Assembly: GCA_951813575.1 (NCBI GenBank)
Contig: OX638375.1
Location: 3,239,042 to 3,303,041 of the forward strand
Reading direction: 5' to 3'
DNA from: Candidatus Binatia bacterium
Lineage (GTDB): Bacteria > Desulfobacterota > Binatia > UBA9968 > JAJDTQ01
Length of the DNA: 64,000 nt
The position numbers were made by a program, and so were the translations under genes. How positions within the stretch are numbered: position 1 is the first letter of the stretch; each line of letters opens with the position of its first letter. This document shows positions 1 to 64,000 of this stretch, piece after piece. Below the pieces are notes generated by a model. The model had not been told where the DNA came from. It did no database searches and was given only the letters and a program-made list of their open reading frames with translations.

Positions 1-226
1 AGCCGCTCTTGACCAGTCCCGGGAAGCCGCATCCTGCCGGCCCCTGCCACCCGAGTTGCCGCTGCAGCTCCTTGACGGCCACCATCACCGCCGCCGGGGT
101 CGACGGTTGCGGGGTAGGCAGCCTGACCCGTTCCGACGTCATCTCTCCGCTCCGCGTGTCCACCAGCGCCGCCTTGACTCCGGTGCCGCCGATGTCGATG
201 CCCATGACCCGATTTTCCTCGTTCAT
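1..226 (-). CDS. ppgK: Polyphosphate glucokinase (ROK family), N-terminal part
   Basis: The gene runs off the left edge; about 75 N-terminal residues are visible. The protein starts MNEENRVMGIDIGGTGVKAA, which carries the ROK/ASKHA phosphate-1 motif DIGGTG. It continues with a PTPQPSTPAAV segment and a GFPGLVKSG motif, both typical of the polyphosphate-dependent glucokinase branch of ROK kinases (glucose to glucose-6-phosphate using polyP and/or ATP, cytoplasmic). The ATG is preceded by GAGGAG at five nucleotides. The ROK assignment is firm. The polyP specificity is inferred from similarity and from ppk1 lying about 8 kb away; an ordinary ROK glucokinase is the alternative. Confidence 0.8.
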   Translation of the reverse strand, partial: MNEENRVMGIDIGGTGVKAALVDTRSGEMTSERVRLPTPQPSTPAAVMVAVKELQRQLGWQGPAGCGFPGLVKSG

Positions 227-367
227 GCTCTCCTCGTTGCCGTACCTGGTAGCGGCCCATGCGGGCCGCGGACGCAGCTATTCATGGAGTCGGTAATCGT
301 CTATCATCATTGAAGCTCACGTGGAATTCAACACCCGGCCGGGCACGGGTTCCCGTCGGGAAGCGGC

Positions 368-2347
368 ATGCTCAACGTCCTCACGAGTCTCGTGGCCGTC
401 CTGGCCGTTACGGTGGCCACGGTCTTTGCCTTCCACAAGCTGAGGCTCCCCACGGTCATCGGCTTCCTGGCGGTGGGTGTGGCCATGGGGCCCCACGGCT
501 TCAGCGTCATCGGGCACGGCGCCGAGCTGGAGATCCTGGCGGAGATCGGCATCGTGCTGCTGCTGTTCTCCATCGGCCTCGAATTCTCCTTCGAGCGGTT
601 CCTGGAGGTCAAGGGGCTGGTCGTCACCGGCGGCCTGCTGCAGGTGTTCCTTACCGCCCTGGTCGTGACCGCGGCCGGCGTCCATCTGGGATTTCCCCTT
701 CGCATCAGCTTCTTCTTCGGCATGCTCGCGTCCCTCAGCAGCACGGCCATCGTGCTCAAGATCCTGAGCGACCGCGACGAGCTGTCGGCTCTTCACGGCC
801 GGCTCGCGGTGGGCACGCTGCTGCTCCAGGACATCATCGCGGTGCCCATGATGCTGTCGGTGCCGGTGCTGGGGGAGACCGACGCGTTCTCCTTCCAGGT
901 GGTGGCCCTCACGCTGGGAAAAGCGGTGCTGGCCGTGGCGCTCATCTTCACCGCGGCGCGCTTCGTCGTGCCGTGGTTGCTTCATCAGGTGGCGCGGCTG
1001 CGAAACCAGGAGATCTTCGTCCTGTTCGTGCTGCTCATCTGTCTCGGCACCGCCTGGCTGGCGTTCCAGTCCGGCATCTCCCTGGCCTTGGGCGCGTTCG
1101 TTGCCGGTCTCCTGATATCCGATTCGGAGTACAGCCACCAGGTGATTGCCGACATCCATCCGCTGAGGGACAGTTTCGCCGGGATCTTTTTCATCTCCAT
1201 CGGCATGCAGGTGGAAATCGACTTCGTCGGCGAGGAGCTGGCCCTGGTCGCCGGCGCATGGCTGCTGCTGGTGCTCATCAAGGGCGGTCTGGTCACGGCC
1301 ATCTTCTCGTTCCTGCAGCGTTCGTTCCGGCTCGGGTTGCTGTTGGGCCTGGCGCTGGCCCAGGTGGGCGAGTTCTCGCTCATCCTGGCGCGTATGGGCG
1401 GGGCGTTCGATCTCCTCTCACCCGACCAGGAGCAGCTCTTTCTCGCCACCTCGATCCTCAGCATGCTGGCGACCCCTCTGCTGATCCTCGCCGGGGGGCG
1501 GCTGGGCTTCGCGTTGCACCGCGGCGACGGGGCCCAGGGGCCGTCCGCCGGCGACGTGACCGGGCACGTCCTCATCGTGGGCTACGGGCTCAACGGACAG
1601 AATCTCGCCCGGGTGCTGCGCGAGGTAGACATCCCGCACCGGATCCTGGACCTCAACCCTCAGGTGGGGCGGCGGGTGCCGGACGTGGGTGAAGCGATTC
1701 ATTTCGGTGACGCCACCCGCCCGTCGGTTCTGGCGGGAATGGGGGTGGCGCAGGCGCGCGTGTTGGTGGTGGCCATCAGCGACCCCATGGCGACGTCGCG
1801 GATCGTCTGGCACGCGCGCCGGTTGAACCCCGACATCTACATCCTCGTACGGACGCGATACGTGGCGGAGATTCCGCGCCTGACGCGTCTCGGCGCCAAC
1901 GAGGTCATACCGGAGGAATTCGAGACCTCGGTGGAAATCTTCGCGCGGGTGCTGCAAGAGTACCACGTGCCGCGCAACGTCATCTCCCTGCAGGTGGAGC
2001 TGGTGCGCCGGGAGGGCTACAGCATGCTGCGCGGCCTGAGGCTGGAAGGCAAGAGTCTGGCGCGGTTCAACCAGTTTCTCACCGGGGCCACCGCCGACAC
2101 CTTTCTGGTGCAACCGGACGCGCCGGGAGCGGACTACACCATCGGCGAGTTGAAGGAACATTTCCAGGGCCGCACGAGCGTCCTGGCCCTGGTCCGGGAG
2201 GGAGTCTCGGTGGAGAGTCCGCCCATGGACTACCGGCTGAGGCCGGACGACATCCTCGTCCTGCTCGGTAGCCACGCCGACCTCGACCGGGCCGTCCAGC
2301 TCCTCACCGCGCCGGAGGAGCCGGACACCGGGTTGCCCGAGCCCTGA
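368..2347 (+). CDS. CPA2-family monovalent cation:H+ antiporter with RCK domains (Kef/YbaL-like)
   Basis: A 659-residue inner-membrane protein. Residues 1 to about 385 are an almost continuous series of hydrophobic helices of the Na+/H+ exchanger fold, including GIVLLLFSIGLEFSF and a conserved GQVGEFSL-like motif (here AQVGEFSLIL). A TrkA-N Rossmann domain follows from about residue 399 (HVLIVGYGLNGQNLARVL), then a TrkA-C/RCK-C domain at about 560-645 ending in PDDILVLLGS. The family exchanges K+ or Na+ for protons, with gating by nucleotides or glutathione adducts at the RCK domain. The length is normal. It converges on glnA and the two are separated by a hairpin. The exact ion and ligand cannot be read from the sequence. 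Confidence 0.9.
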   Translation: MLNVLTSLVAVLAVTVATVFAFHKLRLPTVIGFLAVGVAMGPHGFSVIGHGAELEILAEIGIVLLLFSIGLEFSFERFLEVKGLVVTGGLLQVFLTALVVTAAGVHLGFPLRISFFFGMLASLSSTAIVLKILSDRDELSALHGRLAVGTLLLQDIIAVPMMLSVPVLGETDAFSFQVVALTLGKAVLAVALIFTAARFVVPWLLHQVARLRNQEIFVLFVLLICLGTAWLAFQSGISLALGAFVAGLLISDSEYSHQVIADIHPLRDSFAGIFFISIGMQVEIDFVGEELALVAGAWLLLVLIKGGLVTAIFSFLQRSFRLGLLLGLALAQVGEFSLILARMGGAFDLLSPDQEQLFLATSILSMLATPLLILAGGRLGFALHRGDGAQGPSAGDVTGHVLIVGYGLNGQNLARVLREVDIPHRILDLNPQVGRRVPDVGEAIHFGDATRPSVLAGMGVAQARVLVVAISDPMATSRIVWHARRLNPDIYILVRTRYVAEIPRLTRLGANEVIPEEFETSVEIFARVLQEYHVPRNVISLQVELVRREGYSMLRGLRLEGKSLARFNQFLTGATADTFLVQPDAPGADYTIGELKEHFQGRTSVLALVREGVSVESPPMDYRLRPDDILVLLGSHADLDRAVQLLTAPEEPDTGLPEP

Positions 2348-2357
2348 CGGAGCAGAC

Positions 2358-2413
2358 GGAACGCCGGGACGGGGGAGCGGCGGCAGGGCGCCCTCGCACC
2401 CCCGTCCCGTTCC
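2358..2413. terminator. Inverted repeat between convergent genes
   Basis: GGGACGGGGG (2366-2375) pairs perfectly with CCCCCGTCCC (2399-2408). The stem is extended by GGAAC (2358-2362) pairing with GTTCC (2409-2413) across a three-base bulge. It lies exactly between the stops of the antiporter gene and glnA, which converge. There is no clear T-run on either side, so it may be a weak bidirectional terminator or an RNA 3'-end stabiliser. Confidence 0.5.
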
Positions 2414-2418
2414 GATGT

Positions 2419-3834
2419 CTAGATGTCGTAGTAGAGGGCGAACTCGTACGGGTGGGGCCTCAGTTTCATGGGCTCCACCTCCGCCCCGCGCTTGTAGTCC
2501 AGCCACGCCGTGATGACGTCCTTGGTGAAGACGTCGCCCTTGGTGAGGAAGGCATTGTCCCGCTCGAGGGCGTCCAGCGACTCTTCGAGGCTGCCGGGCA
2601 GCGACTCCACCTGGGCGGCTTCCTCGGGCGCGAGGTCGTAGAGGTTCTTGTCTAGCGGCTTGGGCGGCTCGACCTTGTTGGCGACGCCGTCGAGCCCCGC
2701 CATCAGCATGGCCGAGAAGGCATAGTAGGGGTTGCAGCTCGGGTCCGGGCTGCGGAACTCCAGGCGCCTGGCCTTCTCGCTCGTGGAGTAGGTCGGGATC
2801 CGCACCGCCGCGCTTCGGTTACGCTGGGAGTACATCAGGTTGATGGGGGCCTCGTAGCCCGGCACCAGCCGGCGGTAGGAGTTGGTGGTGGGCGCGATGA
2901 ACGCGCACAGGGCCGCCGCGTGCTTCAGGAGCCCGCCGATGTAGTAGCGCGCGGTGTCGCTCAGCAACGCGTAGTTCTTGGCGTTGTAGAACACGTTCTT
3001 CTTGTTCTTCCAGAGGCTCTGATGGGTGTGCATGCCCGAGCCGTTGTCCTGGAAGATCGGCTTCGGCATCATGGTGACGCTCTTGCCGTTGCGCATCCCC
3101 ACGTTCTTGACGATGTACTTGTACTTGAGCACCTGGTCGGCCATGGCCGTCAGGGTGGTGAAGCGCATGTCGATCTCCGACTGGCCGGCGGTTCCTACCT
3201 CGTGGTGATGGACCTCGCAGATGATGCCGCTGGACTCCAGCGTCTTGACCATCTCGGAACGGATGTCCTGCAGGCTGTCCATGGGCGGTACCGGGAAGTA
3301 GCCTTCCTTGTACCGGGGCTTGTAGCCCAGGTTCTGCTTGTCGCCGTTGCCGGAGTTCCAGGCTCCCTCGTCGGAGTCGATGTAGTAGAAGCCGTAGTTG
3401 TAGCTCTGGTCGAAGCGGACGTTGTCGAGGATGTAGAACTCGATCTCCGGACCCCAGTAGCTGGTGTCCGCGATGCCGGTGGACTTGAGGTACAGCTCCG
3501 CCTTCTGCGCCACGTAACGCGGGTCCCGGGTGTAGGGCTGGCCGGTCAGCGGATCCTTGATGTTGCACACCAGGTTCAGCGTGGGCAGCGACGTGAAGGG
3601 ATCCATGAAGGCGGTGTCGGGATCCGGGAACAGCAGCATGTCCGACTCGTCGATGGTCTGGAAGCCGCGGATGCTGGAGCCGTCGAACCCGATGCCGTTC
3701 TGGAACAGTCCGGTGTCGAACTCGTTGGTGGAGATGGAGAAATGCTGCCACAGGCCGGGCAGGTCGGTGAACCGCAGGTCCACGATCTCCGCGCCGTTCT
3801 TCTTGGCAAAGTCGATGACTTGTCTCGGTGTCAT
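2419..3834 (-). CDS. glnA: Glutamine synthetase type I
   Basis: Glutamate + NH3 + ATP to glutamine in the cytoplasm; a dodecameric enzyme. The 471-residue product starts MTPRQVIDFAKKNGAE, the usual start of GSI, after an AGGAAAG ribosome site. An in-frame extension upstream to 3930 is not supported. Visible motifs are the beta-Grasp start DLPGLWQHF, the substrate-binding GFDGSSIRGF, the ATP loop KPIFQDNGSGMHTHQS, and NRSAAVRIP. NLYDLAPEE near the C-terminus holds the Tyr that is adenylylated in GSI-beta enzymes, so control by GlnE is likely. A sigma-54 promoter lies 75-91 bases upstream of the start. It is monocistronic in appearance and is the only intact glutamine synthetase in the window. 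Confidence 0.97.
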   Translation of the reverse strand: MTPRQVIDFAKKNGAEIVDLRFTDLPGLWQHFSISTNEFDTGLFQNGIGFDGSSIRGFQTIDESDMLLFPDPDTAFMDPFTSLPTLNLVCNIKDPLTGQPYTRDPRYVAQKAELYLKSTGIADTSYWGPEIEFYILDNVRFDQSYNYGFYYIDSDEGAWNSGNGDKQNLGYKPRYKEGYFPVPPMDSLQDIRSEMVKTLESSGIICEVHHHEVGTAGQSEIDMRFTTLTAMADQVLKYKYIVKNVGMRNGKSVTMMPKPIFQDNGSGMHTHQSLWKNKKNVFYNAKNYALLSDTARYYIGGLLKHAAALCAFIAPTTNSYRRLVPGYEAPINLMYSQRNRSAAVRIPTYSTSEKARRLEFRSPDPSCNPYYAFSAMLMAGLDGVANKVEPPKPLDKNLYDLAPEEAAQVESLPGSLEESLDALERDNAFLTKGDVFTKDVITAWLDYKRGAEVEPMKLRPHPYEFALYYDI

Positions 3835-3908
3835 GGCGTCTTTCCTTTCAAGTTGAAATTTTCTGGTGATGTCCGGCACGGAGCCCGGGCCGGATACGAC
3901 AAGGTATG

Positions 3909-3925
3909 TGCAACCTTCGTGCCAA
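3909..3925 (-). promoter_or_regulatory. Sigma-54 (RpoN) promoter of glnA
   Basis: Read on the minus strand the site is TTGGCACGAAGGTTGCA. It has the -24 TGGCAC and -12 TTGCA elements separated by five bases, a full match to the RpoN consensus. The GC of the -12 element lies so that transcription should start near 3897, giving a leader of about 60 bases. No clear NtrC dimer site (TGCACCA-N4-TGGTGCA type) was recognised upstream. Confidence 0.85.
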
Positions 3926-4062
3926 GGCACGCTTCGAGGTTCGAAACCCTGCGTTTCAGCGGGGTTGCGGGTCGATGCCGAACCGTCCGGCGTTTCGACC
4001 GGCAGTCCGGTTGCACAAGATTTGTTCAGGGCCGCTTAAGGATTAGGCACGCGGACAGGCTT

Positions 4063-5799
4063 TCAGGGTCCGGGCGGATGCGATGATTTCCCCGAGCCCT
4101 TGAAGCCCAGGCTGAGGCAGATCACAGGGGCCAGACCGGCGGCCACGATGGCGAGGGCGGCCAGCGCAGCCTGCTCGAAGGCCTCGTAGGAGGCGTATTC
4201 GTAGACGTGCGTCGCCAGCGTGTCGAAGTTGAACGGACGCAGGATCAGGGTCATGGGGAGCTCTTTCATCGCGTCCACGAAAACCAGGGTCGCCCCGGTG
4301 AGCAGGCTGCCGCGCAGCAGGGGGAAGTGGATACGGGCCAGCACCCCTCCCGGGCGCCGGCCCAGGGAGCGGGCCGCGGCGTCCATGCTGGGGGTGATCT
4401 TGGTCAGGCCCGCTTCCAGGGAGCCGAAGGACAGGGCGAGAAAACGAACCGTGCAGGCGAAGATCAGCGCGTAAAGCGTCCCGGTGAAGAGCAGCCCCGT
4501 CGGAGCGTTGAAATGGGTCCGCATGAAGTCGTCGATGGAATTGTCCAGCGCGGCCGCGGGTATCAGGACCCCCACCGCCAGCACCACCCCGGGAATGCAG
4601 TAGCCGATGCTCGCCACGCGGGTCGCGGCCTTGACCAAGGGCGTACCCGACAGGCGCGCTCCGTACGCCAGAAACAGACCGCCGCACAGGCAAGCCAGCG
4701 CGGCCATGCCGGCCACGGCGACACTGTTCAGGGCCAGGCCCAGGGTGCTGACGCCCACCACGGTCTCCGTGCTTCCGACGGCCGAAGCGGCCATGAGCAG
4801 CGCGGGTACGGCGAAACCCAGCGCCACCGGCGTCGCGCAGGTCAGCAGCGCCAGCATGCCCCGGATACCGTCGAGCCTCGCCAGGGGCTGGCGCCTCGGC
4901 CCGCTATGGCTGAACTGGTACCGCCGCCGGCCGCGGGCGATCCGTTCGAGGGCGGCCATCACCAGCACCAGCGCCAGCACCATGGTCGCGAGCTGGGCCG
5001 CGGCCGGCGGGTTGTTCATGCCGAACCAGACACGGTAAACGCCCACGGTCAGGGTCTGGACCGCGAAATAGTCCACGGTGCCGAAGTCGTTGAGCGTCTC
5101 CATCAACGCCAGCAGCACACCCACCGCGATGGCCGGGCGGGCCAGGGGCAGCGCCACTCTCGCGAAGCAGCCCCAGGTCCCCAGCCCGAGCCCGCGCGCG
5201 GCGTCCCACAGGTTCTGGGACTGCTCGACGAAAGCCGACCGGGCAAGCAGGTACACGTACGGGTAGAGGACCAGCGACATGAAGATCACGGCGCCGCCCA
5301 GGGAGCGGACCTCGGGAAACCAGTAGTCCCGCGGGCTCTGCCAGCCGAACACCTGGCGCAAGGCCGTCTGCACCGGACCGGCGAACTCCAGCACATCCGT
5401 GTAGGTGTAGGCGGCGATATAGGCGGGCACGGCCAAGGGCAGCAACAGCGCCCACTGGAGCAGGCCCCGTCCGGGAAACCGGAACATGGTGATCAGCCAT
5501 GCGGTGCTGACGCCGATGATCAGCACGCCCGCGCCGACGCCGGCGATGAGAAGGAGGGTCTGGCCGATGTAGGTGCCGAGGACGGTGGAGCTCAGATGCG
5601 CCCACGCGTCACCGCTGTTCTCCAGGGCGATTCCCAGCACGGCGACGATCGGGCTCGTGAAGAGGGCCGCCAGGGCGAGGACTCCGGCGGTCCAGCCGTC
5701 AAGCCGGGGAAGTCGTGACAGGACGGGGATGGCTGCGACCCGCGGCGCCGCGGGCGCCGCGGTTGCGGGACCGGTCGGCATGACGCACGACCGTAGCAC
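4063..5799 (-). CDS. Iron(III)-type ABC transporter permease (FbpB/SfuB-like)
   Basis: A 578-residue inner-membrane protein with two tandem BPD_transp_1 permease halves, each with about six hydrophobic segments. The EAA-type loops read SQNLWDAARGLGLGTWG and ITPSMDAAARSLGRRPGG. This fused two-domain form is typical of Fe3+ and related oxyanion-type ABC importers. The start is a GTG at 5799 with AGGA six bases upstream; an ATG at 5781 is the alternative. No binding protein or ATPase gene is adjacent, so its partners must be encoded elsewhere. The other iron-type permease in this window (56570-58408) has a full set of partners. Confidence 0.88.
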   Translation of the reverse strand: MLRSCVMPTGPATAAPAAPRVAAIPVLSRLPRLDGWTAGVLALAALFTSPIVAVLGIALENSGDAWAHLSSTVLGTYIGQTLLLIAGVGAGVLIIGVSTAWLITMFRFPGRGLLQWALLLPLAVPAYIAAYTYTDVLEFAGPVQTALRQVFGWQSPRDYWFPEVRSLGGAVIFMSLVLYPYVYLLARSAFVEQSQNLWDAARGLGLGTWGCFARVALPLARPAIAVGVLLALMETLNDFGTVDYFAVQTLTVGVYRVWFGMNNPPAAAQLATMVLALVLVMAALERIARGRRRYQFSHSGPRRQPLARLDGIRGMLALLTCATPVALGFAVPALLMAASAVGSTETVVGVSTLGLALNSVAVAGMAALACLCGGLFLAYGARLSGTPLVKAATRVASIGYCIPGVVLAVGVLIPAAALDNSIDDFMRTHFNAPTGLLFTGTLYALIFACTVRFLALSFGSLEAGLTKITPSMDAAARSLGRRPGGVLARIHFPLLRGSLLTGATLVFVDAMKELPMTLILRPFNFDTLATHVYEYASYEAFEQAALAALAIVAAGLAPVICLSLGFKGSGKSSHPPGP

Positions 5800-5846
5800 A
5801 CGAAGTCCTGTTGCTCAAACCAGGAATGTTTGATCGGAGGAACTTC

Positions 5847-7856
5847 TCAGGAACCGCTCGCCGAACGCGCCTGCTTTGTCCCGCTCGCGGTCCTGACACG
5901 GGTTCCGCGGGGTTCCGCCATGGAGGTGTCGGCTTCTCCAGGGACCGCCTTCGCCGTCTCGGAGGTGTGCCGGTCCAGGTAGGTGCCGCTGGTGAGCACC
6001 CGTGTCATGATCCTCTCCAGGCGGGCGGGAGGCGAGTCGGCCCGGGCCGGATCGGGTACGGCGCGGAGCTCCCCGGGAACGTGGCTCTGCACGAGCTCGC
6101 TGAAACCCCAGCGCGTCAGCATGTCCGCGCAGGTGTCGGGATCCCGCACGTCGAGGACCTGCACCGCCCCGTCGGCGCCGGTTTCCACCGTGACCTCCGC
6201 CGGCCGGCCGAAGAGGTTGTGGTCGCTGCTGAGGGCCTCCTGGTAGGCGCCCAGGAAGAGGATCGCCAGCGTGTAGGCGTCATCCCAGGGCATGCCGTGG
6301 AGCTCGAAGGTGGAGCGGGGCTCGGCGGGGTGCGAGAACTTGTTGATCACACCGTCCGAGTCACAGGTCAGGTCCGCCAGGATCGCCTTGACGGCGGGTT
6401 TCTCCTTGAGCCGGCAGGTGGGCATGATGGGGAACAGCATGTCGAGGACCCAACTGTCCGGCAGCGACCTGAAGATCGAGAAGTTGAAGGCATGCAGCCG
6501 CGCGGCGATGCGTTCCAGGGCGGCCTTGTCCGCGCCGTCGAACCGTCCGTGGCGCGAGAAACGGCTAGCCAGCTCGACGATCCGGGAAAACGCGGATTCC
6601 GCCTGCGCCCGCTGCTTCAGGGAAAGGAAGCCCAGGGAGAAGGCCGAGAGCATTTCGTCCTTCTTCTGGTAGGCGTCGTGGAGATATTCGCGCCAGTTCT
6701 TGCTGTTGATCTCCACCACCATGTCGTCGAGCTCGTTGACCGCGTCCACGTTGGAGGCCCGGGCACGGGGGCGGCCGGGCTTCGGAGTGGTCCGCGGCTG
6801 CTCCAGGGGATCCACCAGCAGGGCGGCGTGGTGGGTCACCAGGAACCGGCCGGCTTCGGTGATGATCTCCGGCTCCGCGATGCGCGCCCGGTCCAGCACC
6901 TCCTTGGTGGTGTAGATGATGTCGTTGGCATACTCCTGAACGTTGTAGTTGACGCTGGAGTCCGCCGAGCTGTTGCTGCCGTCGTAGTCCACCCCCAGCC
7001 CGCCGCCCACGTCCAGGGTGTCCAGCGGCACCCCCAGCTCCTTGAGCTCGACGTAGAAGCGGAGCGCCTCCTGCAGCGCCTGCTTGAAGTTCCGGATGTT
7101 GGTGATCTGGGAGCCGAGATGGAAGTGGAGCAGTCGAAGGCGGTCCAGCAGCTTGCATTCCTTGAGCAGCCGGGTGGCATCCAGCAGGTCGGAAGCGGTG
7201 AGGCCGAACTTGGACAGGTCCCCGGACGACTCCTCCCAGCGGCCCATGCCGCTGGCGTTGAGCTTCACCCGCGCGCCCAGCCTCGGGCACGGCAGACCCT
7301 TGGCCCGAAGCTCGCCGATTAGCTCGTACTCGCGCGGGCGCTCGAACACCACCACGACGTTGTAGCCGGCCTCGCTGGCGGCGGCCGCCAGCTCGATGTA
7401 GGCCGTGTCCTTGTAGCCGTTGCAGATGATCGGGCCGCGGCTGTTGCCGAGCATGGACAGGGCGATGCACAACTCGGCCTTGGTGCCGACTTCGAGGCCG
7501 ACCCCGTACCGGCGCCCGGTCTCGCAGATACGCGCCACCGTCGCCCGGCGGCTGTTCACCTTGAGCGGATACGCGCAGGTGTAGGCGCCACGATAGTTGA
7601 AGGTCCTGGTGGCCGTCCTGAAGGCGCGGTGGAGGGTCGCGAGCTGGCGGTCGATGAGCTGCGGAAAACGGACCAGCACCGGCGGCCGCACGCCTCTTGG
7701 CTGCAGCAGGGTGACGAGCTCGTGCAGGTCGACGGTGTGCCGCGTCGCGGGATCCGTGATGACCTCGAGATGCCCCGCGTCGTTGACGTTGACGAACCCC
7801 TCACCCCAGGACCGCCATGCAAACGGCTCCCCGGCTCCCAATGCCAGCTTTTTCAT
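5847..7856 (-). CDS. speA: Biosynthetic arginine decarboxylase
   Basis: PLP enzyme converting arginine to agmatine, the first step of the agmatine route to putrescine. The 669-residue length fits the SpeA family. Near residue 100 is YPLKVNSRRATV, where the Lys forms the Schiff base with PLP. It is followed by GLEVGTKAEL, then HFHLGSQITNIRNFKQAL and DVGGGLGVDYDGS, all typical of fold-III decarboxylases. FSLFQSLPD-type text in the C-terminal part (here FSIFRSLPDSWVLD) is specific to SpeA. The last about 40 residues are a low-complexity tail. The start MKKLALGAGEPFAWRSWG is preceded by GGAAAG. Confidence 0.95.
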   Translation of the reverse strand: MKKLALGAGEPFAWRSWGEGFVNVNDAGHLEVITDPATRHTVDLHELVTLLQPRGVRPPVLVRFPQLIDRQLATLHRAFRTATRTFNYRGAYTCAYPLKVNSRRATVARICETGRRYGVGLEVGTKAELCIALSMLGNSRGPIICNGYKDTAYIELAAAASEAGYNVVVVFERPREYELIGELRAKGLPCPRLGARVKLNASGMGRWEESSGDLSKFGLTASDLLDATRLLKECKLLDRLRLLHFHLGSQITNIRNFKQALQEALRFYVELKELGVPLDTLDVGGGLGVDYDGSNSSADSSVNYNVQEYANDIIYTTKEVLDRARIAEPEIITEAGRFLVTHHAALLVDPLEQPRTTPKPGRPRARASNVDAVNELDDMVVEINSKNWREYLHDAYQKKDEMLSAFSLGFLSLKQRAQAESAFSRIVELASRFSRHGRFDGADKAALERIAARLHAFNFSIFRSLPDSWVLDMLFPIMPTCRLKEKPAVKAILADLTCDSDGVINKFSHPAEPRSTFELHGMPWDDAYTLAILFLGAYQEALSSDHNLFGRPAEVTVETGADGAVQVLDVRDPDTCADMLTRWGFSELVQSHVPGELRAVPDPARADSPPARLERIMTRVLTSGTYLDRHTSETAKAVPGEADTSMAEPRGTRVRTASGTKQARSASGS

Positions 7857-7996
7857 CTTTCCGGCCTTCCCTCCTCGTCCTCGCCCGCCCGGCGATCGTC
7901 GTACGCAAACAAGCCGCTACCCCTCATCGGGGATGCGACCCCCCTGTATTCTAGCATAGTTCGAAGCTACTTGCGGGACCCGGACGGCGGTGGCGT

Positions 7997-10108
7997 CTAG
8001 CGCGCCAGGCGCAACGGCGCCTGGTTGTCCGGCCGGGTCGTGTGAAGTCGGTTCAGGTAGGTGTAGATGGCTTCCTGGGCCCGTGTCCTCGCGCCCCCGC
8101 CAACGGTCCTGTACTGGTTCCGCAGGTCCTTGTCGAGCACCCTCGCCTTGACGTTGTCCTGCCACACGATGTCCAGCACGTCCCTGAGCTGTTTCTTGAG
8201 AGACGGGTCATAGATAGGACAGGCCACCTCCACGCGGTGGTCCACGTTGCGTTCCATCCAGTCGCCCGAGGCGATGTACAGCTTCTCGTCGCCGCCGTTG
8301 GCGAACGCCATCACCCGGGAGTGCTCGAGGAAGCGGTCGAGAATGGCGGTAGCCTCGATGCGCTCGCTGAAATGCTTGACCCCGGGAACCAGCGAGAACA
8401 TGCCGCGCACCATGAGCCTCACCTCGACGCCGGCCTCCGCCGCCTCGTAGAGCTTCCGGATCAGGCCGCCGTCCTCGAGGTTGTTGATCTTGAGGAGGAT
8501 ATGGGCCGGCCGGCCCTTGCCGGCGTTCTTGATCTCGGTGTCGATGAGCTTCGTGAGCTTGCGGCGGGTGTCGTAGGGCGAGACCATCAGGTGCTTGAAG
8601 GTGGTGCGCCGGTAGTTGCTCTCGAGAAAGCCGAAGACCCGGCTCACTTCGCCGGTGATGCGCTCGTCGGCTGTGAACAGGCTGTCGTCCGTGTAGATCC
8701 GGGCGGTGGTCTCGTTGAAGTTGCCGGTGCCGATGTTGGCGTACAGCATGGTCTTTCGGTGCGAGACCCGGGTTATGAGGATCAGCTTGGCGTGCACCTT
8801 GAGACCCGGCACGCCGTTGATGACCCGGACCCCCTCTTCCTGGAGGCGTTCCGACCAGTACACGTTGTCGGCCTCGTCGAACCGGGCCTGCAGCTCCATG
8901 ACCACGGTCACCCGTTTGCCGTTGCGGCTGGCGTTGATCAGGGCATTGACGATCTTCGAGTTCCGCGCCACCCGGTACAGCGTCATCTTGATGGAACGCA
9001 CCTTGGGGTCGATGGCGGCCTGCCGCAGGAACTCGATAAGGTAGTCGAAGGTCTGGTACGGATAGTGGACCAGGATGTCGCGTCGCCGGATGGCCTTGAA
9101 GAAGGTGGCCGCGGCGTCGAAGTCCATATGGGCCAGCGGCGGCAACGGCGGCGCCGAGAGCTTCTTCGGACCGATGCGCGGGAAGCTCATGAAGTCCTTG
9201 AAGTTGTGGTACCGTCCGCCGGGGATGAAAGGGCCGGACTCGGTATCGAGGCCCATCTTGCCCTGCAGCAGCTTGAGCAGCCGCCGGGGGATCTGGTTGT
9301 CGTAGATGAAACGGACCGGCGCCCCGGACCTTCGCTGCTTGAGGCCTTTGGAAATCTTCTCGATGTAGCTCTCGTAGAGGTCGTCGTCGAGGTCGAGCCC
9401 CGCGTCCCGCGTGACTTTGATGGTGTACGCCTCGAACTGGTCGAAGGGGAAGATGGAGAAGATGTCCTTCAGGCAATAGCGGATCACGTCGTCCAGCAGG
9501 ATCACGTACTCCCGGTCCCCCGCCTTGGGCAGGATCACGAAACGCGACAGCACGTCGGTGGGTATCTCGATCAACGCGTACTCGGACCGGCGGGACTTGC
9601 TGCTGTAGAGGGAGATGGCCAGATAGATCGCCTGATCCTTCAGCTGCGGGAACTGCGTCAGATGATTGATCATCAGGGGGATCAGGGTGGGCCGCAGCTT
9701 CTGCTGATAGAACTCCTTGATGTAGGCTTCCTGGGCGGGGTTGAGCTCGCTCTCCCTGACGATGGAGATGCCGTGCTGCTCAAGCTCCTGGAGGATGCTC
9801 CGATACGTGCTTTCGAACAGCGCCTGCTGCTTCAGCACGATGGCGTGGATCTCTTTCAGGACCGCGGAAGGGTCCTCGCCCATCAGGCGCCGCGCGCCGG
9901 CGCCGAGCTGTTCGAGACGCCGGAGATGGGCCACACGGACGCGAAAGAACTCGTCGAGATTGGACGAGAAGATGCCGAGGAAGCTGAGCCGTTCCAGCAG
10001 CGGCACCGACGTATCCGAGGCCTCCTGGAGGACACGGCCGTTGAACGCCAGCCAACTGATCTCCTTGTTCCGCAGCGGCGGACGGGTCTTGTTCTTACGG
10101 GTTGCCAT
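7997..10108 (-). CDS. ppk1: Polyphosphate kinase 1
   Basis: Membrane-associated enzyme that makes polyP reversibly from ATP. The start chosen is the ATG at 10108 (MATRKNKTRPPLRNKEISWL), giving 703 residues; an in-frame TTG 45 bases upstream has no ribosome site. The N-terminal NKEISWLAFNGRVLQEA and the following four-helix region are typical of PPK1. The catalytic phosphohistidine motif is VHAKLILITR, with TGNFNETTARIYTD after it. The second phospholipase-D-like motif lies near YIASGDWMERNVDHRVEV. It is the same strand as speA, 140 bases downstream. A polyP-glucokinase-like gene at the left edge suggests that the polyP is used. Confidence 0.96.
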   Translation of the reverse strand: MATRKNKTRPPLRNKEISWLAFNGRVLQEASDTSVPLLERLSFLGIFSSNLDEFFRVRVAHLRRLEQLGAGARRLMGEDPSAVLKEIHAIVLKQQALFESTYRSILQELEQHGISIVRESELNPAQEAYIKEFYQQKLRPTLIPLMINHLTQFPQLKDQAIYLAISLYSSKSRRSEYALIEIPTDVLSRFVILPKAGDREYVILLDDVIRYCLKDIFSIFPFDQFEAYTIKVTRDAGLDLDDDLYESYIEKISKGLKQRRSGAPVRFIYDNQIPRRLLKLLQGKMGLDTESGPFIPGGRYHNFKDFMSFPRIGPKKLSAPPLPPLAHMDFDAAATFFKAIRRRDILVHYPYQTFDYLIEFLRQAAIDPKVRSIKMTLYRVARNSKIVNALINASRNGKRVTVVMELQARFDEADNVYWSERLQEEGVRVINGVPGLKVHAKLILITRVSHRKTMLYANIGTGNFNETTARIYTDDSLFTADERITGEVSRVFGFLESNYRRTTFKHLMVSPYDTRRKLTKLIDTEIKNAGKGRPAHILLKINNLEDGGLIRKLYEAAEAGVEVRLMVRGMFSLVPGVKHFSERIEATAILDRFLEHSRVMAFANGGDEKLYIASGDWMERNVDHRVEVACPIYDPSLKKQLRDVLDIVWQDNVKARVLDKDLRNQYRTVGGGARTRAQEAIYTYLNRLHTTRPDNQAPLRLAR

Positions 10109-10189
10109 GGCAAAGAGGCAGAAGAAACTACTACAATTGCGTCCCCGCTTCAATACAGAAACCGAGTGCGCGGCCGGACGTGGCGGCCG

Positions 10190-10215
10190 TAGGGGCGGGT
10201 TTCGGACCCGCCCCT
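10190..10215. repeat. GC-rich hairpin element, family 2 (copy 1)
   Basis: GGGGCGGGT (10192-10200) and ACCCGCCCC (10206-10214) form a perfect 9-bp stem with a TTCGG loop, preceded by GTA. Related copies are at 19440-19466, 36299-36321 and, more diverged, 11216-11248. It sits between the stop of the NMT1-like gene and ppk1. Confidence 0.75.
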
Positions 10216-10249
10216 GTTCGTTCCGGCACCGAACGGTCGACGGCGATGG

Positions 10250-11125
10250 TCAGGGGGCGGCTTCGGAGTGGTACCGGAGGTCGTAATAGACGGCCAGGTC
10301 GGTGCCTTTCCGCGGCGCCATGCCGAAGGACACCCGGAGGTCCAGCGGCACCTGCAGCCCGGCAAGATGGAGCTCGGTGGATGCCGGCAACGCGGACAGC
10401 TCCTTGGCCGCCCCGTCCTCGTCGAGCGCCATGGCATCGCGCAGGATCCGTAGCGCCGCCGCGCGGTTGGCCGGATCGTTGCCCCAGGCGGTGGCCTCGG
10501 CAAGGCACTTGAGAAACGCCACCAGTTCCCCCCGGTGCGCCGCCGCCCAACCGGCCGCGACCGCGAAGACCCCGCCCGGATAGTCCGGCAGCACTTCCCG
10601 GTAGTCCGCGATGCGGCGCATGCCCGCCGCTTCCGCCCTCTTGTCCCAGGGCGGGTTCAGGATGCCGGCAAAGGTCTTGCCGCTTTCCATGGATTCGAAG
10701 CGCGGCCCCGTGGCGCCGACCCCGTCCAGCTCGTAGTCGCCGCGGGTCATGTCGAGTCCGTGGGCCAGCAGGATCCTCCGGAGCACCAGGGCGTAGGCCG
10801 TATCCACCGCGTCAACGGCCAGGGGCCGTCCGCGGAGGTCCTCCCAGTCGCGAATTTCCGGACGCACGTACACCGGCAGGGCCATGCGCTGGGAGGACTG
10901 CGCCACCGCGTGAATGTCGGCGCCCTCGCGCCCGGACCAGGCGAGCACGTTGTCGAAGGCGGTGGAGGCGACGTCGTAGGTGCCGTCGCTCAGGCCGCGC
11001 ATCTGTTGGGTGGAGCTGCGGGTAAGGGTGGTCTCCACCGCCAGATCGTGGGCGGCAAAGAGCCCGCGCTCGCGTCCGATGACGACCGCGGCGTTTTCTC
11101 CGAAAGTGATGAAACGAAAGAGCAT
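10250..11125 (-). CDS. NMT1/THI5-like (SsuA-type) substrate-binding domain protein
   Basis: The 291-residue product starts MLFRFITFGENAAVVIGRER after a clear GGAGG ribosome site. The order of motifs (ATGLFAAHDLAVE-like start, DGTYDVASTAFDNVLAW, GRPLAVDAVDTAYALVLRRIL) matches the periplasmic-binding fold of NMT1/SsuA/TauA proteins. Family members bind thiamine precursors, alkanesulfonates or other small organics. No signal peptide is visible, which is unusual for a periplasmic binding protein; a cytoplasmic sensor or enzyme-like role is possible. No permease or ATPase neighbours. The ligand is unknown. Confidence 0.7.
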   Translation of the reverse strand: MLFRFITFGENAAVVIGRERGLFAAHDLAVETTLTRSSTQQMRGLSDGTYDVASTAFDNVLAWSGREGADIHAVAQSSQRMALPVYVRPEIRDWEDLRGRPLAVDAVDTAYALVLRRILLAHGLDMTRGDYELDGVGATGPRFESMESGKTFAGILNPPWDKRAEAAGMRRIADYREVLPDYPGGVFAVAAGWAAAHRGELVAFLKCLAEATAWGNDPANRAAALRILRDAMALDEDGAAKELSALPASTELHLAGLQVPLDLRVSFGMAPRKGTDLAVYYDLRYHSEAAP

Positions 11126-11215
11126 GCGAGCCTCCGGGTGCCGGGCGGGTGATCGCGTGTTCCTACACGAACGCGCCGGCCGCCGCCAGTGCTCGCATCG
11201 AGGGGGCGGGAAAGG

Positions 11216-11248
11216 CGGTGCGGGCGGGTCCGCGACCCGCCCGCACCG
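11216..11248. repeat. Perfect 15-bp hairpin, related to family 2, downstream of glnK
   Basis: CGGTGCGGGCGGGTC (11216-11230) pairs perfectly with its complement at 11234-11248 around a CGC loop. It lies 14 bases beyond the glnK stop on the strand of transcription. It shares the GGGCGGGT core with the family 2 hairpins but has a longer stem. It may end the amtB-glnK transcript, although a T-run is missing. Confidence 0.65.
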
Positions 11249-11261
11249 CGAGGGAACGGAT

Positions 11262-11642
<381 letters not shown>

Positions 11643-11682
11643 TCAGCCGACGCAGGACACGGGAGCGTAAGGCCGGGCTTAC

Positions 11683-12912
<1,230 letters not shown>

Positions 12913-12979
12913 TTTGTCCCCCGTTTGCCGGTGTTATTTCCCGCGTGTCGATCCGCGGGACATCTTGAGAGACGGATGG

Positions 12980-12996
12980 TGCAATTAAGGTGCCAA
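12980..12996 (-). promoter_or_regulatory. Sigma-54 (RpoN) promoter of amtB-glnK
   Basis: On the minus strand the site reads TTGGCACCTTAATTGCA: -24 TGGCAC and -12 TTGCA at the canonical five-base spacing. The predicted start of transcription is near 12969, leaving a leader of about 55 bases before the GTG. It is the same architecture as the site ahead of glnA at 3909-3925, differing only in the spacer. The remaining upstream DNA to 13175 shows no other clear signal. Confidence 0.85.
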
Positions 12997-13175
12997 CGTC
13001 GGGCGCCGAGACGCGATGTTGCCCGGGCCGCGCAGGTGTGGTGTTCGGAGGCTCTTCAGGGGCGTGTGAGGGAGGGAATGGACGATTCCAGGACGACGGC
13101 AACTGCCCAACAAGCGGGCATGTGCGTAACGAGTAGGCAGCTTGCGCCGTTCCACCGGCGCTGACTCGGCGACCC

Positions 13176-14924
13176 TTACCCGGCCCTGAGCCTTTGCCTC
13201 AGGCCCGCGTGCTGCTCCTGAATCCCGGAAGGCAGCCGGTCCCCGAACTTCTCGAAGAACTCCGACTGGCTGCGCAGGTTGGTGCGCCAGCCGTCACGGT
13301 CCACGTGAAGCAGGCGGCCCATGGCGTCGCTCGACACGTCGGAGCCCTTGCGGCTGATGGCGGAGGGCTTGGGAAGGTAGCCGATGGGGGTCTCGTCGGC
13401 TTTCCCGTCGTCCCGGGAGCGCTCGATGACCCACTGGAGCACGCGCAGGTTCTCGCCGAAGCCCGGCCACAGGAACCCGCCCTGGTCGTCCCGCTGGAAC
13501 CAGTTGACGCGGAAGATCTTGGGCGGGCGGGTCAGGCGCTTGCCCATGGAGAGCCAGTGGTTCCAGTAATCGCCCATGTTGTAGCCGCAGAACGGCAGCA
13601 TCGCCATGGGGTCGCGCCGGACCACTCCCACCGCTCCGGTGGCGGCGGCGGTGGTCTCGGACGCCAGGGTGGCCCCCAGGAAGGTCCCGTGGGCCCAGTC
13701 GAAGGACTGATAGACCAGCGGCACGAGCTTCTGCCGCCGCGCGCCGAACAGGATGGCGCTGATGGGGACCCCGTTGGGGTTGTCCCGCTCGGCGGATATG
13801 GACGGGCACTCGGACGCGGGCACGGTGAAGCGGCTGTTGGGATGGGCCACGGGCCCTTCCTTGTTCCACGGCCGGCCGCGCCAGTCGGTGACGCTTCTGG
13901 GCACGGGGTCGTCGTGCCCCTCCCACCACACGCCGCCGTCGGGCTTGAGCCCGACGTTGGTGAATATCGTGTTCTTCTCGATGGTGCGCATGGCGTTGGG
14001 GTTGGTCCTGGAGTTGGTGCCCGGCACCACGCCGAAGAAGCCGGCTTCGGGGTTCACCGCCCACAGGCGGCCGTCGTCACCCACCCGGAGCCAGGCGATG
14101 TCGTCTCCCACCGTGAACACCTTCCAGCCCTTCATGGACTTGGGCGGCACCAGCATGGCGAGGTTGGTCTTGCCGCAGGCGCTGGGGAGGGCGCCGCACA
14201 CGTAGGTGGTCTCGCCCTCCGGGCTCTCGATGCCGACGATCATCATGTGCTCGGCGAGCCATCCCTCCCGGGCCCCCAGTGCGCTGGCCAGCCGCAAGGC
14301 CATGCATTTCTTCGCCAGCAGGGCGTTTCCGCCGTAGCCCGACCCCACGCTCCAGATGGTGTTGGCTTCCGGAAAGTGGCAGATGAACCGGCGGTCGATG
14401 TGGAGGTCGGCCTTGGAGTGGAGTCCCCGGGTGAAGTCGTCCGAGTCGCCGAGGTGCTCGAGGGCCACGTTGCCCATGCGGGTCATGGCGCGCATGCTCA
14501 GCGCCACGTAAACGCTGTCGGTGAGCTCGATGCCCACCTTGCTGAAGGGAGAGCCGGCGGGTCCCATGAGGAACGGGATGACGTACATGGTCCGGCCCGC
14601 CATGGAGCCGTCGTAGATCTTGCCGAGGCGGTCGTAGGCCTCGTCCGGCGCCATCCAGTTGTTGGACGGGCCGGCGTCGTCCTGCTCGCGGGAGCACACG
14701 AAGGTCAGGTGCTCCGTGCGGGCCACGTCGTTGGCGGCGCTGCGGTGGAGGTAGCAGCCGGGCAGGCTCTGCTGGTCCAGGGGGATGAGGTCTCCGACCC
14801 GTATCGCTACCTGGGTCAGGCGCTCGCGCTCCTCTTCCGAGCCGTCGCACCACACCACATCATCCGGGCGACACATGGCTGCCGCTTCCTTCACGAACTT
14901 CCGAACCGCCTCGTTCACGACCAT
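13176..14924 (-). CDS. pckG: Phosphoenolpyruvate carboxykinase (GTP)
   Basis: Oxaloacetate + GTP to PEP + CO2 + GDP, the entry step of gluconeogenesis. The start MVVNEAVRKFVKEAAAMC follows GGGGA, and the 582-residue product is slightly shorter than the usual ~600. Hallmarks of the GTP class are the P-loop PSACGKTNLAML with its reactive Cys, the FGGNALL-like GYGGNALLAKKC, ISAILFGARRQK, and FWPGFGENLRVLQW. A small zinc-ribbon gene ends ten bases upstream on the same strand, so the two are likely cotranscribed. Confidence 0.96.
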   Translation of the reverse strand: MVVNEAVRKFVKEAAAMCRPDDVVWCDGSEEERERLTQVAIRVGDLIPLDQQSLPGCYLHRSAANDVARTEHLTFVCSREQDDAGPSNNWMAPDEAYDRLGKIYDGSMAGRTMYVIPFLMGPAGSPFSKVGIELTDSVYVALSMRAMTRMGNVALEHLGDSDDFTRGLHSKADLHIDRRFICHFPEANTIWSVGSGYGGNALLAKKCMALRLASALGAREGWLAEHMMIVGIESPEGETTYVCGALPSACGKTNLAMLVPPKSMKGWKVFTVGDDIAWLRVGDDGRLWAVNPEAGFFGVVPGTNSRTNPNAMRTIEKNTIFTNVGLKPDGGVWWEGHDDPVPRSVTDWRGRPWNKEGPVAHPNSRFTVPASECPSISAERDNPNGVPISAILFGARRQKLVPLVYQSFDWAHGTFLGATLASETTAAATGAVGVVRRDPMAMLPFCGYNMGDYWNHWLSMGKRLTRPPKIFRVNWFQRDDQGGFLWPGFGENLRVLQWVIERSRDDGKADETPIGYLPKPSAISRKGSDVSSDAMGRLLHVDRDGWRTNLRSQSEFFEKFGDRLPSGIQEQHAGLRQRLRAG

Positions 14925-14934
14925 GCGTTCCCCA

Positions 14935-15279
14935 TTATTTCCCCCGTGTCTTCTTGGGCGAGGTCCGGCCGGAGCCTTGCTTGGCCGCCCGCGCGGCCTC
15001 CCGTTTCGCGGGCGCCGTCCTTGCCGCCGTGGGCTTCCCGGCATCCTGCGCGGGCGCCGCGGACTTGGCTGCCTTCGGCGGCTTGCCCGTGGGGTCGTTG
15101 GTGATGAAATGCCCGCAGTTGATGCAGTAGACGGTGTATGCCGGCTCCCGCCGATGATGGACGGTGTGGAAATGGCCCTGGGAGCTGTTGATGCTGATGT
15201 CGACCTGGTAGAGCTTTATGACGACGTTGTGGTTGCAGTTCGGGCAAACCACCGTCTCGGGTACTTCCGTTGTGGCCAT
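14935..15279 (-). CDS. Small zinc-ribbon protein with basic Lys/Ala-rich tail
   Basis: A 114-residue protein of unknown function. Residues 1-65 carry two CxxC knuckles (Cys12/Cys15 in VVCPNCNH and Cys52/Cys55 in YCINCGHF), with several His between them, a likely zinc ribbon. Residues 66-114 are a disordered Lys/Ala/Pro tail ending KKTRGK, resembling the basic tails of histone-H1-like proteins. It is directly upstream of pckG with a ten-base gap. A nucleic-acid-binding or regulatory role is only a guess. The codon usage and GC content match the neighbours, which supports a real gene. Confidence 0.7.
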   Translation of the reverse strand: MATTEVPETVVCPNCNHNVVIKLYQVDISINSSQGHFHTVHHRREPAYTVYCINCGHFITNDPTGKPPKAAKSAAPAQDAGKPTAARTAPAKREAARAAKQGSGRTSPKKTRGK

Positions 15280-15356
15280 CCGACCTCCCAGAAAGCCGGC
15301 GAACTTCGTGATACTTCAAGCCTGACTCGGGATTACCTTATAACGGGGGAAACGGC

Positions 15357-16475
15357 TTACGTCCAGTAGTCCTCCCGGCCGCCCTGGACCCACCAGTTCT
15401 CCCGCGGCCGGATGTCGAGATCGACCCCCTTCCGGTGCTCCCGCGCCAGATCGTAGAGCTTTTTGGCCAGGGCCACGTCGACGATGCCCTGGCCTCCCTG
15501 GTTCTTGTACAGGATGATCTGGTCGTCACTGGTGCGCCCTTCGGCCTTTCCGGTCAAGATATCCGCAATATCAATAACTTTGTCCCAGGTAATGATGCCG
15601 TCCTGGACCGGCCAGTAGATGTCTCCCTGTTGCGAATCCACCGCCTGTTCCCGGGACAGCGCGACGATGAAATCGCAGCGCTTGAGGGTGCCGTCGTCGA
15701 TCTCCCGCCGCGGCTTGTCGAGGTTGCCGCTCTTCACCAGCTCGATGTTGCTGCCGATGACCGAGATGATGTACTGGCCCGGTTCCAGCCACGAGCCGTC
15801 GATGACCGGGACGTTGGTGTTGGTCATGCACAGGATGATGTCCACGTCCTGGGCTGCCCGGGGGCCTTCCGCCACCGGCTCCACCGGCACCTTGGTGATC
15901 TCGGTCATCTTCCGGGCGAAGGCCTCCCGGTGGGACTGCGTGGGGCTGTATACCTTGGCGCTCTCGATCTGCCTGAGCTGGGTCAACCCGACGAAGGTGG
16001 AGTAGGCCTGGTTGCCCGAGCCGTAGATGCCGACGCGGCGCGCGTCCGCCTTGGCCAGCCGGTCGAGGCCCACCAGGCTGGTGGCCGGCGTCCGCAGGTC
16101 GGCGACCCCGGCGGCGTGTTTGGGCCGATGAGCCATGATTCCCAGCAGCGTCCCGGAATCCGCGTCATAGATCAGCGCCAGCTCGGTCTGGTCGGGGTTG
16201 TACGGCGGACGGCGTTGCTGATCGCCGACGATGGCCTTGCGGTGCAGCGCCACCTGCGCGCCGACGGCGCCGTAGCTCGCCGCACCGCCGGCGTAGATGT
16301 TGAGCACGGTGTCGAACGGGGCCTCGCCTACATTCCGGTGCAAATTCAGCCGCTTGCGAGGCGCGTTGACGCCCTCGGACGTGCCGATCTTCTTGAGAGC
16401 GGCCTCGGTGATGGAGACCGCTTCCGGAAAGGCGACCAACTCATCCACGTCTTGTGAATGGAAAAACAGGGCCAT
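15357..16475 (-). CDS. Ornithine cyclodeaminase/mu-crystallin family protein
   Basis: A 372-residue NAD(P)-dependent enzyme. The ATG at 16475 has a strong GGAGG five bases upstream. The N-terminal half carries AGGAASYGAVGAQVALHRK (substrate side). The Rossmann part has RRVGIYGSGNQAYSTFVGL, where GSGNQA replaces the usual GtGxQA, then DIILCMTNTNVPVIDGSWL and ISVIGSN. The family includes ornithine cyclodeaminase, alanine dehydrogenases and ketimine reductases. The longer length and divergent motifs argue against assigning ornithine as the substrate. It appears monocistronic. Confidence 0.85.
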   Translation of the reverse strand: MALFFHSQDVDELVAFPEAVSITEAALKKIGTSEGVNAPRKRLNLHRNVGEAPFDTVLNIYAGGAASYGAVGAQVALHRKAIVGDQQRRPPYNPDQTELALIYDADSGTLLGIMAHRPKHAAGVADLRTPATSLVGLDRLAKADARRVGIYGSGNQAYSTFVGLTQLRQIESAKVYSPTQSHREAFARKMTEITKVPVEPVAEGPRAAQDVDIILCMTNTNVPVIDGSWLEPGQYIISVIGSNIELVKSGNLDKPRREIDDGTLKRCDFIVALSREQAVDSQQGDIYWPVQDGIITWDKVIDIADILTGKAEGRTSDDQIILYKNQGGQGIVDVALAKKLYDLAREHRKGVDLDIRPRENWWVQGGREDYWT

Positions 16476-16644
16476 GATACCTCCAGGTATGGTTGACCGT
16501 TGGGGGGATGACATGCCGGGCCGGACCCCGCCGGAGGGTGTCCGCCAGGCCGATTGTCGATTCGAAGCTATCAGATAGCCCGCCGGCCGGGGAAACGCAA
16601 GATGGCGGGAAGACGCCGGCGGTGAAGACCGGCGAAGCGCAGGG

Positions 16645-17475
16645 TCAGAACACCATCTCGACCCTGGAAACGCAGCGAAAGCCGTAGTACCCGTGCCCCC
16701 TGGCCTGCCTGCCCGGGTCCACGGTGTGCCGGGAGGTGGCGGTGAGCCCCTCGTGGTCGCTGGCGGCGCTGCCGCCCCGGGTCACCCTTGGATACGGCGC
16801 CGACAGGCTCTCCCGGCCGTCCTTGGGGTCGTAGGGGTACGACGTCGCGGTGGAGCGGGTCCACTCCCAAATCTGGCCGGCCATGTCCAGCACGCCGTAG
16901 GGACTCCGCCCCTTGGGGTACCGGCCCACGGGCACCGACTCGCCTCGAAAGCCGCCGAAGAAGGCCAGCTCCGGCCTCGGCGGGCCGTTGCCCCACGGGT
17001 AAAGCCGCCGGTCGGCGCCCCGTGCGGCCTTCTCCCACTCCGCCTCGCTGGGAAGCTGCTTCTCGAGCCACTTGCAGTACGCGACCGCGCCGTGCCAGGC
17101 CATTTCGGAGGCGGGATAGTCCTCCCAGCCGGCCTCCACTTCCCAGGTGTCGCCCACGTGGTGGATGCGATTGTCCTCGTCCCCCACGTCCAGATACTGC
17201 TCACCCTTGGGCCCCACGGGCCCCTTGGCCCGGATGAACCGCGCGTATTCCTTCATGGTGACCAGGTTCCGGTCGATGAAGAACGCCGGCAGGAAGAGCT
17301 TGTGGGCGGGTCCTTCTTCAGGCGGACCGCCGTCGCGCCCCATGGTGAACTCCCCGGCGGGGATGAGGACCATGCCGGCGTGCTTGCCTTCGGCGGCGCC
17401 GGCGGTGGTTGCCGAAAGGACCAGGGTTCCGGCCAGCACAAGCGACCCTGCAATGGAGAAAAGGCTGGGTGCCAT
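16645..17475 (-). CDS. Exported SUMF1/FGE-domain protein
   Basis: A 276-residue protein with an N-terminal signal peptide (hydrophobic AGSLVLAGTLVLSATTAGA). A full formylglycine-generating-enzyme-type domain follows: GMVLIPAGEFTMGRDGG, LPSEAEWEKAARG, YPWGNG, GVLDMAGQIWEWTRS, and GFRCVSRVE at the end. The catalytic Cys pair of true FGEs is not seen; only a single Cys remains in GFRC, as is usual in the broader C-type-lectin-like family. An ATG at 17475 with GGAGG eight bases away sets the start. No sulfatase gene is nearby, so an enzymatic sulfatase-activating role is unlikely. A ligand-binding or envelope role is possible. Confidence 0.8.
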   Translation of the reverse strand: MAPSLFSIAGSLVLAGTLVLSATTAGAAEGKHAGMVLIPAGEFTMGRDGGPPEEGPAHKLFLPAFFIDRNLVTMKEYARFIRAKGPVGPKGEQYLDVGDEDNRIHHVGDTWEVEAGWEDYPASEMAWHGAVAYCKWLEKQLPSEAEWEKAARGADRRLYPWGNGPPRPELAFFGGFRGESVPVGRYPKGRSPYGVLDMAGQIWEWTRSTATSYPYDPKDGRESLSAPYPRVTRGGSAASDHEGLTATSRHTVDPGRQARGHGYYGFRCVSRVEMVF

Positions 17476-17687
17476 AACCGTGACCTCCGGCGTTGCCGTG
17501 GGCGAACGCGGCAACGCTTCTCGATGGATTGCCGGATACGATCCGGACCGTGGAGATTTTAATGCAAAGGGCGAAGCCGGTCCAGTTTCCACCCTCCCTG
17601 CGCCGGCGCCAACGAACTGCAACCCTGTGGCCCGTGTCCGGTGATCGTGCTACGAGAACCTCTATACCATCGGGAGGACCGTCAGTC

Positions 17688-19442
17688 ATGGATGCCGTGC
17701 AGATGGAAGTGGTCTACCGGGCCACCGCGCAGATCGCCAAGGAGCTGGCGCTCAACATGCTCCGCACCGGCTATTCGAGCGTCATCAAGGAGAGCCAGGA
17801 CTTCACCTTCGCGATCTTCGACGGCGACGGACGCATGGTGACCCAGGGACTGCCGCAACCGCTGCACATCGGCGGCATCTCGGCCCAGGTGGGCGAGGTG
17901 ATCCGGGTGTTCGGCGACGACAACGCGGAAGGCGACGTCTATATCCTCAACCACCCGTACTTCGCCTGCCAGAATCACGCCACGGACGTGACCGTGGTCT
18001 CCCCGGTCTTCCACCGGGGCCGTCGCGTGGCCTTCATCGCCAACACCGCGCACAAGCCCGACCTCGGCGGCAAGGTGCCGGGCACCAACTCGCCGGACGC
18101 CACCGACGTGATCCAGGAAGGGCTGCTGCTGCCGGCGCTCAGGCTCTACCGCGGCGGCGAGGTCAACGAGGACCTCAAGACCATCATCATGGCCAACACC
18201 CGCACGCCGGAGATCACGTGGGGCGACGTCCAGGCCCAGGCCCTGACCAACTTCTACGGCCTCGGGAAGCTCGCGGAGCTGATGGAGCAGTACGGCTCCG
18301 ACGAGGTGACCGCGTGCTGGCGCGAGTGGATGGACATCTGCGAGGCCGAGGTGCGGAAGGCCATCGAGAGGATTCCGGACGGGGACTACGGTCCCTGTGT
18401 CGACTTCCTCGACGACGACGGCCTGGACCGGGAGCGCTCCTATCGCATCGCCGCTTCCCTTCGGGTGGCCGGCGACGAGTTGCACTTCACCCTGGAGTCG
18501 TCGGAGCAGGCCCGGGGTCCCATCAATCTCCGGCCCTGTGTCATCCGGAACTTCATCGACTGCCTCGCCGTGGCGGTGCTGTGCCCGGACCTGCCGGTCA
18601 ACCAGGGCATCTCCCGGCCCATACACGTGACCTTTCCGCCCGAGGGATCGATCCTGAACCCGCGCTATCCCGCGCCGGTGAACATGTACGTCCGTCCCGC
18701 CCAGATGGTCACCTCGGTGGTGCAGATGACGCTGGCCGAGGCCCTGCCCGAGGTGGTGCCGGCGCCGGACAGCGGCGCCGGCGGCTCGGTGTCCATCTCG
18801 GGCCAGGACGCCGACCGGGGGCGGTGGTTCTCGCTCTACGACCTCAACTGCGGCGGCGGCGGCGCCCGCGCCGACTCCGACGGTCCGGCGGTGCTGAACT
18901 CGCTGGTGATCAACGTGATGAACACCCCGGTGGAGCCGTTGGAGACGGAGTTCCCCATCCGCATCGAGCGCTACGAGCTGTTCGAGGAGTCGGGCGGCGC
19001 CGGGCGCCTCCGCGGCGGCCTGGGCATGGTGCGGGACTGGAAGATGCTGGCCGACGAGGCCTACGTCAACCTGCGCAGCGACCGCTTCAAGCATTCCGCC
19101 CCAGGGCTCCACGGCGCGGGCCAGGCGCTGCCGTCGTCGGCGTGCCTCAACCCGGGCACGGAGGATGAGCGGGCGCTGCCGTCCAAGGTCAGCCGGCTCC
19201 AGATGGGGAAGGGCGACGTCTTCCGCATCCGATACGCCGGCGGCGGCGGAAGGGGCGAGCCCTTCGAGCGGGAGCCGTCCAAGGTGCTGGACGACGTCCG
19301 GGACGGCTACATCAGCGCGGAAACCGCTCGGGAGGTCTACGGCGTGGCACTGAGCGGCCGGCCGCCCGAGATCGACGAGGCCGAGACCCGACGCCTCCGA
19401 AGCGCGCACCGGAACGCCGGAGCAGCGCCGGAACGGCTGTAG
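17688..19442 (+). CDS. hyuB: Hydantoinase B / N-methylhydantoinase-type subunit
   Basis: A 584-residue protein of the HyuB/oxoprolinase C-terminal family: MLRTGYSSVIKESQDFTFAI, HIGGISAQVGEVI, GDVYILNHPYFACQNHATDV, and later ESGGAGRLRGGLGMVRDW. These subunits work with HyuA in ATP-dependent opening of hydantoins, 5-oxoproline or related lactams, or in acetone-type carboxylation. The start ATG follows GGGAGG at ten bases. The matching hyuA lies 2.1 kb downstream on the same strand, with an MFS transporter and a dead gene in between. The stop codon is the TAG of a family 2 repeat. Substrate unknown. Confidence 0.9.
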   Translation: MDAVQMEVVYRATAQIAKELALNMLRTGYSSVIKESQDFTFAIFDGDGRMVTQGLPQPLHIGGISAQVGEVIRVFGDDNAEGDVYILNHPYFACQNHATDVTVVSPVFHRGRRVAFIANTAHKPDLGGKVPGTNSPDATDVIQEGLLLPALRLYRGGEVNEDLKTIIMANTRTPEITWGDVQAQALTNFYGLGKLAELMEQYGSDEVTACWREWMDICEAEVRKAIERIPDGDYGPCVDFLDDDGLDRERSYRIAASLRVAGDELHFTLESSEQARGPINLRPCVIRNFIDCLAVAVLCPDLPVNQGISRPIHVTFPPEGSILNPRYPAPVNMYVRPAQMVTSVVQMTLAEALPEVVPAPDSGAGGSVSISGQDADRGRWFSLYDLNCGGGGARADSDGPAVLNSLVINVMNTPVEPLETEFPIRIERYELFEESGGAGRLRGGLGMVRDWKMLADEAYVNLRSDRFKHSAPGLHGAGQALPSSACLNPGTEDERALPSKVSRLQMGKGDVFRIRYAGGGGRGEPFEREPSKVLDDVRDGYISAETAREVYGVALSGRPPEIDEAETRRLRSAHRNAGAAPERL

Positions 19443-19466
19443 GGGCGGGTTTCGAACCCGCCCGTG
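19440..19466. repeat. GC-rich hairpin element, family 2 (copy 2)
   Basis: GGGCGGGTT (19443-19451) pairs with AACCCGCCC (19455-19463) around a short loop, preceded by GTAG. The TAG of that lead is the stop codon of hyuB. It fills almost the whole gap to the MFS gene, whose start codon lacks a visible ribosome site. Confidence 0.75.
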
Positions 19467-19480
19467 CACGCACGTCCGCC

Positions 19481-20659
19481 ATGCCGCCCGTGGAACCGCA
19501 CACCGAAACACCGCGAGGCTGGCTTCGGGACTTCCTCCTGACCTGCGGCGCCCGCTTCGGGCTTTTCTTCGCCATGTTCCTGATCGAGCCGGTGTTCCCC
19601 GTGTACCTCAGGAACATGGGGACCAGCCCGTTCATGATCGGCGTGGTCATGGCCGCCTTCCCGCTCGGCGCCACCTGGGTGCGGCCGCTGGTGGGAGCCT
19701 ACATCGACCGCCTGGGCAGCAAGGTCTTCCTCGTGGGCGGGCTGACCATCTTCATCACCGCCGCCACGGGCTATATCTGGACCGGCTCGGTGCTGGTGGC
19801 GCTGCTGCTGCGTACCTACCACGGCTTCGGGTGGTCGGGATGCACCACGTCGATAGGCACGCTGGTGGCGGACATCTCGCCGGATCACCTGCGCGGCACC
19901 CTCATCAGCTACTCCGGGGCGGTGAGCACCGTGGCCTACTCCATCGCTCCGGCCGCGGCCTTCTGGATCGTCGGCAGTCTGGGTTTCCCGACGGTGTTCG
20001 CCAGCGGGGCGGCCGCGGCAGGGTTCGGCCTGCTGGCGGCGGTCTTGATCCCTTCGCCGGCGAAGGACAAGCCCACGCCCTCGCGCCGGCGCTGGTTCGA
20101 CACCTTCATCCTGCCCGCCTCTCTCCTGCCCGCCGTGAGCATGGGTCTTCTGGGAATCTCCCGCGGCAGCATCATCGCCTTCCTGTCGCTCTACGCCCTG
20201 GAAATGGGGGGAGATCCGGGCATCTGGTTCAGCGTCTTCGCGGTGGCGGTGGTGGTGGGCAGGCCCATCTTCGGCCCGCTCTCCGACCGCAAGGGCCGGC
20301 CCTTCGTGGTGATCCCGACCTATCTGCTGGCCCTGGTGGGCATGCTGGTGCTGGTGATTGCGCGCTCGCCCATGATGCTGCTGGTGTCCGCGGGCATCCT
20401 CGGGTTCGGCTACGGCTCGGTCCACGCCGCGCTCATGACCATGGCCATCGATTTGGCGCCGCGCGACCGGTGGGGCCTGAGCATGGCCCAGTACCACCTG
20501 TTCTACGACCTCGCCATCGGCGGGGGCGGGGTGCTGGCCGGCATCATGCTCCACTATACCGGCAACAACTATCCCGCCATGTTCCTTGCCACCACGGTGG
20601 TGGGGCTCGGCGGGTTCGTGCTGTTCTTGACGACGTACCGGCGGCGTACGCCCCGATGA
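19481..20659 (+). CDS. Major facilitator superfamily transporter
   Basis: A 392-residue inner-membrane protein with about twelve hydrophobic segments. Motif A-like sequences are GAYIDRLGSKVFLVGG after TM2 and GPLSDRKGRPFVVIP after TM8, the standard MFS duplication. It lies between hyuB and hyuA on the same strand, so import or export of the hydantoinase substrate or product is a reasonable guess. The substrate cannot be read from the sequence. No Shine-Dalgarno is seen before the ATG. Confidence 0.88.
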   Translation: MPPVEPHTETPRGWLRDFLLTCGARFGLFFAMFLIEPVFPVYLRNMGTSPFMIGVVMAAFPLGATWVRPLVGAYIDRLGSKVFLVGGLTIFITAATGYIWTGSVLVALLLRTYHGFGWSGCTTSIGTLVADISPDHLRGTLISYSGAVSTVAYSIAPAAAFWIVGSLGFPTVFASGAAAAGFGLLAAVLIPSPAKDKPTPSRRRWFDTFILPASLLPAVSMGLLGISRGSIIAFLSLYALEMGGDPGIWFSVFAVAVVVGRPIFGPLSDRKGRPFVVIPTYLLALVGMLVLVIARSPMMLLVSAGILGFGYGSVHAALMTMAIDLAPRDRWGLSMAQYHLFYDLAIGGGGVLAGIMLHYTGNNYPAMFLATTVVGLGGFVLFLTTYRRRTPR

Positions 20660-20678
20660 GCCCGCCCCTGCATGGAGC

Positions 20679-21540
20679 TCACTGGTGCCCGTGCAGCATT
20701 TCGGAATAGGTCGGCAACGGCCACAGCCGCCGGTCGACGATGGCCTCCAGCCGGTCGGCTACCGCCCGCGCCGCGCTCATCCGCGGCTTGACGGTCTCGT
20801 GGGCATAGGAAGCTGCCCTCCCAGCGTCGTCCTCCGGGAAGCCGTCGAAGGCCTCGGACAGCTTGTCCGTTTCCGTCAGCAACTTCTGAACGAGTTCCCC
20901 CTTCTCGCTGAGGAGCCGGGATGAGTAGCCGGATTCGCCGCCGGTGCGGGCGTCCTCCATCGCCACCGGGAGGATCAGGGCCTGCGGGATATACAGCAGC
21001 GTGCGAAAGCCAGATCGTGGAGCACCTCCATGGCCAGGACGTTGGTGTCTGCCGCCAGGTTCGCCAGGTTGAAGATCGGCGAAATCTCGTGTTGTCCGGG
21101 CGCCACCTCGTTATGGGTGCAGTGGATCGAGATTCCCAGCTCCCACATCTTCTCCCTCGCCTCCGACATGTAGCGGTTCACCCGCGGCGACAGTTTCGCG
21201 AAGTAGTGGGTCGACTGCTCCTGCCCGCGAAGCGGCGTGGCCCCGGAGCCGGTCAGATTGATCACCAGCCGGTTCGTCTGGAAGTCCACCGCCACGAACG
21301 TCTCGAGCTTCTCACCGTGAATCGGCCCTCGCATCGGAGAGAACCAGTGCGAGCACCCGATGCATCCTTTCGCCTGGGCCCACTCCCGGATGGACGTCGC
21401 CAGAGCGTTGGCGTGTTCCTTGTCCAGGCGCGACAGCGGGCGAAGGCGAAGTAGACGTCCGGGTCCACCACTTTTTCAGGATCGCGTCATCGAGAACCAG
21501 ACTTGCAAGCGCACGGACGGCAGGTTTTGAGGTTCGCGCC
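20679..21540 (-). pseudogene. Remnant of type III glutamine synthetase (GlnN)
   Basis: On the minus strand, pieces of a GSIII are scattered over different frames. One frame (about 21465-20975) reads SRLDKEHANALATSIREWAQ, then CSHWFSPMRGPIHGEKLETF and THNEVAPGQHEISPIFNLAN, the GSIII signature region. A second frame (20966-20679) gives the GSIII C-terminus, ending RRLWPLPTYSEMLHGHQ. An upstream fragment VDPDVYFAFAR is in yet another frame. Intact GSIII has about 700 residues; only about 270 codons of coding debris remain, so several hundred internal residues and the N-terminus are lost. At least two frameshifts are present. The remnant runs up to the hyuA start. Confidence 0.85.
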
Positions 21541-21561
21541 CATCGGGATATACAGAGAGGC

Positions 21562-23625
21562 ATGGAGCCATCGTCAGTCCGGCACCGCATCGGCATAGAC
21601 GTCGGGGGCACCTTTACCGACGTCACGGTGCTCGACGAGCACACGGGGCAGATCCGCGAGGTGCGCAAGGTGCCGTCCAACCCCGCGGCGCCCCTGGAGG
21701 TGCTCGACGGTGTGCTGGCGGACATGCGAGAAAGGTGGGGCGCGGGAACCCTGTCCTACCTGTTGCACGGCTCCACCCACGCCCTCAATACGGTGCTCGA
21801 GGAGAAAGGCGCCCGCACCGGCCTTCTCACCACCCGCGGGTTCCGCGACGTCTACGAGATCGCGCGCCAGTGGAAGGGCCACGAGGTCTTCAACATCTTC
21901 TACCCTGGGGCCACGAGGTTCGTGCCGCGCCGCCGCGTCGCGGAGGTCCCGGAGCGGCTCGACAAGTCCGGCGACGTGATGGAACCCCTCGATCTGGATG
22001 CCGTGGACGAGGCCGTGGCCGGCCTCATGGAGCAGGGCATCGACGCCCTGGCCGTCGCCTTCCTGTTCTCCTACGTGAACCCCGCCCACGAGCGGTTGGC
22101 GGCGGAGCACATCCGTTCACGCTATCCGGATCTGTTCGTGTCGCTGTCGTCGGCGGTGAATCCGGTGTGGCGCGAGTACGAGCGCACCGCCACCACGGTG
22201 CTGAACGCCTACCTCGGTCCGCGCATGGAACAGTACTTTGCTGGCATGGAGGAGACGGTTCTGCGGCATTTCCCGCGAGCCCACGCCTTCCTGATGAAGT
22301 CCAACGGCGGTATCGGCGCTCCCAGGGCCATGGCGCGGTTTCCGGTCCAGACGCTCATGTCGGGTCCGGTGGCGGGGGTGGTGGCGGCCCATGAGCTGGG
22401 CGCGCGCACCGGCGCCCCCAGACTTATCTCCCTGGACATCGGCGGCACCAGCAGCGACATGTCGCTGATCCCCGGAAAACCGCTCTTCCGCACCGAATGG
22501 CAGATCGGGCGCCATCCCGTGCGGGTCGACTCGGTGGAGGTGGAGAGCCTGGGGGCGGGTGGCGGCAGCCTCGCGCAGGTGCGCTACGGCAGGGTGCTTC
22601 AGGTGGGGCCGCAGAGCGCCGGGGCGGTTCCGGGGCCGGCGTGCTACATGCGGGGCGGCGACCAGCCCACCTTGACGGACGCCCTGGTGCAGCTCCGCCA
22701 CCTCAATCCCCGGGTGTTGCTCCAGGGCGAGATGCCCATCGACGCCGAGCTGTCTGCCGACGCTATCCGCCGGGTGGTGGCGGAGCCGTTGGGCATGTCG
22801 GAGGACGATGCCGCCCTGGGGATCCTGCGCGTGCTGGTGGCCAACATTGTCTCCTCCATGCGCACCATTACCATCGAGCGGGGCTTCAACCCCGCGGACT
22901 TCGTCCTGGCTCCGTTCGGCGGCATGGGGCCGACTCTGGCCACCGCGGTGGCCTCTTCCCTTGGCATCGGCCGCATCCTGATCCCGGAGGACCCGGGCAA
23001 CTTCAGCGCCTTCGGCATGCTGCTTTCGGACCTGCGCTCGGACGCGGTCACGACCCGGGTGGTGGCGCTCACGCCGGATTCCCTGAAGGACGCGGTGGCG
23101 GCCCTTCGGGATCTCGAAGACGGGGTGCAGCGGGAACTCGCCTCCCAGGGACCGTCGGAGGACCAGATCCGTGTTGATTGGCTGCTGGACATGCGTTACC
23201 GTGAGCAGGCTTACGAGTTGACGGTCCCCATCGCCAAGGATCCCGCGAAGCTCAACATCGACGAGATCTGCGAACGGTTCGGCCAGGCCCACGAGCAGCG
23301 CTACGGCCACCGGGCGGACGACGAGGTCGTCGAGGTGGTCAATCTGCGAGCGTCGGCCTACGCCTCGCTGGGCAAGCCGGAGTTGTCGCGGGGCCCGGAC
23401 GCCGGGACGCGGCAGCCGACCCCGGAGCGCCGCCGGGCGGTCATGCTCGACGGTGAGCACGACGTGCCGGTGTTTCGCCGGGACGAGCTGGCCCCGGGGG
23501 CGGTATTGAGCGGCCCCGTCATCGTCGAGGAGAAGACATCCACCACGGTGATGGAGCCGGGCTGGGAGCTACGCGTCGACGGCGAGGGGAATATGGACCT
23601 GGCGAATGTTCCGCGGCCTCAGTAG
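21562..23625 (+). CDS. hyuA: Hydantoinase A / 5-oxoprolinase-type ATPase subunit
   Basis: A 687-residue cytoplasmic protein. The N-terminal RIGIDVGGTFTDVTVLDE is the phosphate-binding signature of the HyuA family, followed by LLHGSTHALNTVLE and LLTTRGFRDVYEIARQ. The central part has SLDIGGTSSDMSLIPG, the second ATPase motif, and VESLGAGGGSLAQVRYG. The C-terminus has GPVIVEEKTSTTVMEPGWEL. It partners with the HyuB subunit encoded at 17688-19442. GAGAGG lies just ahead of the ATG. The family's substrates include hydantoins, 5-oxoproline and related amides; which one applies here is open. Confidence 0.93.
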   Translation: MEPSSVRHRIGIDVGGTFTDVTVLDEHTGQIREVRKVPSNPAAPLEVLDGVLADMRERWGAGTLSYLLHGSTHALNTVLEEKGARTGLLTTRGFRDVYEIARQWKGHEVFNIFYPGATRFVPRRRVAEVPERLDKSGDVMEPLDLDAVDEAVAGLMEQGIDALAVAFLFSYVNPAHERLAAEHIRSRYPDLFVSLSSAVNPVWREYERTATTVLNAYLGPRMEQYFAGMEETVLRHFPRAHAFLMKSNGGIGAPRAMARFPVQTLMSGPVAGVVAAHELGARTGAPRLISLDIGGTSSDMSLIPGKPLFRTEWQIGRHPVRVDSVEVESLGAGGGSLAQVRYGRVLQVGPQSAGAVPGPACYMRGGDQPTLTDALVQLRHLNPRVLLQGEMPIDAELSADAIRRVVAEPLGMSEDDAALGILRVLVANIVSSMRTITIERGFNPADFVLAPFGGMGPTLATAVASSLGIGRILIPEDPGNFSAFGMLLSDLRSDAVTTRVVALTPDSLKDAVAALRDLEDGVQRELASQGPSEDQIRVDWLLDMRYREQAYELTVPIAKDPAKLNIDEICERFGQAHEQRYGHRADDEVVEVVNLRASAYASLGKPELSRGPDAGTRQPTPERRRAVMLDGEHDVPVFRRDELAPGAVLSGPVIVEEKTSTTVMEPGWELRVDGEGNMDLANVPRPQ

Positions 23626-23787
23626 GTTTGGAACCGGGCGGGAATCGCGTTGCAGGCAAGGCGCGATGACGGTAGGGGCGGCGGGCGGTCGCCCTCCGTG
23701 GCCGGCGACCGGACGACCCGGCGGACGAGCATGGTTGATTTGCGGGACAGACACTGAACGAAGCCTGAAGAGGCACGGAGGCATCAC

Positions 23788-24750
23788 ATGAAGATTCTCA
23801 TTACGGGCGGCATGGGCGTGAACGGCGCGGTCACCGCGAGGCACCTGATCCGGGCGGGTCAGCGGCCGGTACTGATGGACAACCGGATGGACACTTCGCT
23901 GATCTCGGACATCGAGAAGGACGTGGACCTGGTGATTGGCGACATCCTGGACCCGGAGGGCCTCGACAAGATCATCGTCGACCACGAGATCACCCACGTG
24001 GCGCACCTGGCGGCGCTGATGCCCATTCCGGCGGAAACCGATCCGGCCCTGGGCATCAAGGTCGGCGTCGACGGGACCCTGAACGTGCTCGAGATCGCGC
24101 GACACCGCGGCCTCGAACGGGTCGTGTTCACCAGCTCCAAGGCGGTGTACGGCGAGATCTTCGGGAAGCATGCGTATCCGGAGTACGTGCCGGTGAACGA
24201 GGAGCACCCCCAGAACCCGGCGGACCTCTACGGCACCATCAAGGTGTGCTGCGAGACCCTGTGCACCTACTACCAGAAGAAGTACGGGGTAAGCTCCGTG
24301 GTGCTGCGCTTCGGCTCCATCTACGGCCCCGGCAAGGAGGTGCGTCACGGCGCGCTGTCGCTCTACGGCCAGATGATCGAGAACGTCATGTCGGGGAAGG
24401 GCTTCACGGCCAGCGGCGGGGACCAGTCCAACGAGGCCCTCTACGTCGGCGACGTGGCCCGCTCCATCATCCTGGCGTTGGAGGTCAAGGACCCGGCCGA
24501 GCGCACCTTCAACATCGGCACCGGCGTGGGCGTCACGCTCCAGGACTTCAAGCGCATCCTCGGAGGGCTCTATCCGGACAGCAAGATCGAGATCGGCTCC
24601 GGGCTGGAGTTCCGCATGACCGAGAAGAAGAGCTACTGCATCTTCGACATCAGCAAGGCCACGGAGCACCTGGGTTTCACCCCGGCCTACGACCTCGAAG
24701 CCGGCATCAAGGACTACATCGCGACCATCGAGCGGCTGAGGCCGCAGTAA
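23788..24750 (+). CDS. NAD-dependent epimerase/dehydratase (extended SDR)
   Basis: A 320-residue Rossmann enzyme: the coenzyme motif is ITGGMGVNGAVTARHL, DILDP is the adenine-binding acidic segment, and VFTSSKAVYGE marks the active-site Ser. The catalytic Tyr-x3-Lys is LYGTIKVCCE, with Ile in place of the usual Ser before Lys. Family members act on nucleotide sugars, hydroxysteroids or threonine. GAGGCATCAC precedes the ATG. It follows hyuA by 160 bases on the same strand and may belong to that catabolic group. No sugar-pathway neighbours are present. Confidence 0.88.
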   Translation: MKILITGGMGVNGAVTARHLIRAGQRPVLMDNRMDTSLISDIEKDVDLVIGDILDPEGLDKIIVDHEITHVAHLAALMPIPAETDPALGIKVGVDGTLNVLEIARHRGLERVVFTSSKAVYGEIFGKHAYPEYVPVNEEHPQNPADLYGTIKVCCETLCTYYQKKYGVSSVVLRFGSIYGPGKEVRHGALSLYGQMIENVMSGKGFTASGGDQSNEALYVGDVARSIILALEVKDPAERTFNIGTGVGVTLQDFKRILGGLYPDSKIEIGSGLEFRMTEKKSYCIFDISKATEHLGFTPAYDLEAGIKDYIATIERLRPQ

Positions 24751-24841
24751 CCGGCGTCGTCCCGGGCGCCCGCGTTTTTCGGGAGGCGTGCGTCACCGGG
24801 ACGTCTGCGTCTTCGGGAGGTCCCGTGGTTTTAGCCCCCAC

Positions 24842-25019
24842 CCCGGTCATCCGGCACCCCACCCCGTCATCCCGGCACCCCACCCCGTCATCCCGGCACC
24901 CCACCCCGTCATCCCGGCACCCCACCCCGTCACCCCGGCACCCCACTCCGTCACCCCGGCACCCCACTCCGTCATCCGGCACCCCGCTCCGTCATCCGGC
25001 ACCCCACCCCGTCATCCCG
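24842..25019. repeat. Tandem array A, period 20-21 bp
   Basis: Nine copies of a unit CCCCACCCCGTCATCCCGGCA-like sequence, each anchored by GTCAT or GTCAC at 24846, 24866, 24887, 24908, 24929, 24950, 24971, 24991 and 25011. The spacing is 20 or 21 bases throughout. The last copy is itself the left arm of a complete family 1 palindrome. The region from 24751 to 25347 has no gene; it consists of this array, two palindromes and arrays B and C. Confidence 0.9.
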
Positions 25020-25038
25020 GGCTTGACCCGGGATCCAG
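25011..25038. repeat. Palindromic element, family 1 (CTTGA loop), plus an inverted copy at 25089-25113
   Basis: The stem ATCCCGGG (25014-25021) pairs with CCCGGGAT (25027-25034) around CTTGA. An inverted copy follows 50 bases later: ACCCCGGG (25091-25098) and CCCGGGGT (25104-25111) around TCAAG. Other copies in the window are near 38037, 42853, 45785, 45851-46015 (four copies) and 50358. It is the commonest dispersed repeat here. Confidence 0.85.
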
Positions 25039-25109
25039 GGGTGGCATGGGGTGGTCTGCATCCGCCGCCCGCCCAACCAACCCCACCTGGACCCCGGGTC
25101 AAGCCCGGG

Positions 25110-25189
25110 GTGACGGAGAGGTGTGCGGGGTGACGGAGAGGTGTGCGGGGTGACGGAGAGGTGTGCGGGGTGACGGAGAGGTGTGCGGG
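25110..25189. repeat. Tandem array B, four exact 20-bp copies
   Basis: The unit GTGACGGAGAGGTGTGCGGG is repeated four times without change, with starts at 25110, 25130, 25150 and 25170. It begins at the right end of the inverted family 1 palindrome and runs into array C. Identity of all copies suggests recent amplification. Confidence 0.92.
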
Positions 25190-25312
25190 GTGACGTTCAG
25201 CAGGGCAGAAGTAACGTTGAGAGGGCAGAGGTAACGTTCAGCAGGGCAGAAGTAACGTTCAGAGGGCAGAGGTAGCGTTCAGCAGGGCAGAGGTGGCCGT
25301 CGACAGGGCAGG
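25190..25312. repeat. Tandem array C, six 20-21-bp copies
   Basis: Units of the type GTAACGTTCAGCAGGGCAGA start at 25190, 25211, 25231, 25252, 25272 and 25293. They alternate between 21 and 20 bases because odd copies have CAGCAGGG and even ones GAGAGGG or CAGAGGG. The last copy has decayed. The array ends about 35 bases from the stop of the bicupin gene. Confidence 0.88.
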
Positions 25313-25347
25313 GCGCCGTCGACGGGGCTTGCGGCGGTTGGGGGCGG

Positions 25348-26448
25348 CTACGCCGCCCCTTGCCGTTCCAGGATGTGGGCCATGTCCACCTTGGCGCCGG
25401 AGGCGCCGCAGGCGTCGACGAAGAGCTGGATGACGTCTTCGTCTTCGTCCTCGTGCTCGATCTGCCAGCCGCCCTGGTTGAGGGGGACGTCGGACTGGAT
25501 CGGGCCGGGTACCAGCTTGAACATGCGGCTGAGCATCTTCAAGGCGAGGTAGCGGGCCGGCTGGGGGCCGGAGTTGAAGTGCTGGTGGAACCAGCCCTCG
25601 GGCGGTACCACCAGTGAGCCGGGCTTCCAGATGAACTGCTGCTTCTCTTCGCCCTCGGGCCACATCAGCGAATAGCCCTCGCCGGAGAGGATCATCACGT
25701 GGGCGCCGGGCCCGTGGCGGTGGGCCTTCTTGTAGCGTCCCACCGGGAACTCGGAGACGTGGGCGCCCATGTGGCTCGCCACCAGCTCGAAGAAGACCGT
25801 CTTGCTGCCCTTGCCTCGCGCCTCCCACGCGATGGGCTCGATGTTGGCCACGTCGGGGATGAAGTTGGTTTCCAGCACACGGTCGTTGTACAGGCGCGCG
25901 TGGCCGCGGAAGTCCTGGCCGTCGCCGAACCGGTCCCTGAAGACGTAGGAATTGCCCATCACGAAGTCCACGTTGTGGAAGATGTTGTGGACCAGCGGCG
26001 CGTTGGTGACCCCCAGGAGCTTGGCCTCCCGGTCGCCGGAGCCGTTGAAGTGCTGGTAGGTGGCGTTCACCGGGATGGCGAACAGGCTGCCCTCCTGCCA
26101 CTCGAAGCTCTGGCCCTTGCCGTCGCCCTGCCACAGGGTGGTGGCGCCCCGGCCGGAGAGCACGTAGACCAGCTCGTCGTAGATGTGTTTCTCCGGGTTG
26201 AGGCTCTTGCCGGGCGGAATGGTCACCACGAAGGCATCGTCGAGATAGCCGGCTCCTTCCAGGTTGATGTAGACTCCGTGGCCGCCCTTGCGGTCCCACC
26301 ACTTCATCGGCACTTCCTTGAGGTCCTGGACGAAGTAGCCCCGGATCACGTCCACGCCCTGGGACTCGACCCAGCGGTCGTAGGGCGTGTCCATCACCTC
26401 GGCGTTGCGGTCCACCCGTTCGAAGTTGCCCAGGCTCTCGATCTTCAT
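25348..26448 (-). CDS. Two-cupin domain protein
   Basis: A 366-residue bicupin. Cupin 1 (about residues 65-150) has PEKHIYDELVYVLSGRGAT and IPVNATYQHFN. Cupin 2 (about 235-320) has GRYKKAHRHGPGAHVMILSG and PPEGWFHQHFN, with a well-preserved set of metal-ligand His. The arrangement resembles gentisate-dioxygenase-like and related ring-cleavage or isomerase bicupins. It starts with MKIESLGNFERVDRNAEVM after GGAGGA. hflKC lies upstream on the same strand with a gap of 30 bases, but a functional link is doubtful. The exact reaction is unknown. Confidence 0.82.
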   Translation of the reverse strand: MKIESLGNFERVDRNAEVMDTPYDRWVESQGVDVIRGYFVQDLKEVPMKWWDRKGGHGVYINLEGAGYLDDAFVVTIPPGKSLNPEKHIYDELVYVLSGRGATTLWQGDGKGQSFEWQEGSLFAIPVNATYQHFNGSGDREAKLLGVTNAPLVHNIFHNVDFVMGNSYVFRDRFGDGQDFRGHARLYNDRVLETNFIPDVANIEPIAWEARGKGSKTVFFELVASHMGAHVSEFPVGRYKKAHRHGPGAHVMILSGEGYSLMWPEGEEKQQFIWKPGSLVVPPEGWFHQHFNSGPQPARYLALKMLSRMFKLVPGPIQSDVPLNQGGWQIEHEDEDEDVIQLFVDACGASGAKVDMAHILERQGAA

Positions 26449-26478
26449 GCGGCTCGTCCTCCGGGTTCAAGGCCGGGC

Positions 26479-27477
26479 TTACATGCCCTTGGCTTCCACG
26501 GCCTTGGCCTCCATGTCCTTGGCTTCCGTGGTTTCGGGTTCCTTGGCGCTCATGCCCGCGTCCGGCGTGGGAGCGGGCGCGGGAGAATACGGTGCCGGGG
26601 GCGTGTCGAACCGGGAGCTCCCCAGGTGCCGGAACAGCCGCGACCCCTCCGACAGGATGGCGGTGCTCTTCTCCGGCAGGAACTTCTCGTAGGCTTCGAG
26701 GCTTCGGGTGAAGCTGTAGAACTCGGGGTCCTGTCCGTAGGAAGCGGCGTAGATCGCCGTGGCCGTACCGTCACCCTCACCCCGGAGTTTCTGGCTCTGG
26801 CGGTAGGCTTCCGCCAGGAGAATCGTCTTTTCCTTGTCGGTCAGGGCACGGATCTTCTTGGATTCCTCCTCGCCCTCGGAGCGGTACCGCTTGGCGATCC
26901 GCTCGCGTTCCGCGCGCATGCGCTCGAACACGCTCTGCTGTACCTCGGACGGGAGGTCGGCGCGTTTTACCCGGACGTCCACGACGGTCACGCCGTATTC
27001 ACTCTTGGCCTTCTGGGCGGAGCGTTTGGCCACGGCCTCCATGGCCGATTCACGCTGGCCCGCGATGATGTCCGCGAAGTTCCTCGACGCCAGTTCCTGG
27101 CGCAGCTCGGAGAACACGATGTCGTCCAGCAGCAACCGTCCGCGTTGCTCGGTCAAGGCGGTCTTGAAGAACTGGAAAGGATCGCTGATCTGCCACCGGG
27201 TCACGTGGTCCACCACCACGCGCTTCTTGTCCAGGGTCAGGTAGTCACGGGGCTGTGCGTCGCTGGCGAGGATGCGCCGCTCGTACATGGTGACGTCTTC
27301 CACCAGCGGCGTCTTCCAGTGAAGTCCCGGCACTCGCACCGCGCGCTTGAACTTGCCGAACTGGGTGACGATGGACTGCTGCCATTCGCCAACCACGAAG
27401 AACGGCCGGACGGGGGGAAACAGCAGCACCACCACGATGGCGCCGACGATGATGCCGACAATGTAGGAACGGTTCAT
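26479..27477 (-). CDS. hflC: HflC, FtsH protease modulator
   Basis: A 332-residue SPFH/band-7 inner-membrane protein. TM helix at about residues 5-25 (IVGIIVGAIVVVLLFPP), then the SPFH domain with QQSIVTQFGKFKRAV and VVVDHVTRWQISDPFQFF, a charged coiled coil, and EFYSFTRSLEAYEKFL. With HflK it forms the large periplasmic vault around FtsH. The ATG overlaps the hflK stop (TGATG), so the two are translationally coupled; a GTG one codon earlier is possible. The last ~25 residues are an imperfect EAKxME-type repeat not seen in standard HflC. Confidence 0.93.
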   Translation of the reverse strand: MNRSYIVGIIVGAIVVVLLFPPVRPFFVVGEWQQSIVTQFGKFKRAVRVPGLHWKTPLVEDVTMYERRILASDAQPRDYLTLDKKRVVVDHVTRWQISDPFQFFKTALTEQRGRLLLDDIVFSELRQELASRNFADIIAGQRESAMEAVAKRSAQKAKSEYGVTVVDVRVKRADLPSEVQQSVFERMRAERERIAKRYRSEGEEESKKIRALTDKEKTILLAEAYRQSQKLRGEGDGTATAIYAASYGQDPEFYSFTRSLEAYEKFLPEKSTAILSEGSRLFRHLGSSRFDTPPAPYSPAPAPTPDAGMSAKEPETTEAKDMEAKAVEAKGM

Positions 27478-28511
27478 CACTTGCCTCCCACTCCCGGAAG
27501 TCCCGACATGCTCTTGAGCGGCAGCAGCGGCACCACGGTCTTTGCCCCCTGGGCGTCCACGATGATCTTGTCGACGTTGGGCAGTACCCGCTCGATGGCC
27601 TCGAGGTGCATGCGCTCCCGCGTCACCCGGGGCGCCTTGCGGTACTCCGTCAAGACCGCGTTGAACCGGGAGCCGTCGCCCTTGGCCCTCAAGGTCCGCT
27701 CCTCCTTGTAGGCCTCGGCTGCCTGGACGATCTCCTGGACCTCGCCTCGGGCCTTGGGAATGAGGTCTTCGCGGTAGCCCCGGGCCTGGTTGATGAGCTT
27801 CTCGCGGTCTTCACGTGCCCGTACCACCTCGTCGAAGGCGTCCTTGACCTGGCTGGGGGCCTCCACGGTCTGGAGTTTCACCTCGGTGATCTGGATCCCC
27901 GACTCGTAGGTGTCCATGAGCTGCTGCAGGAACGCCTGGGTCTCGGTCTGCACCCGGTCCCGGCCCACCGTCAGGACCTCCTCGATGGTGGTGTTGCCGA
28001 CCCGGCTGCGCAGCGCCACTTCGGTGGCCGCCTGCAGCGTGGTCACCGGATCTCGGAGCTTGAACAGGAACTGCTCGGGGGCCTTGACCCGATACTGCAC
28101 GGTGAGCTGCGCGCTGACGATGTTCTCGTCGCCGGTGAGCATGAGGGACTCGGCGGGGATGAGACGTACGAGGTTGGGCCGCAATGGATTGCTGCGGAAG
28201 CCCACTTCCAGCCGGCGGATCTCCGCCACGTTGACCTTGCGCAACTCCTCGATGGGCCAGGGAATATGGTAGTTGAGACCGGCGGTGGCGACGCGCGTCA
28301 CCTTGCCGAAGCGTGTGACCACTCCTTCCTCGCCGGGCTGGATGGTGTAGAGGCCGCTGGCCAGCCAAATCAAGACGATGGCGCCCGCGATGAGGAATGG
28401 CACGCCGGACTTCAGGAAACCGGGCAAGTCGGGCAACCGGGAGAGGAGGTCCTCCCAATCCGGCCCGCTCTGCTGCCGGCGCCCCCAAGGGCCCTCGGAT
28501 CCGCCTTGCAT
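27477..28511 (-). CDS. hflK: HflK, FtsH protease modulator
   Basis: A 344-residue partner of HflC. The N-terminus is Gly/Gln-rich (MQGGSEGPWGRRQQSG), then one TM helix (FLIAGAIVLIWLASGLYTI) and the SPFH domain beginning QPGEEGVVTRFGKV. It includes LTGDENIVSAQLTVQYRVK, GNTTIEEVLTVGRDRVQTE, and EVQEIVQAAEAYKEERTLRA in the coiled-coil part. It precedes hflC in one operon. A lipid A-type acyltransferase gene lies 107 bases upstream on the same strand. Confidence 0.95.
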   Translation of the reverse strand: MQGGSEGPWGRRQQSGPDWEDLLSRLPDLPGFLKSGVPFLIAGAIVLIWLASGLYTIQPGEEGVVTRFGKVTRVATAGLNYHIPWPIEELRKVNVAEIRRLEVGFRSNPLRPNLVRLIPAESLMLTGDENIVSAQLTVQYRVKAPEQFLFKLRDPVTTLQAATEVALRSRVGNTTIEEVLTVGRDRVQTETQAFLQQLMDTYESGIQITEVKLQTVEAPSQVKDAFDEVVRAREDREKLINQARGYREDLIPKARGEVQEIVQAAEAYKEERTLRAKGDGSRFNAVLTEYRKAPRVTRERMHLEAIERVLPNVDKIIVDAQGAKTVVPLLPLKSMSGLPGVGGK

Positions 28512-28618
28512 GAATAGCTCCTTTGTCTTCCGGCCTTAGCCGCGTAAGGGGTGTCTGCGTCGGGGAAAGTGTCGGATGATTACTCCTATCTGGGACTCTA
28601 CCATTGCCCGCAGGGGTG

Positions 28619-29563
28619 TCAAGCAACCTCTCGCGAAGGGAATGCCTCGTCCCGGGGAGGGATCCTGGCGGTAAGCCAGTACCACTGGTCCGGATAACGG
28701 CGGATGAGGGTTTCCAGACGCTCCATGATCCGGTCGGTGTTGACCTGCACGTCCGCATGCAGGTCGCCGGTGCGGGTCAACTGCATTTCTTCCTCGACGA
28801 CGAGCTCCAGGCCGCCGGCATCGTTCCGGATGAGGTACACCGGCAGCACCGCCGCGCCGGAGCGCAGGGCCAGGCTCACCGGGCCCCGGGCGGACCGCAC
28901 CGGCCGGCCGAAGAGCCGGGTTTCCACCTCGCCGCGCTTGAGGTTGTCGCCCAGGATCAGCACGGTCTGGTTGTCCCTGAGCACCGCGAGGATCTTCCGG
29001 ACGGCGTCCCGCCGGGGGATGGAGGGGATCAGGCCGGCAAAGAACGAGCGGCTGTGACGCAGCACCAGTTCCATGAACTTCTCGTCGTCGAGGAACCGGA
29101 ACAGGCATTGAATGGAATAGCCGCGCAGGCCCAGGCCGCCGCCCACGAGCAGGAAGTTGCCCAGGTGGAAGCTCAGGGCGATCACCCCGTGCCCCCGGCC
29201 CAGGGCCGCGTCCAGGTGCTCGAGCCCGCGTACGCGCAGGGTGTCCCTAAGCCGTTCCGGGTGGCCGATGTGAAGGAGGCTGTCGACGGCGGCGTCCGCG
29301 CCCTGCCGCTGCACGTCCCTGGCCAGCCCCAGCTTGGCGGCCTTGTCCCAGGACTCCCCGAAGGCCGCGTCCATGACCGCCACCAGGCGCCGGCGGGAGA
29401 CCGCCACGGAGAGGAACAGCCGGACCACGGGCCGTGCGAGGCGCCCGAACCGCTCCGGCGAGGTCATTCGCATGAGCCGGAGCAGGACACGCGCGAGGCC
29501 GCCGCAGCCGCGAAAAAACAACCACTGGGTAGCGCGTTGAGGCCCCTCTCTCGGTGGTGGCAT
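28619..29563 (-). CDS. Lipid A biosynthesis (HtrB/LpxL)-type acyltransferase with altered catalytic motif
   Basis: A 314-residue inner-membrane protein matching the LpxL/LpxM family over its length: a hydrophobic N-terminal stretch, HGVIALSFHLGNFLLVGGG, then the RDNQTVLILGDN region, GRPVRSARGPVSLAL, and the C-terminal YPDQWYWLTARIPP. The family's HX4(D/E) motif reads His133-Leu-Gly-Asn-Phe-Leu138, so the acidic partner of the catalytic His is replaced by Leu. The family normally adds secondary acyl chains to lipid A at the cytoplasmic face. Activity here is doubtful or uses another residue. The start is an ATG with a weak ribosome site. Confidence 0.82.
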   Translation of the reverse strand: MPPPREGPQRATQWLFFRGCGGLARVLLRLMRMTSPERFGRLARPVVRLFLSVAVSRRRLVAVMDAAFGESWDKAAKLGLARDVQRQGADAAVDSLLHIGHPERLRDTLRVRGLEHLDAALGRGHGVIALSFHLGNFLLVGGGLGLRGYSIQCLFRFLDDEKFMELVLRHSRSFFAGLIPSIPRRDAVRKILAVLRDNQTVLILGDNLKRGEVETRLFGRPVRSARGPVSLALRSGAAVLPVYLIRNDAGGLELVVEEEMQLTRTGDLHADVQVNTDRIMERLETLIRRYPDQWYWLTARIPPRDEAFPSREVA

Positions 29564-29650
29564 GGCGAAAAACCCTGTCTTTAAGGCGACTTGACAGATA
29601 CCAGGCGCCGCCATAAGCTGACCGTCGCAAGGTGACACACGAGAAGGGAG

Positions 29651-30805
29651 ATGGCAATGCCTCCAGTCATCGATTCCGACGGACACTATCACGAGCCCCA
29701 CTACCTCTTCGACGAGTTCATCGAGAAGGAATATTTCTCCAGGCGGCCGCGGGTGCTGGCCATACGCGACCACGGCCTGGAGGTCGGGCGATGGGTGGTG
29801 GAGGGTAGGGTGGTGCCGCGCATCCCGTTCTCCAAGGGGGTGGGTGCGGGCGGTTTCGACTACATGAGCCCGCGCCACGAGCAGATGCACATGAAGGACA
29901 ACACGCTGGACGACACCGAGGGCCGGCTCCAGGACCTGGAACTGCTGGGCGTCGACATCCAGGTGATCTACCCCACCGCCATGGTGTTCGTCTCGGACGT
30001 GGAGGACAAGGACCTGGCCACGGCCATCTGCCGCGCCCACAACGACTACGTCGCGGACCGTTGCAACCGCGCCCCGGACCGGCTCAAGGGCATCGCCCTG
30101 GTGCCGTTGCAGGACCCCAGCGCGGCGGTGGAGGAAATGCGCCGGGCGACCAGGGAGCTGGGCCTGGTGGCGGTGACCATCCCGGGCATCGTGGGCACCC
30201 GGCCGCTGCACTCCAGGGAGTTCGAGCCCTTCTTCAAGGCCGCCAACGACCTCGACTGCCCCATCGGCTTCCACGCCGTCACCGGCATGCACGACACCCC
30301 CTGGGCGGACTGCTTCAAGGATTTCTTCTCCACCCACGTCACCGCCATGCCCTTTTCCATGATGGTGGCGCTCATGTCCGTGACCCGCATGGGGCTCATG
30401 GAGGACCTGCCGAACCTACGGTTCGCGTTCCTGGAGATCGACGGACAGTGGCTCCACTACTGGGCCAACTGGGTGAACCGGCACGTGGAGGACGCTCCGC
30501 GGGTATCCGGCGGCTATCACCGGGAGCCGGGCTGGGGCGACGAGCCCTACCTGCTGCCGGACGGGGTGAAGAACCCCCACGAGTACATCCAAACGGGCCG
30601 GTTCCTGTCCGGCTACAGCGAACACGAGGACCTGCGCTACCTCATCGACCATCTCGGCCCCCGCACCTTCATGTACGCCAGCGACTACCCCCACGGCGAC
30701 ACCGAATGGGAACGCGTGCAGGAGACCCGCGCGCTGACGAGCCTCACCCAGGAGGAGAAGGACGACATCCTCGGGAACAATGCGGCCCGGTTCTACAAGC
30801 TCTAG
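29651..30805 (+). CDS. Amidohydrolase-2 family metal-dependent hydrolase/decarboxylase
   Basis: A 384-residue TIM-barrel enzyme of the ACMSD/gamma-resorcylate-decarboxylase-like branch. The start is MAMPPVIDSDGHYHEPHYLF, with the metal-binding His-x-His in GHYHEP. It is followed by LGVDIQVIYPTAM, then FHAVTGMHD, FLEIDGQWLHYW, and the terminal Asp in YASDYPHGDTEWE. These groups decarboxylate or hydrolyse aromatic and lactone-type acids. A GAAGGGAG ribosome site precedes the ATG. It is divergent from the acyltransferase gene and 110 bases upstream of the TctC-type binding protein, which may supply a carboxylated substrate. Confidence 0.87.
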   Translation: MAMPPVIDSDGHYHEPHYLFDEFIEKEYFSRRPRVLAIRDHGLEVGRWVVEGRVVPRIPFSKGVGAGGFDYMSPRHEQMHMKDNTLDDTEGRLQDLELLGVDIQVIYPTAMVFVSDVEDKDLATAICRAHNDYVADRCNRAPDRLKGIALVPLQDPSAAVEEMRRATRELGLVAVTIPGIVGTRPLHSREFEPFFKAANDLDCPIGFHAVTGMHDTPWADCFKDFFSTHVTAMPFSMMVALMSVTRMGLMEDLPNLRFAFLEIDGQWLHYWANWVNRHVEDAPRVSGGYHREPGWGDEPYLLPDGVKNPHEYIQTGRFLSGYSEHEDLRYLIDHLGPRTFMYASDYPHGDTEWERVQETRALTSLTQEEKDDILGNNAARFYKL

Positions 30806-30915
30806 ATGTCATCCAGATGTCGACCCGCGTTGACACCTCGCAAGACCCTGTGATACCTTGGCGCCCCCAAGCGTCGGGAAAGTAAACTCATTTCAACGTA
30901 CTTCAGGAGGTTCTC

Positions 30916-31893
30916 ATGATACGCAGGTATTCCCTGGCCGTGCTTGCCGCTGCGTTCCTTGTTCTGGCGGTGGCGCACAGTTCGATGGCCGCCCAGGAAG
31001 ACAAGTTTCCCAACAAGACCATCACGTGGCTCATCAATGCCGCCCCGGGAGGCGGGTTCGACCTCCACAGCCGGGCGGTGGCCCGGGTCATGCGGAAGAA
31101 GCTCGGCGTCAACATTATCATCCGCAACGTGCCCGGGGCGGGCGGGATCATCTCGTGGAACCTGCTGTCGGCGGCCAAGCCCGACGGCTACACCATCGGC
31201 ATCGTCAACCTGCCCGGCGCCATCGTCAGCCAGTTGTTCAAGGAGACGCAGTACAAGCTCAGGGAGTTCACTTGGGTCGGCCGCATCTCCGCGGCGCCGT
31301 ACATCTACGCCGCCGGAAAGCAGCATGGGCTCCGCACCCTCGAGGACTTCCAGAAGGCCAAGGAAGTGCTCATCACCGAATCGGGTTACGGCACCACCGG
31401 CTGGGTCAATTCCGCGCTTACGGCCGCGACCATGGGGTTCAAGCCCAAGTTCATCATGGGCTACGCCGGCGCGCCGGCCTCGAACATGGCCATCGTGCGC
31501 GGCGAAGGGCACGCCCGCGCCCTGGGGCTGGATTCTCCGGGCCAGATGGCGTTCATCAAGGATGGCTCCATGGTCCCGAACTGGGTTTACCTCGAGAAGC
31601 GTGATCTCAGGTATCCGGACGTCCCCACCGTGGGCGAGCTGGGGTTTCCGCAGTTGAGCGTCCTGGCGGCCAACCGCGTGGTGGCGGCGCCCCCGAAAAC
31701 GCCCAAGGACCGCATGGCGGTGCTCATCAAGGCCTTCCGGGAGTCCATCGAGGACCCCGAGACCCAGGCAGCGTTCAAGAGCATGAGGGCCAAGACCGCG
31801 CCCGTCTACGGCGACGACTGGCTGCCGGTGATGGAGACCATGTTCAAGCTGATCCAGGACAACGCGGACGTCTTCAAGAAGGCCCTCAAATAG
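30916..31893 (+). CDS. Tripartite tricarboxylate transporter substrate-binding protein (TctC/Bug)
   Basis: A 325-residue periplasmic protein: a signal peptide (IRRYSLAVLAAAFLVLAVAHS, cut near SSMAA), then the Bug fold with FPNKTITWLINAAPGGGFD, NVPGAGGIISWNLLSAAKPD, and GYTIGIVNLPG. AGGAGG sits five bases before the ATG. Members bind carboxylates for the TctAB permease. No tctA or tctB gene is in the window, so it is an orphan binder or pairs in trans. A strong terminator follows the stop. Confidence 0.92.
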   Translation: MIRRYSLAVLAAAFLVLAVAHSSMAAQEDKFPNKTITWLINAAPGGGFDLHSRAVARVMRKKLGVNIIIRNVPGAGGIISWNLLSAAKPDGYTIGIVNLPGAIVSQLFKETQYKLREFTWVGRISAAPYIYAAGKQHGLRTLEDFQKAKEVLITESGYGTTGWVNSALTAATMGFKPKFIMGYAGAPASNMAIVRGEGHARALGLDSPGQMAFIKDGSMVPNWVYLEKRDLRYPDVPTVGELGFPQLSVLAANRVVAAPPKTPKDRMAVLIKAFRESIEDPETQAAFKSMRAKTAPVYGDDWLPVMETMFKLIQDNADVFKKALK

Positions 31894-31932
31894 CCCGGGC
31901 AACGGGGCGCCTGTCTCGCGACGTGAAGCTAA

Positions 31933-31964
31933 GGGGCAAGTCCGGCCTGGACTTGCCCCTTTTT
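31933..31964 (+). terminator. Rho-independent terminator
   Basis: GGGGCAAGTCC (31933-31943) and GGACTTGCCCC (31949-31959) form a perfect 11-bp stem with a GGCCT loop, followed directly by TTTTT. This is the cleanest intrinsic terminator in the window. It closes the binding-protein transcript 40 bases after its stop. Confidence 0.95.
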
Positions 31965-32023
31965 CCGTCGCGGCGAAATGCTGCTAACATGTCGCTCACT
32001 CACACGTTCTACAGGAGGAGTTC

Positions 32024-32458
32024 ATGAAGATCGAAGGGAGCTATCAGTTCAACGCCCCGCGCGAGCGGGTCTGGGAGATCCTGCAGGACCCCCAGATCAT
32101 GGCCCAGTGCATGCCCGGCTGCGAGAGCATGGAGGAAGTCGGCCCGGACCAGTACGAGGCTACGGTCAAGGTCGGCATCGCGGCGGTCAAGGGCAGCTAC
32201 AAGGCCAAGGTCGCCGTCAAGGAGAAGCTGGCCCCCAGCCACTACGTGCTGAGCGGCTCCGGCTCCGGCGGCCCGGGCTTCATGCAGGGCGACCTGGTCA
32301 TCGACCTGGAGGAGAACGGGGAATCGGCCACCACGCTGCGCTACAGCACCGACGCCAAGATCGGCGGCCTGATCGCGGGGGTGGGCCAGCGCATGCTGGG
32401 CGGCGTCGGCAAGATGATGGTGGACCAGTTCTTCAAGAAGATGGAGGGCTTCGTCTAG
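32024..32458 (+). CDS. CoxG-family SRPBCC protein
   Basis: A 144-residue START/SRPBCC-fold protein starting MKIEGSYQFNAPRERVWEIL. Further CoxG features are CMPGCESMEEVGPDQYEA, KVGIAAVKGSYKAKVAV, and the C-terminal GGVGKMMVDQFFKKMEGF. CoxG proteins are found with aerobic CO dehydrogenase (coxLMS) and related molybdenum hydroxylases and help anchor or mature them. No such enzyme gene is in the window. AGGAGGAG precedes the ATG. It follows the terminator at 31933-31964, so it starts a new unit with the TRAP genes 70 bases downstream. Confidence 0.88.
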   Translation: MKIEGSYQFNAPRERVWEILQDPQIMAQCMPGCESMEEVGPDQYEATVKVGIAAVKGSYKAKVAVKEKLAPSHYVLSGSGSGGPGFMQGDLVIDLEENGESATTLRYSTDAKIGGLIAGVGQRMLGGVGKMMVDQFFKKMEGFV

Positions 32459-32528
32459 GTTGTCGCTCGCCGGGATTTGTGGTGTAATCGCACCCCACTT
32501 CGGAAGGCTGTTCACAGGGAGGTCGATG

Positions 32529-33545
32529 ATGTTCCATCCGCGTCTGGGTCTCTCTTCCGTGGCCGTGATGTTCATGGCCGTCATGCTGTTCGCCGCTTCG
32601 GCGTCCGCGCAACCCGTCACCATGAAGATCGGGCACGCCACCACCAAGGGGGCGTACGACAACTGGGCCGACACCTTCAAGGCCGGCCTCGCCAAGCGGG
32701 TCGGCGACCGCATCAAGGTGGAGGTCTATCCCCTCAGCCAGCTCGGGGCGATACCGGCCATGGTGCAGGGCGTCCAGCTCGGCACCATCGAGATGACCAT
32801 GACGCCCCCGGCGTTCCTGTCCGGGGTGGACCCGCGCTTTGGGGTGCTGTCGGCGCCCGGCATCTTCGAGGATCTCATGCATGGTTTCCGCACCGTGCAC
32901 GATCCCGCGTTCAAGAAGGCGTACTGGTCCATCGGCGACGCCAAGGGCCTCAAGCTCGTCAGCATGACCTGCGACGCGCCCACGGACTACGCCACCTCGA
33001 CGCCGATCCGCACGCTGTCGGACTTCAAGGGCCGCAAGCTCCGGGTCTTCGGCAGCAAGCTGGAGATCGAAACCCTCCGCCGGCTCGGCGCCGCGGGCGT
33101 GCCCATGCCGCTCTCCGAGGTGGTCCCTGCGATCCAGCAGAAGACCATCGACGGCAACAAGGCGGGCATCACCATTTTCGTGCCCTTCAAGTACCAGCGC
33201 ATCGCCAAGTACGTGCTGAAGCCCGGGGAGGGGCTGATCTGCAGCGGCCGCTTCGTAAGCAAGGTGTGGTTCGACAAGCTGGCCCCGGACCTCCGGAAGG
33301 CAATCCTGGACCAGTCGCTGGCCACCGACCCGCTCAACCAGGCGTGGACGCTCAAGTTCGTCGAGCGCATGTACAGCATCTGGGTGAAGAACGGCGGCGA
33401 GTTGGCGGAGCTGTCGGCCGAGGACCGGAAGGAGTTGCGGCGGCGCCTTTCCACCGTCGGCGACGACGTGCTGAAGGACCGCCCGGCGGTGCTCGAGACC
33501 TACCGCGCCATGAAGGAGGCGGCCGGGCGCACCCGCGGCGGCTGA
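32529..33545 (+). CDS. dctP: TRAP transporter solute-binding protein (DctP)
   Basis: A 338-residue periplasmic binding protein. Signal peptide MFHPRLGLSSVAVMFMAVML, cleaved near SASAQ, then the DctP fold with VTMKIGHATTKGAYDNWAD, FKAGLAKRVGDRIKVEVYP, and LSQLGAIPAMVQGVQLGTIE. Near residue 160 is the conserved stretch TLSDFKGRKLRVFGS, ending in a ligand-contact Arg. Of two adjacent ATG codons the second (32529) has the better GGGAGG spacing. It is followed directly by dctQ and dctM. The ligand is probably an organic acid but is not defined. Confidence 0.92.
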   Translation: MFHPRLGLSSVAVMFMAVMLFAASASAQPVTMKIGHATTKGAYDNWADTFKAGLAKRVGDRIKVEVYPLSQLGAIPAMVQGVQLGTIEMTMTPPAFLSGVDPRFGVLSAPGIFEDLMHGFRTVHDPAFKKAYWSIGDAKGLKLVSMTCDAPTDYATSTPIRTLSDFKGRKLRVFGSKLEIETLRRLGAAGVPMPLSEVVPAIQQKTIDGNKAGITIFVPFKYQRIAKYVLKPGEGLICSGRFVSKVWFDKLAPDLRKAILDQSLATDPLNQAWTLKFVERMYSIWVKNGGELAELSAEDRKELRRRLSTVGDDVLKDRPAVLETYRAMKEAAGRTRGG

Positions 33546-33552
33546 GGCCCTC

Positions 33553-34095
33553 GTGGCGGGCCGAGAGGTCATGTCCGACCCTGAGCTTCCAAGGCCTCTC
33601 CGCTTCGTCATCGTGACCGTACCGAGGGCGATCGTCGGCGTGTTGATCCTCGCCGGCATCGCCGTCAACTTCGCCAACGTCATCGGGCGGTACGTTTTTC
33701 TCCAGCCCGTCATCTGGGCCGACGAGGCCATGGTCTACATCATGGTCTGGACGGTCTTCATTGGCGCGGTCCTGGTTTCCTTCGAGGGGCAGCACCTCAA
33801 GATGGACTTTTTCTCCATCATGCTGCCCTCGCCCTGGAAGGAGATCATCAACGGCATCGCCACGGTCTCGTTCCTTGCCGTGTGCGTCTTCGTCATCCCC
33901 CAGACCTGGACCGTGGTGAAGCTGGTGTGGAACTTCGGCCAGCGCAGCGTCGTCGCCGAGATTCCCCTGGTGATCCCGCATGCCGCCGTGCTGTTGGGCT
34001 TCGTGCTCATGTTCCTGGCGGTGGTGCTCCGCTTCCGTTCGTATGTGAAGGGCGAGTTCGTGCAGAAATACGGCGCCGACGACTCGGATGGCTGA
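33553..34095 (+). CDS. dctQ: TRAP transporter small permease (DctQ)
   Basis: A 180-residue membrane protein with four hydrophobic helices: AIVGVLILAGIAVNFANVIG, YIMVWTVFIGAVLVS, IATVSFLAVCVFVIP, and AAVLLGFVLMFLAVVL. The family motif is seen in VIWADEAMVYIMVW. The chosen GTG has GAGG five bases upstream; an ATG at 33571 (MSDPELPRP) is also possible. It forms the TRAP permease with dctM. Confidence 0.88.
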   Translation: MAGREVMSDPELPRPLRFVIVTVPRAIVGVLILAGIAVNFANVIGRYVFLQPVIWADEAMVYIMVWTVFIGAVLVSFEGQHLKMDFFSIMLPSPWKEIINGIATVSFLAVCVFVIPQTWTVVKLVWNFGQRSVVAEIPLVIPHAAVLLGFVLMFLAVVLRFRSYVKGEFVQKYGADDSDG

Positions 34096-34122
34096 ATCGG
34101 GGCGGCCGGAGGGGATGTTCGC

Positions 34123-35397
34123 GTGGAATGGGTGATGGCCGTCGTGCCGGTGATCCTGCTGCTGCTGGGATTTCCGATCTTCGTCATCCTGCTGGCCACC
34201 TCCGCCATCGTGCTGCTGCTGTTCGCGCCGGTGCCGCCCATGGCGGTGCACATCAACATGTTCGGCAGCGTCGACAAGTTCGCCCTGATGGCGGTGCCGT
34301 TCTTCATCTTCGCCGGAGACCTGATGGGCCGCGGCGGCATCTCCCGGCGCATCGTCGCCTGGGTCCTCTCCGTCATCGGCGGCGTCCGCGGCAGCCTGGC
34401 GTTGACCGCGGTCGGGACCTGCACCGTCTTCGGCGCCATTTCCGGTTCCAGCCCGGCCACGGTGGCCGCGGTCGGGCGGCTGCTCTACCGGCCGCTCCGG
34501 GACGCCGGCTACGACGAGAAGTTCTCCACCGGCCTGCTGACCTCATCGGGCGCCATCGCCATCGTGATACCGCCGTCCATCGGCATGATCCTCTACGGCG
34601 TGTCGGCGCAGGAGTCGGTGGTGCTGCTGTTCGTGGCCGGCATCGTCCCCGGGCTGATCATGGCGCTGCTGATGGCCGCCTACATCTACGTGTTCGCGGT
34701 GAGGCGGGGCATCCGCGAGGGTTCGGGGTTCTCGTTCCAGGAGTTCCTGGCGGCCAGCAAGGAAGGCGTGTGGGGTCTGGGCATGCCCGTCATCATCCTC
34801 GGGGGCATCTACGCGGGCGTCTTCTCGCCCACCGAGGCGGCCGGCATCGCCTGCGTCTACGCCATCGTGGTGACGCGTTTCATCTACGGCGACATCGGCT
34901 GGAAAGGGATCTGGGAGGTGTCGGTCAACTCCATGTACCTGACGGCCCAGGTGCTGATCATCGTCGCCGCGGCCGGGGTCTTCTCCCAGCTTCTGACCAT
35001 CAGCGGGGTGCCGCAGACCATGGTGGGGATGATCCGTGACATGGACCTGTCGCCGTGGATGGCGCTGCTGGCCATCAACGTCTTCCTGCTGTTCGTGGGC
35101 TGCCTGCTCGATCCCGCTTCCGCGATCCTGGTGCTCACGCCGCTGCTGGCGCCCATCGCCGTGGCCATCGGCGTGGACTTGGTCCACTTCGGCATCATCA
35201 TGACCGTGAACCTTGCCGTCGGCATGTTCACCCCGCCCTTCGGGCTGAACATCTTCGTGACCCAGGCGCTCTTCAAGGCGCCGCTCACGAGCATCTACCC
35301 GGGGCTGGCGCCGTTCATCGTCATCAACGTCGTCGCACTGCTCATCGTCACCTACGTTCCGGAGCTGTCGCTGTTCCTGACCCGCTACCTGGGCTGA
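34123..35397 (+). CDS. dctM: TRAP transporter large permease (DctM)
   Basis: A 424-residue membrane protein of the DctM family with about twelve helices. It starts at a GTG (MEWVMAVVPVILLLLGFPIF). Typical landmarks are FALMAVPFFIFAGDLMGRGG, GTCTVFGAISGSSPATVAAV, TSSGAIAIVIPPSIGMILYG, and VGMFTPPFGLNIFV near the end. With DctQ it uses a sodium or proton gradient to import the DctP ligand. It is the last gene of the three-gene TRAP unit. Confidence 0.93.
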   Translation: MEWVMAVVPVILLLLGFPIFVILLATSAIVLLLFAPVPPMAVHINMFGSVDKFALMAVPFFIFAGDLMGRGGISRRIVAWVLSVIGGVRGSLALTAVGTCTVFGAISGSSPATVAAVGRLLYRPLRDAGYDEKFSTGLLTSSGAIAIVIPPSIGMILYGVSAQESVVLLFVAGIVPGLIMALLMAAYIYVFAVRRGIREGSGFSFQEFLAASKEGVWGLGMPVIILGGIYAGVFSPTEAAGIACVYAIVVTRFIYGDIGWKGIWEVSVNSMYLTAQVLIIVAAAGVFSQLLTISGVPQTMVGMIRDMDLSPWMALLAINVFLLFVGCLLDPASAILVLTPLLAPIAVAIGVDLVHFGIIMTVNLAVGMFTPPFGLNIFVTQALFKAPLTSIYPGLAPFIVINVVALLIVTYVPELSLFLTRYLG

Positions 35398-35413
35398 ATC
35401 TCCCGGATACCCC

Positions 35414-36328
35414 ATGGCGAAGGATCCGCGAGCGCTCGTCAGCATTGTCATCCCCACCCATAACCGCTGGCCCATGGTCGGCGAGGCCGTGGAGTCGGTC
35501 CTGGCGCAGACCGCAAGCCGGTACGAGCTGATCGTGGTCGACGACGGCTCCACGGATGAGACCCCGCGCCGCTTGCGGGACTACGGCGCCCGGATCACGG
35601 TGCTGGCCCAGAGCTGCCGCGGCGTGGCGGCCGCCCGAAACCTGGGGGTTCGCCACGCCTCGGGCAGCTACCTGGCCTTCCTGGACTCCGACGATCTCTG
35701 GCACCCGCGCAAGCTCCTGCGGCAGCTCGGCTTCATGGAAGGAAACCCGGCGGTCGAGATCTGTCAGACCGAGGAGATATGGATTCGCAACGGCGTGCGC
35801 GTGAACCCGAGGAACAAGCACCGCAAGCCGTCGGGCGACATCTTCCGCGCCAGCCTCGATCTGTGTCTGGTGAGCCCGTCGGCCGTGATGATGCGGCGGG
35901 AGCTGTTCGAGGGGGCAGGAGGCTTCGACGAGTCGCTGCCCGTGTGCGAGGACTACGACCTGTGGCTGCGGATCGCCAGGGACACCGAGGTCCCGCTGAT
36001 CCCCGAGGCGCTGGTCACCAGGCGCGGCGGGCACGCGGATCAGCTTTCCCGCTCCACCTGGGGGTTCGACCGCTTCCGCGTCACGGCCATCGCCAACCTC
36101 ATCGAGGCGGGTCTGGACCCGGAGAAGGCCGGATGGGCCTTGGAGGCCATGACGAAAAAGGTTACGATTTTGGCCAAAGGCGCCCGCAAGCGCGGCAACG
36201 AAGCCATGGCTCGGGCGTACGAAGAGCGGCTGCGGCAGATGTCGCGCCTTGTGGGTCTGCATGCGCCGGACTTGTCCGCGGGCGGCGCCGAGCGTGCAGG
36301 GGCGGGTTTCAAACCCGCCCGCCCATGA
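35414..36328 (+). CDS. Family 2 glycosyltransferase
   Basis: A 304-residue GT-A-fold protein. The nucleotide-sugar site is VSIVIPTHNRWPMVGEAVES with ELIVVDDGSTDETPR, and the metal DxD is FLDSDDLWHPRK. CEDYDLWLRIARD carries the family's acceptor-side ED motif. It probably transfers a sugar in surface polysaccharide or glycolipid synthesis. The last residues (AGAGFKPARP) are translated from a family 2 hairpin element, so the C-terminus was created or extended by that repeat. Its TGA overlaps the next gene's ATG (ATGA). Confidence 0.9.
   Translation: MAKDPRALVSIVIPTHNRWPMVGEAVESVLAQTASRYELIVVDDGSTDETPRRLRDYGARITVLAQSCRGVAAARNLGVRHASGSYLAFLDSDDLWHPRKLLRQLGFMEGNPAVEICQTEEIWIRNGVRVNPRNKHRKPSGDIFRASLDLCLVSPSAVMMRRELFEGAGGFDESLPVCEDYDLWLRIARDTEVPLIPEALVTRRGGHADQLSRSTWGFDRFRVTAIANLIEAGLDPEKAGWALEAMTKKVTILAKGARKRGNEAMARAYEERLRQMSRLVGLHAPDLSAGGAERAGAGFKPARP
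36299..36321. repeat. GC-rich hairpin element, family 2 (copy 3), inside a coding end
   Basis: GGGCGGGTTT (36300-36309) pairs with AAACCCGCCC (36311-36320) around a single C. It encodes the final residues of the glycosyltransferase and ends four bases before the ATG of the next gene. Any hairpin would sit at the ribosome-binding position of that gene. Confidence 0.75.
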
Positions 36329-36903
36329 CAGTTTCAGACCGGGCAAATCACATGACCCTGGCGGAAGAAATCACGAGCTACGGCCGCGACCGCGGCATTC
36401 ACGCCCAGGCCGTGGAACGCTGGCTGGCGCTGGCCGAGGAGGACCAGCAAGCTCTGCTCGGACTTGCCCGTGGCCTCCGGCTCGGCGGCAACCACTTCAA
36501 CGATTTCCTGGACTGGTGCGTGGAGATATCCCTGCGGGACGGCTGTTCCGTCGCGTCCGTCATCCACGGCAAGGAGTTGGCGCCGACGCTGTCGGACAGC
36601 CGCATGGGGCGGAACGACAAGCTCAAGCACGCCAAGGAGGCCCTGCGGCGGCTCCGCTACCCTCGCCTCACCCGAATCGAGGACGAGGTCCGCGCCCGGC
36701 TCCGCAGCCTGAAGCTCGATCCGCGCATCCGCATCACCGTGGCGCCGGGACTCGAAGGCGGCCTCAAGGTGGAGTTGCAGGCCGGCGGGGTGGAAGCATT
36801 GGCCCGGCTGGCCCGCGAGGTGGAATCCCTGGCGGACGATGAGACCGCCAGGGAGGTGTTCGCGCTCATGGAGGGGAAAGAGGGTGCAGGCGTATCGGCC
36901 TGA
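36325..36903 (+). CDS. Unrecognised protein coupled to an SPL-like radical SAM gene
   Basis: A 192-residue soluble protein, not assigned to a family. It is predicted to be mostly helical, with several Lys/Arg-rich segments (KLKHAKEALRRLRYPRLTR, RARLRSLKLDPRIRIT) and no TM segment. The stretch from about residue 100 (EDEVRARLRSLKLDPRIRI) contains a short beta pattern and an LEGGLKVEL strand. The start overlaps the stop of the upstream glycosyltransferase (ATGA); an in-frame ATG nine codons later is the alternative. Its end overlaps the downstream SPL-like gene by 20 bases, so the pair is translationally coupled and probably works together. Confidence 0.75.
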   Translation: MTVSDRANHMTLAEEITSYGRDRGIHAQAVERWLALAEEDQQALLGLARGLRLGGNHFNDFLDWCVEISLRDGCSVASVIHGKELAPTLSDSRMGRNDKLKHAKEALRRLRYPRLTRIEDEVRARLRSLKLDPRIRITVAPGLEGGLKVELQAGGVEALARLAREVESLADDETAREVFALMEGKEGAGVSA

Positions 36904-37987
36904 AAGGGTCATCGTGGAGAGCGGTTCCGAGGGGTCGGTGATCTTCGACAACCTCCGGAGGACGCTGCCCGACGTGCCGTTCGTCACCGTCCCGGACCCC
37001 CAGCGCCACTGGGCGGATCGCGACGGCGCCGCCGACCCCATCTCCCGGGGCAAGCGCGACCTGCTGCTGACGCGCCACAGGGGGAAGTTCCTGAAGGTCT
37101 GCCCGGGCAGCGACGGCCAAGTGTGCTGCAACTACTTCATCATCAACTTCGCCAGCAACTGCCCCATGGACTGCAGCTACTGCTACCTGCAGGACTACCT
37201 CGCCGAGAACCCCGCCCTCAAGGTGTTCAGCAACGTCGACGACCTCCTGGCGGAGACCCGGGACCTGCTGGCGAAGCACCGGGACTATTTCTTCCGCATC
37301 GGCACCGGCGAGATCACCGACAGCCTGGCGCTGGAGCCCCTTATCGGCTTCGCCGAGGCTACGGTGCCGTTCTTCGCCGAGCAGCCCAACGTGCTGCTGG
37401 AGCTCAAGACCAAGAGCGACCACGTGGAGGGCCTTCTGGGCCTGGACCCCAAGGACCGGGTGGTGGTGTCCTGGTCCATGAACCCCCAGTCCGTCATCGA
37501 CGCCGACGAGGGACTCACCGCCTCGCTGGAAGAGCGGCTCGACGCTGCGTATCGCTGCCAACAGGCCGGCTACAAGCTGGGTTTCCACTTCGATCCCATG
37601 GTCGAGTACCCCGGCTGGGAAGGAGACTACCGCGACCTGCTGCACCGGATCTTTGCCCGCCTGGACCACCGGCGCATGGCCTGGACCAGCATGGGCGTCC
37701 TCCGCACCACCCCGTCGCTCAAACGCGTCATGCGCCAGCGCTTCCCCGCCACCCGCATCCTCTCCGGCGAACAGGTACCGTGCCCCGACGGCAAGATGCG
37801 CTACTTCCAGCCCCTCCGCGTGGCCATGTACCGCAAGATGCGCCAATGGATCCGCGAAGCCGCCCCGCTGGTGCCCATCTACCTCTGCATGGAAACCCGC
37901 GAAGTCTGGGACCAGGTGTTCGGCTACTTCCCGAGCTGCGGCAAGGAACTGGGGAACGAGCTGGTGGGGGCGGCGCCGCGCGTCTAG
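36884..37987 (+). CDS. SPL-family radical SAM protein
   Basis: A 367-residue protein with the radical SAM cluster motif NCPMDCSYCYLQ (Cys-x3-Cys-x2-Cys) and the general layout of spore photoproduct lyase: QAGYKLGFHFDPMVEYPGWE and the following helical part both align with the known family. In Bacillus SPL a Cys about 45 residues after the cluster donates the hydrogen. In the equivalent stretch here (FFRIGTGEITDSLAL) no Cys is present, so it is unlikely to be an authentic spore-photoproduct repair enzyme. The start is a GTG at 36884 behind a GGAGGGGAAAGAGG stretch, overlapping the upstream gene. The neighbourhood has no sporulation genes. Confidence 0.85.
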   Translation: MQAYRPERVIVESGSEGSVIFDNLRRTLPDVPFVTVPDPQRHWADRDGAADPISRGKRDLLLTRHRGKFLKVCPGSDGQVCCNYFIINFASNCPMDCSYCYLQDYLAENPALKVFSNVDDLLAETRDLLAKHRDYFFRIGTGEITDSLALEPLIGFAEATVPFFAEQPNVLLELKTKSDHVEGLLGLDPKDRVVVSWSMNPQSVIDADEGLTASLEERLDAAYRCQQAGYKLGFHFDPMVEYPGWEGDYRDLLHRIFARLDHRRMAWTSMGVLRTTPSLKRVMRQRFPATRILSGEQVPCPDGKMRYFQPLRVAMYRKMRQWIREAAPLVPIYLCMETREVWDQVFGYFPSCGKELGNELVGAAPRV

Positions 37988-38032
37988 CCCGTTTGCCCGC
38001 CTTCCCGAGACCTGCCTCCCGCGCCACCCTGC

Positions 38033-38070
38033 CCCTGGACCCCGGACTTGATCCGGGGTCCGGGGTCCAG
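38033..38070. repeat. Palindromic element, family 1, 10-bp stem with A-T exchange
   Basis: GGACCCCGGA (38037-38046) pairs with TCCGGGGTCC (38052-38061) around CTTGA. Compared with other copies the top G-C pair has become A-T on both sides, a compensatory change. It fills the gap between the SPL-like gene and secA. Confidence 0.85.
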
Positions 38071-38155
38071 AGGGGAGGAGCGGCGGGGCGAGAGGCAACC
38101 GTCTCGGGTCTCCCCGAAAATTGCAACTCGCCCCCGTAATCGCTATCCTGAAGCA

Positions 38156-41622
<3,467 letters not shown>

Positions 41623-41638
<16 letters not shown>

Positions 41639-42825
41639 AGCCCCCGCGGGGCGTACCGGGGTTCCGCTTCGCCGGGGTGGCGTGCGGCATCAAGGAGAGC
41701 GGCCGCAAGGACCTGGCGCTGATCGTCTCCGACGGCCCGGCCGCCGCCGCCGCGATCTTCACCAGGAACCGCATCAAGAGCCCCAGCGTGACGGCGGGCA
41801 TGCAGCACGTGCGCGGGGGGCTCCTCCAGGCGGTGGTGGTCAACAGCGGCAACGCCAACGCCTGCACCGGCCCGGGCGGGCTGCGGGATTCCAGGGCCAT
41901 GTGCACCGAGACCGCCCGGCACCTGGGCATCGACGCGCAACGGGTGCTGCCTTCCTCCACCGGCATCATCGGCGTGCCGCTCCCCATGGACAAGATCGCG
42001 CGGGGCATCGCGGACGCGGCGGCGTCGCTGTCGCCGGACGGTCTTCAGGAAGCGGTGGAAGCGATCATGACCACCGACAACGGCCCCAAGACCGCGGCGG
42101 CGTCGTGCCGCATCGGCGGCCGTACCGTGCACGTCGCCGGCATCGCCAAGGGCGCCGGCATGATCGCCCCCAACATGGCCACCATGCTGTGCTACGTCCT
42201 GACGGACGCGGCCGTCGCCCCGGCCGCGCTACGGCCCATGCTGCGCCGGGCCGCGGACGGCACGTTCCACGCCATCACCGTGGACGGCGACACCAGCACC
42301 AACGACACCGTGCTGTGCATGGCCAACGGCGTCGCCGGCAACCCCCGCATCAGCCGCGGCGGCGAGGGCGAGGAGGCGCTGGAGCGGGCGCTGACCCGGG
42401 TCATGAAGGAGCTGGCGCTCAAGGTGGTGGCCGACGGCGAGGGCACCACGAAGCTGGTGGAGATCCGGGTGGACGGCGCCCGGACCGCCGGCACGGCCCG
42501 CAAGGTGGCCTTCACCGTGGCCAACTCGAAGCTCGTCAAGACCGCCTTCTTCGGCCAGGACCCCAACATCGGCCGGTTCATGATGGCCATAGGCAACGCC
42601 GGCGTGCCCGTGGTGGAGGAAACCATCGACATCGCCCTCGGCGGCGTCAAGGTGGTGCGCCGGGGCCTGGCCGTGGGCACCCGCGAGACCGCCGCCGCCA
42701 AGGTCATGCAGCGCCCGTCCTTCACCGTCCGCATCAGCCTCGGCATGGGCGACGCCCGCACCTCGGTCTGGACCTCCGACCTCGGCCACGAGTACATCCG
42801 CATCAACTCCGACTACCGCACCTGA
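41623..42825 (+). CDS. argJ: Bifunctional ornithine acetyltransferase/N-acetylglutamate synthase
   Basis: Transfers the acetyl group from N-acetylornithine to glutamate (and in the bifunctional form from acetyl-CoA) in the cyclic arginine pathway. The 400-residue length is normal. The self-cleavage site is the AT|ML-type sequence in [17 protein letters not shown]; Thr at about position 187 would become the N-terminal nucleophile of the beta chain. [15 protein letters not shown] and [14 protein letters not shown] are also typical. The chosen ATG overlaps the secA stop by 16 bases; an upstream GTG at 41596 is less likely. Confidence 0.95.
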
Positions 42826-42852
42826 AGGCACGCTACCCCCGCGCCCGGCATC

Positions 42853-42882
42853 CGTCACCCCGGGCTTGACCCGGGGTCCAGA
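42853..42882. repeat. Palindromic element, family 1
   Basis: ACCCCGGG (42857-42864) and CCCGGGGT (42870-42877) around CTTGA, between the convergent argJ and gatB genes. Relative to the copy at 25011 one T-A pair is C-G on both sides. Confidence 0.85.
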
Positions 42883-42923
42883 GGCGGGGCGGTGGCGGGG
42901 CCAGGTACGGCGGCCCTGGGGGC

Positions 42924-44366
<1,443 letters not shown>

Positions 44367-44516
44367 GGTTTCGCAGGTAACAGAAAGGCCGAGGCTCCGC
44401 AATCTGATGTCCCGGAACCGCTGTTCTTGACGCCCTTCGCCGTTTGCTGTTACGGATTCGGAATCACCCAATCAACTTGCAACCTGCGGGGGGCGCGGCC
44501 CCGGCAAGGAGGAACC

Positions 44517-45671
44517 ATGGCCAATCTCGGGGGAAAATACGCCATTGTTGGCGTGGGCGAGACCCTGGTGGGCAAGCGTCCGGACGGCACGACGCACTCG
44601 CTGCATCTCGAGGCGATCCGGGAGTGTCTCGATGATGCGGGCGTCCGCGGCGACGCGGTGGACGGGTTCCTTACCAACCAGCCGCTGAACGACGCTCACA
44701 GGAGCTACGCGGTGCGGCTGGCGCACATGGCCGGCATCACCCCGGTCTACGCCACCGACCTCGCCCTGGGGGGCGCCACGCCCATCGCCATGGTGCAACA
44801 CGCGGTCATGGCCATCGACGCCGGCATGTGCAGCACGGTGCTGTGCGTGCACGCGCGCAAGCGCTCCACCGGGGATGCCACCCCCGGCTACCCCATCCGC
44901 CGGGGCGACGAGCACTGGGAGCGGCCTTGGGGTCACTTCGCGGCGGCGGCCGGCCACGCGCTGGCGGCCCAGCGCCACATGTACGAGTTCGGCACCCGCA
45001 GCGAGGACCTGGCGGAGATCGCCGTCACCACCCGCCGGCACGCGTCGCTCAACGCCAACGCCACCATGAAGAAGCCCATCACCATCGAGGACCACCAGGC
45101 ATCCCGCATGATCGTCGAACCGCTTCACCTGCTGGACTGCTCGCTGGAATCCGACGGCGGCGGCGCCGTGCTGGTCACCAGCCTGGAACGCGCCAAGGAC
45201 TTTCCCAAGCCCCCGGTGGTGATCCTCGGCATGGGGCAGCACCACCCCCACTTCAGCCTGCTGGACGCCCCCACCCTCACCACCCTGGGCGGACGCAAGT
45301 CCTCGCGCATGGCCTACGACATGGCCGGGCTGGAGCCCAGGGACATGGACTTCGCCGAGCTCTACGACTGCTTCACCATCACCGCCATGATCACCCTGGA
45401 GGACTACGGCTTCTGCGAAAAAGGCGAGGGCAAGGACTTCGTCAAGGACGGCCGCATCGGCATCAACGGCGAGATCCCCCTCAACACCCACGGCGGCCTC
45501 CTATCCCAGGCCCACCTGGAAGGAATGCTCCACCTCACCGAAGGCGCCCGGCAGCTCCGCGGCAACGAAGTCGAGCCCGAACGCCAGGTCCCCGACGCCA
45601 AGGTCGGCATCATCAGCGGCCACGGCGGCAGCCTGGCCATGCATGCGAGCTTGATCCTGGGTACCGCTTAG
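44517..45671 (+). CDS. Thiolase-superfamily protein (lipid-transfer/acetyl-CoA acetyltransferase-like)
   Basis: A 384-residue protein of the SCP-x/non-decarboxylating thiolase-like group. It starts MANLGGKYAIVGVGETLVGK after AAGGAGG. AGMCSTVLCVHARKRSTG marks the region of the usual catalytic Cys, but the canonical xCxSG motif is not recognisable. In the C-terminal half LEPRDMDFAELYDCFTITAM and GEIPLNTHGGLLSQAHLEGM are typical, and GIISGHGGSLAMHASLILG is the end motif with His. Such proteins usually work with a DUF35 OB-fold partner, not seen here. It splits gatB from gatCA. Confidence 0.85.
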   Translation: MANLGGKYAIVGVGETLVGKRPDGTTHSLHLEAIRECLDDAGVRGDAVDGFLTNQPLNDAHRSYAVRLAHMAGITPVYATDLALGGATPIAMVQHAVMAIDAGMCSTVLCVHARKRSTGDATPGYPIRRGDEHWERPWGHFAAAAGHALAAQRHMYEFGTRSEDLAEIAVTTRRHASLNANATMKKPITIEDHQASRMIVEPLHLLDCSLESDGGGAVLVTSLERAKDFPKPPVVILGMGQHHPHFSLLDAPTLTTLGGRKSSRMAYDMAGLEPRDMDFAELYDCFTITAMITLEDYGFCEKGEGKDFVKDGRIGINGEIPLNTHGGLLSQAHLEGMLHLTEGARQLRGNEVEPERQVPDAKVGIISGHGGSLAMHASLILGTA

Positions 45672-45690
45672 ACCGGCATCGCGCGGAATC

Positions 45691-45790
45691 CGGTCCACCT
45701 CCGTCAGTCCGGTCCACCCCCATCACCCCGGTCCACCTCCCCGTCACCCCGGTCCACCTCCCCGTCACGCCGGCCCACCTCCCCGTCACC
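45691..45790. repeat. Tandem array D, period 19-21 bp
   Basis: Five units of the form CGGTCCACCTCCCCGTCACC start at 45691, 45710, 45729, 45750 and 45771. The sixth position is occupied by a complete family 1 palindrome at 45785-45812. The stretch 45672-46081 has no gene: it holds this array, that palindrome and array E. Confidence 0.9.
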
Positions 45791-45812
45791 CCGGGCTTGA
45801 CCCGGGGTCCAG
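45785..45812. repeat. Palindromic element, family 1, at the end of array D
   Basis: ACCCCGGG and CCCGGGGT arms around CTTGA. It is identical in its core to the copy at 42853, and like the copy at 25011 it ends a tandem array. Confidence 0.85.
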
Positions 45813-45850
45813 AGGCGGAGGGTGGGGGCGGCTGTTCCTCGCCCGTCTTC

Positions 45851-46015
45851 TGGATCCCGGGTCAAGCCCGGGATGACTGGAGTAGGGTGCTTGGATCCCC
45901 GGGTCAAGCCCGGGATGACGGGAGCGGGTGCCTGGATCCCGGGTCAAGCCCGGGATGACTGGAGTAGGGTGCTTGGATCCCCGGGTCAAGCCCGGGATGA
46001 CGGGAGTAGGGTGCC
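45851..46015. repeat. Tandem array E, four 41-42-bp units each holding a family 1 palindrome
   Basis: Units start at 45851, 45892, 45933 and 45974, each beginning TGGATCC and containing a CCCGGG-TCAAG-CCCGGG stem followed by GATGAC. Copies 1 and 3 are identical and copies 2 and 4 nearly so, so the array is a doubled 82-bp pair. A decayed fifth copy follows to about 46050. Confidence 0.9.
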
Positions 46016-46081
46016 TTGACCCAGGGTCAAGCTTGCCCCGGGGTCCGGGGTTGGAAAGGGAGTACGTGCCCCCGACGCTGG

Positions 46082-47539
46082 CTAGATCTCCGGCCTCCGC
46101 GTATGCCACTCCGTGGCCTGCTCGTAGGCGTACCCCAGCCGCAGCACCGTGGCCTCGTCGAAGTGCTTGCCGATGATCTGCAGGCCTATGGGGAGCCCGG
46201 CGTCGTCGAAGCCGCAGGGCACCGACAGCGCCGGCAGGCCGGCGAGGTTCACCGAGATGGTGAGGATGTCCGAGAGGTACATCTGCAGCGGGTCGTGGGT
46301 CATCTCGTCGACCTTGAAGGCGGTGGTGGGGCAGGTAGGGGCGACGATGGCGTCGCAATCCTCCAAGACGGCCTCCATGTCCTGCTTGAGCAGGGTCCGC
46401 ACCTTCTGGGCCTTGAGGTAGTAGGCGTCGTAGTAGCCGGCGGACAGCACGTACGTCCCCAGCATGATCCGTCGTTTCACCTCGTGCCCGAATCCCTGGG
46501 CGCGGCTCTTCATGTAGGTGGAGGTCAGGTCCTCGGCCTCGGCCCGGGGGCCGTAGCGCATGCCGTCGTAGCGGGCCAGGTTCGAGCTGGCCTCGGCCGC
46601 CGCGATGACGTAGTAGGCGGCCACGGCGTAGTCGTTCCGCGGCAGCGACACCTCCGTCACGACGGCGCCGGCCTTCTCCAGCTCGGCGATGGCTTGCCGC
46701 GCCGCCCGCTCCACCTCGGGCTGGAGCCCGGCCGCGAAGTACTCCTTCGGTACGCCGATATGCAATCCCTTGACGTCGCCCGTGAGCGCCGCGGCGTAGT
46801 CGGGCACGGGCGCGTCCACCGAGGTGGAGTCCGCGGCATCGTGGCCGGCGATGGCCTGGAGCACCAGCGCGCAGTCGGTGACGTCCCGGGTCATGGGCCC
46901 TACTTGGTCCAGCGACGAGGCATAGGCCACCACGCCGTACCGGCTCACCCGTCCGTAGGTGGGCTTGAGGCCCACGATGCCGCAGAAGGACGCCGGCTGG
47001 CGGATGGACCCGCCGGTGTCGGTGCCCAGGGCGGCGACGCACTGGCCGGCGGCCACGGCGGCGGCGGAGCCGCCCGAGGAGCCGCCCGGCACGTGGTCCG
47101 GGTTCCAGGGGTTGCGGGTGATGGAGTAGCCGGAGTTTTCGGTGGAGGAACCCATGGCGAACTCGTCCATGTTGGTCTTGCCCAGCAGCACGGCTCCGGC
47201 TTCCCGCAGGCGCCTCACCGCGGTGCCGTCATAGGGCGGCGTGAAGCCCTTCAGGATCTTCGACGCGCAGGTGGTGGGCACGCCCTCGGTGAGCAGCACG
47301 TCCTTCAGCGCCACCGGGATGCCCAGGAGTTTCGAGTCCGCGTCGCCGGTGGCGAGTTGGGCGTCCGCCCGTCGCGCGTCTTCCATGCCCTGCTCGCGGC
47401 ACACGGCGAGGTAGGCGCCGATGGCTCCGTCGGTGGCCTCGATGCGGTCGAACAGCGCTTCCGCCAGCCCGACCGCGCTCAACTCACGGGACCGCAGCCG
47501 GTCGTGCAGCTCGTGCAGGGTAAGTTCGTGTACGGTCAT
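46082..47539 (-). CDS. gatA: Asp-tRNA(Asn)/Glu-tRNA(Gln) amidotransferase subunit A
   Basis: The 485-residue glutaminase/amidase subunit that supplies ammonia. The Ser-cisSer-Lys amidase triad is visible: Lys in [14 protein letters not shown], and the Gly/Ser-rich [20 protein letters not shown] with [16 protein letters not shown]. The ATG overlaps the gatC stop by four bases (ATGA), so gatC and gatA are translationally coupled. The C-terminal [20 protein letters not shown] is typical. Confidence 0.97.
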
Positions 47540-47823
47540 TCAATGATTTTCGGGACGCTCAGGAAGTCGTCGTCCCGGGCGGGGGCGTTGCGCAGCAAGT
47601 CCTCGGTCCGCGGCTGGTTGACGGCCCGGTCCGGGCGCAGGACGTTGACCACGTCCACCGCGTGGGACATGGGCTCGACGCTTTCAGTGTCGAGCTCGTT
47701 GAGCTTGTCCATGTAGTCGAGGATGCGGTCGAGCTGGCCGGTGAGTTGTTCCTGCTCGTCCGGAGTGAGGTCCAGACGGGCGAGGACGGCCACGTGCCGG
47801 ACCTCTTCGCTGGTGATTTTCAC
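47536..47823 (-). CDS. gatC: Asp-tRNA(Asn)/Glu-tRNA(Gln) amidotransferase subunit C
   Basis: The 95-residue belt-like subunit that holds GatA and GatB together. It starts [20 protein letters not shown] and contains [20 protein letters not shown] and NVLRPDRAV, then the terminal [11 protein letters not shown]. First gene of the gatCA pair, divergent from rnhB with only about 25 bases between the start codons. Confidence 0.95.
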
Positions 47824-47848
47824 GCCGATTTCTTATCATACGCCTCGA

Positions 47849-48634
47849 ATGCCCGGCAAACGAACCTCCCCCGCACCGCCCCGTCCCGGCCGCCTGCTGG
47901 CTCCGGAACGCCGTGGACCCGACGGCACCGTCTACGAATCGGATGCGCACTCGCGGGGGTTCCGGCGCATCGCCGGAGTGGACGAGGCCGGGCGGGGGCC
48001 CCTGGCGGGGCCGGTGGTGGCCGCGGCGGTGGTGTTCGAGCCCGGCGCCTTCAATCCCGACATCAGGGATTCAAAGCTCCTGAGCGCCCGGAAGCGCGAG
48101 CGCCTGGCCGAGTGGATCAAGGAGCGGGCCACGTCCTGGGCCGTGGGGGTGGCCGATCCCGGCGAGATCGACCGCCTCAACATCCTGCGGGCGAGCCTCG
48201 TGGCCATGGCCCGGGCGGTCCGGGGCCTGATCGTCACCCCGGACTACCTCATGATCGACGGCCCCCATGGTATTCCCGCCGCCAGCCTGGTGGAGGACGG
48301 CCCGTGGACCGCGGCGCCGGCGCAACGGACCCTCAAGGGCGGCGACCGGCTGTGCTTCTCCATCGCGGCGGCGTCCATCATCGCCAAGGTGGCCCGGGAC
48401 CGCATGATGGTGGAGTTGGACGTCCAATACCCGGAGTACGGCTTCGCCAGCCACAAGGGTTACCGCAGCCGCCGCCACTCGGACGCCTTGAACCGCTACG
48501 GCCCCTGTCCGGTCCATCGCCGCAGCTTCAAGCCGGTGCGGGAGTCCCTGGAGCAGCGCGCGCCGCGCGCCGTCCAGCCCGCGCCGGACGGCTTGCCGGT
48601 GCCGCTCTTTGGTGCCAGAAATAGGGATGGGTGA
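47849..48634 (+). CDS. rnhB: Ribonuclease HII
   Basis: Cleaves RNA in RNA-DNA hybrids and single ribonucleotides in DNA. The first acidic residues are in RIAGVDEAGRGPLAGPVVAA; DSKLLSARKRE, DYLMIDG and AKVARDRMM-type motifs follow, then GFASHKGYRSRRHSDALNRY. The 261-residue product is longer than the usual ~200 because of an N-terminal Pro/Arg-rich extension of about 40 residues and a short C-terminal tail. The next gene starts inside its 3' end. Confidence 0.94.
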   Translation: MPGKRTSPAPPRPGRLLAPERRGPDGTVYESDAHSRGFRRIAGVDEAGRGPLAGPVVAAAVVFEPGAFNPDIRDSKLLSARKRERLAEWIKERATSWAVGVADPGEIDRLNILRASLVAMARAVRGLIVTPDYLMIDGPHGIPAASLVEDGPWTAAPAQRTLKGGDRLCFSIAAASIIAKVARDRMMVELDVQYPEYGFASHKGYRSRRHSDALNRYGPCPVHRRSFKPVRESLEQRAPRAVQPAPDGLPVPLFGARNRDG

Positions 48635-48998
48635 TGGCCGGAAGTCCCTGGGCAAGGCCGGAGAAGATCTCGCCGAGCGCTACCTCAAGCGGCAGGGTTA
48701 CGCCGTGGTCGAACGCAACTACCGTTGCCCCCTGGGCGAAATCGACTTGATCGCCGTCAACAAGCAGGCCGTGGTGTTCGTGGAGGTGAAGACCCGCAGG
48801 GTGGACACGTCCGGCGCGCCGCTGGAATCGGTCAACGCCATCAAGCAGCGGCGGTTGAAGCGCGCGGCCCTTCACTACCTTAACAAGCACCGGCTGCATG
48901 ACCGGGACGTCCAGTTCGATGTCGTCGGGATTTCGCTCGGCTCGAATCCGCCGTCGGTTCGCCATGTCCGTCATGCGTTCGATTTTTCCGAGGGGTAG
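48627..48998 (+). CDS. yraN: UPF0102 (YraN) family nuclease-fold protein
   Basis: A 123-residue protein of the YraN family, which has an endonuclease-like fold. It has KAGEDLAERYLKRQGYAVVE, NYRCPLGEIDLIAVNKQAVV with the core Glu and Asp, and FVEVKTRR (E-x-K). The ATG at 48627 overlaps the rnhB stop; GTG 48612 is another option. The rnhB-yraN order is common in proteobacteria. Its role in DNA repair or recombination is not settled for the family. Confidence 0.92.
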   Translation: MGDGRKSLGKAGEDLAERYLKRQGYAVVERNYRCPLGEIDLIAVNKQAVVFVEVKTRRVDTSGAPLESVNAIKQRRLKRAALHYLNKHRLHDRDVQFDVVGISLGSNPPSVRHVRHAFDFSEG

Positions 48999-49024
48999 CT
49001 TCTGTTCACGGGAAGGGATGAGGG

Positions 49025-50305
49025 ATGATTGACGTCAGGATCCTGCGCGAGGACCCGGAAGGGATGCGGGAGCGCATGGCCGCGAGGGGGACGGACATCG
49101 ACTGGGAAGCGGTGATGGCCGCGGACCGGGAACGCCGGGAGACCCTCGCCCGCTGGGAGCGGCTCAAGGAGCGGAAGAACAAACTCTCGGGCGAGATCGG
49201 CCGGCTCAAGAAAGCGGGCGGCGACGCCGCGGATCTGATGGAGGAGATCGGCACGGTCAGCGCCGAGCTCGACGCGCTGGATCAACCGCTGGGCGAGACC
49301 GAGCGCCGGTTCAGCGAGTCCATGCTCGACATCCCGAACCTTCCGGACGCGGGCGTGCCCGTGGGCGAGTCCGAGGCCGACAACCCCGTGTTGCGGCACT
49401 GGGGCGAGGCGCCCGCGTTCGACTTCACGCCGAAGAATCACTGGGAGATCGGCGAGGCGCTGGGGATCCTCGATTTCGCCCGGGGCGCCAAGCTCACCGG
49501 CGCGCGCTTCACCCTCTACCGGGGCCAGGGTGCGCTGCTTGAGCGGGCGCTGATCGCGTTCATGCTGGATCTCCAGACCCGGGAGCACGGCTACGAGGAG
49601 ATCCTCCCGCCGTTCCTGGTGAACCGGGACACCATGACCGGCACCGGCCAGCTCCCCAAGTTCGAAGCGGACATGTTCCGCACCGTGGACCCCGACTACT
49701 TCCTCATCCCCACCGCCGAGGTGCCGCTCACCAACATCCACCGGGAAGAGGTCCTCGACGCTTCCGACCTGCCCGCGTACTACTGCGCCTACACCCCCTG
49801 TTTCCGCAGGGAGGCGGGCTCCTACGGCAAGGACATGCGCGGCCTGATCCGGCAGCACCAGTTCAACAAGGTGGAGCTGGTGAAGATCGTCGAGCCGGAA
49901 AGCTCCTTCGAGGAGCTGGAGAAGCTCACCCGCGACGCCGAAGCCGTGCTCCAGCGTCTGGGGCTCCACTACCGCGTGGTGGAGCTCTGCACCGCCGACC
50001 TGGGCTTCTCCGCGGCCAAGACCTACGACATCGAGGTCTGGCTGCCGGGGCAGGGAACCTACCGGGAGATCAGCTCCTGCTCCAACTGCACCGATTTCCA
50101 GGCCCGCCGCGCCGCCATCCGCTACCGCCCGGCCCCGAAGCAGCGCCCCCAGCTCGTCCACACCCTCAACGGCTCCGGCCTGGCCGTAGGCCGCACCCTG
50201 GTGGCCATCATGGAGAACTTCCAGCAGGGAGACGGCAGCATCGCCGTCCCGGAAGCGCTGCGGTCGTATATGGGCGGGTTGGAGCGGATTCCGGCGGCAA
50301 AGTGA
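49025..50305 (+). CDS. serS: Seryl-tRNA synthetase
   Basis: A 426-residue class II synthetase. The N-terminal coiled coil starts [20 protein letters not shown]. Motif 2 is in [20 protein letters not shown] followed by [15 protein letters not shown], and motif 3 is near [39 protein letters not shown] is the specific SerRS stretch. The length is normal. It is the last gene of the rnhB-yraN-serS run and is followed by repeat DNA. Confidence 0.97.
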
Positions 50306-50357
50306 CCGCGGCGCCGCCACGCGCCGTCATCCCCGCCTGACCAGGGACCTCCGACTC

Positions 50358-50385
50358 GTCATGCCGGGCTTGACCCGGCATCCAG
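50358..50385. repeat. Palindromic element, family 1, with inverted base pair
   Basis: ATGCCGGG (50361-50368) and CCCGGCAT (50374-50381) around CTTGA. The third stem pair is G-C where other copies have C-G, a compensated double change. It lies between the convergent serS and DUF4143 ATPase genes. Confidence 0.85.
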
Positions 50386-50429
50386 GCATTGGAGCGCCAC
50401 GGTCGTTTCCAACAGAGGCTACCGAGTCT

Positions 50430-51686
50430 TCAGGTTTCCCAGAGCGTTCTGACCGGCACGGCAAAAAACTCTGGACCCACTTTTTGAATCCGGTCGCCGT
50501 CGTGGAGGACGATGCCGCAGACAAACAGCCGGCCCGCGGCCTCCCTCAGGCGTGCCAAGCCCTTGAAGTCACCGGGATGGACGGTGGCGCCTGCCTTGAC
50601 CTCGATGCCGACGATCCCTCCCGGCAACCGTTCCAGCACCAAATACACCTCGACCTGATCCTTGTCGCGGTAGTGGGAGAAAAATATCGGGTGATCCGAG
50701 AGGGAGGCCGTTTTGGCGAGTTCGGAATAGACGAAGCATTCCAGCAGAATCCCGAGTTGCTGTCGGTCTCTGGCGATGGCGGCGGCGTCGATTCGCCGGA
50801 GCGCCGCAAGCAGGCCCGAGTCCAGACACTGAAGCTTGGGCCGCTTGACCAGCCGTTTGAGCTCGCTACGATGCCAAGCATAGACCCGCCGGACGAGGAA
50901 CATGTGCTCGAACAAGGCCAGCCAGCGATCCACAGTCTTGCCGTCGACTCCCAGTCGGGATCCTATCCCGCTCATGTTGAGCAGTTGACCGGACGACGCC
51001 GCGACGTGGTCGAGAAGCCGCGCCAGCGCGTCGCGCTTTCCGATGGTCGCGATGTCCGGTACGTCGCGCTCAGCTAGCGAGCGGGCGTAGGATCGCAGCC
51101 AATTCGCCCGCCGTGCCGGGGCCGCTCGCGAGAGGGCTTCGGGAAAACCACCGGCGAGTATGCGCTCGGTCAGGCCCGTTGTGTCCCCCGCTACCCCGAA
51201 GCTCGGGAAATCTCCCGCGAACGCCCGATCCAAGAAACCCGGTGTGCCGGTACGGGCGATCTCCGCCTGTGAAAAGGGCAGCAGTTCTACCGTCTCGACA
51301 CGGCCTGCCAACGAATCGGGTGAGATGGCGGCTCGGAAGAGGTCCACCGATCCGGTGATCAGATAGCGTCCCGGTCGAGGGTCTTCGTCAACCGCCTGCT
51401 TGATGGCGAGGATCAGTGCGGGCGCCCGCTGAATCTCGTCGATGACCACCGCCGGGTTGCTGCGCACGAAGCCGATGGGATCGTCTTCGGCGAACCTCCT
51501 GTACTGCTCGTCGTCCAGGGTGATGAACGGGCGGCCGTCGTCATCGGCGATGCGGCGGGCGAGCGTCGTCTTGCCGGACTGCCGCGGACCCACGATGGCG
51601 ACGATGCGGGTGTCCGTGAGCGCCTCGCGGACCCGCGCCTCCGCATGCCGGGGCACATACTTTTCGCCTGTCGTCCGGTCCGGCAT
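50430..51686 (-). CDS. AAA+ ATPase with DUF4143 domain
   Basis: A 418-residue protein. Walker A is VAIVGPRQSGKTTLARRIAD, Walker B is NPAVVIDEIQRAPALI, and LITGSVDLF is the sensor-1 region. The C-terminal DUF4143 part has KRPKLQCLDSGLLAALR, then a nuclease-like VEVYLVLERLPGGIVGIEVKAG ending in the E-x-K pattern, which resembles a PD-(D/E)xK core. The family is widespread and often horizontally mobile; the function is unclear. The ATG has GGGAGG five bases upstream, and three phased repeats lie 31 bases further up. Confidence 0.9.
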   Translation of the reverse strand: MPDRTTGEKYVPRHAEARVREALTDTRIVAIVGPRQSGKTTLARRIADDDGRPFITLDDEQYRRFAEDDPIGFVRSNPAVVIDEIQRAPALILAIKQAVDEDPRPGRYLITGSVDLFRAAISPDSLAGRVETVELLPFSQAEIARTGTPGFLDRAFAGDFPSFGVAGDTTGLTERILAGGFPEALSRAAPARRANWLRSYARSLAERDVPDIATIGKRDALARLLDHVAASSGQLLNMSGIGSRLGVDGKTVDRWLALFEHMFLVRRVYAWHRSELKRLVKRPKLQCLDSGLLAALRRIDAAAIARDRQQLGILLECFVYSELAKTASLSDHPIFFSHYRDKDQVEVYLVLERLPGGIVGIEVKAGATVHPGDFKGLARLREAAGRLFVCGIVLHDGDRIQKVGPEFFAVPVRTLWET

Positions 51687-51716
51687 GTTGGCCTCCCAAG
51701 AATGGCACCCTGCTCC

Positions 51717-51779
51717 GTCCAACTCGGAATGGATTAGCGTTCAATCCGGAATATAACACCGTCCAATCCGGATTGAAAC
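51717..51779 (-). promoter_or_regulatory. Three phased operator-like repeats ahead of the DUF4143 ATPase gene
   Basis: Three 19-bp copies start at 51717, 51739 and 51761, exactly 22 bp apart: GTCCAACTCGGAATGGATT, GTTCAATCCGGAATATAAC and GTCCAATCCGGATTGAAAC. The third holds the perfect 12-bp palindrome CAATCCGGATTG. On the minus strand the middle copy contains TATATT, a possible -10 box, with TTTCAA 17 bases upstream. Autoregulation of the ATPase gene is plausible. Confidence 0.65.
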
Positions 51780-51990
51780 TACCGGCTATTCTCACGCGGG
51801 CCTAAAAGGAAATCGCACCGGTGAACGGGTAAACACCCGGCGAAGTGGAAACCCTCCTGCATCACCGGAGACGACTTGCAGTTGACAAACCACATGACAT
51901 TGGCGGAGGATGCGAACGCGCACGCAAGCGAACCATCCAGATTTTTTCGGGTCCCAATGGAACGGGCCGCGGCCCCTGAAGGAAGTGGTG
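51780..51990. other. Intergenic region ahead of the LLM cluster
   Basis: The non-coding stretch between the operator repeats and the LLM oxidoreductase. A TTGACA at 51882-51887 could be a -35 box, but no good -10 box follows at the right distance. The short inverted sequence GGGTAAACACCC lies at about 51828-51839. No other structure is seen. Confidence 0.3.
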
Positions 51991-53142
51991 ATGAAGTTCT
52001 CGTACACGCACCACATGCCCTATACCGGCATCGAAAAGGTGGGGCAGGATTGGCCCGTGGCCAACAAGCAGTTCAGCCCGGATGAAGGCATGCGGATCTT
52101 CCGGGCCGGGATCGACACCAAGGTCTTTGCCGAGGAATGCGGCTTCGACTGGATCGGCAACAACGAGCACCACATGAGCCCCTACGGGTTGATGCCGAAT
52201 CCCAACCTGATCGGGGCCTGTGTCGCGGAACGCACGAGCAAGTCGATGATCCTGCAGTCCGGCAACATCGTGCCCATCGTCAACCCGATCCGGGTGGCCG
52301 AGGAATACGCCATGCTGGACATGATCTCCGGCGGCCGCCTCGTCGCCGGGTTCATGCGCGGCATTCCCCACGAATACGTGGCCTACAACGTTGCGCCCAG
52401 TGAGTCCTACGGGCGCATGAACGAGGCCATCGAGCTGATCAAGAAGGCCTGGACCGAACCGGAACCGTTCGGCTGGGAGGGCGAGTACTACCAGTTTCGC
52501 GCGGTATCGATCTGGCCCAAGCCGGCCCAGAAGCCGCACCCCGAGATCGTCATGTCGGCCAGCAGCGACGGCTCCGCGCGCCTCGCCGCCGAGCACGGGG
52601 CGACCATGGGCGTCTTGCGCGTCCAGGACTACGAAACCGCGCACCACTCCCTTAACGTCTACCGGGAACATGCGCGACAGCTCGGCTGGGAACCGCAGCC
52701 CCACAACATCATCCTGGCCATGAACTGCTGTGTTGCCCCGAGCAAGGACGAGGCGATTCGAACGTTGCGCCGAGGCTATGATTACTTCTTCAATGTGCTT
52801 GGCGGCGGCATCCGCACGGCACAGCGGCTGGTCGTTCAGAAGACGCGCTACTTCAAGGATGACCACGACGCCGAGCGTCAGACCACGAAGCTGCGGACAC
52901 ACAATCAGCTCTCCCTCGAGGAGCGGATGGAACGCGGGCTGGTCATGTGCGGAACGCCCGACATGGCCATCGAACAAATCACGCGCCTCCATGAGGAGTT
53001 CGGTCACGGCGTGACCAATCTGAGCGTCAAGATCGGCAACGTGCCCGATGAGAGCGTCCGTCAGACCATGAGCCTTCTCCGTGACGAGGTTTTCCCCGCG
53101 GTGCGGAGTCTCGGCGCGGAAGAGCGGGCGGCACGACACTAG
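51991..53142 (+). CDS. LLM-class flavin-dependent oxidoreductase (bacterial luciferase-like)
   Basis: A 383-residue TIM-barrel monooxygenase family protein that would use reduced FMN supplied by a separate reductase. GFDWIGNNEHHMSPYGLMP is the luciferase-family EHH motif; LDMISGGRLVAGFMRG and YYQFRAVSIWPKPAQKP follow, all typical of the alkanal-monooxygenase group. It starts MKFSYTHHMPYTGIEKVGQD after AAGGAAG. It is the first gene of a seven-gene same-strand cluster with two carbon-nitrogen hydrolases and an ABC importer. That context suggests oxygenative attack on a nitrogenous compound, as RutA does on uracil. Confidence 0.88.
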   Translation: MKFSYTHHMPYTGIEKVGQDWPVANKQFSPDEGMRIFRAGIDTKVFAEECGFDWIGNNEHHMSPYGLMPNPNLIGACVAERTSKSMILQSGNIVPIVNPIRVAEEYAMLDMISGGRLVAGFMRGIPHEYVAYNVAPSESYGRMNEAIELIKKAWTEPEPFGWEGEYYQFRAVSIWPKPAQKPHPEIVMSASSDGSARLAAEHGATMGVLRVQDYETAHHSLNVYREHARQLGWEPQPHNIILAMNCCVAPSKDEAIRTLRRGYDYFFNVLGGGIRTAQRLVVQKTRYFKDDHDAERQTTKLRTHNQLSLEERMERGLVMCGTPDMAIEQITRLHEEFGHGVTNLSVKIGNVPDESVRQTMSLLRDEVFPAVRSLGAEERAARH

Positions 53143-53217
53143 AAGGACACTAGAGCTTCCCGAAGGCTCCGGATGGCACCTCCGGGCAACCGCCGCGGAG
53201 GGGCAGGGAGTTCGACA

Positions 53218-54372
53218 ATGATCGACAAATACACCGCCGTCGCGGTTCAGACGATTATCCGTCACGTCCGGGAACCGGAGTGGCGCGACGCCATCATCCG
53301 CGAGAACGTCAATCGCTACCTCTCGCTGATGGAATACGTGAGCTGCCGCTGGGGTCAGGCAAAGCTCTATGTGCTGCCCGAGTTCTCGCTCACCGGCGTC
53401 GAACATGTCCGGTCGGTGGAGGAATGGACACGCATTGCGCTGCGCATTCCCGGTCCCGAGCTCGAACCCCTGGCCAACTTCGCGCGCATCAACCGGGCCT
53501 ACGTCGCCGGCGGAACCATGGAGTACGATCCGGCCTATCCGAATCGCTGGTTCAACTCCGCCTACCTGTTCGGACCGTCGGGGGATCTGTTGCTGCGCTA
53601 TCGCAAGGTCAATGGCGCCGACGTCCAGGGTCACACGACGTATTCGACGCCCACGGGTTGTTACGACCTGTACGTGAAGAACGAGGGCGGCGAGGACGCG
53701 CTCTTCCCGGTGGTGGACACCGAGATCGGCCGGCTCGCGCTCATCAACTGCTACGACATCAACTTCCCGGAAATGCCGCGCATCTTCGCGCAGCACGGCG
53801 CTGAAATCCTGCTGCACTGCACGGGCGAGCCCTACGGACCACACCGGGAGCCGTGGGAGATGAGCCGCCGCACCCGCGCCTACGAGAACTGCATGTACGT
53901 CATCTCTTCCAATCACGGCGGTTATGCCGCGCAGGTGTCGGGCGGCGTGTTCGCCGATTCGCCCGGGCTGAATTTCCAGGAGCGGCGCGACGGCGAGATA
54001 TCGCCCCTGCACCGTTCCCACGGCGGCTCCGAGATCGTCGATTTCAACGGCAAGGTGGTTGGCGCGGCGCCCAACCCCGGCGAGGCGCTGGCCATCGGCC
54101 CCATCGATCTGCGCGCCCTGCGGGAGCGGCGCGCGGAAGTACGCGACAACATCCTGGTCCAGTCGCGGACGGAAATCTACGCCCGCGAATACACCCGGCA
54201 CCAGGCCACCGGCATCAACCGTTGGCTCGAACAGCCCATCGCGCACAAGTCCGAGGCACGGCAGAGCACGGAAGCCGTCATCGCTCGTTATCTCCGGGAC
54301 GGGGTCTACGCGCCGCCGGAGGAACATGAGCCGGCGGCCGCAACGGAACAACAGAATCGCGCTCTGGCCTGA
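53218..54372 (+). CDS. Carbon-nitrogen hydrolase (nitrilase superfamily), catalytically complete
   Basis: A 384-residue cytoplasmic amidase/nitrilase-fold protein. The full Glu-Lys-Cys triad is visible: Glu55 in YVLPEFSLTG, Lys130 in LLRYRKVNGAD, and Cys178 in LALINCYDINFPEMPR. A substrate-side MSRRTRAYENCMYVISSNHG follows. The C-terminal extension of about 70 residues is unusually long and may mediate subunit contacts. GGGAG seven bases before the ATG. The next gene starts two bases after its stop and encodes a paralogue without the nucleophile. It likely opens an amide or nitrile in the product of the upstream oxygenase. Confidence 0.9.
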   Translation: MIDKYTAVAVQTIIRHVREPEWRDAIIRENVNRYLSLMEYVSCRWGQAKLYVLPEFSLTGVEHVRSVEEWTRIALRIPGPELEPLANFARINRAYVAGGTMEYDPAYPNRWFNSAYLFGPSGDLLLRYRKVNGADVQGHTTYSTPTGCYDLYVKNEGGEDALFPVVDTEIGRLALINCYDINFPEMPRIFAQHGAEILLHCTGEPYGPHREPWEMSRRTRAYENCMYVISSNHGGYAAQVSGGVFADSPGLNFQERRDGEISPLHRSHGGSEIVDFNGKVVGAAPNPGEALAIGPIDLRALRERRAEVRDNILVQSRTEIYAREYTRHQATGINRWLEQPIAHKSEARQSTEAVIARYLRDGVYAPPEEHEPAAATEQQNRALA

Positions 54373-54374
54373 TC

Positions 54375-55388
54375 ATGCCGAAGAAATTCCAGATAGCATG
54401 TATCCAGGCGTCCATCGAAATCATCGACGATCCGGAGCGGAAAGACGACGTCATCGGCCGCAACATCCGGCGCGGGCTCGAGATCGCCGAGGCGGCGGTG
54501 GTCCGGGACGAGGCGCGCCTGGTGGTGTTTCCGGAAGCCTGGTGCCAGGGTTTCAACCACAAGCGCACCGCCGACGACTGGAAGACCGTTTGCATCGAGA
54601 TACCCGGAGCCGAAACCGACCTCATCGGCGACTTCACCCGGGAGCACCAGGTTTACGTGGCGGGAGCCGCCTTCGAGCGCGATCCCGACTGGCCCGATGT
54701 CTGGTTCACCTCGGGCTTCATCGTCGGCCCGTCGGGCACGGTCGAGCTGCGCTACCGCAAGTGCCACGAGCACAACGTGGAAGGGTTGATCCCCAGCGTG
54801 TGTCCCGCCGATGTCTACACGGAGTATGTCCGGCGGTACGGAGAGGACTCCCTGTTCCCGGTCCTCGAAACGCCCTACGGACGGCTCGCGATGATCGTCG
54901 AGCACGACGTGAATTTCTTCGAGTTGTCACGCGCTCTGACGTTTCGCGGTGCGGAGATCCTCCTGCACCCGACCACCGAGACCAACGGGCCCCTTGCCGA
55001 GACCCGTGACCAGGTACGCCGGTCGCGCGCCTACGAGAACCTCGTCTACGTGGCCTCCGCCAACGCCGGTGCGTTGAGCGGCAGGTACAGCGCCGCCCAG
55101 GCCACGCGAGGCGGCTCCACGGTGGTCAACTATCTCGGCCATGTCGACGCCCGGATCGACGGCGCCGGCGAATCCGTCCTGGTGTCGACGGTCGATCTCG
55201 ACCGGCTGCGCAGACGGAGGACCGAGGTCTTCATGAACTTCCCGGCGCAGGTCAAGTCGGAACTCTTCGGCCGGGAGTTCGGGAAGCAGACTTTCATGCC
55301 CAGGGACACCGGCCGCGACGCGCGCGAGACAGCCGAAGCCACCATCAAGAGGCTCCAGGACGAAGGGGTCCTGGAGCCTCCCACCTAG
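54375..55388 (+). CDS. Nitrilase-superfamily paralogue lacking the catalytic Cys
   Basis: A 337-residue protein with the nitrilase fold and clear homology to its upstream neighbour. Glu54 (VVFPEAWCQGFN) and Lys129 (ELRYRKCHEHN) are kept. The nucleophile position reads LAMIVEHDVNFFELSR instead of LALINCYDINFPEMPR, so Cys is replaced by Glu176 and Tyr by His. This was checked codon by codon (GTC GAG CAC GAC). It cannot use the standard thiol mechanism. A regulatory or scaffold subunit paired with the active enzyme, or a changed chemistry, are the options. Only two bases separate it from the upstream gene. Confidence 0.88.
   Translation: MPKKFQIACIQASIEIIDDPERKDDVIGRNIRRGLEIAEAAVVRDEARLVVFPEAWCQGFNHKRTADDWKTVCIEIPGAETDLIGDFTREHQVYVAGAAFERDPDWPDVWFTSGFIVGPSGTVELRYRKCHEHNVEGLIPSVCPADVYTEYVRRYGEDSLFPVLETPYGRLAMIVEHDVNFFELSRALTFRGAEILLHPTTETNGPLAETRDQVRRSRAYENLVYVASANAGALSGRYSAAQATRGGSTVVNYLGHVDARIDGAGESVLVSTVDLDRLRRRRTEVFMNFPAQVKSELFGREFGKQTFMPRDTGRDARETAEATIKRLQDEGVLEPPT
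55350..55379 (+). other. Perfect 12-bp hairpin within the end of the nitrilase-like gene
   Basis: AGGCTCCAGGAC (55350-55361) pairs with GTCCTGGAGCCT (55368-55379) around GAAGGG, within the last twelve codons of the nitrilase-like gene and 31 bases before the ABC ATPase start. No T-run follows. It may be a processing or stability signal separating enzyme and transporter messages. Confidence 0.5.
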
Positions 55389-55410
55389 GCCTCGCTGGAA
55401 GGCGCAAACG

Positions 55411-56580
55411 ATGGCAATGCTGCAGACGAGGCGTCTCGAGGCGAAGTTCCCGTTGCGGGACGGCGTCGTGCACGCCCTGCGCGGCATCGATCTGGATGTC
55501 GCCGCTGGCGAGTTCTTCGTGCTACTGGGCCCCTCGGGCTGCGGCAAGACCACCATGCTGCGTTCCATCGCCGGGCTGGAACGGCCCACCGCTGGCGAGA
55601 TCCTCATCGACGGGCATGCCATCTTCGACGCCGGGAACGGCGTTTTCGTCCCGCCCGATCGCCGCCCCATCGCCATGGTGTTCCAGTCCTACGCCATCTG
55701 GCCGCACATGGACGTGTTCGAGAATATCGCCTTCCCGCTCCGTCGCGGCCGGCTCAAGATGGATACGGACTCGGTGCGGGACCGCGTCGGCGAGGTGCTC
55801 GAGATGCTCGGGCTCGACGCCCTGGCCGAACGGCCGGTCATCACGCTGAGCGGCGGCCAGCAGCAGCGGGTGGCGCTGGCGCGGGCACTGGCCTTGCAGC
55901 CCCGCATCCTGTTGATGGACGAACCGCTCAGCAACCTGGATTTCAAGCTCCAGGTCCGTCTCCGCGCCCAGATGCGCGAGCTGATGCACCGCCTCAACCT
56001 GACGACGATCCACGTCACCCACAACCAGGCGGAAGCCCTGGAGACCGGCGATCGAATCGCCGTGATGTCGGAGGGCCGCATCGTCCAGATCGGTGACCCG
56101 CAGGCCGTCTACCATCGTCCGGAAAACGAGTTCGTCGCACGCTTCATCGGCGACATGAACATTTTTCCGGCGGTCTATCGGGGCGGCAACGGGGGCACGG
56201 CTCGCGTGGAGACGCCCTTCGGCTACCTCGATGCGCAACGGACGAGCCGCGACAGTTTTGCGGAGGGTGCCACCTGTATGCTGGGGATTCGGCCGGAAGA
56301 CATCGAGATCGGCAGCGCCATCCCGCAGGACTCGGCCAATCTCGTAACCGGTACGGTGTCCGCATCGAGCTATGTCGGCGAGGGTTACGTCCACACCGTC
56401 GAGTCTTGCGGCCAGCCGGTCAGGATCAGGCGGCATCACCGGGAGGCCATCAGCCGCGGGGATTCGATCCGGCTCCATTTCCCGCCGGCGGAAACCGTCG
56501 TGGTCGCGCCGTCCGACGGCCTGGATATGGAAGGACTCGAAGGCGGGCTCGCCGGCGAGGAAGCCGCTCGTGCCAACTAG
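55411..56580 (+). CDS. ABC transporter ATP-binding protein (iron/spermidine type)
   Basis: A 389-residue ATPase of the FbpC/PotA class. Walker A is LLGPSGCGKTTMLRSIAG, Q-loop AMVFQSYAIWPHM, signature TLSGGQQQRVALARALA, and Walker B LLMDEPLSNLDFKLQV with the switch His in TTIHVTHNQAEAL. The C-terminal TOBE/regulatory part (about residues 280-370) includes IRPEDIEIGSAI. The fused permease follows, its start overlapping this stop by 11 bases, and the binding-protein gene is next. It completes a full importer. Confidence 0.95.
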   Translation: MAMLQTRRLEAKFPLRDGVVHALRGIDLDVAAGEFFVLLGPSGCGKTTMLRSIAGLERPTAGEILIDGHAIFDAGNGVFVPPDRRPIAMVFQSYAIWPHMDVFENIAFPLRRGRLKMDTDSVRDRVGEVLEMLGLDALAERPVITLSGGQQQRVALARALALQPRILLMDEPLSNLDFKLQVRLRAQMRELMHRLNLTTIHVTHNQAEALETGDRIAVMSEGRIVQIGDPQAVYHRPENEFVARFIGDMNIFPAVYRGGNGGTARVETPFGYLDAQRTSRDSFAEGATCMLGIRPEDIEIGSAIPQDSANLVTGTVSASSYVGEGYVHTVESCGQPVRIRRHHREAISRGDSIRLHFPPAETVVVAPSDGLDMEGLEGGLAGEEAARAN

Positions 56581-58408
56581 TGTTGTGGAACAAGACACGC
56601 AAACTGGCGTCGTGAGACAAAACTCCCGATTGCTGGGAATCGGTTGGGTGTACCTGCTGGCAGGTACCGGACTGGCGCTGGTATGCATCACGGTCGGCGG
56701 AAACATTCTGACCAGCTTCAGCGACCAGGAGGTGACCGGGCAGTACACGCTCGCTAACTACGCCGAGTTGCTCACCCAGAAGCGGCTCGCTGGCGTCACC
56801 GGCCGGACCGCCCTTCTCGGCCTCGGCACCGTTTTCTGGATGTTCGTCTTCGCCTTCCCCTTCACCTGGCTGCTGGCCCGCACCGACTTCCGCTACCGCA
56901 CCGGCCTGTTCACCCTGCTGACGGCAAAGCTGGCGATCCCCGGTTTCATCACCGCCATGTCCTACGTGTGGCTGTTCAATCCGACCTCGGGGCTGGTCAA
57001 CGCCCTTTTCGGGATGACCAAGTTCACCGGCGGCGCGCTGTTCGATGTCTACCAGGTGTCGTGGATCTGCTTTCTGCAAGGCATCGTGCTGGTCCCCGGC
57101 GGGGTCTTCATGATGCTGCCGGCTTTCCGGAACCTCGATGCGTCGCTGGAGGAGGCCGCCTGGGTCAGCGGAGTGTCAAAGTTCTATACGGTCTTTCGCA
57201 TCGTTCTTCCGCTGCTGGGCCCCAGCATGGTGGCGGTGTGCATATTCTATTTCGTGCTCGGCGTGGAGATGTTCGACTTCGTCGCCATCATCGGCATGCC
57301 CGGCGATGTGCTGGTCCTGTGGATCTATGACGCCATCGCGGAGACCGACGGTCCGCCGAATCTGGGCTTCGCGGGCGCGGCGGGTGTGGTCCTGTTCGTG
57401 ATTTGCGGCGTCGCCATCCTGTTCTACGCCCGGTTCCTGAAGCAGGCGCGGAAATACGCGGTGGTGGGCGGCAAGGTGCGGGCCTCGGCGCCGCAGCCGC
57501 TGGGCCGCTGGCGCTGGGCCGCCTACGTTTGGGTCGGCGTGTGGGTGACCGTCAGCATCGGGATTCCGGTGGTCACCATCGTCTGGGTGGCGCTGGTGCC
57601 GTTCTTTCAACCCCCCTCGATGGCGGCACTGGACTCGGTCAGCCTCGACAGCTTCCGCGACGCGTTGGCGTGGATCGGAGAACCGCTTCGTCATACGCTG
57701 ATCCTGATGGCGGGTGCCATCGTGGTGGCCGCGTCGCTGGCCACCAGCGTCACCTGGGTGGTCACGCGCAGCCGCAACCGCTCGGCACGTTGGGCCGACA
57801 ACATCGTGTTTCTGGCGCCGGCCGTGCCCACCATCGTGACAGGGGTAGCGTTCCAGTTCATCGGCATCGAGATGTATCATTGGCTGCCGCTGTTCGGCAC
57901 CATCTGGCTCGTGGCCATCGCCATGGGGACCCGGATGCTGGCGTACTGCACGCGGACCATGAACGCCGCCTCCCTGCAGATTCATTTCGAGCTCGACGAG
58001 GCCGCCTATGTCTCCGGCGTGTCCATGCTCGAGACGTTCCGGCGCATCTTCCTGCCCCTGATGGCGCCGGCAATCTTCTACTCCGCCCTGATGGTCGGCA
58101 TGCTCTCGGCACGCGATCTGACCTTGCCGCTGGTGATGAACACCGGGAACTCCGAGGTCGTCGCCACCCTCATCTTCAATCTCCAGACCAATGGCGAGCA
58201 GAACGCCGCCGCGGCCGTCGCCCTCTACATGATATTCATCCTCGCCATCCTGGCCCTGTTCGCGCGGCGCATGACCGGGATGCAGGAGATCCGCGGCCAC
58301 GACGTCGGCCGTCGCAATGGTCTGCTGAGCCGGCTGTCCGGTTGGGTAGGTGACTTCACAGCCCGGGTCGGAATGAACCGCAAACGGAGGCTCGAGTACG
58401 GCAATTGA
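56570..58408 (+). CDS. ABC transporter permease, two-domain (iron type)
   Basis: A 612-residue inner-membrane protein with two BPD_transp_1 halves. The EAA loops read NLDASLEEAAWVSGVSKFYT and FELDEAAYVSGVSMLETFRR. The start is a GTG at 56570 after GAGGAAG, overlapping the ATPase gene; GTG 56585 is an alternative. It shares the fused layout of the permease at 4063-5799 but differs in sequence and has its partners next to it. Substrate probably the compound degraded by the neighbouring enzymes. Confidence 0.92.
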   Translation: MPTSVVEQDTQTGVVRQNSRLLGIGWVYLLAGTGLALVCITVGGNILTSFSDQEVTGQYTLANYAELLTQKRLAGVTGRTALLGLGTVFWMFVFAFPFTWLLARTDFRYRTGLFTLLTAKLAIPGFITAMSYVWLFNPTSGLVNALFGMTKFTGGALFDVYQVSWICFLQGIVLVPGGVFMMLPAFRNLDASLEEAAWVSGVSKFYTVFRIVLPLLGPSMVAVCIFYFVLGVEMFDFVAIIGMPGDVLVLWIYDAIAETDGPPNLGFAGAAGVVLFVICGVAILFYARFLKQARKYAVVGGKVRASAPQPLGRWRWAAYVWVGVWVTVSIGIPVVTIVWVALVPFFQPPSMAALDSVSLDSFRDALAWIGEPLRHTLILMAGAIVVAASLATSVTWVVTRSRNRSARWADNIVFLAPAVPTIVTGVAFQFIGIEMYHWLPLFGTIWLVAIAMGTRMLAYCTRTMNAASLQIHFELDEAAYVSGVSMLETFRRIFLPLMAPAIFYSALMVGMLSARDLTLPLVMNTGNSEVVATLIFNLQTNGEQNAAAAVALYMIFILAILALFARRMTGMQEIRGHDVGRRNGLLSRLSGWVGDFTARVGMNRKRRLEYGN

Positions 58409-58466
58409 GCGATTCGGTTCGCATGTGATTCGTATGTTACAGGCCACTAGAAAAGGAGCGATGCAG

Positions 58467-59498
58467 ATGAAACAGACACTCACGACAATGGTTGGGCTGC
58501 TCGCCATGGCAGCGGTGTTGTTCGGCGTGCCAGCGATGGCCACCAGCGCGGATCTGCCGGATGCCGTGAAGAAGCTCATCAAGCCGGCGCAGGCTGAAGG
58601 CGAGGCCACCGTTTTCGGCACCACCATGAACCCGCGCCAGGTCGCCATGATGAACAAGGGGTTCAATTCGTTCTACGGCACCAACATCAAGCTCAACCAG
58701 GTCGGCGGCCGCCATACGCGCAAGCGGGTGGAAGTCATCCGCGCCCTGAAGAACAACGTGCCGACGGGACTCGACCTCTTCTGGACATCGAGCCCGCGCG
58801 CGCTGATCGCCGGCGATGCCATCGTCAAGTTCGACTGGGCCGGCCAGTTCGGCGTGCCAAAGGAGCTGATGGAAGGCGAGTACGGCATCAAGACGCATGA
58901 CAGCTACCTCACCCTGGTGACCATCAACACCAATCTGGTGAAGCCCGCGGACGAGCCCAAGAACTACGACGAGCTGCTCGACCCGAAGTGGAAGGGCCGC
59001 ATCGCCATGCCGCGCTCGCCCTCGCCCTGGGTGTACTTCACCTATGCTTTTGGCGAAGAGAAGGCTCAGAAGTACCTGGAAACGCTGCTCCGCAAACAGG
59101 AGGTCAAGACGCTGCCGCGATATCCCGACGTCCGGTCGCGGATCATCGGCGGTGAGTTCGCCGTCGGCCTCGGCACCGACGCCTGGGCCGAGATCGCCAA
59201 GGGCGCTCCGGTGAAGCATCCGGACGTAGACACCGTGATCCTCGCCGCCCGCGGCGCCTACATCGTAAAGGACGCCAAGGCGCCGAACATCGCCAAACTG
59301 TGGGGCTACTGGGTGGTGTCTCCCGCCGGCCAGAAGACCATTCACGATGTCCGTGGCTATTCGCTCGTCAGCTCGAAGAGCGGCTACATGTACAACTACA
59401 TCCAGGGGAAGAAGGTCATCGACATACCCTTCGACTGGCGGATGAAGAACGAGGCACGGTTGTCGAAGAAGTTCCGCGAGGTGTTGCGTGAGAAGTAA
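58467..59498 (+). CDS. ABC transporter extracellular substrate-binding protein (iron(III)-type fold)
   Basis: A 343-residue periplasmic protein of the SBP_bac_6/AfuA-like class. Signal peptide MKQTLTTMVGLLAMAAVLFG, cut near AMATSA. Then EGEATVFGTTMNPRQVAMMN, the mid-domain DLFWTSSPRALIAGDAIVKF, and KNYDELLDPKWKGRIAMPRS, typical of the AfuA/FutA group. The usual Tyr pair for ferric iron is not obvious, so an organic or oxyanion ligand is plausible. ATG 58467 fits AGGAG spacing better than 58461. Third component of the ABC importer. Confidence 0.9.
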   Translation: MKQTLTTMVGLLAMAAVLFGVPAMATSADLPDAVKKLIKPAQAEGEATVFGTTMNPRQVAMMNKGFNSFYGTNIKLNQVGGRHTRKRVEVIRALKNNVPTGLDLFWTSSPRALIAGDAIVKFDWAGQFGVPKELMEGEYGIKTHDSYLTLVTINTNLVKPADEPKNYDELLDPKWKGRIAMPRSPSPWVYFTYAFGEEKAQKYLETLLRKQEVKTLPRYPDVRSRIIGGEFAVGLGTDAWAEIAKGAPVKHPDVDTVILAARGAYIVKDAKAPNIAKLWGYWVVSPAGQKTIHDVRGYSLVSSKSGYMYNYIQGKKVIDIPFDWRMKNEARLSKKFREVLREK

Positions 59499-59534
59499 TC
59501 ACGTGGGAGGCGACGGCCGGATCGGGAAGACGTC

Positions 59535-60374
59535 ATGATGAACTCGGGGCCCGCCGGTGAGTCCTTCAAGAGACTCACCGCCGACCTCGCGTCCGGTCCG
59601 GTGACCTACCACGTCGCCGGCCAGGGGCCGCCCGTGCTGTACATCCACAGCGCGGGCGGCATCCGCTTCACCTACGCGCTCGACGAGTTGTCGCGGGACC
59701 ACCGGATTCACATGATGGTCGCCCCCGGGTTCGACCGGACGCCGCCCCATGAGGGCCTCGACACCATGCCGGCGCTCGCCGATCTTGCGGGCGAGTTCGT
59801 GGATTCGGTGATCCGCGGACCGTGCGACCTGATCGGCCAGTCGTTCGGCGGGTTCCTGTCGGCATGGGTGACCGCGCGCCATCCGGACAAGATAAGCTCC
59901 GTCGTGCTCCAGTGCCCGTCGGGTTTCCGCCCGCCGCACATCCCGCAGAAACCGCCGGGCAGTCCGGAAGAGATGAGAAGCAGAATGTTCGCACACCCGG
60001 AACGCATTCCTCCGGGAGAGAAGACTCCGGCCGAGCTTGCCGAAAGCCGGGGGTGGGCGGACTACTACCACAAGTCCATCGGGCTCGATGAAACGCTCGT
60101 CGCCCGATTGCCCGAGATCGAGCAGCAGACGCTGGTTTTGCAGGGCACCAAGGACGGCATGATGCCGCCAGAGAGCGGGCAGCTTCTGGCACGGGAGATC
60201 CCCCATGCCAAGCTGGTCTACGTCTATGACGCCGGCCACAACATCGAGGTGGACCAGCCGGAGCGGTTCGTCGCCCTGGTGCGTGATTTCTTCTCGCGCG
60301 GCGAGGCCTTCATCGTCAATCCGGGTGACGAACAGGCGGGCGTGATGGCGGCGACCCGTCAGCCGTCCCCGTAA
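59535..60374 (+). CDS. Alpha/beta hydrolase
   Basis: A 279-residue serine hydrolase. The nucleophile elbow is LIGQSFGGFLSAW, the acid is in LQGTKDGMMPPES, and the His is in YDAGHNIEVDQPER. The oxyanion HG motif is altered to YIHSAGG. It begins 37 bases after the binding-protein gene and closes the LLM-nitrilase-ABC cluster. In the Rut pathway RutD, also an alpha/beta hydrolase, assists a late hydrolysis step. A similar role here is inference. Confidence 0.88.
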   Translation: MMNSGPAGESFKRLTADLASGPVTYHVAGQGPPVLYIHSAGGIRFTYALDELSRDHRIHMMVAPGFDRTPPHEGLDTMPALADLAGEFVDSVIRGPCDLIGQSFGGFLSAWVTARHPDKISSVVLQCPSGFRPPHIPQKPPGSPEEMRSRMFAHPERIPPGEKTPAELAESRGWADYYHKSIGLDETLVARLPEIEQQTLVLQGTKDGMMPPESGQLLAREIPHAKLVYVYDAGHNIEVDQPERFVALVRDFFSRGEAFIVNPGDEQAGVMAATRQPSP

Positions 60375-60389
60375 CCGACGACGGCCGGG

Positions 60390-61010
60390 CTACTTCCGCC
60401 GCAAGCCCGGATCGGTGAGGGTGGTGTCCTGCCCCGGCGGCGCTTCGTCGAGCGCCTCTTCGAGGGTCGGTCGCGGCGCCCACTCCTCGGGCGGCCGCGC
60501 CTCGCCGTCCCAGTCCACCTGATCGAGCCCCCAGAAGATTTCCAGGCTGTGGCCGTCGGGGTCCCGGAACTCCACCGATACCTGACAGCCGGCCCGCCTG
60601 CGCCCGTGGAAATCGATGGGCACGTTGTGCTTCTCGAGATGGTCCCGGGCGCGGAAGACTTCGTCGAGGGTGGGGACCTCGAAGGCCAGGTGATGCAGTT
60701 CCCGGCCCGCGGAAACCTCGCTGCCGTTGCCGACCAGGCCGAGGCCGTGATGGTCCTCGTTGAAACGCATGAAGACCATCCGGCCGGGGACCATGCTTTC
60801 GGGATAGACGTCGGAAACCTTGAAGCCGAGCACCTGGGTGTAGAACCGGACCGACGCGTCGATGTCCCGCACCACCAGCACCGCATGCCCCATGTTGCCG
60901 ATGCGGAAGGGCATGTCGGACGGCGGCTGAATGCCTTTCATCGCCTGGACCTCGGCACCGTGCAGTCCTTCCAGGTCGACCTTGCCTCGTTGGGTCATGT
61001 TCTTGGCCAT
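60390..61010 (-). CDS. VOC-family (glyoxalase/extradiol dioxygenase-like) protein
   Basis: A 206-residue protein of the vicinal-oxygen-chelate superfamily. It starts MAKNMTQRGKVDLEGLHGAE with GGAGG upstream. The two beta-alpha-beta modules begin at NMGHAVLVVRDIDASVRFYT and GRELHHLAFEVPTLDEVFRA, with metal-ligand His residues, and FRDPDGHSLEIFWG closes the site with its Glu. It converges on the alpha/beta hydrolase gene and is divergent from the branched-chain-type binding-protein gene. A ring-cleaving dioxygenase is possible but the substrate is unknown. Confidence 0.87.
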   Translation of the reverse strand: MAKNMTQRGKVDLEGLHGAEVQAMKGIQPPSDMPFRIGNMGHAVLVVRDIDASVRFYTQVLGFKVSDVYPESMVPGRMVFMRFNEDHHGLGLVGNGSEVSAGRELHHLAFEVPTLDEVFRARDHLEKHNVPIDFHGRRRAGCQVSVEFRDPDGHSLEIFWGLDQVDWDGEARPPEEWAPRPTLEEALDEAPPGQDTTLTDPGLRRK

Positions 61011-61144
61011 GTGCGATTTCCTCCACGCCGGCAACCATGACCGGGCCGGTGCCTTGCGCTTGCTTTACGTGTGCCTTGCGCGATACGTATAGCGCAATCG
61101 GCACGCCGAGAGCGAACAAGTGGCGACAAACACGGGAGGCTGAC

Positions 61145-62458
61145 ATGAGCGCAAGTTCTCGTACGAGATTCATGGCGTTGACCGCGGCTTTGGCGGTGTT
61201 GCTGGCGGCGGGTGCCGCTTCGGCGCAGACCGTCAAGGTGGCGGTTCCGACGTTCCTTACCGGCGGGGGCGCGCCCACCTATGGCGTCCCGGCCAAGAAC
61301 GGTGTGGAGCTGGTGGTCCGCGCCATCAACGAAGGCACCCTGCCGGCGCCCTACAACAGCGTCGGGATGGCCGGCCGCAAGGTGGATCTCGTGGTGTACG
61401 ACGAAACCGGCGGCGGCACCAAGCAGGTCACCGAGTTGCGTAACAAGGTGCAGAAGGAGGGCGTGGACGTCGTTGCCGGCTACATCTCCTCTGGGAGCTG
61501 CGCGGCCATCGCCCGGGTGGCGGAGGAGCTGCAGGTCCTCACTCTGCTGTCGGTATGCGGCACGCCGCGCATCTTCGAGGAGCTGGTGAAGGAGCCCAAG
61601 TACCTCTTCCGCATCATCAACCACAGCACCGGCGGCAACGTGGGCGCCGCCCACTACGTCGTCAGGAAGCTCCGGGGCGAGGTCAAGGACGGCTACATCG
61701 GCATCAACCAGAACTACGCCTGGGGGCAGGATGCCTGGCGCGATTTCAACCTCGCCATGCAGACCCTGGCCCCGGAATTGAAGCCCGCCAACAAGCAGCA
61801 GTTCCCCAAGCTCTTCTCCGGCCAGTACGGCACCGAGATCTCGGTGTTGCTCAGGGCCAAGCAGAAGCTGGTGCACTCGAGCTTCTGGGGCGGCGACCTC
61901 GAGGCCTTCATTGCCCAGGGCTCGGCCAGGGGGCTGTTCAAGCGCAAGAGGTTCGTCCTCCCGGTGGGCGAGATCACGGCCAACCGGCTCGGCAAGAAGT
62001 TCCCGCCGGGACAGCTCGCGCGCGGTCCCTATGGACTGTACGCGGAGGGCATCGACACCCCGCTCAACAAGTGGTTCCGGAGCGAATTCCGCAAGGCCTA
62101 CAAGCAGCCGCCTTCGTCGCCGGCCTATCACTACGCCGACAGCATCGTGGCGGCCAAGTACGCCTACGACACGGCCATGAAGGCCAATGGCGGCAAGTTC
62201 CCGTCCACGGACCAGGTGATCAAGGCGCTGGAGCACGCCACCTTCGACATCCTCGCCGCCAAGGTCAAGATGGCCCTCGGCAAGGGCCACCAGGCGGTCA
62301 CCTCGGACCGCTGGGGCTATGCCGAGTGGGACGATGCCAAGGGCGAGATCGTGGTCAAGGACGTGGTGGAGTTCAAGGCCGAGTGCGTGAACCCGCCGGA
62401 AGGGGTCAACGCGGCGGACTGGGTCAAGGGCGGCATGAAGGGCGCCAAGTGCGACTGA
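61145..62458 (+). CDS. ABC transporter substrate-binding protein, branched-chain amino acid type
   Basis: A 437-residue periplasmic protein of the Peripla_BP_6/LivJK family with a signal peptide (FMALTAALAVLLAAGAASAQ). Lobe I shows PTYGVPAKNGVELVVRAINE and VAGYISSGSCAAIARVAEEL, lobe II GYIGINQNYAWGQDAWRDFN. GGGAGG precedes the ATG. Many such proteins bind urea, amides or aromatic acids rather than leucine. livH- and livM-type permease genes follow after a hairpin. Confidence 0.92.
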   Translation: MSASSRTRFMALTAALAVLLAAGAASAQTVKVAVPTFLTGGGAPTYGVPAKNGVELVVRAINEGTLPAPYNSVGMAGRKVDLVVYDETGGGTKQVTELRNKVQKEGVDVVAGYISSGSCAAIARVAEELQVLTLLSVCGTPRIFEELVKEPKYLFRIINHSTGGNVGAAHYVVRKLRGEVKDGYIGINQNYAWGQDAWRDFNLAMQTLAPELKPANKQQFPKLFSGQYGTEISVLLRAKQKLVHSSFWGGDLEAFIAQGSARGLFKRKRFVLPVGEITANRLGKKFPPGQLARGPYGLYAEGIDTPLNKWFRSEFRKAYKQPPSSPAYHYADSIVAAKYAYDTAMKANGGKFPSTDQVIKALEHATFDILAAKVKMALGKGHQAVTSDRWGYAEWDDAKGEIVVKDVVEFKAECVNPPEGVNAADWVKGGMKGAKCD

Positions 62459-62484
62459 GCGGCGCTCCGGCCTAGTGTCTTCGT

Positions 62485-62515
62485 GACCCGGGCGCCGCAT
62501 TGCGGTGCCCGGGTC
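62485..62515 (+). terminator. Strong hairpin between binding-protein and permease genes
   Basis: GACCCGGGCGCCGC (62485-62498) pairs with GCGGTGCCCGGGTC (62502-62515) with one G-T wobble and an ATT loop, followed by TGTTT. A partial terminator here would keep binding-protein mRNA in excess over permease mRNA, a common feature of such operons. Confidence 0.65.
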
Positions 62516-62547
62516 TGTTTCATCCATTCCTGCGCACGGGGGAACCG

Positions 62548-63450
62548 TTGGATCCCGAGCTGCTACTCATCATCCTCGTCGACGGACTCGTCTACGGTTC
62601 CTACCTGTTCATGGTGGCGGTGGGCCTGACCGTCATCTGCGGCGTCCAGAAGCTCCTCAACGTTACCCACGGGGCGCTCTACGCGTTCGGCGCCTATCTC
62701 GCGGCAACGCTGCTGATCCTCTATTTCCGGGTGGACTGGCCCGAGTACGGCGCCTTCGCGGTGATGCTGTTGGCGGCGCTCTTCCTCGGCGTGGTCTTCG
62801 GCCTCATCATCGAGCGCGGCCTGCTGCGCCATCTCTATCACGAGGACGAGCACATCATCGTGCTGGCGACCTTCGCGGCTTTCCTGGTGCTCGAGGACGT
62901 CCTGTTGCTGATCTGGGGCACCGACCCCTATCTTGCACCGGAGCCCCTCGGGCTGCTGGGCTCGACGGAGATCGCCGGGCTTCCGTTCGACAACTACAGC
63001 CTGTCCATGGTGCTGCTGTCGGCCGTGGTGGCCTCGGTGCTCTGGTACGGGCTCAACCGGACCCAGTTCGGCAAGCTGCTGCTGGCGGTGATCTATGACC
63101 GGGAGCTGGCCCAGGCCATGGGGATCAACGTCAACCGGATCTTTCTGCTGACCTTCATGCTGGGCTCGTTCCTGGGGGCCTTGGGCGGCGCCTACCAGGC
63201 GCCGGCGATCTCGGTGCAGCCGGGCATCGGGGTGGAGGTGATCGTGCTGGCCTTCGCCGTGGTGGTCATCGGCGGCATGGGCAGCATTCCCGGCGCCCTC
63301 ATCGGCTCGGTGATCGTGGGCGTGGCGCGGGCGTTCGCGGTGCACCAGGAGCCGGCCCTGGAGTTGTTCGTCATCTACTTGATCATGGCCACGGTGCTCA
63401 TCGTCCGGCCGCAGGGCCTGTTCGCGCCCGCCAAGCCGAGAACCATATGA
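62548..63450 (+). CDS. livH: ABC transporter permease, LivH type
   Basis: A 300-residue inner-membrane permease. It starts at a TTG with GGGGGA four bases upstream (MDPELLLIILVDGLVYGSYL). Typical motifs are GLTVICGVQKLLNVTHGALY, LRHLYHEDEHIIVLATFAAF, and QPGIGVEVIVLAFAVVVIGG, followed by GMGSIPGALIGS. About eight hydrophobic segments. The stop overlaps the livM ATG (ATGA). Confidence 0.92.
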   Translation: MDPELLLIILVDGLVYGSYLFMVAVGLTVICGVQKLLNVTHGALYAFGAYLAATLLILYFRVDWPEYGAFAVMLLAALFLGVVFGLIIERGLLRHLYHEDEHIIVLATFAAFLVLEDVLLLIWGTDPYLAPEPLGLLGSTEIAGLPFDNYSLSMVLLSAVVASVLWYGLNRTQFGKLLLAVIYDRELAQAMGINVNRIFLLTFMLGSFLGALGGAYQAPAISVQPGIGVEVIVLAFAVVVIGGMGSIPGALIGSVIVGVARAFAVHQEPALELFVIYLIMATVLIVRPQGLFAPAKPRTI

Positions 63451-64000
63451 GCTGGCGCCAGGACAAGACCCTCTGGGGCCTGACCCTCGGCCTCGCCGCG
63501 CTGTTGCTGCTCAACTTCGTGGTGCCCGATTGGTTCCGCAACATCCTGACGCTTTCCCTGGCCCGGGGCTCGGTGGCGTTGGGTCTGCTGGTGCTCTGGC
63601 GTTGCGGGCTGATTTCCTTCGGCCACGCGCTTTACTTCGGCTTCGGCGCCTACACCGTGGGGCTCATGAGCCGGTACCTGGGCATCACTGACGCCTTCCT
63701 CACCATCGCCTGCGGGGTGGTGACCGCGGGCCTTCTGGCGTACGGCCTGGGGTTCCTGCTGCGGCAGTACCGGGGCATCTTCTTCGCGCTGCTGAACATG
63801 GCGTTCTCCATGATCCTCTACGGCGTGCTGGCCAAGCTCGAGGAGCTGGGGTCCACCGACGGCATCAGCCTGGAGGCGACCACATACCTCTGGTACGCGC
63901 CCCTGGGGGCGGAGAACAAGACCGCGCTGTTCGTTTTCGCGGTCATTCTGACCTGGGGGGTGGCGGTGCTGGTGCACCTCTATCTGCGCTCCACCCTGGG
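63447..64000 (+). CDS. livM: ABC transporter permease, LivM type (runs off right edge)
   Basis: The first 184 residues or so of a LivM-type permease, open at the window end. It starts MSWRQDKTLWGLTLGLAALL, overlapping the livH stop by four bases. Recognisable segments are LWRCGLISFGHALYFGFGAY (the family's SFGHAxxFGxGAY motif) and RGIFFALLNMAFSMILYG. The ATPase subunits livG and livF would be expected next, outside the window. Confidence 0.9.
   Translation, partial: MSWRQDKTLWGLTLGLAALLLLNFVVPDWFRNILTLSLARGSVALGLLVLWRCGLISFGHALYFGFGAYTVGLMSRYLGITDAFLTIACGVVTAGLLAYGLGFLLRQYRGIFFALLNMAFSMILYGVLAKLEELGSTDGISLEATTYLWYAPLGAENKTALFVFAVILTWGVAVLVHLYLRSTL

Follow-up and report, generated by a model that had tools for sequence, protein, structure and literature searches.

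The window analyzed here is a stretch of 64,000 nucleotides from a Candidatus Binatia bacterium (contig OX638375.1), and it raises the question of why a nitrilase-fold protein that has lost its catalytic cysteine is encoded directly beside an intact paralogue. Published descriptions give the nitrilase superfamily a common Glu-Lys-Cys triad (PMC1199592, PMC5500890), and a paper from 2005 expresses the belief that it is present in every member (PMC1199592). Gene A (positions 53218 to 54372, + strand), with its ATG at 53218 and a stop codon ending at 54372, is predicted to encode an intact nitrilase-superfamily hydrolase of 384 amino acids with the residues E55, K130, and C178 (PF00795, 1.7e-36; 126 bits). 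Gene B (54375 to 55388, + strand), with its ATG at 54375 and its stop codon at 55386 to 55388, encodes a paralogue of 337 amino acids with E54, K129, and E176 (PF00795, 3.6e-28; 99 bits), and both scores are far over the 23.2-bit cutoff. The aligned nucleophile motif is INCYD in A and IVEHD in B, where the codon GAG (54900 to 54902, + strand) encodes Glu176 where the catalytic Cys would stand, as seen in the sequence and the alignments; the catalytic Glu base (Glu54) and the catalytic Lys (Lys129) are present. The original prediction gave the coordinates and residues of both genes correctly, and its observation that B has IVEHD opposite INCYD while keeping the triad Glu and Lys was confirmed by alignment in this genome. 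Among the 10 PF00795 proteins of the genome, nine have the Cys, and B is the sole exception.

B belongs to the nitrilase superfamily both by sequence and by its predicted alpha-beta-beta-alpha fold. An AlphaFold2 model based on 13 sequences (mean pLDDT, 75; pTM, 0.79) had amidases and formamidases as its top structural matches (Z scores of 25 to 29), with a Z score of 29.1 and an rmsd of 2.5 over 259 residues for the aliphatic amidase 2uxy, and B is thus predicted to keep the nitrilase fold. The model of A had a mean pLDDT of 68 and a weak C-terminal part. The AmiF formamidase and the AmiE aliphatic amidase are like B in fold (Z scores of about 27 to 29) and have the aligned Glu base and Lys, whereas the nucleophilic Cys is missing in B, which is about 20% identical to them. 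Mouse Nit2 (nitrilase homologue 2; 2w1v) was the top PDB sequence match for both A and B; it has the Cys (aligned ICYDMRF), which B does not. When compared with the NCBIfam curated equivalogs for formamidases, amidases, and nitrilases, B remained under the cutoff, its best match being the formamidase family with a score of 73 bits (72.9 bits versus 406).

Five other genomes of the genus (G002, G003, G005, G006, and G007) carry B with 88 to 92% identity and VEHD in each, so that, with the window's own copy, all six copies of the genus, each from a different assembly, have Glu176. The B orthologues of the sister family (G027 and G031) are 45 to 51% identical and have LVGND, with Gly in place of the Cys and Gln in place of the catalytic Lys. 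The Cys is missing in all eight B copies from the two families (Glu in six and Gly in two). The Glu found in six separate genus assemblies, the Gly of the sister family, and the Cys retained in the other nine PF00795 proteins show that Glu176 is neither a misread nor an alignment artefact. Because the sister-family orthologues have Gly and have lost the Lys, the conserved trait of B is the loss of the Cys and not the presence of Glu. The possibility that Glu176 itself is conserved among homologues, raised by the original prediction, was borne out within the genus (six of six copies) but not in the sister family, where both copies have Gly. Pairwise dN/dS values within the genus, calculated by the Nei-Gojobori method, were 0.07 to 0.15 for B (six copies) and 0.04 to 0.06 for A (three copies), values that show purifying selection on B, whose reading frame is intact. 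Two candidates for a substitute nucleophile were also considered: Glu as a conserved replacement was rejected as a general feature because of the Gly in the sister-family orthologues, and Cys130, located beside Lys129, was not supported, being absent from the sister family.

B is tied to A in the genomes where it occurs. Gene A is kept in the genus and in G027. Among the 35 genomes of the order, the two genes lie side by side in G000, G002, G003, G005, G007, and G027, whereas G001, G004, and G008 of the same genus and G020 of the genus of G027 have neither. No case of A without B was found among these 35 genomes. G006 and G031 are the only genomes in which B was seen without A; there, the match to B starts at contig base 95 and base 1, respectively, and A is not visible because B lies at the contig edge. 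The stop codon of A and the start codon of B are separated by 2 nucleotides (54373 to 54374, + strand), with equal spacing in the genus copies, and by 11 nucleotides with a GAGGAG site in G027. Only eight genomes are known to carry the pair, and six of them belong to one genus; the hosts are uncultured Binatota bacteria. B combines the loss of a catalytic residue in all of its orthologues with constraint and with a genetic tie to an active paralogue. The proposal that B is a pseudoenzyme beside an intact neighbor accordingly stood in its conservation, adjacency, co-occurrence, 2-nucleotide spacing in the genus, and purifying selection; the Glu was the part of it that proved not to be a conserved feature.

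Since B is conserved without its nucleophile and is both adjacent to and co-occurring with A, we favor a partner role, and B is probably a conserved pseudoenzyme that serves as a non-catalytic partner subunit of A. In the known route of the superfamily, the Cys forms a thiol-acyl intermediate (PMC5500890). B retains the predicted fold, and its copies in this genus also have the general-base Glu and the Lys, but with the Cys gone it could not form such an intermediate, and as the known route needs the Cys, B should not hydrolyze amides or nitriles by it. It would instead join A across the nitrilase oligomer interfaces and shape, stabilize, or regulate the hydrolysis of an amide or nitrile by A. 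We infer with strong confidence that B lacks amidase activity and with moderate confidence that it is physically partnered with A; the substrate class of the operon can be suggested only weakly. No published Cys-less or pseudoenzyme member of the nitrilase superfamily was found in the open-access literature, which is not proof of absence. Whether a dead subunit can contribute to the assembly or regulation of nitrilase oligomers could be tested cleanly on a conserved Cys-less member coupled to an intact sister. Dead paralogues retained beside active ones are known from the prozyme-type activator subunits of trypanosomatid AdoMetDC and deoxyhypusine synthase, where activation is established. The A-B pair would be like these in its working, in that a dead paralogue is kept with an active one, but the folds are unrelated, and for A and B activation is only inferred.

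In a maximum-likelihood tree of 57 proteins, the B copies form a single clade (support, 100/99) beside A and paralogues with an LTCTD motif. In the best tree, B falls outside the group of A and the LTCTD paralogues, so that A is not its sister, and B may for this reason not be a simple local duplicate of A, although A and B as one clade were not rejected (p-AU, 0.35). Grouping of B with the Cys-less proteins of Nonomuraea and Novosphingobium gave a p-AU of 0.07. The LTCTD type is represented in the genome studied here by a third paralogue of the same branch (L031, 7756 to 8811) that keeps the Cys and has orthologues in G004 and G008, both of which are without A and B. Between the two families, B has diverged more than A (branch sums of about 1.38 versus 0.81), and such faster divergence is expected if catalysis no longer constrains B. 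Seven positions, A89, I170, C178, P184, A191, R317, and A322, are changed in both B lineages and invariant in the close relatives that have the Cys. Four of them, I170, C178, P184 (changed to F; NFFE), and A191, are located at the nucleophile or close to it. The helix following the nucleophile is part of the usual nitrilase dimer surface, and B may have an adapted interface there.

Cys-less proteins also occur elsewhere in the branch, and the nucleophile column underwent at least six state changes on the 57-protein tree. Ala is found at the nucleophile in a clade comprising Tsukamurella, Haladaptatus, Halorientalis, Flammeovirga, and genomes of the window's own class (L083, 5728 to 6930; L103, 4917 to 6107; L107, 4983 to 6113; L108, 4971 to 6080; L017, 1069 to 2484; L018, 1369 to 2619; and L074, 1360 to 2460). 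This clade spans Actinomycetota, haloarchaea, Bacteroidota, and relatives of the window's genome, and its members are solo nitrilase-fold proteins named carbon-nitrogen hydrolases where annotated. A further solo homologue, from the window's order (G010; L016, 1381 to 2481), has Ala at the nucleophile and a changed base-Glu region (FVFDAHAH). Two Novosphingobium plasmid proteins (L084, 5845 to 6906; L109, 4557 to 5837) carry Gly in place of the Cys and Gln in place of the base Glu, and have thus lost two of the three triad residues, and a Nonomuraea homologue (L082, 5935 to 6915) has Ser at the nucleophile and Arg for the catalytic Lys. Where the loci of these Cys-less genes were checked, the ~5 to 6 kb on either side contained no further close nitrilase homologue; ordinary Nit-type genes occur further off. 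The solo genes annotated as nitrilase-related carbon-nitrogen hydrolases in Tsukamurella, Haladaptatus, Halorientalis, and Flammeovirga are thus like B in belonging to its superfamily branch and in having the Cys replaced but differ from it in having Ala, in forming a separate clade, and in standing alone. In this branch, an automatic annotation as "carbon-nitrogen hydrolase" can fall on a protein that is unable to use the known mechanism. The statement in the original prediction that all nitrilase-superfamily enzymes use that Cys fits the characterized enzymes but not all homologues, given the solo Ala, Ser, and Gly variants.

Since the Cys-less relatives in Tsukamurella, Haladaptatus, Novosphingobium, and Nonomuraea are solo, loss of the Cys need not imply an active partner, and this is the main limit on how confidently we assign B a partner role. 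One broader explanation would be that the whole branch has repeatedly dropped the Cys (for Ala, Ser, Gly, or Glu) and performs Cys-independent chemistry or ligand binding, with the A-B pair being a Cys-less form coupled to an active sister; we consider this unlikely. Slightly less likely still is that B is itself an enzyme with a Cys-independent activity, in which a pocket of Glu54 and Lys129 with Glu136 and Glu176, both of them nearby in sequence in this genus, binds and turns over another substrate, possibly a precursor or a product of A. Such an activity would fit the retention of the triad Glu and Lys throughout the six copies of the genus, and the occurrence of solo Cys-less relatives in several phyla suggests a use for the pocket even when the Cys is gone, but in the sister family Glu176 is replaced by Gly and Lys129 by Gln, and the orthologues are left with no common catalytic set. 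To the same low degree, B could be a sensor or carrier that binds a ligand in its dead pocket without contacting A, as the retained fold, the partly retained pocket, and the existence of solo Cys-less relatives would allow; against this, A is adjacent and co-occurring in two families. A recent loss-of-function mutation, a decaying gene, or a sequencing error, which has nothing beyond the unexpected residue in its favor, is extremely improbable and is refuted by the Glu in six separate assemblies, the full-length intact frames, a dN/dS of about 0.1, and a sister family that also lacks the Cys: the original prediction had allowed for Glu in this genome alone and Cys in its homologues, and we found the Cys absent from all B orthologues.

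As a non-catalytic partner of A, B would act within an operon for the uptake and oxidation of small molecules, comprising an LLM monooxygenase, A, B, an ABC importer, and an alpha/beta hydrolase. Upstream of these genes, an ORF on the - strand between serS and the LLM gene (50430 to 51722) was noticed, which is ATPase-like and has an N-terminal P-loop (GPRQSGKTT); no ORF of this type was seen in the serS-LLM interval of L046 and L048. The LLM (luciferase-like) flavin monooxygenase gene lies directly upstream of A (51985 to 53142, + strand; PF00296, 5.1e-48) and is ~95% identical in the genus copies of the locus. Downstream of B, all on the + strand, are the genes for a PotA/PhnT2-like ABC transporter ATPase (55411 to 56580; PF00005 and TOBE_2), an ABC permease with two transport domains (56552, an approximate start, to 58408; BPD_transp_1 in two stretches), an ABC substrate-binding protein (58425 to 59498; SBP_bac_11 and a weak PhnS2 match), and an alpha/beta hydrolase (59535 to 60374; PF00561, 7.3e-22). 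Synteny also supports these assignments: in the genus, the monooxygenase gene is kept upstream, and the importer and hydrolase genes are found downstream wherever the contig extends that far. In the sister family, genes for NMT1-type binding proteins follow the pair in place of the genus neighbors, and as the downstream genes differ between the two families, the A-B pair is the constant part of the locus.
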